64,000 bases of DNA from Dyella amyloliquefaciens. GTDB taxonomy: Bacteria; Pseudomonadota; Gammaproteobacteria; Xanthomonadales; Rhodanobacteraceae. Shown here one piece after another: positions 1 to 64,000 of the stretch (its first letter is position 1; each line of letters starts with the position of its first letter). The position numbers and the translations under genes were made by a program. The notes beneath the pieces are model-generated. The model made no database searches and was not told where the DNA came from. It saw only the letters and a list, made by a program, of their open reading frames with translations. The stretch spans positions 62,001 to 126,000 of the forward strand of contig NZ_SAYT01000008.1 of assembly GCF_004296575.1 (NCBI RefSeq). The letters run 5' to 3'.

Positions 1-1
1 G

Positions 2-502
2 CGCGAGGACATCGCGCTCACCGCGCTGGAGTTCGATCCGAAGCGCGCGCAGCGCATCACCCAGAACCTCGAACGCCTCGGCCTCAAGGCCGACGTCGTC
101 ATCGGCGACGCCGGCGAGCCGTCGGCCTGGTGGGACGGCAAGGCTTTCGATCGCATCTTCATCGATGCGCCCTGCTCCGCCACCGGTGTATTGCGCCGCC
201 GCCCCGACGTGCGCCTGCACCGTCGCGACAGCGATATTGCGCCGCTGGTCGCACAGCAGCAGCGCATCCTGGACGCGTTGTGGCCCTTGCTGGCCCCGGG
301 CGGCAAGCTCGTCTACATCACCTGCTCGCTGTTGCGCACCGAGAACGAAGCCGTGGTGAGCCGTTGGCTGGAAGGGCGCCAGGACGCCCGGGCCGTGAGT
401 TTCTCGCTGCCTGCGGGACAGCCGGCCGCCGTGGGCTGGCAGGTGCTGCCCGGCGATGGCGATCTGGACGGCATGTACTATGCCGTCCTCGAGAAGCCCT
501 GA
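2..502 (+). CDS. rsmB: 16S rRNA (cytosine-967-C5) methyltransferase RsmB, C-terminal part
   Basis: This is the 3' end of a gene that begins before the window; the frame is open from base 2. It keeps the catalytic half of a Rossmann-fold RNA m5C methyltransferase. The stretch IDAPCSATGVLRRRPDV matches motif IV with its PCS cysteine, and YITCSLLRTENE matches motif VI with the TCS cysteine; in this family one cysteine attacks C6 of the target cytosine and the other aids release. In the family the enzyme methylates C967 of 16S rRNA using S-adenosylmethionine in the cytoplasm. The RRRPD tail of motif IV favours RsmB over RsmF or NOP2-type relatives. The N-terminal NusB-like RNA-binding domain lies outside the window. 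Confidence 0.9.
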   Translation, partial: REDIALTALEFDPKRAQRITQNLERLGLKADVVIGDAGEPSAWWDGKAFDRIFIDAPCSATGVLRRRPDVRLHRRDSDIAPLVAQQQRILDALWPLLAPGGKLVYITCSLLRTENEAVVSRWLEGRQDARAVSFSLPAGQPAAVGWQVLPGDGDLDGMYYAVLEKP

Positions 503-618
503 GGCCACCCTTCGCGCGCCACGAGCGCGCCCGCCACGGCGCCGCACGGCGTGGGCGATGGCCCGTTACGCTATAGAACGTTTGCGACGCGGCCACGCCG
601 TCTCCCCGGAACCCACGC

Positions 619-2349
619 ATGCACGCCACCTCCCAAGCCACCTCGCAGGAACGCCGCCAGTTCTGGCTGCTTTTGTTGATCGCCCTGGTGGTGATCGGCG
701 CCGGCATGGGCCTGCGCGATCCCTGGCCCTCCGACGAGCCGCGCTTCGCGCTGGCCGCCAAGCAGATGGTGGAAAGCGGCGACTGGTTGTTCCCGCATCG
801 CGGCAGTGAGCTTTACTCGGACAAACCGCCGATGCTGTTCTGGCTGGAGGCTGCCAGCTACACGGTGATCGGCAACTGGCGCATCGCGTTCCTGCTGCCG
901 TCGTTGCTGGCTGCACTCGGTTGCCTGCTGTGCGTGTACGACCTCGGTCGGCGCCTGTGGAACCGCCAGGTGGGCCTGTACGCCGCCTCGGCGCTGCTGA
1001 TCACCTTCCAGTTCGTCTACCAGACCAAGCGCGCGCAGATCGATCCGTTGGTGATGTTCTACATCACCGCGGCGAACTGGGGCCTGCTGGTGCATCTGCT
1101 CAAGGGACCTAACTGGCGGGCGTTCTGGTTCGGCTGTTTCTGCGCGGGATTGGGCGTGATCACCAAGGGCGTGGGCGTGCTCGCGCTGTTGATGCTGGTG
1201 CCGTACCTCGTCGCCAGCTTCGGCCATTGGAACGGCGTCGCGCGCATGGGCCCCGGCGCATGGTGGCGCTGGGCGATGGGATTGGTCGCTTTGCTGATTG
1301 CCATGGCGTTGTGGCTGGTGCCGATGCTGCTGGGCGCGAAGGCCCACGCGAACGATCCGGCGTACGCTGCCTACGTCAACGACATCCTGTTCCACCAGAC
1401 CGCGGGGCGCTACGGCAAGTCGTGGGACCACCACCACCCGGTGCTGTACTACCTGCCCATCGTGCTGTTCACCTGGCTGCCGCTGTCGCTGACCTATCCG
1501 GGCACGCTGCCGCGCTGGTGGCGCGCGTTGAAGGCGAAGGATGCGCGCATCCTGCTGCCGCTGGGCTGGATCGTGCTGCTGCTGGTGTTCTTCTCCATTC
1601 CCAAGGGCAAGCGCGATGTCTACATCATGCCGGCGCTGCCGATGCTGGCGCTGGTGACTGCGCCTTATCTGGGCGAACTGCTGCAGAAGCGCTGGCTGCG
1701 CATCGCGGGGCTGGCCTTCATCGGCGTGATGGGCGCGGCGATGCTCGGCGTGGGCGCAGCGGCACTGGTGGCGCATCCCAAGTTCGCCAGCGAGTTCGCC
1801 ACCGCGCGTGGCTTCGAAGATGGCGGGCGGGCGCTGCTGTGGATGGCCGCGACCCTCGGCGCCGTCCTGTTGTTGCTGGTTGCGGTGCTGCGCGAGCGCC
1901 GGGCCGTGACGGCCGTGGCATGCGGCATGGCGGCGATGTGGCTGGTGCTGGGTTTCTGGGCCTACCCGATCCTCAACGATTCGAGCTCCGCCGCCGGCGT
2001 CATGCAGGAAGTGCGCGAGCGCTTGCCGGCCGGCGACCAGCTCGGCATGGTGGCGTGGAAGGAGCAGAACCTCCTGATGCTCAATCGTCCAGCCGTCGAT
2101 TTCGGCTTTACCCAGCCCTGGCACGATCAATACGCAGCGGCCGTGAAGTGGCAGGCGCAGGACCCCGCGCATCGCTGGCTGTTCGTGCTGGACCCGGTGA
2201 TGGGCCAGTGCGTGGACCGCAGCAAGGCAATCAGCCTGGGTCACGCCAACCGCCGCGAGTGGTGGATGTTCAAGGCCGACGCCGTGGTGCCGGGATGCCA
2301 GCCTGACGAAAGTGTCGATCGCCTGCCGGCGGCGGCCATCGACGACTGA
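619..2349 (+). CDS. ArnT-like membrane glycosyltransferase (GT-C fold, lipid-linked sugar donor)
   Basis: This is a 576-residue polytopic inner-membrane protein with roughly a dozen hydrophobic segments. After the first membrane segment it carries a DEPR motif (residues 39-42) in the first periplasmic loop, followed by DKPP near residues 68-71. In ArnT and related PMT-like enzymes the acidic pair binds metal or substrate and is catalytic, and the proteins move a sugar from an undecaprenyl-phosphate donor to lipid A or another periplasmic acceptor. It sits in an envelope-glycan cluster and faces a GT4 gene on the opposite strand. I cannot tell the donor sugar, so ArnT itself is not claimed. 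The start ATG follows a short gap after rsmB. Confidence 0.82.
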   Translation: MHATSQATSQERRQFWLLLLIALVVIGAGMGLRDPWPSDEPRFALAAKQMVESGDWLFPHRGSELYSDKPPMLFWLEAASYTVIGNWRIAFLLPSLLAALGCLLCVYDLGRRLWNRQVGLYAASALLITFQFVYQTKRAQIDPLVMFYITAANWGLLVHLLKGPNWRAFWFGCFCAGLGVITKGVGVLALLMLVPYLVASFGHWNGVARMGPGAWWRWAMGLVALLIAMALWLVPMLLGAKAHANDPAYAAYVNDILFHQTAGRYGKSWDHHHPVLYYLPIVLFTWLPLSLTYPGTLPRWWRALKAKDARILLPLGWIVLLLVFFSIPKGKRDVYIMPALPMLALVTAPYLGELLQKRWLRIAGLAFIGVMGAAMLGVGAAALVAHPKFASEFATARGFEDGGRALLWMAATLGAVLLLLVAVLRERRAVTAVACGMAAMWLVLGFWAYPILNDSSSAAGVMQEVRERLPAGDQLGMVAWKEQNLLMLNRPAVDFGFTQPWHDQYAAAVKWQAQDPAHRWLFVLDPVMGQCVDRSKAISLGHANRREWWMFKADAVVPGCQPDESVDRLPAAAIDD

Positions 2350-2389
2350 CGCATGCATGGGCGACCGCCAGCATGGCGGCCGCCTCACC

Positions 2390-3508
2390 TTATCCCGCCG
2401 CCAGCAGCGCCTGGTACACCGCTTCGGTGCGCTGGACGAACAAGGGAAGCCCGAAGTCCCGCTCGGCATGCTCGCGCGCTGCCAGACCCATGGCCGGCAG
2501 CGGCTCGCGTTCTTCCAGGAGTTTCGCGACGGCAGCGGCGATCGCGGACCGGTCGCGCACCGGCACCAGCCAGCCATCCTTGCCCGGCTCCACGTTCTCG
2601 GGCAGGCCGGCGTAATCGCTGAGCAGCACGGGCTTGCCCATCGCCATCATTTCGCGGCAGGCGAACGAGATCGTCTCGACGTCGTACGACAGCACGAAAC
2701 CCGCATCGAGCGCCGCGACCAACGGGCGCGGATCGGCAAGCACGCCGGGAAATACCACGTTGTCCTGCAAACCCAGCGCCGCGACACGTTCCAGCTCGGC
2801 GGCCTTGGGCGGCACGCCGGCGATCAGGATGCGCAGGCGTTGGCGCTGGTCCGGCGAAAGCGAGGCGACAGCCTCCAGCAGATCCATCCAGCCTTTGTAG
2901 GCCGCCGTACCGGCATTGCTGCCGAGCAACAGCATGCCGTCGTCGGCGCACCAGCGGGATCGTTCCGTCGCCGCCGCTTCCGCAGGCCACGGCGACCAGT
3001 GATCGATGTCGATGCCGTTGTGGACGGTGGACAGGCGGCAACGCCGGTAGGCGGTGGCCGCCAGTTCGCGTCGCGTGTAGTCGCAGACGGCGATCACCTG
3101 ATCGGTGCGGCGCGCGCGAAGCCAGTGGCCGATGCCGCGCACGGGCTTGGAGTTGTGCTTGGTCCAGACCAGGGCCGGCCGTTTCGCCGGCATCGCCGAG
3201 AGCACCAGGCGATGATCGGCCGAGCCATTCACATGAATGATGTCGAAAGCGTGCTCACGCAGGTAGCGCGCCAGTTGCTGGCGCGCGCGCCCACGAGCCC
3301 GCCATCGACCCAGTCCATTGGGAAAGGGCTGGTCCAACACGAACACGCCGGGCAGGGCGCGTGCTTCCCGATGGAGGCGGCTGCCGGGCGGAGCCGCCAC
3401 GTGAATCTCGTGGCGCGCAGCCAGTGCGGCAGCCAGGGTACGGATGTAGGTGGTGTGACCTCCACCATCACCCGAGTGGAAGTTGGTGAACAAAAGCTTC
3501 ACGCCCAA
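2390..3508 (-). CDS. Glycosyltransferase family 4 (GT-B fold)
   Basis: This 372-residue cytoplasmic or membrane-associated protein has a GT-B fold layout. The N-terminal acceptor domain starts with the glycine-rich FHSGDGGGHTTYI loop, and the C-terminal donor domain holds VHNGIDIDHW and the stretch around FACREMMAMGKPVLLSDYAG. That last region is the EX7E-type nucleotide-sugar site of GT4 enzymes, and it is followed by ENVEPGKDGWLV. Such enzymes add hexoses from nucleotide sugars to LPS core or O-antigen intermediates. It is transcribed towards the ArnT-like gene and away from the waaL-like gene, with a 211-base intergenic region that must hold divergent promoters. Substrate and linkage cannot be read from the sequence. 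Confidence 0.85.
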   Translation of the reverse strand: MGVKLLFTNFHSGDGGGHTTYIRTLAAALAARHEIHVAAPPGSRLHREARALPGVFVLDQPFPNGLGRWRARGRARQQLARYLREHAFDIIHVNGSADHRLVLSAMPAKRPALVWTKHNSKPVRGIGHWLRARRTDQVIAVCDYTRRELAATAYRRCRLSTVHNGIDIDHWSPWPAEAAATERSRWCADDGMLLLGSNAGTAAYKGWMDLLEAVASLSPDQRQRLRILIAGVPPKAAELERVAALGLQDNVVFPGVLADPRPLVAALDAGFVLSYDVETISFACREMMAMGKPVLLSDYAGLPENVEPGKDGWLVPVRDRSAIAAAVAKLLEEREPLPAMGLAAREHAERDFGLPLFVQRTEAVYQALLAAG

Positions 3509-3719
3509 GCCTCAAGGAGCGACGACGACCCGATGCAGGAACCTGCCGGGATATGAACCCTATCTCTCTTGTACTAGGGGAAGGGCCCGGATTTCCTCAT
3601 AGAATGTCATAGATTGCACAGGCGGATTCCTGTTCCCTCCAGGTACGAGTGGGGCAGTGGCCTTCGCGGCTGTAGGTGCGTTGGCCTGGCTTCGCTGGCC
3701 GGGAAAAATCGAGGATCGG

Positions 3720-4973
3720 ATGAGAGTAGTTCCCCATGCCACCGTGGCCGCACGTATTGCCCCGCTGGTATCCACGTTGTTGCTCGCCTTGCTTCCCCTC
3801 TCATTCGCCACCCCGGGCCGGGCCAAGGCGGCCCTGTTCGGCACGCTGTTCTTCTATGGGCTGTACCTGCTGATCGCCAACCGACAGGCGCGAGCCATCT
3901 ATGCCGGCGCACGGCCTTTCACCTGGCTCTGCTGGGTCATCGTGCTGTATTCGGCGGCCAACATCCTGGGGCACGGGCTGCGCTGGAACGAGTTCGACCT
4001 GCCCTCGCACATCCTGATGTTCCTCGCCATCGCCGCCGTATTCACCCAGCCGCTGCGACTTCCGTGGTTCTGGCGCGGGCTCAGCCTGACCGCGGCGGTA
4101 CTCGGCCTGGTTTGCATCTATCAACACTATTTTCAGGGTGCCGAGCGTGCGTCGGGCATCGACGCCAGCGACTGGGGCGTGATCGAGCTGGCGATGTTCA
4201 TGCTGGTGCTGTCGCTGAATGGCGTGGTGCAACTGCTGCGACCGCAAGTCGGGCTGCCCATGCGCCTCTTCCATGCCTTGTGCGCTGCGCTCGGCATGTT
4301 CGGTGCGCTGCTGACGCAAAGTCGCGGCCCGTTGCTGGCCTGCGTTCCCGCGTTCGCGCTGGTGATCGGGTTCGCCATCTACCGTACCCGACGCTGGCGC
4401 GAACCCGTGATCGTACTGGTCGGCGCGGTGGTGGTCGCGGCGGCAGCCGTTTTCCTGATGCGGGGCGAGATCGTCGCCCGCTTCGACGCCATCGGCCATG
4501 AGGTGCGCACCTACAGCAGCACCGACACCCAGGGTGCCGTGCGCGAACGCCTGGAAATGTGGCGGGTCGCCCGCCGCGCCTTCCTCGAGCACCCGGTCAC
4601 CGGCGTGGGCATCGACCAGTTCGGTACTTATACGCAATCGCAGGTAAAGCTGGGGCGGGCCAGCGACTCCATCGCCAAATACGAGCATCCGCATAGCGAG
4701 TACCTGGAGGCGGCGGTGGCCGGCGGCATTCCTGGCCTGATCCTGCTGTTGCTGCTGTTCGGCATGCCGCTGGTGTTCTTTGCGCGCCGCGTGTTTGATT
4801 CCGACGACGCCATCGCGACCTCGGCCACCGTCGGCCTGCTGACCGTGATGATGTATGCGCTGTGCGGGCTGACGGACAATGTGCTTTATCGCGCGATGCC
4901 GCACTCGCTGTTCTTCTTCCTGACGCTCGGCATGATGGTGCAGATCAGCCGGCTACGCGCGACCTCGCCCTGA
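3720..4973 (+). CDS. O-antigen ligase-like membrane protein (WaaL/Wzy_C family)
   Basis: This is a 417-residue polytopic protein with about ten or more membrane segments. The large periplasmic loop and what follows contain RGPLLA, HPVTGVGIDQFG and HPHSEYLEA, the arrangement typical of Wzy_C proteins, where the conserved arginine and histidine take part in transferring undecaprenyl-linked O-chains to lipid A-core. The start is placed at ATG 3720 because GAGGA lies about seven bases upstream; a GTG at 3657 in the same frame would add 21 residues without a comparable site. The setting among core glycosyltransferases supports ligase, but polymerase (Wzy) or a protein O-oligosaccharyltransferase have the same fold and cannot be excluded. 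Confidence 0.78.
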   Translation: MRVVPHATVAARIAPLVSTLLLALLPLSFATPGRAKAALFGTLFFYGLYLLIANRQARAIYAGARPFTWLCWVIVLYSAANILGHGLRWNEFDLPSHILMFLAIAAVFTQPLRLPWFWRGLSLTAAVLGLVCIYQHYFQGAERASGIDASDWGVIELAMFMLVLSLNGVVQLLRPQVGLPMRLFHALCAALGMFGALLTQSRGPLLACVPAFALVIGFAIYRTRRWREPVIVLVGAVVVAAAAVFLMRGEIVARFDAIGHEVRTYSSTDTQGAVRERLEMWRVARRAFLEHPVTGVGIDQFGTYTQSQVKLGRASDSIAKYEHPHSEYLEAAVAGGIPGLILLLLLFGMPLVFFARRVFDSDDAIATSATVGLLTVMMYALCGLTDNVLYRAMPHSLFFFLTLGMMVQISRLRATSP

Positions 4974-5022
4974 CTGCGCTGGCCGGGCGCCGGCTTCACT
5001 TCCTCCACCACATCACGACTCC

Positions 5023-6000
5023 ATGGCCCGCATCAACCTCATTGCGTGGGACAACAACCGTGGCCTCAGCCACGACATACGACTCCTTCGCGACGCCTTG
5101 CGCGGGCTGGGCCATGAAGTGAGCTTCACGCCGGCGACCCCACCGCGGAAACGGCGCTGGTGGCAGTCGCTTGCGTTGCGATGGAACCACGCCTGGCGGA
5201 GTGAGGCACCCTACGACCTCAACATCACGCTCGAGCACGCCAGCCCGGACCATCTGCGCCTGGCGCGTTGCAATGCGTTCATCCCCAATCCCGAGTGGTT
5301 CTCCCAGCGCGACCGCAAGCAGCTTGCCCGGTACGACGCCGTGCTGACGAAGACCCGTGCCGCGACAGACATCTTCGAGGGGCTGGGCGTACGCACGCTC
5401 CCCATCGGCTTCCAGAGCACCGATTGCCTGCACTCCCCGCGCGTAGCCCAGCCCAGCTTCCTGCATCTGGCCGGTGCCAGTCGCATGAAGGGCACCGAAC
5501 GGTTGCTGGCGACGTGGCGGCGGCACCCCGAGTGGCCGGTGCTGCATGTGCTGCAGGCACCGGGCGTGGGTTCGGACACGGACTGGTCGGCACCCAACAT
5601 CGTGCATCGGCGCGAGTACGTGGCCGATATCGCCGAGATCCGCCAGCTGCAGAACAGCCATGTGTTCCACCTGTGCCTGTCCGAGACGGAAGGGTGGGGC
5701 CACTACATCGCCGAGGCGCTGAGCTGCGGCGCCGTGGTACTGACCTGCGATGCGGCCCCCATGAACGAGCTGGTGACCGACACGCGCGGCGTACTGGTCG
5801 CAGCGGCGCCGGACGGCCTGCTCAACCTGGCTACCCGCTACCTGTTCGACGAGGCGGCGCTGGAAGCGGCCGTCGAGCGCTGCATCCGCATGGAACGCGC
5901 CGAATGGGAGCAACTGGGCACGGCCGCCCGCGAGTGGTACGTGGACAACCAGCAAGGCTTCGGGGCGCGGCTGGAAATGGCCCTGCAACAGCTGCTCTAG
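5023..6000 (+). CDS. Glycosyltransferase, GT4/GT1-like
   Basis: This is a 325-residue protein with a GT-B-like C-terminal half. LAGASRMKGTERLL begins the donor domain, and ETEGWGHYIAEALSCGAVV matches the nucleotide-sugar binding segment with glutamates spaced as in GT4 enzymes. The N-terminal domain is short and divergent from the GT4 enzyme at 2390-3508. It lies about 50 bases after the ligase-like gene and 67 bases before the GT2 gene on the same strand, so co-transcription is likely. The role is inferred as addition of one sugar in LPS core or O-chain synthesis; donor and acceptor are unknown. Confidence 0.75.
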   Translation: MARINLIAWDNNRGLSHDIRLLRDALRGLGHEVSFTPATPPRKRRWWQSLALRWNHAWRSEAPYDLNITLEHASPDHLRLARCNAFIPNPEWFSQRDRKQLARYDAVLTKTRAATDIFEGLGVRTLPIGFQSTDCLHSPRVAQPSFLHLAGASRMKGTERLLATWRRHPEWPVLHVLQAPGVGSDTDWSAPNIVHRREYVADIAEIRQLQNSHVFHLCLSETEGWGHYIAEALSCGAVVLTCDAAPMNELVTDTRGVLVAAAPDGLLNLATRYLFDEAALEAAVERCIRMERAEWEQLGTAAREWYVDNQQGFGARLEMALQQLL

Positions 6001-6067
6001 GCGCGGCGGGGCCGCTTGCAGCACGGACTCGTGGCTTTGGGCTTCCCGCCGACTCTAGAATCTCGCC

Positions 6068-6883
6068 ATGACGACCTTCCCCCTCACCCTCGTGGTCATC
6101 ACCTACAACGAGGCGAACAGCATCGCCCGCTGCCTCGACAGCGTGCCGTTCGCGGCCGAGAAACTGGTGATCGACAGTGGCAGCACCGACGACACCATCG
6201 CCATCGCGCAGGCGCACGGCGCGCGCGTGGTGCACCAGGACTGGCTGGGCTTCGGCGCGCAGCGCAACTTCGCCACCACCCAGTGCAGCCACGACTGGAT
6301 CCTGGCGCTGGATGCCGACGAGTACCTCTCGCCCGAGCTGGCTGCCGAACTGGAACGGCGCCTGCCCCAGCTGATGGCCAGCGACAACAGCGCTGTGATA
6401 TTGCGCCGCGCCACCATCTACATGGGCGCGCCGATGCGCTGGTACCTGCCGTCGATGGGCGAGAAGATGGCGCGCCTGTTCCATCGCGGCCGCGCGCGCT
6501 GGAAGGACGTGCGGGTGCATGAATCGCTGGTGTTCGACGGCCCGTCGGTGACGCTGCACGCGCGCTTCAACCACGAGAACAATCCCAGCCTGCCGCAGAA
6601 GCAGATCAAGGTGCTGCGCTATGCAGAGCTGAAGTGCCGCGACTGGCTGGAGAAAAACAAGCCGGTGCGCATGTGGCAGACGCCGTTCGTGTACCTGCTG
6701 GCCTTCATCAAGGATTACTTCTTCCGCCTTGCCTTCCTCGACGGCTGGCGCGGCTTCGTGATTGCCCAGACGGCCGCCTCGTACGCGGCGTACAAGCGCA
6801 TGCGTTACTACGAGATGCGCCGCAACCCCGCCTCGGTCGCGAGTGCGGCGGACGCACTGACCCGCCACGGTATCGATCGATGA
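6068..6883 (+). CDS. Glycosyltransferase family 2, WaaE/KdtX-like
   Basis: This 271-residue protein has a GT-A fold. The N-terminus has VVITYNEANSIARCLDS, then LVIDSGSTDDT, and ALDADEYLSPEL with the metal-binding DxD-type motif. The short length, and the region after the GT-A domain with a hydrophobic stretch near residues 218-235, fit the WaaE/KdtX subfamily, which adds a glucose to heptose I in the inner LPS core of several proteobacteria. The gene overlaps the next one by the ATGA arrangement at 6880-6883, which indicates translational coupling. Confidence 0.85.
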   Translation: MTTFPLTLVVITYNEANSIARCLDSVPFAAEKLVIDSGSTDDTIAIAQAHGARVVHQDWLGFGAQRNFATTQCSHDWILALDADEYLSPELAAELERRLPQLMASDNSAVILRRATIYMGAPMRWYLPSMGEKMARLFHRGRARWKDVRVHESLVFDGPSVTLHARFNHENNPSLPQKQIKVLRYAELKCRDWLEKNKPVRMWQTPFVYLLAFIKDYFFRLAFLDGWRGFVIAQTAASYAAYKRMRYYEMRRNPASVASAADALTRHGIDR

Positions 6884-7914
6884 GCAAGCAGCATTACCTA
6901 CTCTACGGCTCGGAGCGCTACGCGCTGGCCATCCTGCGCCCGGTGCAGGAGGCGATCCGCGCCCGCGGCGACGAGGCCGCCTGGTTCTTCGACGGCCCCG
7001 GTGCGGAAGACCTGGTGGAAGGCGAGCGCCTGCTCACCGTGCAGGAGGTGCGCGCGTGGAAGCCGCGCGCCGTGATCACCTCCAGCAACGCCGTTCCGCA
7101 CTTCTTTCCCGGCGTGAAGGTGGAAACCTTCCACGGCTTCGATGCCGGCAAGCCGCGGCACATCTATGTGCGTGGCTTCTTCGACCTGTACTGCACCACC
7201 GGTCCGCGCGACACGGCGAAGTTCAAGGAGATCGCCGACCGCACGGGTCACTTCTCGGTGGCGGAGACGGGCTTTCCCAAGCTCGACCCCTTCATGAAGG
7301 AAATCAGCGGACCGCTGCCGCCGGTGCGCCAGCCGCCCGTGATCCTCTACCACTCCACCTTCTCGCCCTCGTGGAGCGCGGCGGAAACCTTGTATGAGGA
7401 GGTGAAACGCCTTTCGCGCGATGGCCGCTGGCGCTGGATCGTCACCTTCCATCCGAAGATGAATCCCGAAACGACGGCCAAGTACAAGGCACTGCAGAAC
7501 GAGTACCTGACCTTCGCCGAGAACGACAACATCCTCGAACTGTTCCCGCAGGTCGACATGATGTGCTCGGACACCTCCTCGGCGCTCAACGAGTTCCTGC
7601 TCACGGGCAAGCCGGTGGTGACCTTCAAGAACCGCCGCCCGGGTCCGCAGCTGATCGACATCGACGATGCGGCCCAGTTCGAGCCAGCGATCGAGCGGGC
7701 GCTGTCGCGGCCACCCGAGCTGATGCAGGCCATCCGGGAATATGGCGATGCCATCCATCCCTACCGGGACGGCCAGTCCAGCGAACGGATCCTGAAGGCC
7801 ATCGACAGCTTCATCGCCGCCGGCGGTCGCAACCGGCGCCGCAAACCGTGGAATTTGTGGCGAAAACTGAAGATCCGCCGACGCATCGGCTACTGGGGAC
7901 CGGCCGGCTACTGA
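6880..7914 (+). CDS. CDP-glycerol glycerophosphotransferase-like protein
   Basis: This 344-residue protein resembles the catalytic domain of TagB/TagF-like polyol-phosphate transferases. Visible motifs include SSNAVPHFFPG, FHGFDAGKPR, ETGFPKLDPF, HPKMNP and the strongly conserved SDTSSALNEFLLTGKPVV, which in this family surrounds the CDP-polyol site. In Gram-positives such enzymes build teichoic acid; in Gram-negative LPS clusters homologs are thought to add glycerol phosphate or a related group to core or O-chain. The start ATG overlaps the stop of the GT2 gene. The C-terminal end is very basic (NRRRKPW and following), suitable for membrane contact. The actual activated substrate is not known. 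Confidence 0.8.
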   Translation: MSKQHYLLYGSERYALAILRPVQEAIRARGDEAAWFFDGPGAEDLVEGERLLTVQEVRAWKPRAVITSSNAVPHFFPGVKVETFHGFDAGKPRHIYVRGFFDLYCTTGPRDTAKFKEIADRTGHFSVAETGFPKLDPFMKEISGPLPPVRQPPVILYHSTFSPSWSAAETLYEEVKRLSRDGRWRWIVTFHPKMNPETTAKYKALQNEYLTFAENDNILELFPQVDMMCSDTSSALNEFLLTGKPVVTFKNRRPGPQLIDIDDAAQFEPAIERALSRPPELMQAIREYGDAIHPYRDGQSSERILKAIDSFIAAGGRNRRRKPWNLWRKLKIRRRIGYWGPAGY

Positions 7915-8002
7915 GCCGGGCGCTGCCCAGTCGGCAACCAGTAAGCATGGAGCAAGGCTCGCTCGGGATAGAATCGTCTCAATCCCATCAAGAAGACTGC
8001 CC

Positions 8003-9709
8003 GTGGCATCCAGCAGCTACAGCCGCTCCGAACACCTGCGTTCCCTCTGGCCCTGGCTGCCGCTGTGGGGCCTGGCCGCGTTGCTGGCGATCTTCTCGCA
8101 CGGTCCGATGCCGCTGTACTCCACCCGCACCCTCGCCGTGGCGTGGGAGATGTGGAACCACCACTACTGGCTGGTGCCGCACATCAACGGCCAGCCGTAC
8201 AGCGAGAAAGTGCCGCTACTGTTCTGGCTGATCCATGCCGGCTGGGCGGTGTTCGGCGTCAACGACATCTGGCCGCGCGTGCTGGAAGTGATCTTCGGCG
8301 GGGCCCAGCTGGTGCTGGTCTCGGTGCTGGCCGCTCGCCTGTTCCCGAACCGCCCATGGGTGGCCAAGGGCGCGCCGTGGATGCTGCTGGCGCTGGGTTA
8401 TGCGTTCCTGTTCGGCCTGCAGATCATGTACGAGGTGCTGCTGGCCGTGTGCGTGCTGGCCTCGTTGCTGTGCCTGACGCCCAAGCCGCAGCGCGCGGAA
8501 CCGCGATGGCTGCTGTTCGGCCTGTGCATCGGCGCCGGCCTGCTGACCAAGGGCCCGGTAATGCTGCTGCACGTCGTGTTCCCGTGGCTGCTGGGCCCGC
8601 TGTGGAACGACTGGGCCCGCGACAACCGCGCTCGCTGGTACGGCCGCGGCGTGCTTGCCGTGCTGCTAGGCGGCGCCATGCTGCTGGCCTGGGCGCTGCC
8701 CGCCGGTTTCTCCGGCGGCGAGGCCTACCGCCAGCGCCTGTTCTTCACCCAGACCGCCGGCCGCGTGGTGGATGCGTTCGACCACGCCCGCCCGTTCTGG
8801 TGGTATGTGCCGATGATCCCGGCGCTGCTGTTCCCCTTCAGCGGCTGGCCGCGCGCCTGGGCGGCGCTGATCACACTGCGCCGCCCGCTCGACAGCGGCA
8901 TCCGCTTCGCGCTGTGCTGGCTGCTGCCGGTGATGATTTGTTTCTCCTTCATCAGCGGCAAGCAGCTGTACTACCCGCTGCCGGAGTTCGCCGGTGCGGC
9001 CCTGCTGATCGCGGGCGCCGTGGCCGTACTGCGCGATCAGCGTCCGGCGCTGGCCAACAGCCACTGGCTGGGCACCTGGCCGCTCGGCGTGGGTGGCATC
9101 CTTTTTGGCATCTTCCTGTTCGTGCTGCCGGTGCTGGTCTCGCACAACGACCTGCACGGCGAGTGGTTCGACAACACCCAGCGCTACAGCCGCTTCTTCA
9201 GCATCGTATTCGTGCTGCTCGGCCTGCTGTTGCTGGTGCGCGGTCGCGGCGAGGTGCGTCGCCTGGCCTTCGCCGGTCTAGTCGGCACGCTGGCGCTCAA
9301 CACGCTGTTCACCCTGACCATGTGGCAGAACTTCGACCTGCGTCCGTCCGCCCACCTGCTGGGCGCCGCGGATGCCGAAGGTCGGGCGATCGGCTACCTG
9401 GGCAACTACGAGGGCCAGTTCCACTTCGAAGGGCGCATCACCCGTTCGATCGAGCGGTTGGCCGAGGGCGACTCCCTGCAGAAGTTCGCGCAGGAACACC
9501 CGGACGGCCTGGTCGTGGCGCGCCCCGAAAAGCTCGATCCGACCGACCTGCGTTATCCGCTGCTGGTGCAGCCGTTCCGCTCCTCGTGGGTGGTGATCTG
9601 GCCGGCCAAGTCCCTGGCCGACCTGCGTGCGGGCCGCGTACCCGCCGAGCCGCCGCATCCCACCCGCGTCTACCAGGTCGACGAGTGGCGCTTCCGCGCC
9701 CTGCAGTAA
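8003..9709 (+). CDS. ArnT-like membrane glycosyltransferase with altered first-loop motif
   Basis: This 568-residue polytopic protein is related to the one at 619-2349 in overall pattern: an N-terminal membrane segment, a first periplasmic loop, an EKVPLLFW motif (residues 69-76) and many later membrane segments. It differs where the acidic DEPR motif should be, reading MPLYSTRTLA (residues 36-45), so the metal- or substrate-binding aspartate and glutamate of ArnT/PMT enzymes appear absent. The start is GTG 8003; it follows a 88-base gap. It may be a transferase with another chemistry, or an inactive partner. The next gene starts four bases after its stop. Confidence 0.72.
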   Translation: MASSSYSRSEHLRSLWPWLPLWGLAALLAIFSHGPMPLYSTRTLAVAWEMWNHHYWLVPHINGQPYSEKVPLLFWLIHAGWAVFGVNDIWPRVLEVIFGGAQLVLVSVLAARLFPNRPWVAKGAPWMLLALGYAFLFGLQIMYEVLLAVCVLASLLCLTPKPQRAEPRWLLFGLCIGAGLLTKGPVMLLHVVFPWLLGPLWNDWARDNRARWYGRGVLAVLLGGAMLLAWALPAGFSGGEAYRQRLFFTQTAGRVVDAFDHARPFWWYVPMIPALLFPFSGWPRAWAALITLRRPLDSGIRFALCWLLPVMICFSFISGKQLYYPLPEFAGAALLIAGAVAVLRDQRPALANSHWLGTWPLGVGGILFGIFLFVLPVLVSHNDLHGEWFDNTQRYSRFFSIVFVLLGLLLLVRGRGEVRRLAFAGLVGTLALNTLFTLTMWQNFDLRPSAHLLGAADAEGRAIGYLGNYEGQFHFEGRITRSIERLAEGDSLQKFAQEHPDGLVVARPEKLDPTDLRYPLLVQPFRSSWVVIWPAKSLADLRAGRVPAEPPHPTRVYQVDEWRFRALQ

Positions 9710-9713
9710 GCCC

Positions 9714-10028
9714 ATGAATGATGCGCTGATCGCCAACCTGCGCGCGCAATGCGGTGGTCCGCGTGACGGTGCGCTGCTGCGCTTCTCGCTGGGCAATGCA
9801 CTGCTCACCGCTGGGGATGCCACGGCCGCCGCCGGCGAGCTGAGGCATGCCGTGGGCTTTGACCCGAGCTATTCGGCCGCGTGGAAACTGCTGGGCAAGG
9901 CCTGCCTGGCGCTGGACGACAAGCCCGGCGCCGCCGAAGCCTGGCGGCAGGGCATCGCCGTGGCGCAGGCGCGCGGCGACAAGCAGGCCGAAAAGGAAAT
10001 GACGGTGTTCCTGAAGCGCCTGGGCTGA
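9714..10028 (+). CDS. Small TPR-repeat protein
   Basis: This 104-residue protein contains two or three helical tetratricopeptide-like repeats. LRFSLGNALLTAGDATAAAGELRHAVGFDP and the following WKLLGKACLALDD segment show the usual A-G-Y/F-P spacing (residues about 20-75). There is no signal peptide. The ATG comes only four bases after the stop of the ArnT-like gene, so the two are very likely co-translated. TPR proteins mediate protein contacts, so it may be a scaffold for that transferase. The partner is inferred from position only. Confidence 0.8.
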   Translation: MNDALIANLRAQCGGPRDGALLRFSLGNALLTAGDATAAAGELRHAVGFDPSYSAAWKLLGKACLALDDKPGAAEAWRQGIAVAQARGDKQAEKEMTVFLKRLG

Positions 10029-10039
10029 CGCCAAGGGCG

Positions 10040-10936
10040 CTAGATCACTTCCGGGTGATCGTAGGGACTGGTCCGGTCGTCCGCCGAGTAGCGCTTGTAG
10101 TGCCACTGGTACTGTGCGAACGCTAGCTCGACGCAGTTCTCCACGCCCTGGTTCAAGGCCCGGCACGCCACCGCGAGGTCGGTATCGGCCAGGCCTTCCG
10201 GTGCGGGCAGCAGATGGATGCGATAACCCGCGCCATCCGGAAGGCGTTCGGCAAACGCGAACAGCACGGTGGCGCCGGTGCGCGCCGCCAGCCGCGGCAG
10301 CAGCACCATGGTGAGCGCGTCGCGGCCGAAGAATGGTGCGAATTCACCTTCGCCGGCACGCGGCTTCTGGTCAGGCAGGATGCCTACGGTGCCACCGGCG
10401 GCCAGCCGCTTGTACAGCGTACGCACACCGGCCCCCTCGGCGCGCACCTGCTCGGGCGCCAATGCGCCGCGCACCTTGCGCAGCAAACCCTCCACCGCGG
10501 CGATGCGCGGCGGGCGATAGAGGATGGCCATCGGCGTCTTGCGGCACAGCCAGTAGTTGAGCAGCTCCCAGCAACCCAGATGCGGCGCGGCGATGATCAC
10601 ACCCTTGCCCGCGGCCAGTGCCGCGTCGAACAGCGCCTCGCCGCGCACTTCGCGCACCAGGTCCAGGGCACGCTCGGCATCGCGGCCCCAGATGCCGGCG
10701 ATCTCGGTGGCCGACTTGCCGCTTTCCTCCATCACGGTGCGCAGCAGCGCCGCATGCGCCGCTTCGTCGAGTCCGCGTCGGACGATGCGCAGGTTGACCG
10801 AGGTGTTGTGTGCGGTGCGGCTGCGCCGCCACAACGAGAAGCGGCCAATGGCGGCGCCCAAGCGGTGCAGCGCACGCAGCGGCAGCTTTCCTAACAGGCG
10901 CAGGAAGAGATAGAGGATGGTGATGTCGAATCGCAT
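10040..10936 (-). CDS. Lipid A biosynthesis acyltransferase, LpxL/HtrB family
   Basis: This 298-residue inner-membrane-associated protein begins with a hydrophobic segment (residues 5-25) and holds the HX4E acyltransferase signature in IIAAPHLGCWE near residues 116-127. It also has GILPDQKPRAGEGEFAPFFG, the conserved DQ region, and a C-terminal QYQWHYKR block typical of LpxL/LpxM. The family transfers a secondary acyl chain from acyl-ACP to Kdo2-lipid IVA. Convergent with the TPR gene, it closes the envelope cluster. The sequence does not show whether it is the laurate or the myristate transferase. Confidence 0.88.
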   Translation of the reverse strand: MRFDITILYLFLRLLGKLPLRALHRLGAAIGRFSLWRRSRTAHNTSVNLRIVRRGLDEAAHAALLRTVMEESGKSATEIAGIWGRDAERALDLVREVRGEALFDAALAAGKGVIIAAPHLGCWELLNYWLCRKTPMAILYRPPRIAAVEGLLRKVRGALAPEQVRAEGAGVRTLYKRLAAGGTVGILPDQKPRAGEGEFAPFFGRDALTMVLLPRLAARTGATVLFAFAERLPDGAGYRIHLLPAPEGLADTDLAVACRALNQGVENCVELAFAQYQWHYKRYSADDRTSPYDHPEVI

Positions 10937-11073
10937 GAGCGCCGCAGTGTAACCGGCCGACGCATCGGTTCACGGGTCAACCACGCAACACCTGTTCTCG
11001 TTCCTCCGGCACGGGCTACCGTCAGTGGTAGCCAGGCCCTAAGCTTCCGCCCATCCCAGCCGTTACCTCTTCC

Positions 11074-11514
11074 ATGATCGCCCTGATTCAGCGCGTCCTG
11101 TCTGCCCGTGTGGATGTCGACAACGAAACCGTGGGAGCCATCGGTCCCGGCCTGCTGGCGCTCGTCGCCGTGCAACCCGGTGACGACGAGCCGCGCACGA
11201 AACGCATGCTCGAACGCCTGCTGGGTTACCGCGTCTTCGCCGACGAGCAGGGCCGCATGAACCGTTCATTGGTCGACACCGGTGGTGAGCTGCTCCTGGT
11301 CAGCCAGTTCACCCTGGCCGCCGACACCCGTTCGGGCATGCGCCCCAGCTTCACCAGCGCAGCCACGCCCGACGAAGGCCGGCGTTGGTTCGAACGACTG
11401 GTGGAACTGGCGCGCGCGGCGCACCCCAGGGTGGAAATCGGCCGCTTCGGCGCCCATATGAAGGTGCAGCTGGTGAACGACGGGCCAGTCACTTTCTGGC
11501 TGGAGACGCCATGA
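11074..11514 (+). CDS. dtd: D-aminoacyl-tRNA deacylase (DTD)
   Basis: This 146-residue protein is full length for DTD. It starts [13 protein letters not shown] and has the two motifs that make the active-site cleft across the dimer interface: SQFTLAADT (around residue 78) and NDGPVTF near residue 137. The enzyme removes D-amino acids and glycine mischarged on tRNA by proofreading in the cytoplasm. It lies between the acyltransferase and rpoD and appears to be a single-gene unit. The assignment rests on motif and length agreement. Confidence 0.96.
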
Positions 11515-11622
11515 CCGTCACCACCCAAGGCACATGTCGTCCCTTTTCGAAAAAATCCCCGAAAGATGCCGATTTGGCGCGATTTTTGCGTATCGCCGCC
11601 ACCACTTTTCTTACTTGAAAAC

Positions 11623-11651
11623 TGGTCAAAAAAGCATCACATGGGTATACT
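11623..11651 (+). promoter_or_regulatory. Likely sigma-70 promoter of rpoD
   Basis: TGGTCA at 11623-11628 (four of six to the -35 consensus) and TATACT at 11646-11651 (five of six to the -10 consensus) are separated by 17 bases. Transcription would begin about 22 bases before the rpoD ATG. The surrounding 11550-11660 stretch is AT-rich compared with its flanks. Seen by eye; no start-site data. Confidence 0.6.
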
Positions 11652-11680
11652 GATCGGTTCCTGCATACGCGGCGGTAGGT

Positions 11681-13540
<1,860 letters not shown>

Positions 13541-13566
13541 GCACGGCGCTTAAGCAAGTACACGAA

Positions 13567-13590
13567 GTCCCGCGAAAGCGGGGCTTTTTG
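13567..13590 (+). terminator. Rho-independent terminator of rpoD
   Basis: The stem CCCGC/GCGGG closes on a GAAA tetraloop and is followed by CTTTTTG. It begins 27 bases after the rpoD stop. Geometry is classic, and no later gene on this strand needs read-through. Confidence 0.88.
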
Positions 13591-13613
13591 TTTGGGGCGA
13601 CAACTTTCTGCTG

Positions 13614-13733
13614 CTGTAGGAGCGCACCCAGTGCGCGATAGGCGTATCGACCTGCGGTTAGTCTTCTGTGGCGACAACCGAGCAGCAGCCTGTCCGGGCG
13701 GTCCGCGATCGCGCACTGGGTGCGCTCCTACAG
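13614..13733. repeat. REP doublet (REPIN-like) 1
   Basis: Two inverted arms, CTGTAGGAGCGCACCCAGTG and its mirror ending GGGTGCGCTCCTACAG, flank about 80 bases. Each arm also folds on itself (GCGCAC-CCA-GTGCGC). The same design occurs at 15940, 30175 and 31413, always between genes. In related bacteria such doublets are moved by a RAYT transposase, which is not in this window. Confidence 0.85.
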
Positions 13734-13748
13734 AGAGCTGAGACCGCA

Positions 13749-14120
13749 CTATCCCATGTCGTAGAAAAACTGCTCCGAGACGATCTTGTCGTCCTTGACG
13801 TGATAGACACACACCTCGGCCATGGTCATACGGCCGTACTCCTTCATCGTCACATCCATGGTCATGGTCACGCTGAACCAGTTCCCGGCAATGAGCGGTT
13901 CGCTCACCTCCAGGCCGTGCATCTCCGCCACGCTGGCCTGGAAGCGCTTGCCTTTCTCCAGGATCGCGTCGAGGCCTTTCACGTTACCCAGCGGACCATT
14001 CGCCGCCGCTTCGGGTTCGATGCTGACCGCGTCCTTCGCATACAGCTCGTGCTGCGCTTCCTCGAACTGGCCATGGCGACACATGGCGATCAGGCGCTTG
14101 GCGACGGCTTCGGTACTCAT
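13749..14120 (-). CDS. NTF2-like/SnoaL-fold protein
   Basis: This 123-residue protein of the cone-shaped NTF2 fold starts MSTEAVAKRLIAMCR and ends with the common KDDKIVSEQFFYDMG strand. The family includes steroid isomerase-like enzymes and many uncharacterised small proteins; no catalytic set is evident here. The start at 14120 is preferred over an in-frame codon 14 residues earlier because GGAG lies eight bases upstream. It follows a REP doublet and precedes the S10 peptidase on the same strand. The substrate is unknown. Confidence 0.75.
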   Translation of the reverse strand: MSTEAVAKRLIAMCRHGQFEEAQHELYAKDAVSIEPEAAANGPLGNVKGLDAILEKGKRFQASVAEMHGLEVSEPLIAGNWFSVTMTMDVTMKEYGRMTMAEVCVYHVKDDKIVSEQFFYDMG

Positions 14121-14216
14121 GGCGACAACTCCGGCAAAGTGGTTTGCCGAGGCTAGCGCCACGCCCGGAATCCGGGCGTGAAGGCGCGGCGGCGGTCGGC
14201 CGCCGCGCCAACGAGG

Positions 14217-15821
14217 TCAGTGCTTGCCGACGTTGTCGGTTTCGCCGATGAAACGCGCCACGTTGTCATGCAGCTGCTTCAGCGAATCCTCGTGCGCGTA
14301 GACCATGTGGCCCGACGGGTACCAGGCGTACGAGATGTTCTTCTGCAGGTTCGCCGGGATCGGCATGTGATGCATCTCGTAGTCGGCCGCGAAGTACGGC
14401 GTGGCGAGATCGTAGTAGCCGCCATGCAGCGACACGCGCAGGTTCGGATTGGTCTTCATCGCCGTGGCGAGGTCGCCCATCACGTTGGTGGACTGCTGCA
14501 GCGCTTCGGTCGCGCCCGGTGCCTTGTGCGAGAACTCCCAGTGGTCGATGTCGGCGAACAGGCGGTAGCTCTGGCCATCGCCGAACTTGAGGTCGCGGCG
14601 CACGTAGTCGTTGAATGCGGCGACGTAAGCCGAGCTGATCGACGAGGACTGCGGATCGTATTCGGACGCCTTGCTCAACGGATCGAGCGACGGGCCGGAG
14701 AAACGGGTGTCCAGACGGCCGGTGGTGATATCACCGTCGGCCTGCAGCTCATGCTCGAACATGCCGCCGTCGACGCGCAGGTTGGCCTTCATCAGATAAC
14801 TCACCGGCAGGCCGGTGTACTGGTGCAGCCGCTGCGCCACGGCCTGCTTGCGGGCATCATCCAGGCGCGAGCCCGCCATCAGGGCGGAGGCATAGTCGGT
14901 CAGTGCAAACTGCTCCACCTCGCGCAGGAACGGCTCCAGCGCCGCCGGCTGCTGCGGCAGCTTGTGGTGGTAGTAGGCCGTGGCCGCATAGGTGGGCAGG
15001 CCCACCACATACGGAAGATCGACGCCCGGGTTGTTCGCCGCGCCGTCGATGCTGGTATCGAAGTTGAGGATCTGCGAAAGCAGGATCACGCCGTTCAGGT
15101 CGACGCTGTCCTCGTTCTCCAGGATGTTCGCCACGACCGCCGAACGCGTGGTGCCGTAGCTTTCGCCGAACAGATACTTTGGCGAGTTCCAGCGGTTGTA
15201 CTTGGAGAGGAACTGCGTGATGAACTGCGCGAAGGCATGGCCGTCGCCGTCCACGCCGTAGATCTGCTTCTTGCGATCCTTCATCTGCTCATCGCGCTTG
15301 CCCTTGTCCTGCTCGTCGGCGAGCAAGCGGCTGAAGCCCGCACCGGGCGCGTCGATGAAGACGAGGTCGGAGGCATCGAGCAGGCTGTAGTCATTGTTGA
15401 CCAGCCCGTAGGGCGCAGCAGGCGTATGCGAATCGTCGCTGGTCACCACGCGCTTGGGACCGAAGGCACCCATGTGCAGCCACACCGTGGCCGACCCCGG
15501 GCCGCCGTTGTAGATGAAGGTGATCGGCCGCTTGCCCGGCTCCACGCCCTTCTTGAAGTAGGCCGCGTAGAACATGCTGACCTGCGGCTCGTTCTCCTTG
15601 TCGCCGGTGCCGTGCAGCACCAGGGTGCCGGCCACCGCCTTGTAGTCGATACTCTTGCCCTCGACCTTCACCGTGCCCGACGTTTCCGACGACTGCGGCT
15701 TGAGCAGCGCGGCCTCGGGCTTGTCGTCCGGCTTGGCGTCCTTGTCCTGCTTGTCGGCGGCGTAAGCGCCCGTGCCGAGGGTGAGCGCGGCCAGGGCGAT
15801 GGCGAGGGGGAGCTTGCGCAT
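14217..15821 (-). CDS. Secreted serine carboxypeptidase-like S10 peptidase
   Basis: This 534-residue protein has a clear signal peptide (MRKLPLAIALAALTLGTGAYA, cleavage after AYA). The alpha/beta-hydrolase fold shows NGGPGS (residues 105-110, oxyanion side), the nucleophile elbow GESYGT with Ser221, and a late SGHMVY histidine with DLATP as the probable aspartate region near 450-500. S10 enzymes trim C-terminal residues from peptides at acidic pH, and bacterial homologs are periplasmic or exported. A lysine/aspartate-rich linker follows the signal peptide. It is probably a single gene; a REP doublet lies upstream. Confidence 0.9.
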   Translation of the reverse strand: MRKLPLAIALAALTLGTGAYAADKQDKDAKPDDKPEAALLKPQSSETSGTVKVEGKSIDYKAVAGTLVLHGTGDKENEPQVSMFYAAYFKKGVEPGKRPITFIYNGGPGSATVWLHMGAFGPKRVVTSDDSHTPAAPYGLVNNDYSLLDASDLVFIDAPGAGFSRLLADEQDKGKRDEQMKDRKKQIYGVDGDGHAFAQFITQFLSKYNRWNSPKYLFGESYGTTRSAVVANILENEDSVDLNGVILLSQILNFDTSIDGAANNPGVDLPYVVGLPTYAATAYYHHKLPQQPAALEPFLREVEQFALTDYASALMAGSRLDDARKQAVAQRLHQYTGLPVSYLMKANLRVDGGMFEHELQADGDITTGRLDTRFSGPSLDPLSKASEYDPQSSSISSAYVAAFNDYVRRDLKFGDGQSYRLFADIDHWEFSHKAPGATEALQQSTNVMGDLATAMKTNPNLRVSLHGGYYDLATPYFAADYEMHHMPIPANLQKNISYAWYPSGHMVYAHEDSLKQLHDNVARFIGETDNVGKH

Positions 15822-15939
15822 GGAGGGTCGAACCTTGGGAGGGCGCGCGAAGCGCGAGACCCCCAGATTAGGGAGCGAGGGGGAGGGTTTTCATACCCCA
15901 GAAGTCATTGGGTGACCGGGGCGCCTACCTTTTGGGGGG

Positions 15940-16020
15940 TGTAGGAGCGCACCCGGTGCGCGATTCCTACGGGGCGGCATACCGCCACCACGCGATCGCG
16001 CACTGGGTGCGCTCCTACAG
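15940..16020. repeat. REP doublet (REPIN-like) 2
   Basis: The arms TGTAGGAGCGCACCCGGTGC and CACTGGGTGCGCTCCTACAG are inverted around a short spacer of about 35 bases. It lies upstream of the S10 peptidase gene in the 15822-16347 gene-free stretch. The rest of that stretch holds only the EamA remnant at 16082-16185. Confidence 0.85.
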
Positions 16021-16081
16021 AAGAGGACCGACTGTTTGGCTTGCGGCGCGGGGCGACGGCAAAGGCGTCAGCGCCTCAGCA

Positions 16082-16185
16082 TCATCCCCAGGCGATCGAG
16101 CCAATCGCCCCCAACGCCAACCCGAGCCCGACACATTCACACCGCTCAACCGCTCGCGGAACGCCGGCGCGAACATCTCCGTGCA
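16082..16185 (-). pseudogene. Remnant of an EamA-type transporter 3' end
   Basis: Read on the minus strand this fragment gives FAPAFRERLSGVNVSG in one frame and then LGLALGAIGSIAWG followed by TGA in a second frame. It matches the C-terminus of the intact EamA gene at 18365 (FRERLSVGNAAGVLLAL...IAWG, stop) with the same number of residues and a single one-base shift between frames. Nothing recognisable of the gene survives upstream of it. It is therefore a decayed paralog or duplicated end. Intact and broken ends bracket the radical SAM patch. Confidence 0.6.
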
Positions 16186-16347
16186 GCGACTCCGCATGGC
16201 CTACGCCATGAGCCGCAGGCTAGTGAGAAGAAGCACTTCCTCCCGAGCAGAACGCCGAACGTCACTGCAGGATGCGCCAGGCCTCGCGCCTGGCGACGCA
16301 TCAATGGCCAACTTTTGCGGAAGGCAGTAGCACCAACCACTTTCAGG

Positions 16348-17565
16348 TCAGGCTTCGAACGCCAGCTCGTTCAATGCGAGCTCGTTGCTCCGCCGCGTCC
16401 GTTCGTCGATTTCATGCAGATCCATGTAGTTCGACAGGTACTGCCGAATGCGGGTGTACAACGCCTTGTTCCTGCTGCAGTAGATGGTCGGATTGTTGAA
16501 TTTCCGCTGCTTGGAGTAGCGCGTTATGAGTTCGCCGCCACCGCAATAGCCCAGCCACTCGCATTTGGCGCAGGTCTCTGGCGGCGTCGACACCGTGCGC
16601 CGCAGGTCCATCCAGAAGGGCTTGGAATAGAACTCCTTCAAGGAGGACGTCGCAACGTTACATCCCGTGTGACGATATTCCTCGCTGATGGACGGCAACG
16701 AATCATCAGGCGATACATCGCCGTTACTGCGGATGGTAATGGTCTCGATCAGGTCGACGATGTAGTTGATACGCATGTCGACGCCAAAGTCCGTCAGGAA
16801 CGGTGCAAACACGTTCTTCATGGAACGGATGTTGATCTTCGGGTTGTCATCCTGCAGCCAGCACTCGAGAAGCTCCAGCGAAAAATTCTCGATGAAGTCA
16901 GTCATCTCGGGCGAATAGTTCTCCCAGCTATCCTTGGGGAGCATGAAGTCAAATTTCTGCAGGCCGAGGTCATGGACGATATGCGTGTAAATCTCCCTGG
17001 CTGAGGTGCCAGGAAGAATGACCGCCAACGCGCCCGGCTCACCGATGAGACCGTCTTCATGGCTCTTCTGCAGCAGCGATATCGCCTTGACGATGCGGTC
17101 GTAGCTGCCACGCCTCTTTTTGTCGTACCTGACCGAGTCGTTGACGTGCTTAGGCCCATCGATACTTATCCCGACGCTGATGTTCAGCTCGGAAAACAGC
17201 TTGATCCACTCTTCGTCCAGCAGTATCCCGTTGGTTTGCACTCCCATCTGTAGTTCGGCGTGCGGCGCAATGGTCCGCATCAGGGTTTCCGCAATTTCCC
17301 TGAACCGCTTTTTTCCGACCATCAACGGCTCGCCACCATGGAGAGCCACGGAAACGGTGGGGATACTGAGCTCACGTGCTCCTTCGGCGAGAAACTTCCC
17401 CGCACGCTCCGCCGTTTCAACGGACATGCGCGCCGGATTGTCCTTATGGCTTTCATCGCCATTAAAGAAGAAATAGCAGTAGGGACAATCGAGATTGCAT
17501 ACTTCCGACATCTTGAAGCTCACAAATAGCTTCCTGCTCTCCATTCGTGTGGTCATCAAGCGCAT
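16348..17565 (-). CDS. Radical SAM/SPASM peptide maturase (cyclophane-forming, XyeB-like)
   Basis: This 405-residue cytoplasmic enzyme has a radical SAM core with the cluster-binding CNLDCPYC (CX3CX2C, residues about 23-30) followed by YFFFNGDES. It then has LHGGEPLMVGKKRF and ISIDGPKHVND as in RiPP maturases. The C-terminal SPASM region holds further cysteines, including TCAKCEWLGYCGGG and YCSRN, for auxiliary Fe-S clusters. The FFxGD and HGGEPLM..KKRF features resemble XyeB-type enzymes that link an aromatic ring to a nearby beta-carbon; this is a family resemblance recalled, not tested. The ATG at 17565 is chosen because GGAG lies six bases upstream. The GC content is clearly below the neighbouring genes. 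The precursor-like peptide at 17698 lies directly upstream on the same strand. Confidence 0.85.
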   Translation of the reverse strand: MRLMTTRMESRKLFVSFKMSEVCNLDCPYCYFFFNGDESHKDNPARMSVETAERAGKFLAEGARELSIPTVSVALHGGEPLMVGKKRFREIAETLMRTIAPHAELQMGVQTNGILLDEEWIKLFSELNISVGISIDGPKHVNDSVRYDKKRRGSYDRIVKAISLLQKSHEDGLIGEPGALAVILPGTSAREIYTHIVHDLGLQKFDFMLPKDSWENYSPEMTDFIENFSLELLECWLQDDNPKINIRSMKNVFAPFLTDFGVDMRINYIVDLIETITIRSNGDVSPDDSLPSISEEYRHTGCNVATSSLKEFYSKPFWMDLRRTVSTPPETCAKCEWLGYCGGGELITRYSKQRKFNNPTIYCSRNKALYTRIRQYLSNYMDLHEIDERTRRSNELALNELAFEA

Positions 17566-17602
17566 GGCTATCTCCAGACTCAGCAACGTGCGAAGTCAGA
17601 AC

Positions 17603-17627
17603 GGGAGCCGACACCCGGTCGGCTCCC
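17603..17627 (-). promoter_or_regulatory. Strong hairpin between precursor and maturase genes
   Basis: A perfect 10-base stem GGGAGCCGAC/GTCGGCTCCC closes on a 5-base loop, in the 132 bases between the peptide gene and the radical SAM gene. There is no T-run after it, so it is more likely an RNA-stabilising or partial-termination element than a full terminator. This layout would let the peptide be made in excess over the enzyme. Confidence 0.6.
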
Positions 17628-17697
17628 GAAGTTGGACGCATTGACCTCCGCGCATGCGTGGACAGCTGCCCGGCAGGCCTATTGAGCAGCAGTGGCT

Positions 17698-17865
17698 TTA
17701 GAAAATGCTGAACCAGGTGCTGTACTTCGCCAGATCGCCCGCGGTTTCGTTCGAGTGGGAGATCACCAGCTGACTCATTTCCTTCGGCTTGTCGTTTTCG
17801 CTGCGACCAAACCCGCAGGATGCGCTGACTTCTAGGGCTTCAGCCGAACTCTCGTTGTAGTCCAT
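17698..17865 (-). CDS. Short peptide, probable RiPP precursor for the adjacent radical SAM enzyme
   Basis: This 55-residue reading frame starts at ATG 17865 with AGGA nine bases upstream and ends at TAA 17698. The N-terminal part is acidic and leader-like (MDYNESSAEALEVSA), then comes CGFGRSENDKPKEMSQL, and the C-terminus is the aromatic-rich AKYSTWFSIF, ending in phenylalanine at the very last codon. WFS and YST both fit the aromatic-X-X pattern used by three-residue cyclophane-forming maturases, and the end also recalls FxSxx-COOH peptides with Trp in place of Phe. There is no double-glycine or obvious protease site, and no transporter or protease gene nearby. It was found by translating the gap; the function is inferred from position and composition. 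Confidence 0.72.
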   Translation of the reverse strand: MDYNESSAEALEVSASCGFGRSENDKPKEMSQLVISHSNETAGDLAKYSTWFSIF

Positions 17866-17903
17866 AGCAGTAAATCCTTATGAAGTAATGGATGCGTAAA
17901 CAT

Positions 17904-17959
17904 CAAAAACCCAGGACATTCAGCTTGCGGAATCAGCCCCTGGAGTCGAGTGTCCTGGG
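17904..17959 (-). terminator. Terminator or attenuator just upstream of the precursor gene
   Basis: On the minus strand CCCAGGACA and TGTCCTGGG form a 9-base stem around a 32-base loop, followed at once by TTTTTG. It ends only 38 bases before the precursor ATG, leaving little room for a separate promoter. It may end the transcript of the small frames upstream, or act as an attenuator for the peptide gene. Confidence 0.65.
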
Positions 17960-18042
17960 CTGCTTGGCCGTACTGTGCGTGCCGCACAATGAACTAGAAG
18001 AACTTGCAACGGTCACGACTGACTCACGACCAGCGTTGGTTT

Positions 18043-18303
18043 CTAACAGAGGATTTTTGAGCACGCAATGAAGTTGTGGTTGTAGTCCTCGCCCTTCACA
18101 TTGCTGACCGACTCGACGTCGTCACGATGTGCGTGAAGCGCGAATGTATAGCCGCAAATTCATTCGCTCATATTCACAGTTGTCATGGCTGCTAAGCCGC
18201 TGCAGTTGGTGATATTTCCACTGACGTGAGCGTGAGCCACTGTGAACTTGCGAACCTGCGGCGTTAACGGCGACGCACTCTTAGCAAGATTCGCAAGTTT
18301 CAC
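18043..18303 (-). pseudogene. Small reading frame interrupted by one TGA, possibly decayed peptide gene
   Basis: From GTG 18303 the frame runs 47 codons to TGA at 18160-18162, then stays open for another 38 codons to TAG 18043. The first part reads from MKLANLAKSASPLTPQV to FTVAHAHVSGNITNCSG and on to TTVNMSE; the second contains YTFALHAHRDDVESVSNV and DYNHNFIACSKILC. The two halves share a T(V/F)A...HAH pattern, so they could be diverged copies or one broken gene. The GTG lacks a convincing ribosome binding site. I do not recognise the protein. The whole 17866-18364 interval is otherwise AT-richer noncoding DNA with the terminator at 17904. Confidence 0.35.
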
Positions 18304-18364
18304 GAGCAAGGCCAAAGATCACCATCGCCAATGCTTCAGATGCGACGTGGATGGCCTTGGCATG

Positions 18365-19219
18365 TCATCCCCAAGCAATCATCGCGATCGAAATCAGGGC
18401 GAGCAGTACACCCGCAGCGTTACCCACGCTGAGCCGCTCACGGAACGCCACCGTGCCCACCACGGCGCCCAGCGCCACCACGCCGAGGTTCATGCTGGCG
18501 AATACCAGCGACGGGTGGTCGGGCAGTGCCTGATGGCCGCGCACGTAGAACACGATGTTGCCGAAGTTGGCCAGGCCCAGCAGCAGGCCGGCGACGGCGT
18601 CGCGCAACGTGAAGAAGGTGCGGTCGTGCCAGCGGCGCCATAGCAGCAGGGCGAGGGACACCACGAAAGCGAGCGCGAACATGGCTTGCAGCGACGCGGC
18701 AAATGGCGTGCCGGCACGCGCCACGTGCTTGAACAGGATGTCGATGAGGCCGAAGCCGATGAACACCACCAGCGGCCACAGCCAGCTGCGCACTTCGTCT
18801 GCGCCGCGCGCATCGACCTTCCACACCATGCACAGCAAGGCGAGCAGTCCGACGGCGATGCCCACTCCCTTGTACGCGTTCAAGGTTTCGCCGAACAACA
18901 GGAAGGCGGCCAACAGCGAAATCAGCAGTGACAACCGTTGTGCCGCGTCCGTGCGCACGATGCCCGCGCTGCGCACGGAGGCCGCCAGTGCGAGGAAGAT
19001 CAAGGGCAACAGCAAGCCAAGGCCGACGAAGCCCAGCCAAGGCGCCTGGGTACTGCGCAGCACGTCCAGTGACGGATGGAACACCATCGCGGTGAGCACG
19101 CTGGTCGCGACGTAGTTCCAGGCGATGGCCTGGCCGACATCCACTTCCAATCGCCGCGCGAGCTTCAGCAGCACCGATACCAGCACGCTGCAGACAACGC
19201 TCATCAACACGTAAATCAT
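18365..19219 (-). CDS. EamA/DMT-superfamily transporter
   Basis: This 284-residue inner-membrane protein has about ten hydrophobic segments in two five-helix halves, as expected for EamA transporters. The first half ends with RLSLLISLLAAFLLFGETLN, and the second has VGTVAFRERLSVGN, the equivalent conserved region. The start MIYVLMSVVCSVL goes straight into the first helix. Family members export amino acids, sugars or other metabolites; the substrate here is unknown. A decayed copy of its last 35 codons lies at 16082-16185. Confidence 0.85.
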   Translation of the reverse strand: MIYVLMSVVCSVLVSVLLKLARRLEVDVGQAIAWNYVATSVLTAMVFHPSLDVLRSTQAPWLGFVGLGLLLPLIFLALAASVRSAGIVRTDAAQRLSLLISLLAAFLLFGETLNAYKGVGIAVGLLALLCMVWKVDARGADEVRSWLWPLVVFIGFGLIDILFKHVARAGTPFAASLQAMFALAFVVSLALLLWRRWHDRTFFTLRDAVAGLLLGLANFGNIVFYVRGHQALPDHPSLVFASMNLGVVALGAVVGTVAFRERLSVGNAAGVLLALISIAMIAWG

Positions 19220-19318
19220 GAAAAATCCTTGTCACAGGCCGTGGCCGGGCGGGCCATGCCTATACACCGGATCGCCTTGCGGGCGTCATCCCGGCAAGGC
19301 GAGCTTCTGGGCTGGGGA

Positions 19319-20308
19319 TCAGCTGCCGTGCGTGAATCGTTCGCGATAACGCGCGGGGCTCAGCTTCAGATGATGACGGAAATGGTGGCGCAACGTATCG
19401 GCGCTGCCGAAGCCGCAGACATCGGCTACGCGCTCCACCGGGAGATCGCTGCCTTCCAGCAGCTCGCGTGCACGGTTGAGCCGCTCGCGGGTCACCCATT
19501 GTTTGGGTGAGCAACCGGTTGCCTCTTCGAAGCGGCGCAGCAACGTGCGCTCGCTCATGCGTGCACGCTCGGCGAGCTCCTGCAGCGGCAGCGGTTGGTC
19601 GAGATGGCGACGCATCCAGTCCAGCAACTTGCCCAGCGTGGCGCCTTGCTCGGGAAGCGGTGACTGGATGAATTGCGCCTGCCCGCCGTCACGATGAGCC
19701 GGCACCACGGCGCGACGCGCCACCGAGTTGGCGACTTCCGGGCCGTAGTCGCGGCGGATCAGGTGCAGCGAAAGATCCAGCGCCGCGGCGGAGCCTGCCG
19801 ACGTGAGCAGATCGCCTTCGTCCACGTAGAGCACGTCGGGTTCGATGCGGATGCGCGGGAAGCGCTCCGCCAGCGCATCGACGTAGCGCCAGTGAGTGGT
19901 GGCACGCCGGCCGTCGAGCAAACCGGTGGCGGCCAGCACGAACACGCCGGAACAGAACGAAAGCAGCCTTGCGCCACGCGCATGCGCCTTGCGCAGGGCA
20001 TCGAGCAGGTCCGCGGGTGGTTCCGCGGCCACTCCGCGCCAGCCGGGGACGATCACCGTCCCCGCATCGGCAAGGCCTTCCAGGCCCGTATCGGCCAGCA
20101 CGCGCATGCCACCCGCGGCACGCATCGGTCCCTGGTCCACCGCACACAGGCCGAAGCGGTACCAGTCCGGCCATTCCGGACGCGGCAAGCCGAACATCTC
20201 CACGGCAATGCCGAACTCGAACGTGCACAGGCCGTCGTACACCAGCACGGCCACGTCGCGATTGGCAGGCCCGGATGGACGCCTGACACGTTTTGGCGAA
20301 TTTTTCAT
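19319..20308 (-). CDS. GlxA-family transcriptional regulator (DJ-1/PfpI plus AraC HTH)
   Basis: This 329-residue regulator has two domains. Residues about 13-175 form a DJ-1/PfpI-like domain with LLSFCSGVFVLAATGLLDG, including the elbow cysteine. Residues about 225-325 form an AraC-type double helix-turn-helix with LAERARMSERTLLRRFEEATG and VADVCGFGSADTLRHHFR. The family senses small ligands and activates divergent or adjacent genes. The start MKNSPKRVRR is used; four residues more would be possible from 20320. It is divergent from the rhodanese gene with an inverted repeat between them, so that gene is its likely target. Confidence 0.9.
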   Translation of the reverse strand: MKNSPKRVRRPSGPANRDVAVLVYDGLCTFEFGIAVEMFGLPRPEWPDWYRFGLCAVDQGPMRAAGGMRVLADTGLEGLADAGTVIVPGWRGVAAEPPADLLDALRKAHARGARLLSFCSGVFVLAATGLLDGRRATTHWRYVDALAERFPRIRIEPDVLYVDEGDLLTSAGSAAALDLSLHLIRRDYGPEVANSVARRAVVPAHRDGGQAQFIQSPLPEQGATLGKLLDWMRRHLDQPLPLQELAERARMSERTLLRRFEEATGCSPKQWVTRERLNRARELLEGSDLPVERVADVCGFGSADTLRHHFRHHLKLSPARYRERFTHGS

Positions 20309-20314
20309 GATGCA

Positions 20315-20328
20315 TGGCATTCTTGCCA
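20315..20328. promoter_or_regulatory. Inverted repeat in the GlxA regulator/rhodanese intergenic region
   Basis: TGGCA-TTCT-TGCCA is a perfect 5-base inverted repeat in the 78-base gap between two divergent genes, right at the regulator start. It is a plausible operator for the AraC-type protein. Only the symmetry is seen. Confidence 0.4.
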
Positions 20329-20386
20329 ATGTCGGGCACGGGCGCCAGTGCCGATACTGGCTCCGTCCTTCACCACGGAGCCCGCC

Positions 20387-20779
20387 ATGAGCAGTGTCGT
20401 CCAGCGTTTCCCCGCCGCCGCCAGCACCGATGCCCTGACGCATTTCCACGCCCGCCTGGGCTTCGAAACCGACTGTGCCGACGTCCATTACGCAACGAAC
20501 CACGAAGCGAAGGATTTCGTGCTGCTGGACGTGCGCACGCCCACGCTTTACGCCGCCGGCCATGTGCCGGGCGCCATCAACATGCCCACGCGCACGATCA
20601 GCGAGCAACGGCTGGCCGACTATCCGACCGACACCTTGTTCGTCGTGTATTGCGCAGGTCCGCATTGCAACGGCGCCAACAAGGCCGCCGTGAAGCTGGC
20701 GCAGCTGGGACGACCGGTGAAGGAGATGATCGGCGGCCTCACCGGCTGGATGGACGAGGGCTTTGGCCTGGAACGCTGA
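20387..20779 (+). CDS. Rhodanese-like sulfurtransferase domain protein
   Basis: This 130-residue single-domain rhodanese has FVLLDVRTPTLYAAGHVPGAINMP as the N-terminal signature and an active-site loop VVYCAGPHCNGANKAA with Cys89 as the likely persulfide carrier and a second cysteine four residues on. The domain moves sulfane sulfur to thiols or cyanide. It has a GG-W-M-DEGF end as usual. It is divergent from the GlxA-type regulator and overlaps closely with the acetyltransferase that follows. The start ATG 20387 follows CCGCC without a strong ribosome binding site. Confidence 0.9.
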   Translation: MSSVVQRFPAAASTDALTHFHARLGFETDCADVHYATNHEAKDFVLLDVRTPTLYAAGHVPGAINMPTRTISEQRLADYPTDTLFVVYCAGPHCNGANKAAVKLAQLGRPVKEMIGGLTGWMDEGFGLER

Positions 20780-20780
20780 G

Positions 20781-21242
20781 GTGCAAAACCGCTTCGCCGT
20801 ACGACGCGCCAGCGGTGAGGATGCACCCGTCCTGCTGGCGCTGGGTGCCGAACATGCGGCCTTCGAACGCCTTCCGCACGGGGCGGGCAAACGTGGCGCA
20901 GCGCTGGCAAGCGCGCTTGAGGGTGATCCGCCGCGGCTGCATGCCTGGATCGCCTTTGTCGATGCCGACAGCGTGGGCTATGCCAGCGCCACCGTGGATT
21001 TCTCAACGCTCGACGGCACGACCTATCTGCACATGGACTGCCTGTACGTTCGCGAGCGTTGGCGAGGACATCGTATCGGCCTTGAACTTTGGAGCACCGT
21101 GCGTGCCTTCGCGAAGACCCGGGGCTGCAGCGCGATGCAATGGCAGACCCCGAGCTGGAACGTGGAGGCGGCACGTTTCTACCGCCGGCTAGGCGCCAAC
21201 GAGACCGCCAAGCTGCGCTATGGCCTGTCGCTGATGGACTGA
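20781..21242 (+). CDS. GNAT-family N-acetyltransferase
   Basis: This protein of about 153 residues contains the GNAT core: MDCLYVRERWRGHRIGLELW holds the acetyl-CoA loop R-x-x-G-x-G/I-type pattern, and WNVEAARFYRRLGA is the conserved motif B end. GTG 20781 lies one base after the rhodanese stop; an in-frame TTG at 20763 would overlap that gene. It is likely co-transcribed with the rhodanese. The acceptor (small amine, peptide or antibiotic) is not predictable. Confidence 0.82.
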   Translation: MQNRFAVRRASGEDAPVLLALGAEHAAFERLPHGAGKRGAALASALEGDPPRLHAWIAFVDADSVGYASATVDFSTLDGTTYLHMDCLYVRERWRGHRIGLELWSTVRAFAKTRGCSAMQWQTPSWNVEAARFYRRLGANETAKLRYGLSLMD

Positions 21243-21305
21243 CGCCGCGGCGTCGGGGGTGCCGGGCGATACGATCACGGTACCCACCACGCGGCAGGAG
21301 GTTTC

Positions 21306-21611
21306 ATGCTGGAACTTCGTCCCACCTGCGAACACTGCAACAAGGCCCTGCCACCGGCTTCCACCGAGGCGATGATCTGCTCGTTCGAATGCACGTTCTG
21401 CCGCGATTGCGTGGCGTTGCTGCAGGACGTATGCCCCAACTGCGGCGGCGGCTTCGCACCGCGCCCCATCCGTCCTATCCATGCGTGGAAAGCGGGCGCC
21501 TCGCTGAGCAATCACCCGGCGACCCGGGAGGTCACGCACAAGCCTGTCGTATGGGCGGATCACGCCGCCATCGTCGCAGCACTTGGCGGCAGGCCACCGG
21601 AGCAGCGCTGA
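21306..21611 (+). CDS. DUF1272 zinc-ribbon-like small protein
   Basis: This 101-residue protein starts MLELRPTCEHCNKALPP and has cysteine pairs CEHC, FECTFCRDC and CPNC followed by GGGFAPRPIRP, which is the DUF1272 pattern. The cysteines could bind zinc. Family function is unknown. GGAGG is present just before the ATG. The C-terminal 40 residues extend beyond the usual domain. Confidence 0.88.
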   Translation: MLELRPTCEHCNKALPPASTEAMICSFECTFCRDCVALLQDVCPNCGGGFAPRPIRPIHAWKAGASLSNHPATREVTHKPVVWADHAAIVAALGGRPPEQR

Positions 21612-21716
21612 GCCCGATTTTCCCGGAGCCAAACGGCGCGACCACGGCGCATTGACGCGCGGGGTCCTAATGATGGTCCTCGCCTCGCACGGCAGGCGGC
21701 CACTGCATTCCGGAGC

Positions 21717-23894
21717 ATGCCCACGCACGAGCCACGTTCATTGAACCCCGCACGACCGATCCCGCTGGGCGGGGCGGCGGTGCTGTTCCTTGCCATTTTC
21801 GTGCTGGATGCGGTTTCGCTGCTGGTTGCCTTCCACGGCGGCGCGATGGTCTCGGTGTGGACTGCCAACGGCCTCGCAGCCGGCGTACTGGCATCCGTGC
21901 CGCGACGCCACTGGCCTTTGCTCGTTGCCACCGTCTTTGCCGCGCTCGCGACGGGACAGTACGTCGCGCTAGGTGCACTGCGCGCCGATCACCTGGTGCT
22001 CATACTTGCGGATCTCGTGGAAATCCTCGTCGTATCGGCCGTAATCCGTCGATACCAGCCGGTCATCAGTGGGGAAACAAGTGGCTATCTGCGGCTCGGC
22101 CGCGTGGCAATCATCGCCACCCTTGCCGGTTGCATCGCATCCACCTTGCTGGCCACCGGTGCGCAGCAGATGGTGAACGGAGGCGCGCTCATCGTCTCTG
22201 CCCAGCAATGGTTTCGCGCACACCTGCTCGGCATGGTGATCGTTGGCATGCTCACGCTGGTGGCGTTTCGCGAACGAGGCCGCATGCTCGGTCCGCCGGG
22301 CAAGCGCCTGCGCATGCTGCGTGACGTGGTGGTGCTGTTCGCCATCACGCTTGGCGTGTTCCTGCAGGCGCGCCATCCGCTGTTGTTCGTCCTCTTCGCG
22401 CCACTGCTTTACCTGATCTTCCAGTACCGCTTTCCAGGCCTGGTGATCGGCGTAGCAATCGTGACATTGGTGGCGAATGTGTCCACGACCCTGGGCACGG
22501 GACCGTTCGCGCTGATTCCCACGACCGATCGCACGGAGCCGGCCCTGCTGGCGCAGATCTTTCTTGGCATCGTCTGCCTGGTGACGGTACCCGTGGCGCT
22601 GGCACTCGCCGACAGGCAACGGCTCACCACGCAAGTGGCCGAGAGTGAAAACCTGTATCGCCTGCTGGCGGACTATGCCGGCGACCTGGTCGTGCGCATT
22701 GCCGACGATGGCACCCGACGCTACGTATCGCCCTCGGTCAAGGACATGCTGGGATGGACGCCGGAGGAGTTCGCCACGCAACGGGACGCATTGATCCATC
22801 CCGACGACCAGGAGCGCGTCCGCGTGGTACTCAAGCGACTCCGCGAGACAGGTAACGAGCCTTTCGTGCGTTTTAGGGTGCGCAATCGCGTGGGAGGCCA
22901 TCAGTGGATCGAAGCCCTGGGCAAGCTCGCGCCCAGCCCGGATCATCCAGGCGAGGTCGAAGTCGTCTACGCGGGACGCGACGTCACCGAGCGGGTACTT
23001 GCCGAAGAGGCCCTGGCCGACAGTGAGAAACGCCTTCGCACCATCACGGACAACGTACCGGCCGTCATCGCGCACATCGATACCGAACAGCGCTACACCT
23101 TCATCAATGCCTATGCCTCGGAAGTGATCGGTCGCGAGGCTTTGTTGAATATCGGTCATACCGTCGAGCAGATGCGGGGGCCGGTCGTCTACGCGCTGCT
23201 CAAGCCTCACATCGAACTGGCCCTGCGCGGAAAGGCCACCACCTTCGAATACGATGTGCTCGCGGGCGAGCAGCACCGCTATTTCCAGGCCACGTATCTT
23301 CCCGCCATCACGGCCGACGGGGAAACCAGCGGCCTTTACATGCTTACCACGGAGATCACCCGCATCAAGCTGGCCGAGCAGAAGCTGGATTTCCTCGCCC
23401 ACCACGATGCGCTGACGGGTATCGCCAATCGATTGTCGTTCCGCGAACGCATCAAGGCCTCCATCCAGCACGCCAGCATCACTCACGGGCCCCTGCTTCT
23501 ACTGATGATCGATGTGGATCACTTCAAGCAGATCAACGATACCTACGGCCATGCGGCCGGCGACCTCGCGCTCGTCGAGGTCGCAGCCCGGCTGAGGGCG
23601 AATGTCCGCAAGACCGATCTGCTTGCGCGCCTGGGCGGCGACGAGTTCATCGTCCTGTGCCGCGACGTCGCCGATGTCGCCACGGCGCGGCAACTGGCAC
23701 AGAAGTTCATCGATGCGATGCAGTCATCCGTATCCGTCGGCACGGCCAGCCTGAAGGTGACGCTGAGCGTCGGCGGGGCACTGTGCCGCGATATTCCCTC
23801 ATCGGACGCACTGATCCAGCGCGCCGACGAGGCGCTTTACCAGGCCAAGGACGGGGGACGCGCCGGCTACCGCATCGTCACCGATTGCGACTGA
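21717..23894 (+). CDS. MASE1-PAS-PAS-GGDEF diguanylate cyclase
   Basis: This 725-residue inner-membrane signalling protein has an N-terminal MASE1-type region with about eight hydrophobic segments (residues 20-300), including SVWTANGLAAG. Two PAS domains follow (about 310-425 and 435-550). The C-terminal cyclase has HHDALTGIANR and the active-site GGDEF at about 640-644. RKTD five residues before GGDEF forms an inhibitory RxxD site, so product feedback is expected. It makes c-di-GMP from GTP, which in these bacteria promotes adhesion and biofilm. There is no EAL domain. The signal sensed by MASE1/PAS is unknown. The next gene is convergent with a 9-base gap. Confidence 0.92.
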   Translation: MPTHEPRSLNPARPIPLGGAAVLFLAIFVLDAVSLLVAFHGGAMVSVWTANGLAAGVLASVPRRHWPLLVATVFAALATGQYVALGALRADHLVLILADLVEILVVSAVIRRYQPVISGETSGYLRLGRVAIIATLAGCIASTLLATGAQQMVNGGALIVSAQQWFRAHLLGMVIVGMLTLVAFRERGRMLGPPGKRLRMLRDVVVLFAITLGVFLQARHPLLFVLFAPLLYLIFQYRFPGLVIGVAIVTLVANVSTTLGTGPFALIPTTDRTEPALLAQIFLGIVCLVTVPVALALADRQRLTTQVAESENLYRLLADYAGDLVVRIADDGTRRYVSPSVKDMLGWTPEEFATQRDALIHPDDQERVRVVLKRLRETGNEPFVRFRVRNRVGGHQWIEALGKLAPSPDHPGEVEVVYAGRDVTERVLAEEALADSEKRLRTITDNVPAVIAHIDTEQRYTFINAYASEVIGREALLNIGHTVEQMRGPVVYALLKPHIELALRGKATTFEYDVLAGEQHRYFQATYLPAITADGETSGLYMLTTEITRIKLAEQKLDFLAHHDALTGIANRLSFRERIKASIQHASITHGPLLLLMIDVDHFKQINDTYGHAAGDLALVEVAARLRANVRKTDLLARLGGDEFIVLCRDVADVATARQLAQKFIDAMQSSVSVGTASLKVTLSVGGALCRDIPSSDALIQRADEALYQAKDGGRAGYRIVTDCD

Positions 23895-23903
23895 AGGGGT
23901 GGG

Positions 23904-25235
23904 CTACTCGCGTTCCGCCAGCGCCTTGTTCACGCGCAACGCCAACAGCGTGCACAGCACGCCGGACAGAAGATAGGCGCTGACCGCCACCAGTCCGAAG
24001 CGCATCGACAAGCCCAGCGCCACCAGCGGGGCGAAAGCTGCACCGATCAACCATGCGAAGTCGGTGGTGAACGCCGCGCCCGTATAGCGCAGCTGGATCT
24101 CGAAGTTCGAGGTCACGCTGCCGGCCGACTGGCCGTAGGACAGGCCCAGGCCACCGAAGCCCAGGATGATGAAGGCGTCCTGGCCCAACTTGCCGCCGCC
24201 CAGCAGCCAGGGCGTGATCAGCGCAAAGATCGCGATCAGCGCCGCCATCAGCCCCAGCGTGGTGCGTCGGCCGATGCGATCGGCCAGCAGGCCCGAGATG
24301 ATCATGCCCAGGATGCAGGCGAAGGCGCCGATGATCTCCGCCACCAGCACCGAATCCGCGGGCTGCATGGCCCCCAGCACGATCCACGACAGCGGGAAAA
24401 TCGTCACCAGGTGGAACAGCGCATAGCTGGCCAACGCCGCGAATGCGCCGACGAAGATGTTGTAGCCCTGCGTGCGCAGGATCGTCAGGCTGCCGACGGG
24501 CTGTAGCTCCCTTTCCTCCATGGCGACCGTGTACTCCTCGGTCACCACCAGGCGCAGGCGCGCGAACAGCGCGACCACATTGATGGCAAACGCGACGAAG
24601 AAGGGATAGCGCCAGCCCCAGTCGATGAAGTCCTCGTCCGACAGGTTCGAGTGCAGGAACAGGAACAAGGCGGCAGCCATCAGGAAACCGATCGGTGCCG
24701 AAAGCTGGCCCAGCATGGCGTACCAGCCGCGCTTGTCCGGCGGCGCATTGAGCGCGAGCAGCGAGGGCAGGCCATCCCACGAGCCGCCCAGCGCGATGCC
24801 CTGCAGGATGCGGAACAGCACCAGCAGGCCGATCGCCCAGTCGCCGATCTCCTTGTAGCTCGGCAGGAACGCCATGCCCGCGGTGGCGCTGCCCAGCAGG
24901 AACAACGCGATGGTGAGCTTGGTGCCACGGCTCCAGCGCCGCTGGAAATCCATGAAGAGGGCGGTACCGAACGGGCGCGCGATGAAGGCCAGTGAAAAGA
25001 CCGTGAAGGCATACAGCATGCCGTGCAAGGTATCGGCAAAGGAAAACAGCACCTGCGGAAACACCAGCGCGCAGGAAATACCGAACACGAAGAAATCGAA
25101 ATGCTCCGAGGTACGTCCGATGATGACGCCGACCGCGATCTCGCCGGGCGCCACTCGCGCATGGGCATGCAGGCGATGGATGTCCTCCGCCGAGGTACCC
25201 GTCCTGCCGTCATGTTCAGGGAACGTGCTTGACAT
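23904..25235 (-). CDS. MFS transporter, metabolite:H+ symporter-like
   Basis: This 443-residue protein has twelve expected membrane segments. Typical MHS features are TSEHFDFFVFGI in helix 1, FIARPFGTALFMDF between helices 2 and 3, LQGIALGGSWDG, and ADRIGRRTTL in the central loop. Such transporters import organic acids, betaines or sugars with protons. The start MSSTFPEHDG is used because an upstream extension is proline-rich and non-conserved in look. It is divergent from cyoA with about 150 bases between. The substrate is unknown. Confidence 0.88.
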   Translation of the reverse strand: MSSTFPEHDGRTGTSAEDIHRLHAHARVAPGEIAVGVIIGRTSEHFDFFVFGISCALVFPQVLFSFADTLHGMLYAFTVFSLAFIARPFGTALFMDFQRRWSRGTKLTIALFLLGSATAGMAFLPSYKEIGDWAIGLLVLFRILQGIALGGSWDGLPSLLALNAPPDKRGWYAMLGQLSAPIGFLMAAALFLFLHSNLSDEDFIDWGWRYPFFVAFAINVVALFARLRLVVTEEYTVAMEERELQPVGSLTILRTQGYNIFVGAFAALASYALFHLVTIFPLSWIVLGAMQPADSVLVAEIIGAFACILGMIISGLLADRIGRRTTLGLMAALIAIFALITPWLLGGGKLGQDAFIILGFGGLGLSYGQSAGSVTSNFEIQLRYTGAAFTTDFAWLIGAAFAPLVALGLSMRFGLVAVSAYLLSGVLCTLLALRVNKALAERE

Positions 25236-25383
25236 AGTCGTTACTCGGAAAGAGGGAGGATGAGCCGGCCTGAGCTTGGCACCGCCACGCCTCACGCGTC
25301 ATGGGAATAGGCCACCTGCTCCTGTCACGCGCTGCACGGCGTGCCGAATTCCATCATCCATCACACCGGTTGCATCGTCGCTT

Positions 25384-26337
25384 ATGTCTATGAAGGCTTT
25401 TCGTGGACTACTGCTACCTGTCGCCGCCCTGCTAGCGGGATGCCAGACCGTGCTGATGTCGCCATCCGGCGACCTCGCGGTGCAACAGCGCAACCTCATC
25501 ATCACTTCAACCGTGCTGATGCTGCTCATCATCGTTCCCGTGATCGCACTGACGCTGCTGTTCGCCTGGCATTTTCGCGCTTCCAACAAGAAGGCCACTT
25601 ACGATCCCGACTGGGATCACTCCACCATCCTCGAGCTGCTGATCTGGTCCGCACCGCTGCTGATCATCATTGCACTCGGCGCGATCACCTGGGTCAGCAC
25701 GCACAAGCTTGACCCGTATCGTCCGCTCGATCGTATTGCCGCGGGACGTCCCGTTCCCACCGAAGCGCGCCCGCTCACCGTGAACGTGGTCGCGCTCGAC
25801 TGGAAGTGGTTGTTCATATACCCCGAGCAAGGCATTGCCACCGTGAACGAACTGGCTGCGCCGGTGGATCGCCCGATCAGTTTCAACATTACGGCGAGCA
25901 CGGTGATGAACTCGTTCTTCATCCCGGCGCTGGCCGGACAGATCTACGCGATGCCCGGCATGCAGACCACGCTGCAGGCGGTGATCAATCGCCCCGGGGA
26001 GTTCGAGGGCTTCTCTGCCAATTACAGCGGCCGCGGCTTCTCGGGCATGCATTTCACCTTCCATGGCATGAGTGAAGACGGCTTCGCGCAATGGGTGCAG
26101 AAGGCCAAGGCCAGCGGCGGCGATCTCAGTCGTGACGCCTACGTGAAGCTGGCCGAACCCAGCGAGAACGAGCCGCCCCGTTACTACGCCACGGTGGCTC
26201 CGGGCCTGTACCAGGCCATCCTCACGCATTGCCTGCAACCGGACAGCCCTTCGTGCATGAGCCGCATGCACACGAAGAACGGCGGCGAAGCCACCGGCAT
26301 GGCCGGCATGTCCATGCCTCCCACCACGCCGCACTGA
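25384..26337 (+). CDS. cyoA: Cytochrome bo3 ubiquinol oxidase subunit II
   Basis: This 317-residue lipoprotein has the signal [20 protein letters not shown] with a lipobox ending at Cys20, two membrane hairpin segments (residues about 38-62 and 80-100), and a cupredoxin-like periplasmic domain. It has [14 protein letters not shown] and [19 protein letters not shown] but lacks the cysteine pair that binds CuA, as expected for a quinol oxidase. The subunit supports quinol binding at the core. It is the first gene of cyoABCD, followed 23 bases later by cyoB. The C-terminal tail is methionine- and histidine-rich. Confidence 0.95.
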
Positions 26338-26360
26338 CCCATGCACCGGTGATTTCCACG

Positions 26361-28364
26361 ATGAGCGCGCATCCCGACCTTGCCAAGCTGATCTTCGGTC
26401 GCCTGACCCTGGACTCGCTGCCGCTGCATGAGCCGATCGTGGTGATCACCTTCATCGGTGTCGCCATTGGTGCCCTCGCGGTGCTGGGCGCGATCACCTA
26501 TTTCAAGCTGTGGGGCTACCTGTGGCGCGAATGGTTCACCAGCATCGACCACAAGAAGATCGGCATCATGTACATGGTGCTCGGCTTCGTGATGCTGCTG
26601 CGCGGCTTTGCCGACGCCATCATGATGCGTGCCCAGCAGGCGGTCGCGTTCAACGGCTCCACGGGCTATCTGCCGCCCGAACACTATGACCAGATCTTCA
26701 CCGCGCACGGCGTGATCATGATCTTCTTCGTCGCCATGCCGATGGTGACTGGCCTGATGAACTTCGTAATGCCGCTGCAGATCGGCGCGCGCGACGTGGC
26801 GTTTCCGTTCCTCAACAACTTCAGCTTCTGGATGACCGTGGCTGGCGCGATGCTGGTGATGGCCTCCTTGTTCATCGGCGAGTTCGCCCGCACCGGCTGG
26901 CTGGCCTATCCACCGCTGTCGGACATCGCCTCCAGCCCCGATGCCGGCGTGGACTATTACATCTGGGCCCTGCAGATCGCGGGCGTGGGCACGTTGTTAT
27001 CGGGCATCAACCTGCTCGTGACCATCGTGAAGATGCGTGCGCCCGGCATGACCATGATGAAGATGCCGGTATTCACCTGGACGGCGCTGTGCACCAACGT
27101 GCTGATCGTTGCCGCCTTCCCGGTGCTCACCGCCGTGCTCGCCATGCTGGCGCTGGACCGCTACGTGGGCACCAACTTCTTCACTACCGAGCTTGGCGGC
27201 AACGCCATGATGTATGTGAACCTGATCTGGATCTGGGGACACCCGGAGGTGTACATCCTGGTCCTTCCGGTGTTCGGCATCTATTCGGAGGTGACCGCCA
27301 CCTTCAGCCGCAAACCGCTGTTCGGCTACGCCTCGATGGTCTACGCGACCGTGGTGATCACGGTGCTGTCGTACCTGGTATGGCTGCACCACTTCTTCAC
27401 CATGGGCTCGGGCGCCAGCGTCAATTCGTTCTTCGGCATCACCACCATGATCATCTCGATCCCCACGGGCGCGAAGATCTTCAACTGGCTGTTCACCATG
27501 TACAGGGGCCGCGTGGTATTCGACCTGCCGATGATGTGGACGGTGGCCTTCATGATCACCTTCGTGATCGGCGGCATGACCGGCGTGCTGCTGGCGGTGC
27601 CGCCGGCGGACTTCTCGCTGCACAACAGCCTGTTCCTGATCGCGCACTTCCACAACGTGATCATCGGCGGCGTGCTGTTTGGCCTGTTCGCCGGCATCTA
27701 CTACTGGTTCCCCAAGGCGTTCGGCTTCCGGCTCGATCCGTTCTGGGGCAAGTGCGCGTTCTGGTTCTGGGTCACCGGCTTCTACTTCGCCTTCATGCCG
27801 CTGTACGTGCTGGGCCTGATGGGCGTGACGCGGCGACTCAATCACTTCAGCGATCCCTCGCTGCAGATCTGGTTCCAGATCGCTGCGTTCGGTGCGTTCC
27901 TGATCCTGCTTGGCATCATCAGCATGCTGATCCAGATCGGCGTGAGCATCCTGCGTCGCGAACAGCTGCGCGATGTCACCGGCGACCCGTGGGATGGCCG
28001 CACGCTGGAGTGGTCGACCTCCTCGCCGCCACCGCCATACAACTTCGCCTTCACCCCGCGCGTGCACGACCACGATGCGTGGTGGATGATGAAGAAGCAT
28101 CAGTACCAGCGGCCGATCGGCGGCTTCCTGCCCATCCACATGCCGCTCAACACCAGCACCGGCATCATCCTGGGCGGCCTGAGCTTCGTGTTCGGCTTCG
28201 CGATGATCTGGTACATGTGGCTGGTCGCGGCGCTGTCATTCGCCGCGCTGCTCATCGTGGCCATTGCACACACCTTCAACTACCACCGCGACTATTACCT
28301 GCCGGCTGAGGAAGTGAGCCGCGTCGAGGCACTGCGTACGGAGCTGCTGGCCCGCCATGTCTGA
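26361..28364 (+). CDS. cyoB: Cytochrome bo3 ubiquinol oxidase subunit I
   Basis: This 667-residue protein has the heme-copper oxidase core. [14 protein letters not shown] carries the CuB histidine and the cross-linked tyrosine, HHFF carries the other two CuB ligands, and HFHNVIIGG the axial ligands of heme o3 and heme b. [14 protein letters not shown] is the usual N-terminal signature, and about 15 membrane helices are seen. It reduces oxygen to water with electrons from ubiquinol and pumps protons. The start ATG 26361 gives normal family length. Its 3' end overlaps cyoC by eight bases. Confidence 0.97.
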
Positions 28365-28995
28365 CATCTCCTCCACCTTCCCGGCCGATCGCGGGCCCAG
28401 CCAGGCGCTGGTCTTCCACGAAACGAAGGACCTTCACCCGGAAAACGGCACCCTGCTGGGCTTCTGGGTCTACCTGATGAGCGACTGCCTCGTCTTCGCC
28501 TGCCTGTTCGCCGCCTACGGCGTACTGGGGCGCGAGTACGCGGGCGGGCCCACCGGCATGGAAGTGCTTGAGATCCCCACCGTCGCGCTCAACACCACCT
28601 TGCTGCTGCTGTCCTCGATCACCTACGGCTTTGCCGTGCTGGAGATGCAGCGCGACCGGCAGAACCCGATGCTGGTGTGGCTGGTGATCACCGGTCTGCT
28701 GGGCGCCGGCTTTCTTACCATCGAGTTGCGCGAGTTCGCGCACCTGATCGCGGAAGGCAACGGCCCGCAGCGCAGCGCGTTCCTGTCCTCGTTCTTCACC
28801 CTGGTCGGCACCCACGGCCTGCACGTGACCTGCGGCATCCTGTGGATGATCGTGCTGATCGTGCAGGTGCTGAAGAAGGGCCTGATTACCGCCAACAAGC
28901 GGCGCCTGATGTGCCTGTCGATGTTCTGGCACTTTCTCGACGTGGTGTGGGTGGGTGTCTTCAGCTTCGTCTACCTGATGGGAGTGCTGCCATGA
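28357..28995 (+). CDS. cyoC: Cytochrome bo3 ubiquinol oxidase subunit III
   Basis: This 212-residue protein has five membrane helices. [25 protein letters not shown] is the first, and [15 protein letters not shown] and [18 protein letters not shown] close the protein, as in COX3-like subunits. It stabilises the oxidase and its proton uptake route. Overlaps with cyoB (eight bases) and with cyoD (ATGA) show tight coupling. Confidence 0.96.
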
Positions 28996-29369
28996 GCGCG
29001 CATGACGAGCATGCCCACGACAGCCACGGCCACGACGACCTGGGCATCCACGCCACCTTCAAGGGCTACATGACGGGCTTCGTGCTGGCGGTGATCCTCA
29101 CCGTCATCGCGTTCTGGCTGGTCATGGGCCACGTGTTCGACAAGTCCAGCACGGCGGCCGTATTCATCCTCGGGCTCGCGGCGGTGCAGATCGTGGTGCA
29201 CATGATCTACTTCCTGCACATGAACACGAAATCGGAGGGCGGCTGGAACATGCTCGCGCTGGTGTTTACCATCGTGCTGGTGGTGATCACGCTGAGCGGA
29301 TCGATCTGGATCATGTTCCATCTCAACAACAACATGATGCCGGTGCTGGATCCGTCGAACCTGCCGTGA
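28992..29369 (+). CDS. cyoD: Cytochrome bo3 ubiquinol oxidase subunit IV
   Basis: This 125-residue protein has a histidine- and aspartate-rich N-terminus, then three membrane helices starting at YMTGFVLAVILTVIAFWLV and a conserved IVVHMIYFLHMNTKSEGGWN. This is the assembly subunit of the bo3 oxidase. The ATG overlaps the cyoC stop. No cyoE heme O synthase follows; it must be elsewhere. Confidence 0.95.
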   Translation: MSAHDEHAHDSHGHDDLGIHATFKGYMTGFVLAVILTVIAFWLVMGHVFDKSSTAAVFILGLAAVQIVVHMIYFLHMNTKSEGGWNMLALVFTIVLVVITLSGSIWIMFHLNNNMMPVLDPSNLP

Positions 29370-29403
29370 CGCATCACGCGCGCCCTCACTCCTGCGTTTC
29401 CCG

Positions 29404-30165
29404 ATGACTGACGAATCCCCCCGACCGCCGCGCGGCCCTGTCGCGCTGACCTTGCTCACCCTGCTGGGCGTGTTGCTGTTCGCCGGCTTCGTGGCACTCG
29501 GCACCTGGCAGGTATACCGCCTGGGATGGAAGCGCGACCTGATCACCCGCGTGGACGCCCGCGTGCATGCCGCGCCGACACCGGCACCCGGCGCCGCCGA
29601 GTGGGGAAGCATCACGGCGCAGTCCGCCGAATACCGCCATGTGCAGCTACAGGGGCATTTCCTGCATGACCAGCAGACCCTGGTATGGACGGCGACCGAC
29701 CTGGGCAGCGGCTTCTGGGTGATGACGCCGCTGCAGGAGGACGACGGATCGATCGTGCTGGTCAATCGCGGCTTCGTGCCGGCCGACTGGTGCGGTATCC
29801 ATGGTACGTGCGCGCGCGGCCCCGATGGCGAAACGTCCATCACCGGCCTGCTGCGCATCAGTGAGCCGCCACGCCTGTTCCGCCACAACGATCCGGCGCG
29901 CGACAGCTGGTACACGCGCAATGTCGCCGACATCGCCAAAGCGCGCGGCCTCGGTCGGGTAGCTCCTTACTTCGTCGACGAAGACGCCGCGCCCGGCACG
30001 CTCGATCGGGGCAAGCCGGCATGGCCGCAAGGTGGCCTTACCGTCATCGCCTTCCCCAACAATCACCTGAGCTATCTCATCACGTGGTATGCGCTGGCGC
30101 TGATGGTGCTAGGTGCGGGCATCTACGTGGGGCGCGACGAGTATCGACTGCGCAAGACGGGATGA
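29404..30165 (+). CDS. SURF1-family oxidase assembly protein
   Basis: This 253-residue inner-membrane protein has one helix near the N-terminus (about 18-38) and one near the C-terminus (about 222-242) around a periplasmic domain. GTWQVYRLGWKRDLI and VLVNRGFVPADW, and the NNHLSYLITWYALALM end, are SURF1 hallmarks. The family helps insert heme a or assemble heme-copper oxidases. It starts 34 bases after cyoD, so it is almost certainly in the cyo operon. A REP doublet follows its stop. Confidence 0.92.
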   Translation: MTDESPRPPRGPVALTLLTLLGVLLFAGFVALGTWQVYRLGWKRDLITRVDARVHAAPTPAPGAAEWGSITAQSAEYRHVQLQGHFLHDQQTLVWTATDLGSGFWVMTPLQEDDGSIVLVNRGFVPADWCGIHGTCARGPDGETSITGLLRISEPPRLFRHNDPARDSWYTRNVADIAKARGLGRVAPYFVDEDAAPGTLDRGKPAWPQGGLTVIAFPNNHLSYLITWYALALMVLGAGIYVGRDEYRLRKTG

Positions 30166-30174
30166 CGCCATCCA

Positions 30175-30259
30175 CTGTGGGAGCGCACCCTGTGCGCGAC
30201 AACTGCACGCCGAGGAAACCTGGCATCGCCGCGGTCGCGCACAGGGTGCGCTCCTACAG
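30175..30259. repeat. REP doublet (REPIN-like) 3
   Basis: The arms CTGTGGGAGCGCACCCTGTG and CACAGGGTGCGCTCCTACAG are inverted around about 45 bases, between convergent SURF1 and DUF2501 genes. Each arm folds as GCGCAC-CCT-GTGCGC. The centre base triplet changes in both arms together, so arm symmetry is kept. Confidence 0.85.
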
Positions 30260-30272
30260 ATGGGGCTTGAGG

Positions 30273-30806
30273 CTACATGTGCAGGAACGATTTGCCCTGC
30301 TTCAGCACCGTGTCGCATACCTTGGTGGTGAGCTGCGATTTCATGTCGCTCGAACCGCCGCCCAGGCTGTTGAGATCCATGTGCTGGCCGTTGCTTCCTT
30401 GCAGGATGCCCTTGGCGCCGCTGAGGTAGCCCGGATCGCTGGTGGCGCTGCCTCCGCTGCTCGCGGTATCCGAGCTGGATTTCTTCTTGCCGGTGAGTTC
30501 GCCCAGCATGTCGCTGGTGCTTGAGCCCTGATTGCCGCTGCTCGCGGTCGAGCCGGACCCGCCGCCCAGCTTGCCCATCAACTGCTGCTGGATACCCGAC
30601 GCGCCCGAATCGCCGCCGAGATAGTTGTTCTTCACGCAGTACTCCAGCAGGCCTGCCACATTGCCCATGCTGCCCGAGGCCATGGAGCTGCCACCGGGAA
30701 TCATGCTGCCCAGCTTGCCCAGATCCTGCGCGCCGCTGGTACCGCAGGCCACGCCGAGAGCGATGGCCGCGCAGGCCGTGCCGATGCGGTTGATGCGCTT
30801 GTTCAT
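30273..30806 (-). CDS. DUF2501 (YjjA-like) exported protein
   Basis: This 177-residue protein has a signal peptide (MNKRINRIGTACAAIALGVACGTSGAQ). The mature part has the DUF2501 core, NVAGLLEYCVKNNYLGGDSG and YLSGAKGILQGSNG, with a Gly/Ser-rich central insert and a late VCDTVL cysteine that could pair with the first. The start MNKRINR is favoured over one nine residues earlier. Function in E. coli (YjjA) is not well defined. It is a single gene, convergent with SURF1. Confidence 0.85.
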   Translation of the reverse strand: MNKRINRIGTACAAIALGVACGTSGAQDLGKLGSMIPGGSSMASGSMGNVAGLLEYCVKNNYLGGDSGASGIQQQLMGKLGGGSGSTASSGNQGSSTSDMLGELTGKKKSSSDTASSGGSATSDPGYLSGAKGILQGSNGQHMDLNSLGGGSSDMKSQLTTKVCDTVLKQGKSFLHM

Positions 30807-31000
30807 GTCCGTCCCTCCGTCAGGTTCGCGCATTCAACACCCAGCGTCGTTACGACTGCGTCAGCACCCCTCCGGCTCCACGATGGCTTCACGAAACCGC
30901 CGCGATAGTGGCAACGAAGGCCGGTGCATACCCTGCGCTGCCATTCACCCAAACCAGTCCATCGCTCAACACGCTACGGCCACTCGACGGAGTCGCAGCC

Positions 31001-31405
31001 ATGGTAACGATGAAGAAACGTGAGCGTGTCTGGACCGCTGTATTGCTGTTTGTCGTGGTGGCACTGACCGGCTTTGGCAGCGCGGCATCCGAGCGCATCA
31101 GTTTCGACAAGGGCGCCAGTTCCACCACGTTCACCGCGCCACTGGGAGAAGGCCACGACTACGTGCTGGGCGCGAAGGCCGGGCAGACCCTGACGGTGTC
31201 ACTGCAGGGACCCAGCGGTGTCTACTTCAACGTGCTGCCGCCCCGTAGCCAGGATGCGCTGGTCAACACGTCCGTCACGGGCGACGCCCATTGGACCAGT
31301 GTCGTCCCGCAGGATGGCGATTACACCGTGCGGGTGTACCAGATGCGCGCCGCCGCCCGACAGGGCAAGAACCCGACGTTCACCATCACGCTGGCCGTGC
31401 GCTGA
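31001..31405 (+). CDS. Inhibitor of g-type lysozyme-like periplasmic protein (PliG family)
   Basis: This 134-residue protein has a signal peptide (about residues 1-31, with the hydrophobic core VWTAVLLFVVVALTGF). The mature part begins ISFDKGASSTTFTAPLGEG and has AGQTLTVSLQ, YFNVLPPRSQDALV and GDYTVRVYQMRAAARQGK, the pattern I associate with PliG. That family blocks goose-type lysozyme and protects cell-wall peptidoglycan from host or amoebal enzymes. Either ATG 31001 or ATG 31010 could be the start. It is a single gene with a REP doublet right after its stop. Confidence 0.7.
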   Translation: MVTMKKRERVWTAVLLFVVVALTGFGSAASERISFDKGASSTTFTAPLGEGHDYVLGAKAGQTLTVSLQGPSGVYFNVLPPRSQDALVNTSVTGDAHWTSVVPQDGDYTVRVYQMRAAARQGKNPTFTITLAVR

Positions 31406-31412
31406 TCCAGCG

Positions 31413-31498
31413 CTGCAGGAGCGCACCCCGTACGCGACCGCAGCAATGCGAGGGGTCATTGCGTGGGTTGCGACAGCGCACCGAGTGCGCTCCTGCAG
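31413..31498. repeat. REP doublet (REPIN-like) 4, diverged
   Basis: The arms CTGCAGGAGCGCACCCCGTA and CGAGTGCGCTCCTGCAG are inverted around about 45 bases and lie between the PliG-like gene and eda. It is the least conserved of the four, with mismatches inside each arm, so it is probably old. Confidence 0.75.
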
Positions 31499-31503
31499 GG
31501 CAA

Positions 31504-32151
31504 TTACCTGGTGCGCAAGGCGGCCGCTTCGCGGGCAAGCTGCTCGATGCCAGCCCAGTCACCGCCATGCAGCTTGTCGGCCGGCGTCAGCCACGAGCCA
31601 CCCACGCAGATGACGTTGGGCAGCGCGAGGAAATCCGGCGCGGTGGCGAGCGAGATGCCGCCGGTGGGGCAGAACTTCATCTGCGGCAGCGGGCTGGCCC
31701 AGGCGCCGACCAGCTTGGCGCCACCGGCCGGCACGGCCGGAAAGAACTTCACGTGGCGGTAGCCGCGCTCGAGCAGGGTCATCACTTCGCTGGCGGTGGC
31801 GGTGCCCGGCAACAGCGGCAGTTCGCTATCGTCGGCCGCGTCGAGCAGACCCGGCGACACGCCAGGTGACACCGCGAAGCGTGCGCCCGCCTTGTGCGCG
31901 GCGCGCAGGTCCTTGGCGCTCAGCACCGTGCCCACGCCCACCACGGCGCCTTCCACTTCCTCGGCGATGGCCTTGATGGCATCGAGCGCGGCGGGCGTGC
32001 GCAGCGTGATTTCAATGGCGGGCGTGCCACCGGCGACCAGCGCGCGTGCCATCGCCACCGCAGCGCGGGCGTCCTCGATGATTACCACCGGCACCACCGG
32101 CGCCAGGCGCAAGGTGGCTTCAACCTGCTTCTGCTTCTGTTCGATGCTCAT
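31504..32151 (-). CDS. eda: KDPG aldolase (2-dehydro-3-deoxy-phosphogluconate aldolase)
   Basis: This 215-residue TIM-barrel class I aldolase has [14 protein letters not shown] with the catalytic glutamate, [19 protein letters not shown], and [11 protein letters not shown] with the Schiff-base lysine. PTGGI is the phosphate site. It splits KDPG to pyruvate and glyceraldehyde-3-phosphate, the last Entner-Doudoroff step. It is 37 bases downstream of edd and ends the zwf-pgl-edd-eda unit. Confidence 0.96.
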
Positions 32152-32188
32152 GGCGTTCCGTAAATGCTGGGAAAGAAAGAACCGTGCC

Positions 32189-34006
<1,818 letters not shown>

Positions 34007-34073
34007 GTTTGAACTCCGGTATTCGGGTGGCGCGTCGTGGTGCGCGCCCATCAATCAGGGGAGAACCGGTGTC

Positions 34074-34787
34074 TTACGGGCACCAGTAGACGGCGACCGG
34101 CACGCGCTCCTGCGTCAGCACGGCGCGTACCGGGAACTGGACGGCTTCGCCCAGGCCGAGTCGTGCGTCGGCCAGCAACTGGCGCTTGGTTTCGCCTTCG
34201 ATATGCAGGTACAGCGCACGCGTCTGCAGCAATGCGGCCAGCGTGAAGGTGATGCGCGGCTCGCCCGCACCCGGTGCGCGCATCGGCAGTACGCGCACGT
34301 CACTGCTGGCGTCGAGCGCTTCCGGCAACCTGTCGCCGCCCGGGAAGAACGAGGCCGTGTGGCCGTCGTTGCCCATGCCAAGCACCACGGCATCGAACGG
34401 CAACTGCAGCGAGGCCATGCGCGTGCGCAAGGTGACCAGGCCGGCTTCCGGCGTCGGCGCGTCGGCATACAACGGTACGAACTGGGCTACCGACGCCACA
34501 TGTTGCAGCAGCAGCGCTTTCACCATGCCCGCGTTGGAACGCTCGCTGGTTTCCGGCACCCAGCGCTCGTCGACCAGGGTGACCTGCACCTTGGCCCACT
34601 CCACGGCCTGCCGCGAAAGACGTTCGAAGAAATGCCGGGGCGTGCTGCCGCCCGATACCGCGAGCAGCGCGTGGCCGCGTTCGGCGATGCCTTCGCGCAG
34701 GCGGTCGCCGATGCGCTCGGCCAGTGCGTCGGCCAGCGCGTGGCAATCGGTGAAACTGTGGGTAGTGACGTTCAGGATCGGGGACAT
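34074..34787 (-). CDS. pgl: 6-phosphogluconolactonase
   Basis: This 237-residue SugarP-isomerase-fold enzyme has LAVSGGSTPRHFFERLS, VTLVDERWVPETSERSN and VLGMGNDGHTASFFPG, all typical of bacterial Pgl. It hydrolyses 6-phosphogluconolactone from Zwf to 6-phosphogluconate. The start MSPILNVTTHS gives normal length. It lies between zwf and edd on the same strand, with a 123-base gap after zwf that could carry an internal promoter. Confidence 0.95.
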   Translation of the reverse strand: MSPILNVTTHSFTDCHALADALAERIGDRLREGIAERGHALLAVSGGSTPRHFFERLSRQAVEWAKVQVTLVDERWVPETSERSNAGMVKALLLQHVASVAQFVPLYADAPTPEAGLVTLRTRMASLQLPFDAVVLGMGNDGHTASFFPGGDRLPEALDASSDVRVLPMRAPGAGEPRITFTLAALLQTRALYLHIEGETKRQLLADARLGLGEAVQFPVRAVLTQERVPVAVYWCP

Positions 34788-34910
34788 GGTGGAAGCTGGA
34801 TAGGGCTGCGCGGATGACACACGCGTGGCGATGAAAATGAGTCTAGGCAGGGGACCGCCACGCACAGGTGAAACACCCGTGCATGGCGATCAACGATAGC
34901 GAGCCGTGGC

Positions 34911-36377
<1,467 letters not shown>

Positions 36378-36417
36378 TTCAGTCACCTCAAGGCGATGCG
36401 GGGAGCGACACGTGGCA

Positions 36418-36588
36418 TGCATACCACGTGCAATGCCCGAAGATCGTACCAGTGAAATACCAGACAACACCAGTTCCCCGGCATGCCTTTGTCAGCCTGC
36501 GCTGGGCAAGGATTGGGCAGGTGAATTGGTACCACCGTAAAGCCCCGTCGCTGCGGCCGATTGCAAGATTGGTATGCTCATTGGTATC
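36418..36588. promoter_or_regulatory. Repeated TACCA/TGGTA half-sites between zwf and the GntR regulator
   Basis: ATACCACG occurs at 36421, GTACCA at 36446 and ATACCA at 36457, the last two 11 bases apart. TTGGTACCACC at 36526, and TTGGTAT at 36569 and 36581 (12 bases apart), lie just before the regulator start. Helical-turn spacing and symmetry of TGGTAT/ATACCA suggest binding sites of the divergent GntR protein controlling both zwf and itself. Confidence 0.5.
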
Positions 36589-36597
36589 GTGCGGGCT

Positions 36598-37350
36598 ATG
36601 GAAACCGCCCTCGTCAACGAATATCGCCGCCTCAGCCGTGACCCGGCCGTGAATCAGCCGCTGGCCTACCTGCGCCTGCGCCGGGCCATCCGCAACGTGG
36701 TCGAGCACCGCGACATCGAACCGGGCCAGGCCCTGCCCAGCGAACGCGACCTGTCGCGCCTGTTGCAGCTGTCGCGCGTCACCGTGCGCAAGGCGATCGC
36801 CGGCCTGGTCGAGGAAGGCCTGCTCAACCAGCGCCACGGCGCGGGCACCTTCGTGGCCGAGCGCATCATCAAGCCAATGTCGCGCCTCACCAGCTTTACC
36901 GAAGACCTGCGCGCACGCGGCCTCAACCCGCGCTCTGAGTTCTTCGAGCGCAGCCTGGGCGAAGTGACTCCCGAGGAATCGATGGCGCTCAACCTGTCGC
37001 CGGGCGTGCTGGTAGCCCGCCTGCACCGCGTGCGCTATGCGAAGGACGAACCCCTGGCGATCGAGCGCAGCGTGGTGCCCGCCAGCGTGCTGCCCGATCC
37101 GTTGATCGTGCACGACTCGCTTTACCAGGTGCTTGAAACCCTCGGCGCACGGCCGCGCCGCGCACTGCAGCGCCTGCGCGCCGTGTCGCTGGGCGCCCAG
37201 CAGGCGCGTCTGCTGCACGTACCGGCCGGCAGCGCGGGTCTCAATATCGAGCGACGCAGCTTCCTCGACGACGGCCGCGTAGTGGAATTCACCACCTCCT
37301 GGTATCGCGGCGACATCTACGACTTCGTGGCCGAGCTGCAGACGGACTGA
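36598..37350 (+). CDS. GntR-family regulator of the HutC/UTRA type
   Basis: This 250-residue regulator has a winged helix-turn-helix at about 20-85 (LPSERDLSRLLQLSRVTVRKAI, then the wing HGAGTFV) and a C-terminal UTRA ligand domain at about 100-240 (ARLHRVRYAKDEPLAIE, and VEFTTSWYRGDIYDFV at the end). UTRA domains bind sugar phosphates or similar effectors. Being divergent from zwf-pgl-edd-eda, it probably represses that unit and itself until a sugar phosphate appears. HexR, the usual controller in other gammaproteobacteria, is of the RpiR family and is not seen here. ATG 36598 is used; ATG 36574 lies eight codons earlier inside the half-sites. Confidence 0.88.
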   Translation: METALVNEYRRLSRDPAVNQPLAYLRLRRAIRNVVEHRDIEPGQALPSERDLSRLLQLSRVTVRKAIAGLVEEGLLNQRHGAGTFVAERIIKPMSRLTSFTEDLRARGLNPRSEFFERSLGEVTPEESMALNLSPGVLVARLHRVRYAKDEPLAIERSVVPASVLPDPLIVHDSLYQVLETLGARPRRALQRLRAVSLGAQQARLLHVPAGSAGLNIERRSFLDDGRVVEFTTSWYRGDIYDFVAELQTD

Positions 37351-37366
37351 TGCCGCCAGCCCGGGA

Positions 37367-37813
37367 CTAGAACTCGAGCGTGACCGACTGACCCACGCCC
37401 GTGGCCTGCCAGCGTGCGGTCAGCGTCAGAATGCACTCACGCACGGCTTCCACGTCCTGCTCGTCGACGGCCAGGGCATCGCACTGCCTGGCGCGACAGG
37501 TCACCTGGTACAGGTCCAGCATGTCCGCAGGCGCGCTGCTCCAGCCAGCCCAGCCATCGGCCTGGAACACTTCGACCAGGCGCTCGACGCCGTCACTCTC
37601 CGGTTCCGCGCCCATGCGGTAGTCCAGCGCCTCGCCCGCAGCCAGCCGCGTGACGAAGCCGCGCCTGAGCAGCACGCTCTCCACGGCGTAGTGCACCATG
37701 TCGTGCGGGATGATGCCCTGCTTCGGGCACTCGACACGTTCCGGCGGGCCATCCGCGCGGATGGCGTCCATTTGGTCGAATTTGCCGGCACCTTTGGTGA
37801 AGATGAGCTGCAT
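37367..37813 (-). CDS. Conserved hypothetical protein
   Basis: This is a 148-residue soluble protein without signal peptide, starting MQLIFTKGAGKFDQMD. It has CPKQGIIPHDMVHYAVE, then FVTRLAAGEALDYRM, and a C-terminal helical part with RARQCDALAV. I do not recognise a family with certainty. It is convergent with the GntR gene (16 bases between stops) and divergent from the DUF3348 operon, so it could share control with that operon. Codon use is like its neighbours, so it is likely a real gene. Confidence 0.65.
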   Translation of the reverse strand: MQLIFTKGAGKFDQMDAIRADGPPERVECPKQGIIPHDMVHYAVESVLLRRGFVTRLAAGEALDYRMGAEPESDGVERLVEVFQADGWAGWSSAPADMLDLYQVTCRARQCDALAVDEQDVEAVRECILTLTARWQATGVGQSVTLEF

Positions 37814-37902
37814 GGGCCACCTGTTTGGCGGATGCGGAACGATGCGTCGGGGCACGGGATCTCACGCGGACCGACATGCGCCGGAGACCGGGCGTCCCCG
37901 TT

Positions 37903-37923
37903 CCATATACGTGTAAAATATGG
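37903..37923 (+). promoter_or_regulatory. Putative promoter with inverted repeat before the DUF3348 operon
   Basis: CCATAT at 37903 and ATATGG at 37918 form an inverted repeat with a 9-base spacer, and TAAAAT at 37914-37919 fits a -10 box. No good -35 is seen, so an activator or alternative sigma factor may be needed. This position argues for the GTG start at 37947 rather than the ATG at 37920. Confidence 0.4.
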
Positions 37924-37946
37924 CGTTTTTGGCGTCGGTAGTATTG

Positions 37947-38648
37947 GTGCAGGATCCCCAACGAACAAGCATCCGCGGCTCGACGTTCATACGCTTGCTG
38001 GCCCGCCTGACGGATGCCGATGTTTCGCCCTCCAGGCAATCACTGTCGGACCGGTTGAGCCAGTGGCTCGACTGGACGCATGCCATTGCGCTGTCGACGG
38101 CCATCGATCGCCGGGCGTCCACGGATATCTTCGATGCGCCCAGCTTTGGCCTGGCCGAAGCGGAGGAGTGCGCCCGCGTGCGCGCCTCGCTGGCGGAAAC
38201 CATCAAGGGAGACGCGGAACTCGCCGCCGGGCAGGCTGATGCCGCCGAGGTGGAATACACCGTATTCCGCCAGCGCTATCTCACCCTGCAGCGCCGCATG
38301 CAGTCCGCCACCGGCAACCTGCGCGGGCGGCTGCGCGATTTGCTGGCGCAGAAGACGCCGGAGATGGCTCGCCTCGCGGAAGTGGATGCCGTGATGGAGC
38401 GTGCGCTGAGCCCGCGCGAGCACACACTGCTCGCCGCCGTGCCTGCCGTACTCGGGGAACACTTCGAACGATTGCGCAAGACCGGGCAGGCGCCGGTCGA
38501 TGCGCCTTCCGACGAGAACAGCTCAACCGCCACGACGAGTGCGTGGCTCGACACCTTCCGCAGGGACATGCAGAGCGTGTTGCTGGCCGAACTGGATGTT
38601 CGTTTTCAACCGGTCGAAGGGCTGCTCGCCGCCCTCCGCACCCGCTAA
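37947..38648 (+). CDS. DUF3348 family protein
   Basis: This soluble helical protein of about 233 residues begins RTSIRGSTFIRLLARLTDADV, the conserved start of DUF3348 proteins as I recall them. It is rich in charged heptad-like helices (about 90-160) and ends with FRRDMQSVLLAELDVRFQPVEGLL. There is no membrane segment or enzyme motif. It is the first gene of a four-gene unit with a MotA-like DUF802 protein, a MotB-like OmpA protein and a DUF2894 protein. The end motif suggests it binds the motor's cytoplasmic tail, but this is inference. An ATG at 37920 would add nine residues. Confidence 0.8.
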   Translation: MQDPQRTSIRGSTFIRLLARLTDADVSPSRQSLSDRLSQWLDWTHAIALSTAIDRRASTDIFDAPSFGLAEAEECARVRASLAETIKGDAELAAGQADAAEVEYTVFRQRYLTLQRRMQSATGNLRGRLRDLLAQKTPEMARLAEVDAVMERALSPREHTLLAAVPAVLGEHFERLRKTGQAPVDAPSDENSSTATTSAWLDTFRRDMQSVLLAELDVRFQPVEGLLAALRTR

Positions 38649-38658
38649 CTGGTTAGTC

Positions 38659-40755
38659 ATGGTCAGAAATCTCCTCAATCTCGGTGTGTTCCTCGTCGGC
38701 CTGGCAGCTGTGTGCTGGATCGGCATCGGCTATATCGGCTCCAACCCGCTCGGCGCCGCCGTCGCGATGTTGATCGCTGCCTGCTATCTCGCCGGCGCGC
38801 TCGAGCTGCATCGCTACCGCCAAGCCACCGGCACGCTGACGGATGCCGTAGCGGGTCTATCGGCGACACCCTCCAGCCTGGGCGAATGGCTCGATCGCCT
38901 GCATCCCAGCCTGCGCAATACCGCTCGCCTGCGTGTCGAAGGCGAGCGCGCCGCCATGCCCACGCCGGCCCTGACGCCTTATCTGGTCGGCATGCTGGTG
39001 CTGCTCGGCATGCTGGGCACGCTGCTCGGCATGATGGCGACCCTGCGCGGCACCGGCCTGGCGCTGGAAAGCGCGACCGACCTGCAGGCCATGCGCAGCT
39101 CGCTCGCGGCGCCGGTCAAGGGCCTCGGCTTTGCGTTCGGCACCTCGATCGCCGGCGTGGCCAGCTCGGCCATGCTCGGACTGCTCTCCGCGCTCAGCCG
39201 GCGCGAGCGCCTGCATGCGGTGCAGCTGCTGGACGCGAAGATCGGGACGACGCTGCGCGTCTACTCGCAGGCTTACCAGCGCGAGGAATCCTTCAAGCTC
39301 CTGCAGCAGCAGACGGCACTGATGCCGGCGCTGGTCGAACAGCTGCAGACGATGATGGCGACCATCGAGCAGCAGAACCTCGCCGCCAACGAGCGCCAGC
39401 TGGCCAGTCACAACGACTTCCATGCGAAGACCGAGGCGGTCTATACGCGCCTCGCCTCGTCCGTCGAAACCTCGCTGAAGGACAGCATCGCCGGCAGTGC
39501 CCAGGCCGCCAGCGCCGCGCTGCAGCCCGTGGTCGAGGCCACCATGGCGGGCCTCACGCGGGAAACCGCCACGCTGCATGGGACCGTCACGCAGGCCGTA
39601 CAGCGCCAGCTCGAGGGCGTGTCGAGCAGCCTCGAGAACACCACCGCCACGGTGGCGGGTATCTGGCAGAACGCACTGGTGGAACACCGCCAGAGCAACC
39701 AGACGCTGGCCGGGCAGTTGGAACAGACGCTGGAGCAGTTCAGCGCAAACTACGAGCAGCGCGCCGAGCAACTGCTGCAAGGCGCCTCGACGCATCTGGA
39801 AGCCGCGACGGGCCACGCCGCGGACGCGTGGAACAACACGCTGGCCCGCCAGGAAACGCTCAACGAGAGCCTCGCTTCCCGCAACCAGCAGGCGCTGACC
39901 GCCGCTGCCGCGACGTTCGAGCAACATGCCGCGACGCTGGTGCAGGTCGTGCAGACCTCGCATACCGATCTGCAGACCGCACTGGAAGCACGCGATCAGC
40001 GGCGCCTTGCCACCTGGAACGAAACGCTGGGTTCGATGACCACCGCACTGGGCCAGCACTGGGAGCAGGCGGGCGAGCAGGTCGCGAGCCGGCAGCAGGC
40101 CATCTGCGACGCCCTTGCGCAGACGGCGCGCGACATCACCGCGGAAGCGCAGGCGCACGCCAAGGACACCATCGCGGAAATCTCGCGACTGGTCCAGGTT
40201 GCCTCGGAAGCCCCCAGGGCGGCCGCCGACGTCATCGCCGAGCTGCGCCAGAAGCTCTCCGACAGCATGGTGCGCGATACCGCGATGCTGGAAGAACGCA
40301 GCCGCCTGCTGGGCACGGTGGAAACCCTGCTCGATGCGGTCAACCACTCGTCCAACGAGCAGCGTCTCGCCGTCGATGCACTGGTCGGCACCTCGGCCGA
40401 TCTGCTGGATCGCGTCGGCACGCGCTTCACCGACCATATCGAAGCCGAGACCGGCAAGCTCGAGACCGTATCCGCCCAGGTCACCAGCAGCGCCATTGAA
40501 GTGGCCAGCCTGGGCGATGCGTTCGGTGCGGCCGTGCAGCTGTTCGGCCAGTCCAACGAGATGCTGATGGAACGACTGCAGGGCATCGAAGCCGCGCTGG
40601 ACAAGTCGCTCTCGCGCAGCGACGAACAGCTGGCGTACTACGTCGCGCAGGCGCGCGAAGTCATCGACCTCAGCATGCTGTCGCAGAAGCAGATCATCGA
40701 GGAAATGCAGCAGCTCGCCGCACAACGTGCGCTCGCCGGGGCCGAAGAGGCATGA
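38659..40755 (+). CDS. DUF802 protein: MotA/TolQ/ExbB-like stator with very long coiled-coil tail
   Basis: This is a 698-residue protein. It has four membrane segments near the N-terminus (about 7-25, 30-50, 107-127, 153-178). The third has LGMLGTLLGMMATL and the fourth FGTSIAGVASSAMLGLLSAL, the pattern of proton-channel subunits such as MotA, ExbB, TolQ and ZorA. The remaining 500 residues are almost entirely helical and rich in Ala, Gln and Glu, with no domain I know, so a long coiled-coil stalk reaching into the cytoplasm is predicted. That architecture is like ZorA of Zorya defence. ATG 38659 follows the DUF3348 stop by ten bases; the 3' end overlaps the OmpA gene by four bases. Confidence 0.82.
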   Translation: MVRNLLNLGVFLVGLAAVCWIGIGYIGSNPLGAAVAMLIAACYLAGALELHRYRQATGTLTDAVAGLSATPSSLGEWLDRLHPSLRNTARLRVEGERAAMPTPALTPYLVGMLVLLGMLGTLLGMMATLRGTGLALESATDLQAMRSSLAAPVKGLGFAFGTSIAGVASSAMLGLLSALSRRERLHAVQLLDAKIGTTLRVYSQAYQREESFKLLQQQTALMPALVEQLQTMMATIEQQNLAANERQLASHNDFHAKTEAVYTRLASSVETSLKDSIAGSAQAASAALQPVVEATMAGLTRETATLHGTVTQAVQRQLEGVSSSLENTTATVAGIWQNALVEHRQSNQTLAGQLEQTLEQFSANYEQRAEQLLQGASTHLEAATGHAADAWNNTLARQETLNESLASRNQQALTAAAATFEQHAATLVQVVQTSHTDLQTALEARDQRRLATWNETLGSMTTALGQHWEQAGEQVASRQQAICDALAQTARDITAEAQAHAKDTIAEISRLVQVASEAPRAAADVIAELRQKLSDSMVRDTAMLEERSRLLGTVETLLDAVNHSSNEQRLAVDALVGTSADLLDRVGTRFTDHIEAETGKLETVSAQVTSSAIEVASLGDAFGAAVQLFGQSNEMLMERLQGIEAALDKSLSRSDEQLAYYVAQAREVIDLSMLSQKQIIEEMQQLAAQRALAGAEEA

Positions 40756-41399
40756 GCGACGACATCGAGCTCGAAGGCGAATCCTCCGCACCGATCTGGG
40801 CCGCCTTCGGCGACCTGATGTCGGTGCTGCTGGGCGCGTTCGTGCTGATCCTGGTGGGCGTGATCGGCGTGCAATTGCAGCTCTCGAACCGGCTGGACGA
40901 AGAGGTCAAGCAACGACAGGCCGAAGCGCAACGCCGCATGACGCTGGAACAGGCGCTGGCGGCCCCGCTCGCCGCGGGCCGCGTGACCCTGGTCAACGGC
41001 CGCATCGGCATTCGCGGCAACGTGCTGTTTGCGCTCAACTCCGACCAGTTGCAGCCGGAAGGCCGGGAGCTGTTGAAGAGCCTGGCCGGCCCGCTTACCG
41101 ATTACCTGAAGTCGCGCGATGAAATCCTGATGGTGAGCGGCTTCACCGACGACCGCCAGGTGCGCGACGGCAACCGCCAGTTCGCCGACAACTGGGAACT
41201 CTCTGCCGAGCGCGCATTGACCGTGACCCGCGCCCTGATTGCCGAAGGCGTGCCGGCTTCATCAGTGTTCGCCGCAGCCTTCGGTGCGGAACAGCCGGTC
41301 AGCCCGAACAGCAACGAGGATGGACGCGCCAAGAATCGCCGCGTGGAGATTGCGCCGATTCCCAAGCCCTCCCATGCGACTACGGCGGACCATGAGTAA
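40752..41399 (+). CDS. MotB/ZorB-like protein with OmpA peptidoglycan-binding domain
   Basis: This 215-residue protein has a single N-terminal membrane helix, WAAFGDLMSVLLGAFVLILV (residues about 17-36). Asp21 stands where MotB, TolR and ZorB carry the proton-binding aspartate. A linker with coiled-coil character follows, then an OmpA-like domain (about 85-205) with FALNSDQL, VSGFTDDRQ, NWELSAERALTVTRAL and KNRRVEI, the diaminopimelate-binding set. It should pair with the DUF802 protein as the peptidoglycan-anchored half of an ion-driven motor. It overlaps both neighbours (ATGA-type), so subunit ratios are coupled. Confidence 0.88.
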   Translation: MSDDIELEGESSAPIWAAFGDLMSVLLGAFVLILVGVIGVQLQLSNRLDEEVKQRQAEAQRRMTLEQALAAPLAAGRVTLVNGRIGIRGNVLFALNSDQLQPEGRELLKSLAGPLTDYLKSRDEILMVSGFTDDRQVRDGNRQFADNWELSAERALTVTRALIAEGVPASSVFAAAFGAEQPVSPNSNEDGRAKNRRVEIAPIPKPSHATTADHE

Positions 41400-42051
41400 G
41401 CCGCCGAAAGACGCCCGGACCCAGCTGGACGCGTGGCGCGAAGCGCACGCCGACCGGCTTGATCCCGTGCGCTTTCACTTCATCGATGCGCTGGAGAAGC
41501 GCGCCTCCCATCAACAAGGGGAAGTGCGCCGCTTGCTCGACGGCAAGCTGTCGACGCTGATCGAAGCGTATACACGCGACCTGAAGAAGGCGGCGAAACG
41601 CATCGATAAAGCCGGTGCGCCAGCGTCGCTCGATGAGCGCAATCGTGGCGCACTGGGCGAACTGGTCGATCGCCTGACGCTACACGCTGCGGAACGCGAT
41701 GCGCGCGCAGTACCTGACGAAACCACCGCGGACAGCAGCGAGTTTCCGGCGCTTGCGACGCTCGACGAGTTCCAGCAGATCTGGAGCCAGGTGCGCACGC
41801 AAAGCCAGGTCCGCCAGTCGATGCAACAGGCGCCTACCGGCGCCGGCCCGCTCAACTCCAGCGCGCTTGTCCATCGCTCGATCGCCCTGATGCGCGAACT
41901 GTCGCCAGGCTACCTGCAACAGTTCCTATCGTACGTGGATGACCTGGCCTGGATCGAACAGATGAGCGCCGCAGGCATGGCGCCAGCCAGGGAGTCCGCG
42001 CCGACCGTGGGTGGCAGGAAGCGCAGTCGGGGCAAGGCAGCAGCGCCCTAA
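41392..42051 (+). CDS. DUF2894 family protein
   Basis: This 219-residue soluble protein starts within the OmpA gene (8-base overlap). The N-terminal half is a charged helical region (LDAWREAHADRLDPVRFHFIDALEKRA, given here only as a landmark split: LDAWREAHADRLDPVRFHF then IDALEKRA). The C-terminal half has FQQIWSQVRTQSQVRQSM and LSPGYLQQFLSYVDDLAWIE. No catalytic motif is visible, and the tail is lysine/arginine-rich. It is conserved together with DUF3348 and DUF802 in Burkholderia, Ralstonia and Xanthomonas from memory. Its role in the motor system is unknown. Confidence 0.78.
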   Translation: MSKPPKDARTQLDAWREAHADRLDPVRFHFIDALEKRASHQQGEVRRLLDGKLSTLIEAYTRDLKKAAKRIDKAGAPASLDERNRGALGELVDRLTLHAAERDARAVPDETTADSSEFPALATLDEFQQIWSQVRTQSQVRQSMQQAPTGAGPLNSSALVHRSIALMRELSPGYLQQFLSYVDDLAWIEQMSAAGMAPARESAPTVGGRKRSRGKAAAP

Positions 42052-42242
42052 ACGGAAGCACGGCCTTCGATGGCAGGCTTTCCCGGCCTGGCATTGCCGC
42101 GATCAGACGCTGACGTCCAGACCCAGGCCGACGCCGCGCGCGATGCACTGGCGTGCCACTCGTGGCACGGCTTCCAGCGGGCGCGGAGACGTCGGGCATC
42201 GGCATCCAACACGGCACCGCACATACCCGCGTATCCGATGAA

Positions 42243-42264
42243 GGCGGGGCCGCGCGGCCCCGCC
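42243..42264 (-). terminator. Hairpin after the autotransporter gene
   Basis: A perfect palindrome, GGCGGGGCCGCGCGGCCCCGCC less its outermost bases (10-base arms GGCGGGGCCG/CGGCCCCGCC), begins ten bases after the adhesin stop. There is no T-run on either side, so termination is uncertain; it may protect mRNA ends or stop both convergent transcripts. The rest of 42052-42273 shows nothing clear. Confidence 0.5.
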
Positions 42265-42273
42265 TCGCCATGC

Positions 42274-45200
42274 TTACGGATCGAACTTCTTCTCCACGCC
42301 CAGCAGCACCGACTGGTTGCTGCGCGTGCTGCTCTCGAACAGGTTCTGATACTCGAAGCGCAGCAGCCAACCCTTCAGGGTCTGCAACTGGATGCCGGCA
42401 CCCAGCAGCGTGCGGTTGCTCGACTGACCCGCCAGCGAAGTCTGGTACAGCGGACCGGCGAGCAGGTCCGCATAGCGCATCGCCGCGACGCTGGAACCCT
42501 GGAAATCGTGCTCGTACTCGGCGCGCAAGGTCGGCAACCACAAGCCGTACTCGGTCTTGACGGTCCACTCCGCACGCAGGCCCAGGTTGCCGGTGGTGGT
42601 CTTCACCGTCTGGCGGTCATAGCTCAACGTATCGGTCACCTGTCCCTGTTCGGTGTAAGCGTCGAGGCGTGCGTTGGACAGGTCCAGGCGCGCGTAGGGC
42701 GACAACAGCCAGTCCTGAGTGCGGTGCTCGTAACCGAGCGCGAGCGATCCGAACCATTGCGTACCGTCACGACTGCCGGTCGCAAGGCTGCCGTCGCCGG
42801 TGACATAACGGCGCGAGTCGAACGAGAGCCACTGGTAGCCGAGCAGGCCATCGAGGTACACGTTCGCGATGGGACGATAGCTGGCATAGAGCGCCGCGCT
42901 GTAGCTGTCGGTAGTGCTGCGGCTGCCGTGACGGCCGATATCCGAAGTGTCGTGGCCATAGCCAACGCCTGCACCCAGTGCGATGGCGTCGTTGATGCGC
43001 TTGTCCACGCCCACGCTCACGCCCGAGGTGCTGAAGTCGACGCCGTTGTCGCTGCTGCCAGGCTGCGTCTTGCCGAAGTTCAGGGCACCACCGGTCCACA
43101 ACGTGATGCCGCCCGGCAGGCTACGCGCATCCGCTGGACTTGCGACCGGCATACTGCCGGGCTCGTCGGGCTGCACGATGTAACGACGTGCCCATGCATC
43201 GCCATCGCCACTGCGCAGGGCCTGCATGGGATCACGATTCTGCATGTTCGCCGAAGTCAGCGTGATGCCATTGGTGAAGCCACCAGCACCGCCAGCGTTG
43301 TGCAGGCTTTCCAGCCGCTGCTGGAAGTTGCTGATCTGGCCCTGCGCCATGCGGCGTGCAGAGTCCGCCTGGGCATTGAGGATGCCCAATACTTCTGCGT
43401 CCTTGGACGGATCCTGGCGAGCCGTCACCACCACGCTGATGTTGCCCGGTGCCGAGGTGGCGTAAGCATTGGTCAGCGTATAGCTCACTTGTGCCGAGCC
43501 ACCGAAGGTCGCTGCCGCAGTGAACGTGAGTGCATAACCACTGGCGGTCGCTTGAATATTCGCACTGCCTGCGTTGCTCGGAGATACAGATACGAGCGTG
43601 GCTGCAGTGAACGGACCGCCATGCGCAGCCGTGGTCAGGTCGACCTGCACCGACGACCCCGCCAGCACCTTGGCACTGAGCGCAGGCGCGGCCGGCATCG
43701 GATTGACCGTGATCGTCACGCGCACGGGTTGCGATACACCGAAAGCATTGCTCAAGGTGTAATCGAAACTCACCACGCCTTCGGCCTCGACCGTGGGCGT
43801 GTAGACCATGTCGGTGCCTCTGATGGCGAGCGTGCCACTCGCCGGCGGCGTCGCCACGATGAGTGCGGTGAACGGTCCACCCGTCGCACCCTGTGCACCA
43901 TGCAGCGTCACCGCGTTGCCGGCGAGCACAGTGGCGCTCATGGGCTGCGCCACGGGTACCGCCAGCGGCGTCACGGCAACCGTCACCGTCGCCGGCGCCG
44001 AAGTACCGCCCGGGCCGGTCGCGGTGTAGGTGAAGGTGTCGGTGCCGTAGTAATTGTTGTTTGGCGCATACACCACGTTCAAACCGTTGATCGTGGCTGT
44101 ACCGTGCGCCGGTGCCTGCGCCACCGCGATGCCGGTGATCGGACCGGTATCGTTGCCGGTCACCGGAATGGTCACGCTGGCGTTGGCCGGCGTGCTGGCC
44201 GCGTCGTTGGCAGCCACGGGCACCGGCTGGCTGATGGCAAAGGTATAAGCCTGGCTGCCCGTGTAGTTGAGGCTGTCCGTGGCCGTCACCGTGATGGAGT
44301 AGTTGCCCGCCGCGGTCGGCGTACCCGACAACTGGCCGCCCGGACTCAGGGTCAGGCCGGACGGCAGTGCGCCGCCGGTGATCGCATAGCTGTAACCGCC
44401 CGTCGCGCTGCCGCTGGCCGTCAGCTGCTGGCCGTAGGCCACGGCCACCTGCCCGTTCGGCAGACCCGCCGGCGTGAGCACGATGGTCGGGCGGTTGATG
44501 GTCAGCGTGTACGTCTTGTCGGCGGTCTGCGTCGCGGCGTCCGTCACGCGTACGGTAAAGCTGTAGCTGCCGCTGACAGTGGATGTACCGGTCAACTGGC
44601 CCGTCGCCGACGACAGGTGGATGTCGGCAGGCAACGCGCCGGACACCACGGCGAAGTGGTACGGCGAAGCGCCACCGCTGACACCGATCGCCAGGCTATA
44701 GGCCACGGCAACATCGGCCGCGGGCAAGGACGGCGTGGTGATCGACACGACACCGCCCGGAACGACCACGGCAAACGACTGCGACACGCGCGTGGCTGCG
44801 GGATAGGCGCTGTCGCCGCTCTGGTCCGCGTTGATGGTGCACATGCCCGGCGACAGCATGGTGAGCAGGCCTGTCGCCGTCACCGTACAGATGTTGCCCG
44901 TACTCGAGGAGAACGCCACGGGAAGCCCCGAGCTGGCGGTCGCCACCAGCGAGGGCGATGTACCGAAGGGCTGCGATCCAGGATTGTCGAAGGTGATGGT
45001 TTGCACGCCCTGGGGCAGGGCGCTGTTGGATGCGGCGGATGCTGCACCGGTGCCCACGCTATTGGTCGCCGTCACCGTGAAGGTATACGACGTGCCGTTG
45101 GCGAGGCCGGTCACGGTAACCGGGCTTGTGCTGCCGGTCGCGGCGACATGGCCAGGATTCGACGTCACGGTGTAGCTGGTCACCGTCGAGCCACCGGTGA

Positions 45201-48200
45201 ACGCCGGTGCGCTGAATGCAACGGCGGCCTGTGCGTTGCCCGCCGTCGCCGTACCGATCACCGGCGCACCTGGCACGACGGCATTGACTATGAAGGAGCG
45301 AGAGACGGATGCGGCGACATACACGCCGTTGCCCGCCTGATTGGCGTCGATCGTGCAGTTGCCCGTCGCGACGAAGGTCAGGGCGCCGCCTGAAGTGATC
45401 GTGCAGACGCCAGTCGTGCTGGACGTGAACGTCACCGTCAGCCCGGAGCTCGCCGTTGCCGTCAGTGTGGGCGTCGTGCCGAAGTTCTGCGCGCCCGGGT
45501 TGTTGAACGTGATCGTCTGCGGCCCGGCTGGTGTCACGCTGTTGGACGCTGCGGATGCCGCTCCCATGCCTTCGCTGCTGGTCGCGGTCACGGTGAACGT
45601 GTAGGCCGTGCCATTGGTGAGTCCGGTGACCATGATCGGACTGGTGCTGCCGGTACCGACGAGTCCGCCCGGATGGGACGTCACCGTATAGCTGGTGATG
45701 GGTGCGCCGCCATTGCTGTCCGGCGCCGTGAAGCTCACGTTTGCCTGGCCGTCGCCGGCCGTCGCCGTGCCGATGGCAGGCGCGCCGGGCGCGGTGAAAT
45801 AAATGTAGCGATCCGCCCCGATGGCAGCGGTGGTGCCGCCGGGCGTCGTGACGGTGACATCGACCACGCCGGCGCCCGCCGGGCTGATCGCGGTGAGCAT
45901 CGTTGCGCTGTTGACGGTGAACGAAGTCGCGCTGGTACTACCGAACTTGACGGACGTCGCGCCCAACAGGCTGGTTCCGGTGATCGTGACGCTCGTACCG
46001 CCCGCGGACGCACCCGCGTTCGGGCTGACCGACGTGATGGACGGGAGATTCGCGTAGGTGAATGCGCCCGCGAGCGTGCCCGAACCGCCCGGCGTCGTCA
46101 CCCGGATATCAACCGTGCCCGCACTTCCTGCCGGCGACATGGCCGTGATCTGGGTGGCGCTGTCGACTGTGAAGCTCGTCGCGGCAGTACCGCCGAACGT
46201 GACGGATGTGGCGCTGCCGAAGTTGGCGCCGAGGATCGTGACCATGGTACCGCCGGACGTCAGTCCTGCGGACGGACTGGCGGAGCTCACGGTCGGCACC
46301 GCCAGGTAGGTGTACTGGTCGGCCGCACTGGCAGCGCTCGTGCCACCGGCCGTCGTCACCGTCACATGGACCGTGCCAGCACTGGCGGCAGGTGAAGTGG
46401 CGGTGATCGAAGTAGGGCTGTTGACGGTGAAACTCGAGGCTGCCGTGCTGCCAAACCGGACCGCCGTCGCAGCGGTGAAGTCGGTACCGGTGATCGTCAC
46501 GGTTGTACCGCCGGCGAGTACGCCCCAGGTCGGACTGATGGAGGTCACTGTCGGAGCCACCACATAGGTGAATCGATCCGACGCACTGATGGCGCTGGTG
46601 CCGCCCGCCGTCGTCACCGTCACATCGACGGTGCCCGCGCTGCCTGCAGGCGAGGTAGCCGTGATCGAAGTGGCGCTGTTGACCGTGAAGCCCGTGGCTG
46701 GCGTGCCACCAAACTTGACCGCCGTGGCAGCACTGAGGTTGGTGCCAGTGATCGTCACCGTCGTGCTGCCTGCCGACGTGCCCGCATTCGGGCTGATGGA
46801 CGTGACTGTGGGAGGCAACGCGTAGGTGAACTGGTCCTCGGGGCCAGTCGCGCTGGTGCCGCCGAAGGTCGTCACGCGCACGTCGACCGTGCCGGTACCC
46901 GCGGGTGCCACTGCCGTGATCGAGGTCGCGCTGTTGACGGTGAAACTGGCCGCCGCCGTGGCGCCGAACGTGACCGCGGTGACAGCGCTGAAGTTGGCGC
47001 CGGTAATCGTGACGGAGCTGCCACCGGCGGCCGGACCCCTCGTCGGACTGAGACTGGTCACCGTGGGTGACGCGATATAGGTGAACTGATCCGATGCGCT
47101 GGTAGCACTCGTACCACCCGCCGTCGCCACCGTCACATCGACTGCGCCCGCGCTGCCGGCCGGCGAGGTTGCCGTGATCGAGGTTGCGCTGTTGACCGTG
47201 AAACTCGTTGCCGCCGTGGCACCGAACGTGACCGCCATGGCTCCGCTGAAATCGGTGCCCGTGATCGTCACCGACGTACCGCCAGCCGTCGACCCTGAGG
47301 TCGGGCTAATGCCCGTTACCGTGGGCGCTGCGATATAGGTGAACTGATCCGATGCGCTGGTGGCACTCGTACCACCCGCCGTCGTCACCGTCACATCGAT
47401 TGTTCCGGCGCTATGGCCAGGCGCAGTCACGGTGATGGATGTCGCGCTATTGACAAGGAAACCGACGTTCGTGAGACCGAACCTGACCGCCGTGACTCCG
47501 ATAAAATCGGTGCCCGTGATCGTCAACGTCGTACCCCCAGACGTGAGTCCCGAGGTCACACTGAGGCTCGTCACCGTGGGTGTAGCGACATAAGTGAACT
47601 GATCCGCCAAGCCGGTGGTACTCGTACCGCCCGGTGTCGTCACTTTCACATCCACCGTTCCAGCGCTTCCGGCCGGCGAGGTTGCCGTGATCGAAGTTGC
47701 GCTGTTGACCGTGAAACTCGTTGCCGCCGTGGCACCGAACGTGACCGCGGTGGCACCCGTGAAATTGGTACCGGTAATCGTCACGGATGTTGCGCCACCC
47801 GTGCCCCCCGAGGTCGCACTGAGGCCCGTCACCGTGGGCACCGGCAAGTACGTATAGGCACTAGGGATCGTTGTGGATCCGCCGGATGTGGTGACCACCA
47901 GGTCGACAACACCCGCCGCATGAGCAGGCACCACGGCACTGATCGAGTTCGAATTGTTGACCGTCACGCCGGTAGCAGAGGTACCACCAAACGTAACGGT
48001 GGCACCGGAGACAAAATTCGTGCCGGTGATCGTCACCGACGTAGCGCCACCCGTGCCACCCGAGGTCACACTGAGGCCCGTCACCGTGGGTGCCGGCAAG
48101 TACGTATAGGCATTAACGATCTTTGCGGACCCACCGGATGTGGTGACCACCACGTCGACAGCACCCGCCGCATGTGCAGGCACCACGGCACTGATCGAGT

Positions 48201-48882
48201 TCGAACTGTTGACCGTCACGCCGGTAGCAGGAGTGCTGCCAACCGTTACGGTGGCACCGGTTACAAAATTCGTGCCGGTGAGCGTTACCGAGTTGCCGCC
48301 AGCCGTCGGACCCAATCCTGGCGAAACCGAGGAAAGCGTCGGCGTGCCCGCAGACAAGGTTATCGTTATGAAAACCGGTGTCGCATTGAACTGATAGAGC
48401 GTGAAGTTCCACGTGCTCTGAATGGTGCCCGGCGCCGGCGTAAATATCAGGATATCTTGCGAGGGGTCATTGAGATCGACACCCAACGTCGAGCCATCGG
48501 AAGCTCGCAGGGTTCCTGTATTCCCAATGCTGTCCGTATACAGGCCATCCATAGTCGGATCACACGCATTCAGCGCGGAGGCGTTGTTCGTCGAGACCGA
48601 ATAGCTGCCTCCGGAAAGTTGCGCAGGCGTGGGCGTCCAGTTGAACGAACAGGTGCTCGCCTCCGCAGCGAATGACGTCACCGAAAGCAGCAGCAACACC
48701 ATCAGTGATCCAAACATCCGCCAGTGGCGCGTACGGCCCGGCGCCTTCGCCGCAGCATTATCCGTACAGGCATGAGCGATTGGCGTGGTGTGTGCGGTAT
48801 GCATGCCGCAAAAACGCGCATAGACACGCCCAAACACATCCCGGCCACGGCCCATGGCCGTCCGAATACGGTACCCAAACAT
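42274..48882 (-). CDS. Giant autotransporter adhesin with tandem IPT/TIG, FN3 and Ig-like repeats
   Basis: This protein of about 2200 residues is exported to the outer membrane. The N-terminus is a long basic extension with the hydrophobic signal core [20 protein letters not shown] at about residues 56-76, like extended autotransporter signals. After a 120-residue domain come ten IPT/TIG repeats of about 85 residues, then two fibronectin III modules alternating with two related beta modules (QTITF(N/D)NPG...), two He_PIG-type Ig modules and three more Ig/cadherin-like modules. A helical linker ([27 protein letters not shown]) leads to a 12-strand autotransporter barrel ending [11 protein letters not shown]. 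It likely mediates adhesion or aggregation and could respond to c-di-GMP. The start ATG 48882 follows AGGGGA. It stands alone. Confidence 0.88.
45797..48341 (-). repeat. Ten in-frame tandem repeats of about 255 bases (IPT/TIG units)
   Basis: Ten units each encode a module of the form PTVTSxSPxxG..[12 protein letters not shown]...[27 protein letters not shown]...FTY, shown here only as key positions. Several neighbouring units (third to eighth) share long near-identical DNA stretches, such as the coding for VTITGT and NSATSI. That would allow unit gain or loss by recombination. They lie inside the adhesin gene. Confidence 0.85.
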
Positions 48883-49236
48883 GGATTGTCCCCTGTTCCC
48901 TTTCGTCGTGACGCACGCCCCGGGGCTACGCGTCACCGGCTATTCCTGCTGGCCACGCTTGCGCACGACCGCTCCCCATGACCACCTCCGGACGGAGGCG
49001 GCTCAGGTACTACGTGATCTTCCCGCCGATCTGGTCATGCTGCGCGCGCTAAGCGGCCACAGCGAAAAGCGGCGGGCTTCGGGAGGATATCGGTCCGGTA
49101 CAACAAAATCAAAGCGCCTGCTTTGGCGTAGAGCACATGTCGGACCTCGCCCATTGAACTCCCTGGGGCCTTTCGACAAGATCGACCTCGGGACATCCCG
49201 GGGGCACTCGATGGCCGACTTCAACACGCAGGTGGG
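48883..49236. other. Intergenic region upstream of the adhesin
   Basis: This 354-base region separates the divergent adhesin and TRIC-like genes. On the adhesin strand the leader contains a stem of GTGACGC and GCGTCAC around a GC-rich centre (about 48910-48945). I see no convincing gene or known riboswitch in it. It must hold both promoters. Confidence 0.4.
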
Positions 49237-49896
49237 ATGCTGATCGTGGGCGACCCGTCTTCCGGGCAGGCACCTGCCATGATTCGCAAACAGGTCGTGC
49301 TCGCGGCGGATCTCGCCGGCACGGTGGTATTCGCCATCGAGGGTGCCAATGCGGCTATTCGCGCTGGCCTGGATCTGCTCGGCGTCCTGGTGCTGTCATT
49401 CATGGTGGCGCTGGGTGGTGGCGTGATCCGCGACCTTCTGATCGGGGCGACACCGCCGAGTGCGATGCGCGACTGGCGCTATCCGGCGCTCGCGTTTGCC
49501 GCGGGGCTGGTGACTTTCCTGCTGCATCTGCAGATGCAGGCGGTGCCCACGCTGCTGCTGACCACACTCGATGCCGCGGGCCTCGCGCTGTTCGCCGTGG
49601 CCGGTGCCGAGAAAGCACTCGACTTCGGCATCAACCCCTTCATCGCGATGCTGATGGGTGCGATGACAGGCTGCGGTGGTGGGGTCATGCGCGACATCCT
49701 GCTGGCACGCGTGCCCATGGTGCTGGTCGCCGACATCTACGCGAGCGCGGCCTTGCTCGGTGCATGCGTGGTGGTGGTCGGCCGCCGGCTTGGGTGTCCT
49801 CCGGCCGTCGCTGCCGTGCTTGGCTTCATCGTCTGCTTCGCGCTGCGCATGGCGGCAGTCCAATTCGGCTGGCAGCTGCCCAGGCTTGCCGGTTAG
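49237..49896 (+). CDS. TRIC-type cation channel family protein (UPF0126/YadS-like)
   Basis: This 219-residue inner-membrane protein has seven helices in two inverted halves. Each half has the glycine-rich pore signature: ALGGGVIRDLLIGATPP in the first and MTGCGGGVMRDILLARVP in the second, as in bacterial TRIC channels. The family conducts potassium or sodium ions, and some members were earlier thought to carry glycine. ATG 49237 has GGTGG just before it; ATG 49279 is the alternative and would start at the first helix. No operon partner is seen. Confidence 0.9.
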   Translation: MLIVGDPSSGQAPAMIRKQVVLAADLAGTVVFAIEGANAAIRAGLDLLGVLVLSFMVALGGGVIRDLLIGATPPSAMRDWRYPALAFAAGLVTFLLHLQMQAVPTLLLTTLDAAGLALFAVAGAEKALDFGINPFIAMLMGAMTGCGGGVMRDILLARVPMVLVADIYASAALLGACVVVVGRRLGCPPAVAAVLGFIVCFALRMAAVQFGWQLPRLAG

Positions 49897-50008
49897 GCGG
49901 CAATTCGCCGATTCGCACCCGGAAGTTGGCGCTTCGGCATCCGCTCGCTACATGCTTATCGACAACAGCCAAAAGCGGCTTTTGATCGGACTCCGCGAAC
50001 AACCTAAG

Positions 50009-51340
50009 TCACCTTCTCCGCACATAGCCGACGAATCGCAGCAATATCAGCGCGAACAAAAGCGGGATAAAAGCCGCATACGCGTACTGGCCCCTGGCCA
50101 CGCCCGTTCCGTAGGGAAACCAGATGCCGGGGATGCCCAGCCCGTTGAGTTCCGTGGCAAACAGGCCAACGCCAACGAGGATGGCGCCGAGCGCCGCCAG
50201 ATAGGCCGATGGCTTCGCCGACCGGATCACGCCCAGACCAATGATCCATAGATACAAACCGGCATAGGCCACGCGAACGAGCTCGACGGCGAAACCCGCA
50301 ACGGTCTTGAGGCCATGGTTTGCGTCCGGCACAGGCCAGGGGCGACCGACAAGTGCGAAGACCATATAGATCACGGTCAACGCGACGATCCCGAGGCGAA
50401 GCCATGGATAGCGCTTCAGACGGAACCAGTCACGCCAGGCCAGCGTCCAAACCGCCAGATTGAGAGGCCGGAGTATCACGGTGGTCACGATGTCGTAGCA
50501 GCGCAGATCCAGAAGATGCGTCCAATAGAACAACACCTGGTTGATGCGCAGCAGTGCGAGCAGAAGCAGCGCCACCGCAAGCCAGCGATAGGAGTCGCCG
50601 GTGCGGCATGCGATCAATCCAACGACCATCAGGCCTAGCAGGACGAAGGCGAGCGGCTCGATCGTGTCGGCGACGTAACCCGTGAACGTTTTCAGCCACT
50701 GCACGCGGTACAGCTGGTCGATGCCATCCGCATCGCCGATCGTGGGGGACACGTGGATACCACCGTTGTCCTCACCCGCGTCGATGGGATCCATCCACAC
50801 GCGAAAGGCGATGAGATAGGTTTGCGCGCCTTCCGGTGACGACGAAGGCAACGGAAATACGGTCGGCCGCACGCCGAATACCCGGGGCCTGGCGCTGGAA
50901 AAATCACCCGACCCGCCAAGCAGCGTGCCGTTGACGTAAAGCTGATAGGTCGAATCGACCAGGGTCGGTCCTGCCAACGCAAGCGGCACACCCGCACCGC
51001 TATCGACGGTGACTTTCATCCGATACCAGGCATACCCGGTATAGCGTGCATGGCCACGTCGACTCCATCCCGACACGTAGCCCGGCAATCCGACATCGCC
51101 ATCATGCGAACCCGGCTCGGGAGTCAGGTCGACGGCTTCCCATGCACTGTCATCGAAGTCCGGTGAAGACCAGCGTGGGTCATCGCCGATATGGAACCGC
51201 CACGGTCCATTCAAGGCGACCGTCGAGTGACCCAGGGTGACGTGTGCAGTCGGTGCAGGCTCCGCCGATGCCAGGCGACTTCCGATCAGAAGCGCCACAA
51301 ACATGCAAACGGAAATCAGCACTCCTGAACTTCGCATCAC
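50009..51340 (-). CDS. Exported beta-domain plus multi-helix membrane protein (7TM-DISM-like)
   Basis: This 443-residue protein has a signal peptide (about 1-26), then a periplasmic jelly-roll-like domain (about 35-215) with LNGPWRFHIGDDPRWSSPDFDDSAWE and YAWYRMKV, a galactose-binding-like fold also seen in glycosidases and 7TMR-DISM sensors. Seven hydrophobic helices follow (about 225-440), and the protein stops after a basic YVRRR tail without a kinase or GGDEF domain. Such proteins usually sense ligands for a cytoplasmic output domain; here a partner protein would be needed. It is divergent from the S41 peptidase gene with a 249-base gap in which I see no genes. Confidence 0.68.
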   Translation of the reverse strand: MMRSSGVLISVCMFVALLIGSRLASAEPAPTAHVTLGHSTVALNGPWRFHIGDDPRWSSPDFDDSAWEAVDLTPEPGSHDGDVGLPGYVSGWSRRGHARYTGYAWYRMKVTVDSGAGVPLALAGPTLVDSTYQLYVNGTLLGGSGDFSSARPRVFGVRPTVFPLPSSSPEGAQTYLIAFRVWMDPIDAGEDNGGIHVSPTIGDADGIDQLYRVQWLKTFTGYVADTIEPLAFVLLGLMVVGLIACRTGDSYRWLAVALLLLALLRINQVLFYWTHLLDLRCYDIVTTVILRPLNLAVWTLAWRDWFRLKRYPWLRLGIVALTVIYMVFALVGRPWPVPDANHGLKTVAGFAVELVRVAYAGLYLWIIGLGVIRSAKPSAYLAALGAILVGVGLFATELNGLGIPGIWFPYGTGVARGQYAYAAFIPLLFALILLRFVGYVRRR

Positions 51341-51589
51341 ATCACTCCCTGATGGTTACCTGTCGGAGTCTAAGAGGGACTTCGGAAAAATGCATGGCGA
51401 TCCGCGATACGGCGCTGCCGTGCCTGTGGCCGCATAAATAGATCGTGGCGGTGTGAACACGCGCCAGCCTCAGCGGGCCACGCAGCGCTTGCCTCTGCCT
51501 GAGCCTGCAAGGCAAGCTGCACCGACGGCTTTCGAATCGACACCCTATAGCCACGATGGCGCATCAACCCAGCGTCAGGAGGACGCCGC

Positions 51590-53047
51590 ATGAAGCGAAT
51601 GCAGTCCCGTTGTCTTCGAATGATATGGCCGGCAGCGGCGATGCTGTACCTGTTCACTGTTGCGGATGCCACGCGGGCTCTCGCGAATGCAGCGGACGAA
51701 TCGCACTGGATGCTGTCTCTGGGCCAGACAGACTATGTGCTCGACTCCCACGGAAGCGTGCTCGATGGTGAAGGTGCGCATGTCGGACTCACGGCCTCCC
51801 CAGGTCGCACCGCACCGATGGGCAGTTCGATCGCGAGCGTGAGCGCCGCCGCCTATCGGGGACATAGCGTCAAACTCTCCGGCTTGATCAGCACGACCGA
51901 CGCGCGCCACGGCGCCGGTCTGTGGCTCCGCGCCGATGGCCCCCAGGGCAGGCTGGCCTTTGCCAATTCACAGGCCTCCTTGGTCGTGGGCAATGCGTCT
52001 GCCCAGCAGCGGGAGGTCGAGATTCCCGTACCGCCATCCGCGACGACCCTGGTATTCGGCACGCTGTTGTTCGGCGATGGCCAGTCCTCGGTCGATCACC
52101 TGTCATTGCGCTCAGGCGATGCCATTTCCCTGACGGGGATCGTTCCCGCGGATAAGGAACTGGAAGCCGCCATCGAGATCGTGAAAGAGCATGCGCTGCG
52201 CTCGTCTTCGCTCGACTGGAACACGCTATTGCCAAAGCTGCGCGCACAGACGGACAAGAGCGGCTGGTCACTGGATGCCTACCCGCCGATTCGCGAGTTG
52301 CTCGGCGCCCTGCAGGACCATCACAGCCACCTGCTTGCCGCTGAGGAGGCAAGGGCAACGCGTTCACCGGAGACGACCGTCGTGTTGCCTGTCGTCGAAC
52401 CGCAGCAGGGCGATTTCGGCTACATCGCCCTGCTCGGATTCAACAGCACGGAACCACACCACGTCGCGTCTTACGTGGAAGCCGCTTCGTCCGGTATGGC
52501 GCAGATCGCAGGCAGCGCGGCATCCGGATGGATCCTCGACCTGCGCAACGACGAAGGCGGCAACATGTGGCCCATGTTGGCCGCCCTCCGTCCCTTCCTC
52601 GGCGACGCACCGCTGGGCTACTTCAAGGGCCGCGATGGACTTTCCACATCATGGAAGGCTCAACTCGACCAGCTGCATCCGATGGCGAGCTCCGTCAACC
52701 TGAGCGCCGCTCCACTGGCCGTACTCACCGGCCCGCATACGGCCAGCGCGGGGGAAGCCGTGATCATCGCCCTCAAGGGCCGTCCTCATACACGCTTCTT
52801 TGGCTTGCCGACGGCTGGGGTCCCCACAGGCAACCGGGCATTCAAGTTGCCCGATGGCGCCGAGATCGCCTTGGCGACGACGGTTGAACTGGACCGCGCC
52901 CAGATGGAGTACGACGGCCCCATCGCACCCGACGTGGCAGTGGCGCCGGATGCGGCAATCCACGCGGATAGCGATGGCGCGCTGCTCGCTGCGAAGCTAT
53001 GGCTGCACGAAGTTGCGTCGGCGGACTGCTGCATCCAGAACCCATGA
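51590..53047 (+). CDS. Exported S41-family (C-terminal processing-like) peptidase
   Basis: This 485-residue protein has a signal peptide (about 1-33). The N-terminal half (about 40-190) is a beta-rich domain without catalytic motifs. The C-terminal S41 domain has GDFGYIALLGFNS, WILDLRNDEGGNMWPML and the nucleophile region TGPHTASAGEAVIIAL with Ser at about 386; a lysine that would complete a Ser-Lys dyad is not obvious. No PDZ domain is seen, so it resembles tricorn-like or IRBP-like S41 proteins. ATG 51590 follows AGGAGG. The next gene starts ten bases after its stop. Confidence 0.8.
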   Translation: MKRMQSRCLRMIWPAAAMLYLFTVADATRALANAADESHWMLSLGQTDYVLDSHGSVLDGEGAHVGLTASPGRTAPMGSSIASVSAAAYRGHSVKLSGLISTTDARHGAGLWLRADGPQGRLAFANSQASLVVGNASAQQREVEIPVPPSATTLVFGTLLFGDGQSSVDHLSLRSGDAISLTGIVPADKELEAAIEIVKEHALRSSSLDWNTLLPKLRAQTDKSGWSLDAYPPIRELLGALQDHHSHLLAAEEARATRSPETTVVLPVVEPQQGDFGYIALLGFNSTEPHHVASYVEAASSGMAQIAGSAASGWILDLRNDEGGNMWPMLAALRPFLGDAPLGYFKGRDGLSTSWKAQLDQLHPMASSVNLSAAPLAVLTGPHTASAGEAVIIALKGRPHTRFFGLPTAGVPTGNRAFKLPDGAEIALATTVELDRAQMEYDGPIAPDVAVAPDAAIHADSDGALLAAKLWLHEVASADCCIQNP

Positions 53048-53057
53048 GGACGCGCCC

Positions 53058-53495
53058 ATGCCGCGCTGGTTGATCGCCTTGGTTGCCTTCGCAGTCGGCG
53101 GATGCGCCGGCTTTTTCGTAGGTGCCACGCCTCTGTATCTGTCGATCAACGGACACGGCGGCCCACTCAAGGGGCTTGTCGAGAATCTGGAACGACGAAG
53201 CCAGGAGCTGACCGTTCCAGCCACCTCAAAGGCACGTACACAGGAAGTAGTAGCGACGCGACAGATCTCCCTTGCGGCTTACGCAGAGATCGCCGCCGCT
53301 ACAGGGTTCTGCGAAATGCCGGATGAGCTCAAGGCCCGGGTGGTGCTGGCGGCCGAACGTATCCGCTCCGCGGAACCAACCATGAGGTTCCACGAGAAGG
53401 ACGCTGCCGCCGCGCAGGCCTATTTGACCCGCGTCAGCCCCGTCGGACCGTGCGTGCGATTCATCCCTCCGACGGCGATCATCGCGGCGAGCTGA
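53058..53495 (+). CDS. Hypothetical protein with N-terminal membrane anchor
   Basis: This 145-residue protein has one hydrophobic helix at the start (LIALVAFAVGGCAGFFVGAT). The helical soluble part contains two cysteines (GFCEMP and GPCVRF) that could bond in the periplasm. A lipobox-like GGC is present, so lipidation is possible but not certain. I do not recognise a family. It lies ten bases after the S41 peptidase, so it probably works with it or is its substrate or inhibitor. Confidence 0.65.
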   Translation: MPRWLIALVAFAVGGCAGFFVGATPLYLSINGHGGPLKGLVENLERRSQELTVPATSKARTQEVVATRQISLAAYAEIAAATGFCEMPDELKARVVLAAERIRSAEPTMRFHEKDAAAAQAYLTRVSPVGPCVRFIPPTAIIAAS

Positions 53496-53537
53496 GGTCA
53501 CCCGCCGAGTTCGTCTCGGCGAGTATTCGTCATCACC

Positions 53538-53849
53538 TCAACCGCAGCTTCCGCAGCACCCGCCATCGGCGTGCTTGTTACGCGCCTTGGGCGAAGGATC
53601 GACCACGCTGATGTCGATAACGGTGAGGTCATGACCCGTTTGCCGGTATTCGATGGCGAGCTTGTCGCCAAATCGATCGCGCAACTGGGCAATCAGCGGA
53701 AGCGGATTGTGGTCGTTGAAGAAGCGCATGGTTTCGCCAGGGTGCAGTGCGTCCAGGGCGCCGAAAATGGCCGCGTGGCGAAAGCGGCGGGCAACGCCAC
53801 GGGCGTCAAAGCTGTGGATGCTGGCTTCAAGAGAGGTGTCTACGGACAT
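53538..53849 (-). CDS. DUF2249 domain protein with C-terminal cysteine cluster
   Basis: This 103-residue cytoplasmic protein has the DUF2249 pattern, with LDALHPGETMRFFNDHNPLP and a YRQTGHDLTVIDISV strand. The end is GGCCGSCG, four residues rich in cysteine that could bind iron-sulfur or zinc. Family members are TusA/SirA-like and often sit near respiratory or hemerythrin genes. The start MSVDTSLEAS is used. It is convergent with the preceding gene and has no obvious partner. Confidence 0.78.
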   Translation of the reverse strand: MSVDTSLEASIHSFDARGVARRFRHAAIFGALDALHPGETMRFFNDHNPLPLIAQLRDRFGDKLAIEYRQTGHDLTVIDISVVDPSPKARNKHADGGCCGSCG

Positions 53850-54111
53850 GGAGAGCGGCAAACCGGTCGATGCGGGGGAGCCAACGTAGGTCCCCGCCCG
53901 TTCGATGTCGCTGATTCAGGTCAGCGAAATCGTCCGATTATTTCGCTCACGCCAATGAGCCCCGTCCCGTCCATGAGCGCAGCATGGGCCGCACAGCCCA
54001 GTCGCCATCACAGCATGTTCGCTTCAAACCTCACGCTGGCGACCCTGCTGATTTGAATTTGTCGGACAATTGAACAACACTCGGTTGGCCGCCCAAACCG
54101 AGAGTCATCCC

Positions 54112-56142
54112 ATGCCTCCACTGCCTTCGATGAGCCGCCGCTCGTTTCTGCAGGGCCTGGCCTTGGCGGGAGTAATGGGTGCGATGACCTTCCGCCCGCT
54201 ACGCGCAGCCTCGACATCGGCGGCGGCGACGGAGGCCGGGCGTGCGCAGCAGGCGCCGCTCTTTCCCCAGGCACCCTTGATGCAACAGCCCTTTGCCTTG
54301 CTCCCGACCGGCTCGATCAAGGCCAGTGGCTGGCTGTTGCGGCAGCTGCAGATCCAGGCCGGTGGCCTGGGCGGACATCTCGACGAGTTCTGGCCGATCG
54401 TCGGGCCGGACAGCGGATGGTCGGGCGGCAATGGCGAGTCGTGGGAAGACGGTCCGTATTTTCTCGACGGCCTGGTTCCACTGGCATGGCAACTGGATTC
54501 GCCGACGCTCAAGGCGAAGGCGATGCGCTTCATCGACTGGACGCTGGACCATCCCTGGGAAAACGGCATGTTCGGCCCGCGCAGCAATGACGACTGGTGG
54601 CCGCGCATGGTCATGCTCAAGGTGCTGACGCAGTATCACGAGCTGACCGGCGATCCTCGCGTCATGCCGTTGATGACGAACTATTTTCATCATCAGCTGC
54701 AGGCCTTGCCTGCCCGGCCGCTACGCGACTGGGGACGCATGCGCTGGCAGGACGAACTTATTTCCGTCCAGTGGCTCTATCAGCGCACGCATGATGCGTC
54801 GTTGCTCGAACTGGTACATCTTCTCAAGCAGCAAGGTTACGACTGGCAGGGCATGTTTGCCCATTTCCCCTTCACGCAGAAGACCGATGCCGATGCACTG
54901 CGCAAACAGGCCGGCGGATCCGATGCGTTCATGCAGGATCTCGGCCTGCAGGTGCACGGCGTCAATGTGGCGCAGTCATTGAAGGCTTCGCCGGCGTGGT
55001 CCGTTACCTCCGGCAGCGCGTCAGATCGCGCAGCGCTGCAGCATCAACTGCAGATGCTCGACACGTATCACGGTTTGCCCAACGGCATGTTCTCCGCGGA
55101 TGAACATCTTGCCGGCCGCAGCCCTTCGCAGGGGACCGAGCTGTGCACCGTGGTGGAAACCATGTTCTCGCTGGAAGTGGCGCTGGCCATCACCGGCGAT
55201 GCTGCGCTGGGGGATCGGCTGGAGCGCGTGGCATTCAATGCACTGCCTGCCGCGCTGACCGATGACATGTGGGCGCATCAGTACAACCAGCAACCCAACC
55301 AGGTCGAATGCAGCCTGCACCGCGAACCCTGGACCACGGACGGTCCGGAATCGAATCTGTTCGGACTCGAACCCAATTTCCGCTGCTGCACCGCGAATTT
55401 CCACCAAGGCTGGCCCAAGTTCGCCAACAGCCTGTGGATGGCGACTGCCGAACAGGGTCTGGCCGCAATGAGCTACGCGCCATGCACGGTGACGACCGTA
55501 GTGCGCTCGGTGCCGGTGATCGTCGAGCAGGTCAGCGACTACCCGTTCCGACAGATAGCCCGCATCACCGTGCGCCCGCAACGTGCTATCGCATTTCCCC
55601 TGCGGTTGCGTGTGCCCGCATGGTCGGCGGGCACGCGCATTGCGGTGAACGGCAAGCCCGTCGAAACGACATCCGGCTTCACGACCATCGATCGCACCTG
55701 GGCACCGGGCGACACGATCGAAGTGCAATTCGACGCCGAGGTGAAGGTCGAGCGCGGCTACAACGGCGCATTGAGTTTCAGCCGCGGTGCGTTGGTCTAC
55801 GCATTGCCCATCCAGGAGAACTGGGTCATCTGGCGCAAGCGTGGTCCTACCAACGATTGGCAGGTGTACCCCGGCTCGCGCTGGAATGTCGGCTTCAAAC
55901 CCGATGCGCCGATCACGGTGAGTGAGCATCCGATCGGCGAACGGCCGTTCGCCGGCGCCTCGGCGGCTGTGCAACTCTCCGTGCAAGGACGTCATGTGCC
56001 GGCATGGAAAGCATCGGAGGGCAATGCCGAACCGGTGCCGGCCAACGCCGAGCCATCCTCGGACGAGGGCATGCAAGCCGTCACCCTGGTGCCTTATGCC
56101 GGAGCCAAGTTGCGTATCACGGCTTTTCCCGCACTTGGTTGA
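54112..56142 (+). CDS. Tat-exported GH127-like (beta-L-arabinofuranosidase/DUF1680) glycosidase
   Basis: This protein of about 676 residues has a twin-arginine signal: SRRSFLQGLALAG at residues 8-20, hydrophobic core to about 36. The body is an (alpha/alpha)6 barrel of the DUF1680/GH127 class, with ASGWLLRQLQIQ, GPYFLDGLVPLAW, GTELCTVVETMFSLE carrying the likely catalytic glutamate, and FRCCTANFHQGWPKF, whose cysteines bind zinc or act as nucleophile in characterised enzymes. A C-terminal beta-sandwich follows. It would release L-arabinofuranose or related sugars from plant glycans in the periplasm. ATG 54112 is preferred to TTG 54070. The gene stands alone, without sugar transporters nearby. 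Confidence 0.82.
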   Translation: MPPLPSMSRRSFLQGLALAGVMGAMTFRPLRAASTSAAATEAGRAQQAPLFPQAPLMQQPFALLPTGSIKASGWLLRQLQIQAGGLGGHLDEFWPIVGPDSGWSGGNGESWEDGPYFLDGLVPLAWQLDSPTLKAKAMRFIDWTLDHPWENGMFGPRSNDDWWPRMVMLKVLTQYHELTGDPRVMPLMTNYFHHQLQALPARPLRDWGRMRWQDELISVQWLYQRTHDASLLELVHLLKQQGYDWQGMFAHFPFTQKTDADALRKQAGGSDAFMQDLGLQVHGVNVAQSLKASPAWSVTSGSASDRAALQHQLQMLDTYHGLPNGMFSADEHLAGRSPSQGTELCTVVETMFSLEVALAITGDAALGDRLERVAFNALPAALTDDMWAHQYNQQPNQVECSLHREPWTTDGPESNLFGLEPNFRCCTANFHQGWPKFANSLWMATAEQGLAAMSYAPCTVTTVVRSVPVIVEQVSDYPFRQIARITVRPQRAIAFPLRLRVPAWSAGTRIAVNGKPVETTSGFTTIDRTWAPGDTIEVQFDAEVKVERGYNGALSFSRGALVYALPIQENWVIWRKRGPTNDWQVYPGSRWNVGFKPDAPITVSEHPIGERPFAGASAAVQLSVQGRHVPAWKASEGNAEPVPANAEPSSDEGMQAVTLVPYAGAKLRITAFPALG

Positions 56143-56339
56143 TCACCGAGATACCCAGGCATTGCCTGCTCGTTGCGCCGGTTCGATCCAGGCTCCAGCG
56201 TGACCATCAATGCACGCGATGACGCGGGTATCGCCTGGCGGGTGATGCGCTAAAGTCAGGGCGGGGCATTTCAGGCCTCGTGGTTCTGCCTATTGTCGGG
56301 GCCAGACCGATGGAACCTATAGGGAGATGGGAGAAGTCG

Positions 56340-57242
56340 ATGCCGGATACCACCATGAACTCACCGCTTGCGCGGGCCGATGGCGACGCAGGCGACCGGG
56401 ACGACACGGGAAACGCTTCAAACAAACCTGCGAGCGGACGTGCACCGATCGAAGGTAAGGGCGCCATGCAGCTCGCCGCCGTCATCTGGTGGACGGTCGC
56501 CTGTGTGGGCCACTTCATTTTCGGGATCTACATTGTCGGCAGTTACGGTGTAGCAACGCTGCATGGCGACACCGCTGCCTGGAACCGCGTGTGGCCCACT
56601 GGCTATATCCCGGCCCAACCACTGGGCAATTTGATCGTGGCGATTCACGTGCTGCTGGCTGCCATGGTTGCGGTCTTCGGACCGCTGCAACTGGTGCCCG
56701 CGTTGCGCCGCCGCGCACCCTGGCTCCATCGGTGGAACGGCCGCATCTATGCAACGGTCGCGATCATCGTCGGCTTGGGAGGACTTGCGGTGCTGGCCGA
56801 TGACCGTGGTTTCGTGGGCGCCTCCCAGAACGGCAGCGTGGCGATCAATGGCGTGCTCCTGGTCGCGTGCGCAATGCTAGCGTGGCTTTACGCTCGCGCT
56901 CGCAACTTTGCCGCGCATCGACGCTGGGCGTTGCGGCTGTTTGTACTTGCGGCGGGCGTATGGTTTTTCCGCATCGGTCTCGCGGCCTGGATTGCCATCC
57001 ATCACGGGATCGCAGGCTTTGACCCGGGGACGATGCGAGGCCCCGCCCTGTCAGCCTTGGCACTGGGGCAGTGGATCGTGCCACTGGCCATCCTCGAGCT
57101 CTATTTACGGGCGGAAAGGGCACGTGGCGCCATGGCTCGTTATGCCGTCGCCACGCTGCTCGTAACGTCGGCAATGGCCATGGGATACGGTGTCTACCGG
57201 GCAGCCATCGGCATGTGGCTGCCGGCAATCCATTGGCAGTAG
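56340..57242 (+). CDS. DUF2306 membrane protein
   Basis: This 300-residue inner-membrane protein has a hydrophilic first 45 residues and then seven to eight helices. PLQLVPALRRRAPWLHRWNGRIY is the conserved DUF2306 core, and FAAHRRWALRLFVLA a second family block; both carry histidine and arginine residues that may bind heme or a quinone. Function is unknown. ATG 56340 is preferred since GGGAGAAG lies just upstream. It is convergent with the ParB-like gene. Confidence 0.8.
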   Translation: MPDTTMNSPLARADGDAGDRDDTGNASNKPASGRAPIEGKGAMQLAAVIWWTVACVGHFIFGIYIVGSYGVATLHGDTAAWNRVWPTGYIPAQPLGNLIVAIHVLLAAMVAVFGPLQLVPALRRRAPWLHRWNGRIYATVAIIVGLGGLAVLADDRGFVGASQNGSVAINGVLLVACAMLAWLYARARNFAAHRRWALRLFVLAAGVWFFRIGLAAWIAIHHGIAGFDPGTMRGPALSALALGQWIVPLAILELYLRAERARGAMARYAVATLLVTSAMAMGYGVYRAAIGMWLPAIHWQ

Positions 57243-57279
57243 ATGCGCGCGCCCGCCTCTCGCGGCAGGCGCCATCGTT

Positions 57280-58101
57280 CTAGCCTGTCAGCTCCGCCAG
57301 CTGGCGACGCAAAGCTTCGTTCTCGGCGGTCAGCTCAATCACGCGTTGGCGGAGTTGCTCGAGCTCATTGTCCGCAGTCGGGGCGGGCGCGGTTGCGGCT
57401 TCATCGCGTGGCTTGCGCCGCGCTTCGCGAACGCGCTTGGCGGCCTGCTTGAGTTCGTCTCCACCCGCGACGGCGGCGGCCCGCTGTTCCTCGGCCGGCA
57501 AGCTCGCGACAGCGGCCGCGGCGTTGATCGAGAGTGTGCCGGACTTTACTGCGGCCACCACTTCCTCGGTCGCCTGCTTCTGGATCTTCTCGATCAATCC
57601 GATCTGGCTGTTGCTCAGGCGAGCTTCGCGAGCCAACGACTCCCGGCTGTTCGCCGGCTCGTTCGATGGCGTGTCAACGACTGCCTGGCCGTCTGGCGCG
57701 CTGTCGTTGTGCGTGGACTCTTCTTCGGATGAGGCTTGCGCCGGCACCGGGTCATCAACTTTCCGCGACCGCGTACGTCGCTCGGCCAGGATCTCGCGCT
57801 TGCGCAAGGCCAGCACGCCGCGCTGGAAGGCCGAAACGCTACGACGGCCCAGGTGCTGGTCGATCATCCACAGATGGACATCGTCCATGCTGCGGAACTG
57901 CGCATGCTGCATGGTCTGGAAGGGCAGATCATGCTTGCGGCAGACGCTGTAACGGTGATGACCATCGACAAGGATGTTGCCCCACAACACGAGCGCGTCA
58001 CGACAACCTTCGGCCAGAATGCTTCGCTCCAGCGCCTCGTACTCTTCAGGCGTCATGGGGTCGATATAGGCTTTCAGTTCTTCATTGACGACGATGTCCA
58101 T
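57280..58101 (-). CDS. Orphan ParB-like nuclease-domain protein with leucine zipper
   Basis: This 273-residue protein has an N-terminal ParB/sulfiredoxin-fold domain (about 1-100) with PMTPEEYEALERSILAEG and ILVDGHHRYSVCRKHDLPF, then a helical segment with a possible helix-turn-helix (SNSQIGLIEKIQ). The C-terminal zipper ELEQLRQRVIELTAENEALR is suited to dimer formation. ParB-type domains bind CTP and DNA in plasmid or chromosome partition. No parA, repA or clustered parS sites lie nearby, so it is likely a chromosomal regulator of unknown target. The start MDIVVNEELKAYIDP is used. Confidence 0.78.
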   Translation of the reverse strand: MDIVVNEELKAYIDPMTPEEYEALERSILAEGCRDALVLWGNILVDGHHRYSVCRKHDLPFQTMQHAQFRSMDDVHLWMIDQHLGRRSVSAFQRGVLALRKREILAERRTRSRKVDDPVPAQASSEEESTHNDSAPDGQAVVDTPSNEPANSRESLAREARLSNSQIGLIEKIQKQATEEVVAAVKSGTLSINAAAAVASLPAEEQRAAAVAGGDELKQAAKRVREARRKPRDEAATAPAPTADNELEQLRQRVIELTAENEALRRQLAELTG

Positions 58102-58304
58102 GAACACCAGATCCGGGGAGTGACGAAAGGCGGCGCATTGTAGAGACAGCGGAGCGCTTTGCCGACTAAATATTTGGCCGGATGCGCCACGTCTCGACCG
58201 GATGATGAGTTTGCGGCGACCGCTTATCACCCCGTGAGACAGCGCTGCCTGATGGACAAGGAAAGCACGGTCGGCGCGCGGCCAGGGGCGCGCCTTTCAG
58301 GACA

Positions 58305-59015
58305 TCAGAAGCGATCGGAGCTGGCCAGATAACGCCATTGGCCCGGCTGCAGCTTGGACATGGGGACACGTCCGATGCGGATGCGCTTGATGGCGAGGGT
58401 CTTCAAGCCGACCGCGTCGCACATGCGCTCGATCTTGTCGGGCCCGATGCGCTTCAGGGCGAAGCGCAGGTGGGTTTCGTTCTGCCAGCTCACCTTGATC
58501 GGCGGCAGCGCATAGTTGTTGAAGCTGAGTCCATGGTTGAGCAGGGCCAGGCCATTGGGCGCCAACTTGCCCGCCACTTCGACCACGACTTCCTGCTCGA
58601 TGCGATCGAAGTCCTCTTCCAGGCGGCGCTTCACCCGCCAGTCCTGGGTGAGCACGACCAGGCCACTGGCCTTGTCGGGCAGCGGCAGCAGCAGGTCGAG
58701 GCGGGAAAAGTGCCGTTTCAGGGGGCGCACACCAGAGGCGTCGTCCTCGGCGTGGCTTTCCGCGCTGATCAAGGCGCGAGCCTCTTCCACCGAGACGCCG
58801 GCGGGCTTGTGCAGCAACAAGGTAGCGGGTTCGGTCTGCTCGAGGCGGGCATCCGGATCGATCTCGACCTGCTGCTCCAGCACCTTGAACTGCGGCTCTT
58901 CCACGGTCACGCCGTCCACGCGCACCCAACCACCCTCGATATACATTTCCGCGTCGCGCCGCGAGCATTGAGCCAGGGCGGCGACACGTTTGGCGAGGCG
59001 TACGGGCTCTGTCAT
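58305..59015 (-). CDS. RsuA/RluF-like pseudouridine synthase with modified catalytic loop
   Basis: This 236-residue protein has an N-terminal S4 RNA-binding domain (RLAKRVAALAQCSRRDAEMYI to WVRVDGVTVEEP) and a synthase domain with LLLHKPAGVSVEEA. Usually the catalytic aspartate lies in GRLDxxxSGLLLLT; here the loop reads SRLDLLLPLPDKASGLVVLT, with extra residues between the aspartate and SGL. The aspartate itself is present. The end KRIRIGRVPMSKLQPGQWRYL is typical. It modifies a uridine in rRNA or tRNA; which one is not known. The changed loop may affect activity. Confidence 0.8.
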   Translation of the reverse strand: MTEPVRLAKRVAALAQCSRRDAEMYIEGGWVRVDGVTVEEPQFKVLEQQVEIDPDARLEQTEPATLLLHKPAGVSVEEARALISAESHAEDDASGVRPLKRHFSRLDLLLPLPDKASGLVVLTQDWRVKRRLEEDFDRIEQEVVVEVAGKLAPNGLALLNHGLSFNNYALPPIKVSWQNETHLRFALKRIGPDKIERMCDAVGLKTLAIKRIRIGRVPMSKLQPGQWRYLASSDRF

Positions 59016-59267
59016 GGGCGTTTCGGAGGTTGGACGAGCGCCATTATAGGCGCCGTGTTCCCGGCAATAACACGCCGCAAACGGGGAAGGCCGGACGGTC
59101 CGGCAGGACCTTCGACTTTCCGATGCCCGCCCCCATCACGGACACCAACGCCTGGCGGGCCCCTGGCACCAGACGGATCATGCGCAGCTGTTGCCGCCGG
59201 AGCGCAGAATAGGCGCCGCGAGCGACGAGGGGACAGGATATTCGAGCCACGACATGAGGGCGGCAGC

Positions 59268-59849
59268 ATGACCCGCGCTGATTCCCGCGTAACGATCCAC
59301 ATGGCGGCGAGCCTCGACGGCTACATCGCTCGGAAGGACGGCAGCGTCGACTGGCTTGAAACGTCCGATGAGTTCCCTGGCGGTGAAGTCCTGGATCCCG
59401 CTTTCGTCGAAGCCTTCCTCAAGACCATCGACTGCTACGTGATGGGTTCACGAACCTATGAGACCGCACGGGGTTTCGAAACCAAGGGTTTTGGCTGGTC
59501 ATACGGCGACAAGCCCGTCTTTGTACTTACCACGCGCGCGCTGCCTCGCACGCGGGAGTCGGTCGAGTTCTGCTCGGGCGATCTTGCGCGACTGGTCAAC
59601 GAACGCCTGCGGACGGCTTTCCGTGGCATCTGGTTTGTGGGCGGTGGCTCGGTGGCCGGCGAATGCCTGCGTCTCGGCTTGGCCGATGAGGTCCGTTATT
59701 CGATCCTGCCCATCGTGATCGGCGAAGGCATTTCCTTCTTCGGGAGCCTGGGGCGGGATATCCCGCTCCATCTTGCGGAGGTCAAAGCCTTCAAGAGCGG
59801 CATCGTGGAGCTTTGTTATGAAGTGCGTGGAAAGCCCGGCGATTCCTGA
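59268..59849 (+). CDS. Dihydrofolate reductase/RibD C-terminal domain protein
   Basis: This 193-residue protein has a single RibD-C-like fold: VTIHMAASLDGYIARKDGSVDWL at the start, VMGSRTYE, then GIWFVGGGSVAGECLR binding NADP, and DEVRYSILPIVIGEG. Family members reduce pterin or pyrimidine-like compounds; many are uncharacterised YyaP/YwjB types. ATG 59268 follows GAGGGCGGC. It is a single gene between two divergent or parallel units, with nothing else seen in the 252-base gap upstream. Confidence 0.87.
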   Translation: MTRADSRVTIHMAASLDGYIARKDGSVDWLETSDEFPGGEVLDPAFVEAFLKTIDCYVMGSRTYETARGFETKGFGWSYGDKPVFVLTTRALPRTRESVEFCSGDLARLVNERLRTAFRGIWFVGGGSVAGECLRLGLADEVRYSILPIVIGEGISFFGSLGRDIPLHLAEVKAFKSGIVELCYEVRGKPGDS

Positions 59850-60068
59850 ACTGGCGAACGGAGGCACCCGGCCAGTCGGTGAATAGCCGCCCAAACGAAG
59901 CGTATGGCCAGGGCCGCGGTTGGCGGGGAAGCCCCGGTCTGGCGCTTTGTGTCATGATTCCTGGCGTGGCATGAGTGGTGCGCCGGAGGCGCGCTGCGGG
60001 AGTTCCAACCGCCGAGAATATCGCGGGGACCGGGTAGGTGAACCTGGCCTCCGGCAAGGGGGTAGAGC

Positions 60069-60932
60069 GTGCTGCTGCGGATCAACCTGATACTGCTTGT
60101 CGCGTTCGCGCTCGGCATGATCGCGATCTCCCTCGTCGTGACATCGACACTGCAGGACAACGCGGCGCGCGAGGTACTCGCCCAGGCCGGCCTGATGATC
60201 GACAGCGCCGCAGCGATCCGCTCCTATACGGAAACCGAGATCGGGCCATTGCTCGACGAAAAGATGGTCAGCGCGTTCCGTCCGCAGAGCGTGCCGTTCT
60301 ATGCGGCTACGCAGAACTTCCTCACGCTGCACAAGACGCATCCCGACTATTCGTACAAGGAAGCCACGCTCAACCCCACCAATCCGCGCGATCGCGCGAC
60401 GGATTGGGAGGCGGACATCGTGCAGCGATTCCGCAACGACAGTAACGCCAGGGAAATGAGCGGTACCCGGGACACGCCGATGGGCAAGGTGCTTTATCTG
60501 GCACGCCCGATCCGCGTCGATGCGGGTTGCCTGGGTTGCCACAGCCTGCCTTCGGCGGCACCCGCCACGATGCTTGCGCGTTATGGCAGCGACAACGGGT
60601 TTGGCTGGCAGCCCAACGAGATCGTCGGCGCGCAGATCGTTTCCGTGCCGTTCGCCAGTGCAGAATCGAGTGCGGCACGTGTCCGGCGCGACGTGCTGAC
60701 CGCCATCGCCGCAATGCTCATCGGCATACTGCTGGTCGTCAACGTATCACTCTATGTGCTGGTCATCCGACCGGTGCGCCAGATCGCGCGCATTGCCGAC
60801 CAGGTAAGCCTTGGCGACACCGCCGCCCCGGAATTTCCGCGTGGCGGAGGACCCGAGGTGTCGGCGCTGTCGGCCGCCTTCAACCGCATGCGCAAGAGCC
60901 TGGACAAGGCGCTGCGGATGCTGGGCGACTGA
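60069..60932 (+). CDS. Membrane c-type heme sensor (DUF3365/Tll0287-like) with HAMP domain
   Basis: This 287-residue protein has membrane helices at about 5-26 and 210-232. The periplasmic domain between them carries one CXXCH heme site (CLGCH at 154-158) in the Tll0287/DUF3365 arrangement, with SFAYSYK-like features replaced by HPDYSYKEATLNPTNPRDRATD as landmark (HPDYSYKEATLNP, PRDRATDWE). A HAMP linker (about 233-285) follows and the protein then ends, without kinase or cyclase. It may sense redox state or a gas ligand. GTG 60069 is the likely start. The TIR gene begins three bases after its stop, so the two are co-translated. Confidence 0.82.
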   Translation: MLLRINLILLVAFALGMIAISLVVTSTLQDNAAREVLAQAGLMIDSAAAIRSYTETEIGPLLDEKMVSAFRPQSVPFYAATQNFLTLHKTHPDYSYKEATLNPTNPRDRATDWEADIVQRFRNDSNAREMSGTRDTPMGKVLYLARPIRVDAGCLGCHSLPSAAPATMLARYGSDNGFGWQPNEIVGAQIVSVPFASAESSAARVRRDVLTAIAAMLIGILLVVNVSLYVLVIRPVRQIARIADQVSLGDTAAPEFPRGGGPEVSALSAAFNRMRKSLDKALRMLGD

Positions 60933-60935
60933 GCC

Positions 60936-61619
60936 ATGGCACACGATCTTTTCGTCAGCTATTCGCAGCCGGATCGTGAAGCGGCCTTCTCGCTCGTGCA
61001 ACGCATCGAGACGCGTGGCCTCAGCGTGTGGATCGCGCCGCGCGACGTGTCGCCAGCCGCCGACTGGGCTGCCGAGATCATCGATGCGATCTCCAGTGCG
61101 CGACTCATGGTCCTGGTGTTTTCCCGCAGCAGCAACGACTCGGGGCAGGTGCGGCGCGAGGTCGAGCGGGCCGTGCACAAGCAGCTGCCGATCCTGCCGT
61201 TTCGTATCGAGGACGTGCTGCCATCGCGGAGCCTGGAGTACTTCCTCAGCACACAGCACTGGATGGATGCCTTTCCGCCACCGCTCGAAACGCATGTGGA
61301 TCGCCTGTGCGATTACCTCCACACGGCCCTCGGCAGCCATGCCACCCACAACGCTTCCAGCGCACCTGGACCGGCACAAGGCACCGGGCCGATCCACGCC
61401 AGCCCGTCGGCTGGCGGCGTCGATGCGGCACAGCTGCGCCTGCTGGAAACCGAACTGGCCAAACGCATAGGGCCCGTGGCCGGGCATCTGGTACGTCGCG
61501 CGACGCAAGGTGGAGGCGACCTGGATGCGCTCGCACGACGCCTGGCGCCCGAGATCGACGGCGAGCAGGAGCGGCGCATCTTCCTTGAAGCCTGCTGGCG
61601 TATCGGCAAAGGCAAGTAG
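60936..61619 (+). CDS. TIR-domain protein with C-terminal helical domain
   Basis: This 227-residue soluble protein has an N-terminal TIR domain (about 3-125): DLFVSYSQPDREAAFSLVQ, LSVWIAPRDVSPAADW, and LMVLVFSRSSNDSGQVRREV, where Glu75 sits at the position of the catalytic glutamate in NAD-cleaving TIRs. A Pro/Ala/Ser-rich linker leads to a C-terminal helical domain (about 160-225) with IGPVAGHLVRRATQGGGDLDALARRLAPEI, split here as IGPVAGHLVRRA and LDALARRLAPEI. I have seen this last domain beside bacterial Ser/Thr kinases and cyclases. It is coupled to the heme sensor upstream. NAD hydrolysis or signalling is possible. Confidence 0.85.
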   Translation: MAHDLFVSYSQPDREAAFSLVQRIETRGLSVWIAPRDVSPAADWAAEIIDAISSARLMVLVFSRSSNDSGQVRREVERAVHKQLPILPFRIEDVLPSRSLEYFLSTQHWMDAFPPPLETHVDRLCDYLHTALGSHATHNASSAPGPAQGTGPIHASPSAGGVDAAQLRLLETELAKRIGPVAGHLVRRATQGGGDLDALARRLAPEIDGEQERRIFLEACWRIGKGK

Positions 61620-61728
61620 CGGGCAAGTCTGGCGTGGCTGGCCTTCCCGACCAGATGCCGTCACGTGCAACAACGGTCTTCGGCGGGTGAACATCGCTCA
61701 TGCCTGCCGCCATCAGCGATGCAAATGA

Positions 61729-62112
61729 TTAGCCGGCCGGCGTCTCGAGGCTGTGTTCCGTAGGCTGGGGCGTAATGGTCATCACCTTGAGCTGGTCCGA
61801 ATCCTCAAAGCGATGCCACACACCCACCGGGATCACGACGAGTTCGTTTTCAGCTAGCGCGATGCGTTCTTCCATCGCGTCCAATAGCAGGATGACGGTC
61901 GTCCTTCCTGCCAGCACCATGACGACTTCATCGCCATTGGGATGACGCTCCCACTCGCTGGAGCCGGAGTAGTAGCTCACATAGACGGCACCGTCGCGAT
62001 AGGGAGCGACCTCGGCAAAGGCTACGCTGGCGTCGGAATCGAACGCCATCGCTGGCGTTCGATGCGGCAAGTGCTTCAACCCCGACAAGGCTTGCGTGAG
62101 CGATTTTTTCAT
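61729..62112 (-). CDS. Cupin-domain protein
   Basis: This 127-residue single cupin has VSYYSGSSEWERHPNGDEVVMVLAG as motif 1 (split landmark: SSEWERHPNGDE) with His and Glu ligands and VIPVGVWHRFED as motif 2 with the second His. It could bind a metal and small ligand. The start MKKSLTQALSGL gives normal length. It lies just downstream of the M14 gene on the same strand, so co-expression is likely. Substrate unknown. Confidence 0.82.
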   Translation of the reverse strand: MKKSLTQALSGLKHLPHRTPAMAFDSDASVAFAEVAPYRDGAVYVSYYSGSSEWERHPNGDEVVMVLAGRTTVILLLDAMEERIALAENELVVIPVGVWHRFEDSDQLKVMTITPQPTEHSLETPAG

Positions 62113-62200
62113 GGGCAACCCGCCGTCCTTTCCCTTGATCGAAGTGCCTTCGAAGCAAGCGTCGCCATCAACCCCATCACCGCTCAGTGCACGCCCTGCA

Positions 62201-63127
62201 TCAGTCCTGGTGGTGCGCGAGTGCGTAATCGATGGCAGCACGGATCGCCGCCACTTGCGCATCGTTGCACTGTTGCGGCGTGGCACGCGGGCTGTCCGGA
62301 TAGACCTCGGTGGTGGTCGCGTAACGTGCGTTGGTGATGCCCGCGCACAGGTTCCACTGCTTCACCGGGAACTTGATGACACCTGGCAACAGCAGCGGTG
62401 AGCCGATGATCTCGCCGCGCGCGTCCGCATCCGCGATGTGCGTCACCTTGGCCACGGCTTCGATCACGGTCTGCTGGAACGCGGGCTGCGGCTGGTCGGC
62501 ATCATCGACCAGGTAGAAGCCGTCGGGAATCTCGCCCGGCTCGAAGTCCTTGCCGTCGCGGGCGGCAAGCGCGGGACGGAATTCCGACTCATCCGAATCG
62601 GTGGTCTCGTGCAGATCGATATGCATCAGCGCGACATCGCGCAATGGCTCCAGCAGATCGACCAGCGCCGCGGATTCACCCGCCGGGCTGCCCTTGCGGA
62701 AATTGCGGTTGGGATCGAGTGCATGCGGATTCCACCGGTGGATCCGCTCATACGCCCACGGGCTCACGCACGGCACCACCAGAAGGTTGGCGCGACCGGC
62801 ATAGTCGCGACCATGCTGCTGCAGGAACTGCAGCGCGCCATGCACGCCACTGGTCTCATAGCCGTGCACGCCACCCGTCACCAGCATGACCGGCAGGTCG
62901 TCGCGCCAGTCACGGCTGCGTACGACCATCAGCGGGTAATGCTCGACGCCGTAATCCAGCGTGCCGTACTGGGCGACGTCGTGCGATTCGCGCAGCTTCT
63001 CAATGACGCTCAGGACATCATCGGCGTAGCTGCGATGCTTGACCTGTCTGGCAAGCCAGCTGGCTCGCTCTGCCTCGCCCCAGGGCTGTCCGGGTGTGCC
63101 AATGCAATAGAAAGCCTGCGTGCTCAT
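62201..63127 (-). CDS. M14-family metallocarboxypeptidase-like protein
   Basis: This 308-residue cytoplasmic protein has the zinc site of M14 peptidases: GGVHGYETSG (HXXE) and MHIDLHETTDSDES with the third histidine, along with PCVSPWAYERIHRWNPHALDPNRNF, shown as SPWAYERIHRWN and DPNRNF. A catalytic glutamate lies near TEVYPDSP. It could remove C-terminal residues or N-acyl groups, like aspartoacylase/AstE relatives. The start MSTQAFYCIG is used. It is followed by the cupin gene. Confidence 0.82.
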   Translation of the reverse strand: MSTQAFYCIGTPGQPWGEAERASWLARQVKHRSYADDVLSVIEKLRESHDVAQYGTLDYGVEHYPLMVVRSRDWRDDLPVMLVTGGVHGYETSGVHGALQFLQQHGRDYAGRANLLVVPCVSPWAYERIHRWNPHALDPNRNFRKGSPAGESAALVDLLEPLRDVALMHIDLHETTDSDESEFRPALAARDGKDFEPGEIPDGFYLVDDADQPQPAFQQTVIEAVAKVTHIADADARGEIIGSPLLLPGVIKFPVKQWNLCAGITNARYATTTEVYPDSPRATPQQCNDAQVAAIRAAIDYALAHHQD

Positions 63128-63296
63128 GGGCGAAACCATCGTGTCGAGAAAGACCTACTCTACCATTCGGGCCTGAAGCCTTCTTCGCCGAACAACGCGG
63201 CCATGTCGCTGCCTGCGGCAGGCTTCGCCCGATGCAGGGCGAGTACAAGCACGGGCCGTATCATCCGCGCGAACCTCTCTCACCGGCCCGCTCGAC

Positions 63297-64000
63297 TCAC
63301 TTGTCGAACCAGCGGTACTGCACGGCCACCGAGATGCTCTTGTAGTCGCCGCCGATGCGCGTCACCAAGCCGTTCGAAATGGCCACCTTGGTAGACCAGC
63401 CGCGCGCAAACGGCGCGGAAAAGGTGAGGCCGTAGCGTGCATTCGATTGCCGGTTGCGGTCGGTGACACCGTTCACCGTGGTCTGGCCACCTTCAGCGTA
63501 GCCGACGGCGCCGGCGAGCCACATGCCCGGGCGGAACGTGTAGCCGCCATACAACTGGGCCGTGAAGATGGGATCCTGGCTGCGGTCCTTGCCGCCATAG
63601 AAGTCATGGTTGTCGGTGAAGAACCACGCACCCGCCGACGCCTCGAGGAACCAGCGGCCCCAGGGGTGCGAAAGTCCGATCTCCGGTTTGAACGACCACC
63701 GGTTGGTACCGACGTTGACCAGCCGCGACGCGTCGTACACGCCGGTCGGCGCGGACACCGTCAGGCTCACGCCCAGCGACGTGCTGGGTGGCGTATGCGC
63801 GAATTCTCCCGGAGTCAGCGCCGGATTGCCGAACACGCTGTACGCAAAGCGAAAGCGCGCATCGCCCATGCCACCGCGATGGATCTCGGTGGGAGCATCG
63901 ATCACGGTGCCCGTGAGGTCACCGCTGACGACCGGAAGCACGATGCCGATGGACGCACCGTGACCTGCCAGGCCGAACGTATGCACATAGGCGAGTGCCG
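63297..64000 (-). CDS. Outer-membrane transporter of the MetA phenol-degradation family, partial
   Basis: The frame is open to the window edge, so the N-terminus and signal peptide lie beyond base 64000. What remains is about 234 residues of beta-strand-rich sequence: ALAYVHTFGLAGHGASIG, VSGDLTGTVIDAP, TSLGVSLTVSAPTGVYD, NRWSFKPEIGLSHPWG and a last strand ending VQYRWFDK with terminal aromatic/charged residues typical of barrels. The group is thought to take up aromatic or hydrophobic compounds. No operon partner can be seen within the window. The 169-base gap to the M14 gene holds nothing clear. Confidence 0.75.
   Translation of the reverse strand, partial: ALAYVHTFGLAGHGASIGIVLPVVSGDLTGTVIDAPTEIHRGGMGDARFRFAYSVFGNPALTPGEFAHTPPSTSLGVSLTVSAPTGVYDASRLVNVGTNRWSFKPEIGLSHPWGRWFLEASAGAWFFTDNHDFYGGKDRSQDPIFTAQLYGGYTFRPGMWLAGAVGYAEGGQTTVNGVTDRNRQSNARYGLTFSAPFARGWSTKVAISNGLVTRIGGDYKSISVAVQYRWFDK

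Follow-up and report, generated by a model that had tools for sequence, protein, structure and literature searches.

The window analysed here, a stretch of 64,000 nucleotides of the Dyella amyloliquefaciens genome, holds a 55-codon frame upstream of a radical SAM/SPASM enzyme gene, which raises the question of whether the two genes form a peptide-modifying system and, if so, what they would make. An earlier note had proposed a minimal precursor and maturase locus in a low-GC patch. Both frames lie on the minus strand where that note had placed them, and the 55-codon precursor (translation, MDYNESSAEALEVSASCGFGRSENDKPKEMSQLVISHSNETAGDLAKYSTWFSIF) is genuine and recurs in two further species, each time next to a maturase of 90% identity. 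The low-GC patch was also found: 500-base windows between 16250 and 18499 have a GC of 0.51 to 0.57, and the other windows of 10000 to 24000 have 0.59 to 0.71. The precursor gene was said to lie directly upstream of the maturase gene; it does lie upstream, but a gap of 132 nt (17566-17697) separates the two. This gap is counted from the ATG at 17565, which follows GGAGA, is the start common to all three orthologs described below and is likely the true start of a 405-residue enzyme; the longest frame has 412 codons (16348-17586) and opens at TTG 17586. Taken as a whole, the original observation is sound, and its interpretation was partly right. The features are collected in Table 1.

Table 1. 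Features of the two-gene locus, in coordinates of the window.
Feature	Coordinates	Strand	Evidence or remark
Two-gene cassette (block shared with G047)	16347..17960	minus	70-80% DNA identity in two pieces
Radical SAM/SPASM maturase gene, 405 aa from conserved ATG	16348..17565	minus	Family models, cysteine alignment, tree, fold search
Perfect 11-bp hairpin between precursor and maturase	17602..17628	minus	Kept in 3 of 3 orthologs
Precursor peptide gene, 55 aa	17698..17865	minus	Orthologs, alignment, profile search, codon-change counts
Hairpin ahead of the precursor gene; five T follow it in the window	17910..17959	minus	Start of the block shared with G047

The earlier note had made its proposal depend on a homologous peptide beside homologous maturases in other genomes. 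When this was sought in 233 whole genomes of the family, such peptides were found in the congener G047 and in Dyella acidiphila (G067), a member of the Rhodanobacteraceae. Eight of the 233 genomes gave a maturase match at E ≤ 1e-40, and three of these, the window's own, G047 and D. acidiphila, hold orthologs at 90 to 100% identity. Six relatives came out of a scan of genome contigs with one genome per species, the one close relative being that of D. acidiphila (91% in the best segment). When a profile of the three precursors was searched against the same 233 genomes, 18 genomes matched at E ≤ 0.5, of which the same three lay at E ≤ 3.3e-29 and the other 15 at E of at least 0.05. High-scoring precursor and maturase co-occur in all three family genomes that hold either, and the gene pair is present in 3 of 233. 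Samples at the level of the class (369 genomes), the order (398) and the phylum (398), which overlap with the family set, yielded nothing orthologous besides these three and G1150, a more distant relative considered below. Carriage on mobile elements was also considered and set aside: 28 plasmid records match the maturase, the best at only 35.6% identity; viral contigs, scanned with two short patterns only, gave no relative; and 10 phage records match, five of which are listed, at 24 to 28% identity, two being annotated as sulfatase maturases and three unannotated.

The limits of the locus can be read from the comparison with G047. The shared block runs from about 17960, just upstream of the precursor, to the maturase stop at 16347 and holds no transporter, protease or immunity gene, and the genes flanking the pair in the window also occur in congeners that lack it. 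From these two observations it follows that the unit consists of two genes without a transporter, protease or immunity gene, as had been claimed. The neighbouring gene, encoding an EamA-type permease (Pfam), was found in 19 of the 20 genomes of the window's genus and adjoins the pair in two of these (the window and G047). In 14 of the remaining 17, an S10 serine carboxypeptidase gene stands next to the permease and there is no pair; for G049, G062 and G050, the last at the end of its contig, no S10 gene was seen in the fetched flank. Nor was one found within the 20 kb surrounding the pair in G047 (L064), a stretch that continues to a SnoaL-type gene. A search of the 18.6 kb surrounding the D. 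acidiphila pair recovered no other flanking gene of the window. There, the precursor is preceded at about 1.1 kb by a LuxR-type regulator with an autoinducer-binding domain (L002:4585-5304), and a Mutator transposase fragment separates the two.

Upstream of each of the three ortholog maturases lies a small homologous frame (55, 47 and 56 codons), and Shine-Dalgarno-like sequences were seen by eye ahead of both genes in all three. Alignment of the three precursors revealed a conserved C-terminal block, MSxLVIxHSNETAGDLAxxSTWxSIx, and a recognisably conserved N-terminal part. An internal start at Met30 was thought less likely, as the N-terminal part is conserved and carries the better-placed Shine-Dalgarno-like sequence (by eye). 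In the last 26 codons, the three pairs differ by 0.41, 0.84 and 0.93 synonymous and by 0.11, 0.07 and 0.13 non-synonymous changes per site; purifying selection acts on these residues. Because there are only three orthologs, and the last eight residues are identical between the window and D. acidiphila, this conservation rests on few independent events. Searched against NCBIfam, the precursor gave a chance-level match only (L37e, E 0.16).

To which kind of enzyme the maturase belongs was addressed with family models, trees and a fold search. Its CxxxCxxC motif and SPASM cysteines (C339, C342, C348 and C370) align with those of XyeB, YhhB and FxsB relatives, and in Pfam it scores 58 bits for Radical_SAM and 15.7 bits for SPASM, the latter under the 21.5 cut-off. 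The earlier note had assigned it to the cyclophane-forming maturases, and in line with this its three best NCBIfam matches are XyeB (260 bits), YhhB (NF041707; 242 bits) and FxsB (TIGR04269; 228 bits), all below the respective cut-offs of 450, 445 and 370. On the XyeB model (TIGR04496), the three orthologs score 260, 255 and 258 bits, whereas the Sodalis and Xenorhabdus XyeB proteins reach 460 and 559. The comparison with named RiPP families that the note had called for thus yielded nearest families without membership in any of them, GrrM/OscB (TIGR04261; 101 bits against 310) included. Darobactin and dynobactin are made by radical SAM/SPASM maturases (DarE and DynA) encoded beside precursors with aromatic residues, an arrangement that the window pair shares. 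A link to these compounds was not supported, membership being rejected on the scores for DarE (84 of 650 bits) and DynA (128 of 450), and nothing in the analysed data was seen to connect the peptide with BamA.

In maturase trees of 29 and 31 sequences, a YhhB/FxsB/HaaB side is split from a XyeB side at 100/100; on the latter side, outside XyeB itself, the three orthologs group together at 100/100. The AlphaFold model of the maturase, built from four sequences, has a mean pLDDT of 66, with 124 of 405 residues below 50, including 322-365 in the SPASM part. In a fold search, its top solved relative was ChlB with bound precursor (E ~1e-21, TM 0.74-0.81), which also came first in a phmmer search with the maturase. 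ChlB is named a multiple cyclophane synthase in the reference list of PMC12636437. The features by which triceptide maturases are recognised are present, namely radical SAM and SPASM-type cysteines and an adjoining short precursor with a conserved aromatic-x-x site. Together, these sequence comparisons support a three-residue-cyclophane-type maturase on the XyeB side.

The family contains other maturases of this general type. Three XyeB-like enzymes (L010, L011 and L012, in family members G123, G105 and G060) also lie under every family cut-off and are separate unnamed maturase lineages. Upstream of the first two are Gly-Gly peptides (VAGGQVPVW... and VVGGGYSQW...), and in G060 there is a peptide with ADWFEQF. 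A further maturase group of the family (L013, L014 and L015), branching apart from XyeB, is accompanied by neighbouring Gly-Gly peptides that carry GWVKVGP or WGRVTVGP close to their end. The passages on Dyella in PMC9576775 deal with lanthipeptides.

Which residues of the precursor might be joined? The earlier note had named WFS and YST as candidate sites. The first stands, since W51 and S53 are invariant and the precursors all end in W-x-S-x-x-COOH; the second is no conserved site, because its Tyr (Tyr48) is Cys in G047. Enzymes of this kind join an aromatic ring to the beta-carbon two residues on, as described in PMC11002830, where XncB links Trp to Arg or Asn and MscB links Phe to Ser. Trp-to-Ser is absent from the pairs listed in the passages of that paper drawn on here, although each half of such a link has a precedent in these two enzymes. 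The most likely product would be a W51-S53 cyclophane.

The G1150 locus provides an outside point of comparison. Three matches at E ≤ 1e-75 were obtained in the phylum sample of 398 genomes: the window's own, G1133 (E 2e-77) and G1150 (E 1e-125), the last from a different family of the same phylum. The G1150 maturase shows 44.5% identity over 382 residues and clusters with the three orthologs at 100/99; no second maturase of this type was found at E ≤ 1e-80 among 196 genomes of its order. Its precursor is a 37-residue peptide ending AVAGGAGHSSWNRTGRG, of Gly-Gly type (AGGAGHSSWNR), and the locus also encodes an aKG-HExxH-type hydroxylase (60 bits, cut-off 40), a C39-peptidase ABC transporter and further ABC genes. 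Alignments of the G1150 peptide with the window and D. acidiphila precursors beat 2000 of 2000 shuffles. The alignment with the G047 precursor (P value, 0.0045) is weak by itself, being hardly below the lowest P value of the controls (0.0065 in 27 comparisons of nine other relatives' peptides with the three precursors). AGG of G1150 stands opposite AGD of the window precursor, and Trp opposite Trp, so that W-N-R in G1150 would correspond to W-F-S in the window. C39 proteases cut after double glycine. With AGG opposite AGD, the double glycine appears to be gone from the window lineage, and the transporter with it.

A different reading keeps the same kind of enzyme and assigns it another chemistry or another site: H37-S38-N39, the aromatic residue at 52 with S-I54, several sites at once, or an epimerisation or thioether. 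The H-S-N residues, the aromatic at 52 and the following S-I are conserved in all three precursors, the G1150 peptide too has His-Ser-Ser ahead of its Trp, and cyclophane sites containing His are known for HaaB and YhhB (PMC11002830). In the G1150 alignment, however, H-S-N belongs to the leader part, ahead of AGG/AGD, while Trp falls in the core. A thioether needs a Cys, and no Cys is common to the three precursors; no epimerase family stands among the 25 best of 70 NCBIfam matches to the maturase. We therefore consider such a departure from the W51-S53 cyclophane unlikely.

The history of the locus is open to a second reading, in which a system of FxsA (FxSxx-COOH) or YhhA style never had a Gly-Gly site or a transporter of its own, and its product acts in the cell or leaves through an unlinked exporter. 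The spacing of the W-x-S-x-x-COOH end is that of the FxSxx-COOH family name, and the Vibrio YhhA precursor likewise lacks Gly-Gly; it lies beside yhhB and yhhC, and no transporter is among the genes listed for that 9-kb stretch. Furthermore, a Gly-Gly peptide was seen by eye upstream in 15 of 20 other XyeB-side loci; the other five have no clear one (L012, L028, L029, L100 and L026, the last without any candidate), so Gly-Gly was gained or lost more than once. Against this reading, FxsB/HaaB and YhhB lie across the 100/100 tree split from the window clade, and the nearest relative, G1150, has a Gly-Gly precursor. FxsA membership, prompted by the C-terminal end, was rejected: in none of G000, G047 and G067 did the FxsA model (TIGR04268) hit the precursor at E up to 10, in a search that scored 150 of 215-243 candidates and in which no genome or control passed the cut-off, so that it had no positive control. 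We regard this history as quite doubtful, and the simpler reading, drawn mainly from the one sister locus, is that the window lineage lost Gly-Gly rather than never having had it. Decay of a larger cluster into a remnant with a non-functional peptide gene could be suspected from the missing transporter and hydroxylase genes of the sister, the retention of the pair in just 3 of 233 family genomes and the GC-poor locus with adjoining short repeats, yet it is highly improbable given a maturase dN/dS of 0.04 between the window and G047, scarce non-synonymous change in all three pairs, intact radical SAM and SPASM cysteines and the Shine-Dalgarno-like sequences before both genes.

Signals in the DNA itself were inspected as well. 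In the intergenic hairpin, both partners of one pair differ in D. acidiphila (T-A for C-G), and G047 has one A-C mismatch. Compared with shuffles, the intergenic fold energies of the three orthologs gave z of -1.8 (9 of 200 as good), -6.1 (0 of 200) and -3.6 (1 of 200). That this hairpin raises the precursor over the enzyme level is a guess, three sequences being few. The upstream hairpin gave z of -2.5 in the window and -2.6 in G047, and was no better than shuffles in D. acidiphila (z -0.0). A terminator scan returned two terminator-like sites where 2.1 were expected, neither of them at the intergenic or upstream hairpin, and a promoter scan returned no sigma-70-like site (1.1 expected). Three sub-threshold Rfam matches were taken as chance. 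At 15940-16019 there is a 38-bp imperfect inverted repeat (TGTAGGAGCGCACCCGGTGCGCGATTCC...), pieces of which match several places in the same gap of the congeners G060 and G048; it looks like a REP-type element.

Collectively, these findings make it probable that the window holds a minimal triceptide-type RiPP locus with a W51-S53 cyclophane, descended from a double-glycine, C39-exported system that lost its cleavage site and exporter. On this account, the cell would produce the 55-residue precursor, perhaps at a higher level than the enzyme thanks to the intergenic hairpin, and the maturase would recognise the conserved MSxLVIxHSNETAG region. It would then abstract a hydrogen from the Ser53 side chain and couple the same carbon to the Trp51 indole; the resulting W-F-S cyclophane would span three residues, the first of them fifth from the C-terminus. 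The ancestor would have resembled G1150, with its W-N-R core, and the change from AGG to AGD and the loss of the exporter would have followed, if the direction of change is as supposed. With cleavage site and exporter lost, the product may serve inside the cell, or housekeeping enzymes may trim and export it. A bolder version, which we put forward tentatively and think unlikely as it stands, is that of a domesticated triceptide: an exported lineage abandoned both its double-glycine site and its transporter, and the Trp-Ser cyclophane keeps its leader and acts inside the producer, for which precursor and one enzyme suffice. If so, G1150, with Gly-Gly, hydroxylase and exporter, and the Dyella-type lineage, with none of these, would form a natural before-and-after pair, in which one could ask what a triceptide does when its locus has no exporter. 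The window pair, one peptide and one enzyme, would also offer a test system for a Trp-Ser cyclophane that could hardly be smaller.

Among known systems, the gene pair is a small new lineage of a known kind, set apart by three features: its precursor lacks Gly-Gly and ends in W-x-S-x-x, and its locus encodes no exporter. With FxsA/FxsB (FxSxx-COOH) it shares a candidate aromatic-x-Ser at equal distance from the C-terminus, but has Trp in place of Phe, and the FxsB relatives lie on the far side of the tree. MscB, the maker of the Phe-Ser link, presumably belongs to FxsB. The XyeA/XyeB systems of Xenorhabdus and Sodalis, on the same side of the tree, likewise have a Trp-containing core and a precursor directly upstream of a radical SAM/SPASM maturase; their maturase is 33% identical, and the window enzyme falls well short of the XyeB cut-off. 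The Xenorhabdus locus (L070) has a Gly-Gly precursor and annotated genes for HlyD and a peptidase-domain ABC transporter, whereas the window precursor has no Gly-Gly leader and the shared block no C39-type ABC transporter. G1150 combines the most similar maturase with a precursor that can be aligned, AG and Trp in register, and differs in its Gly-Gly site, W-N-R core, hydroxylase, C39 ABC transporter and additional ABC genes.
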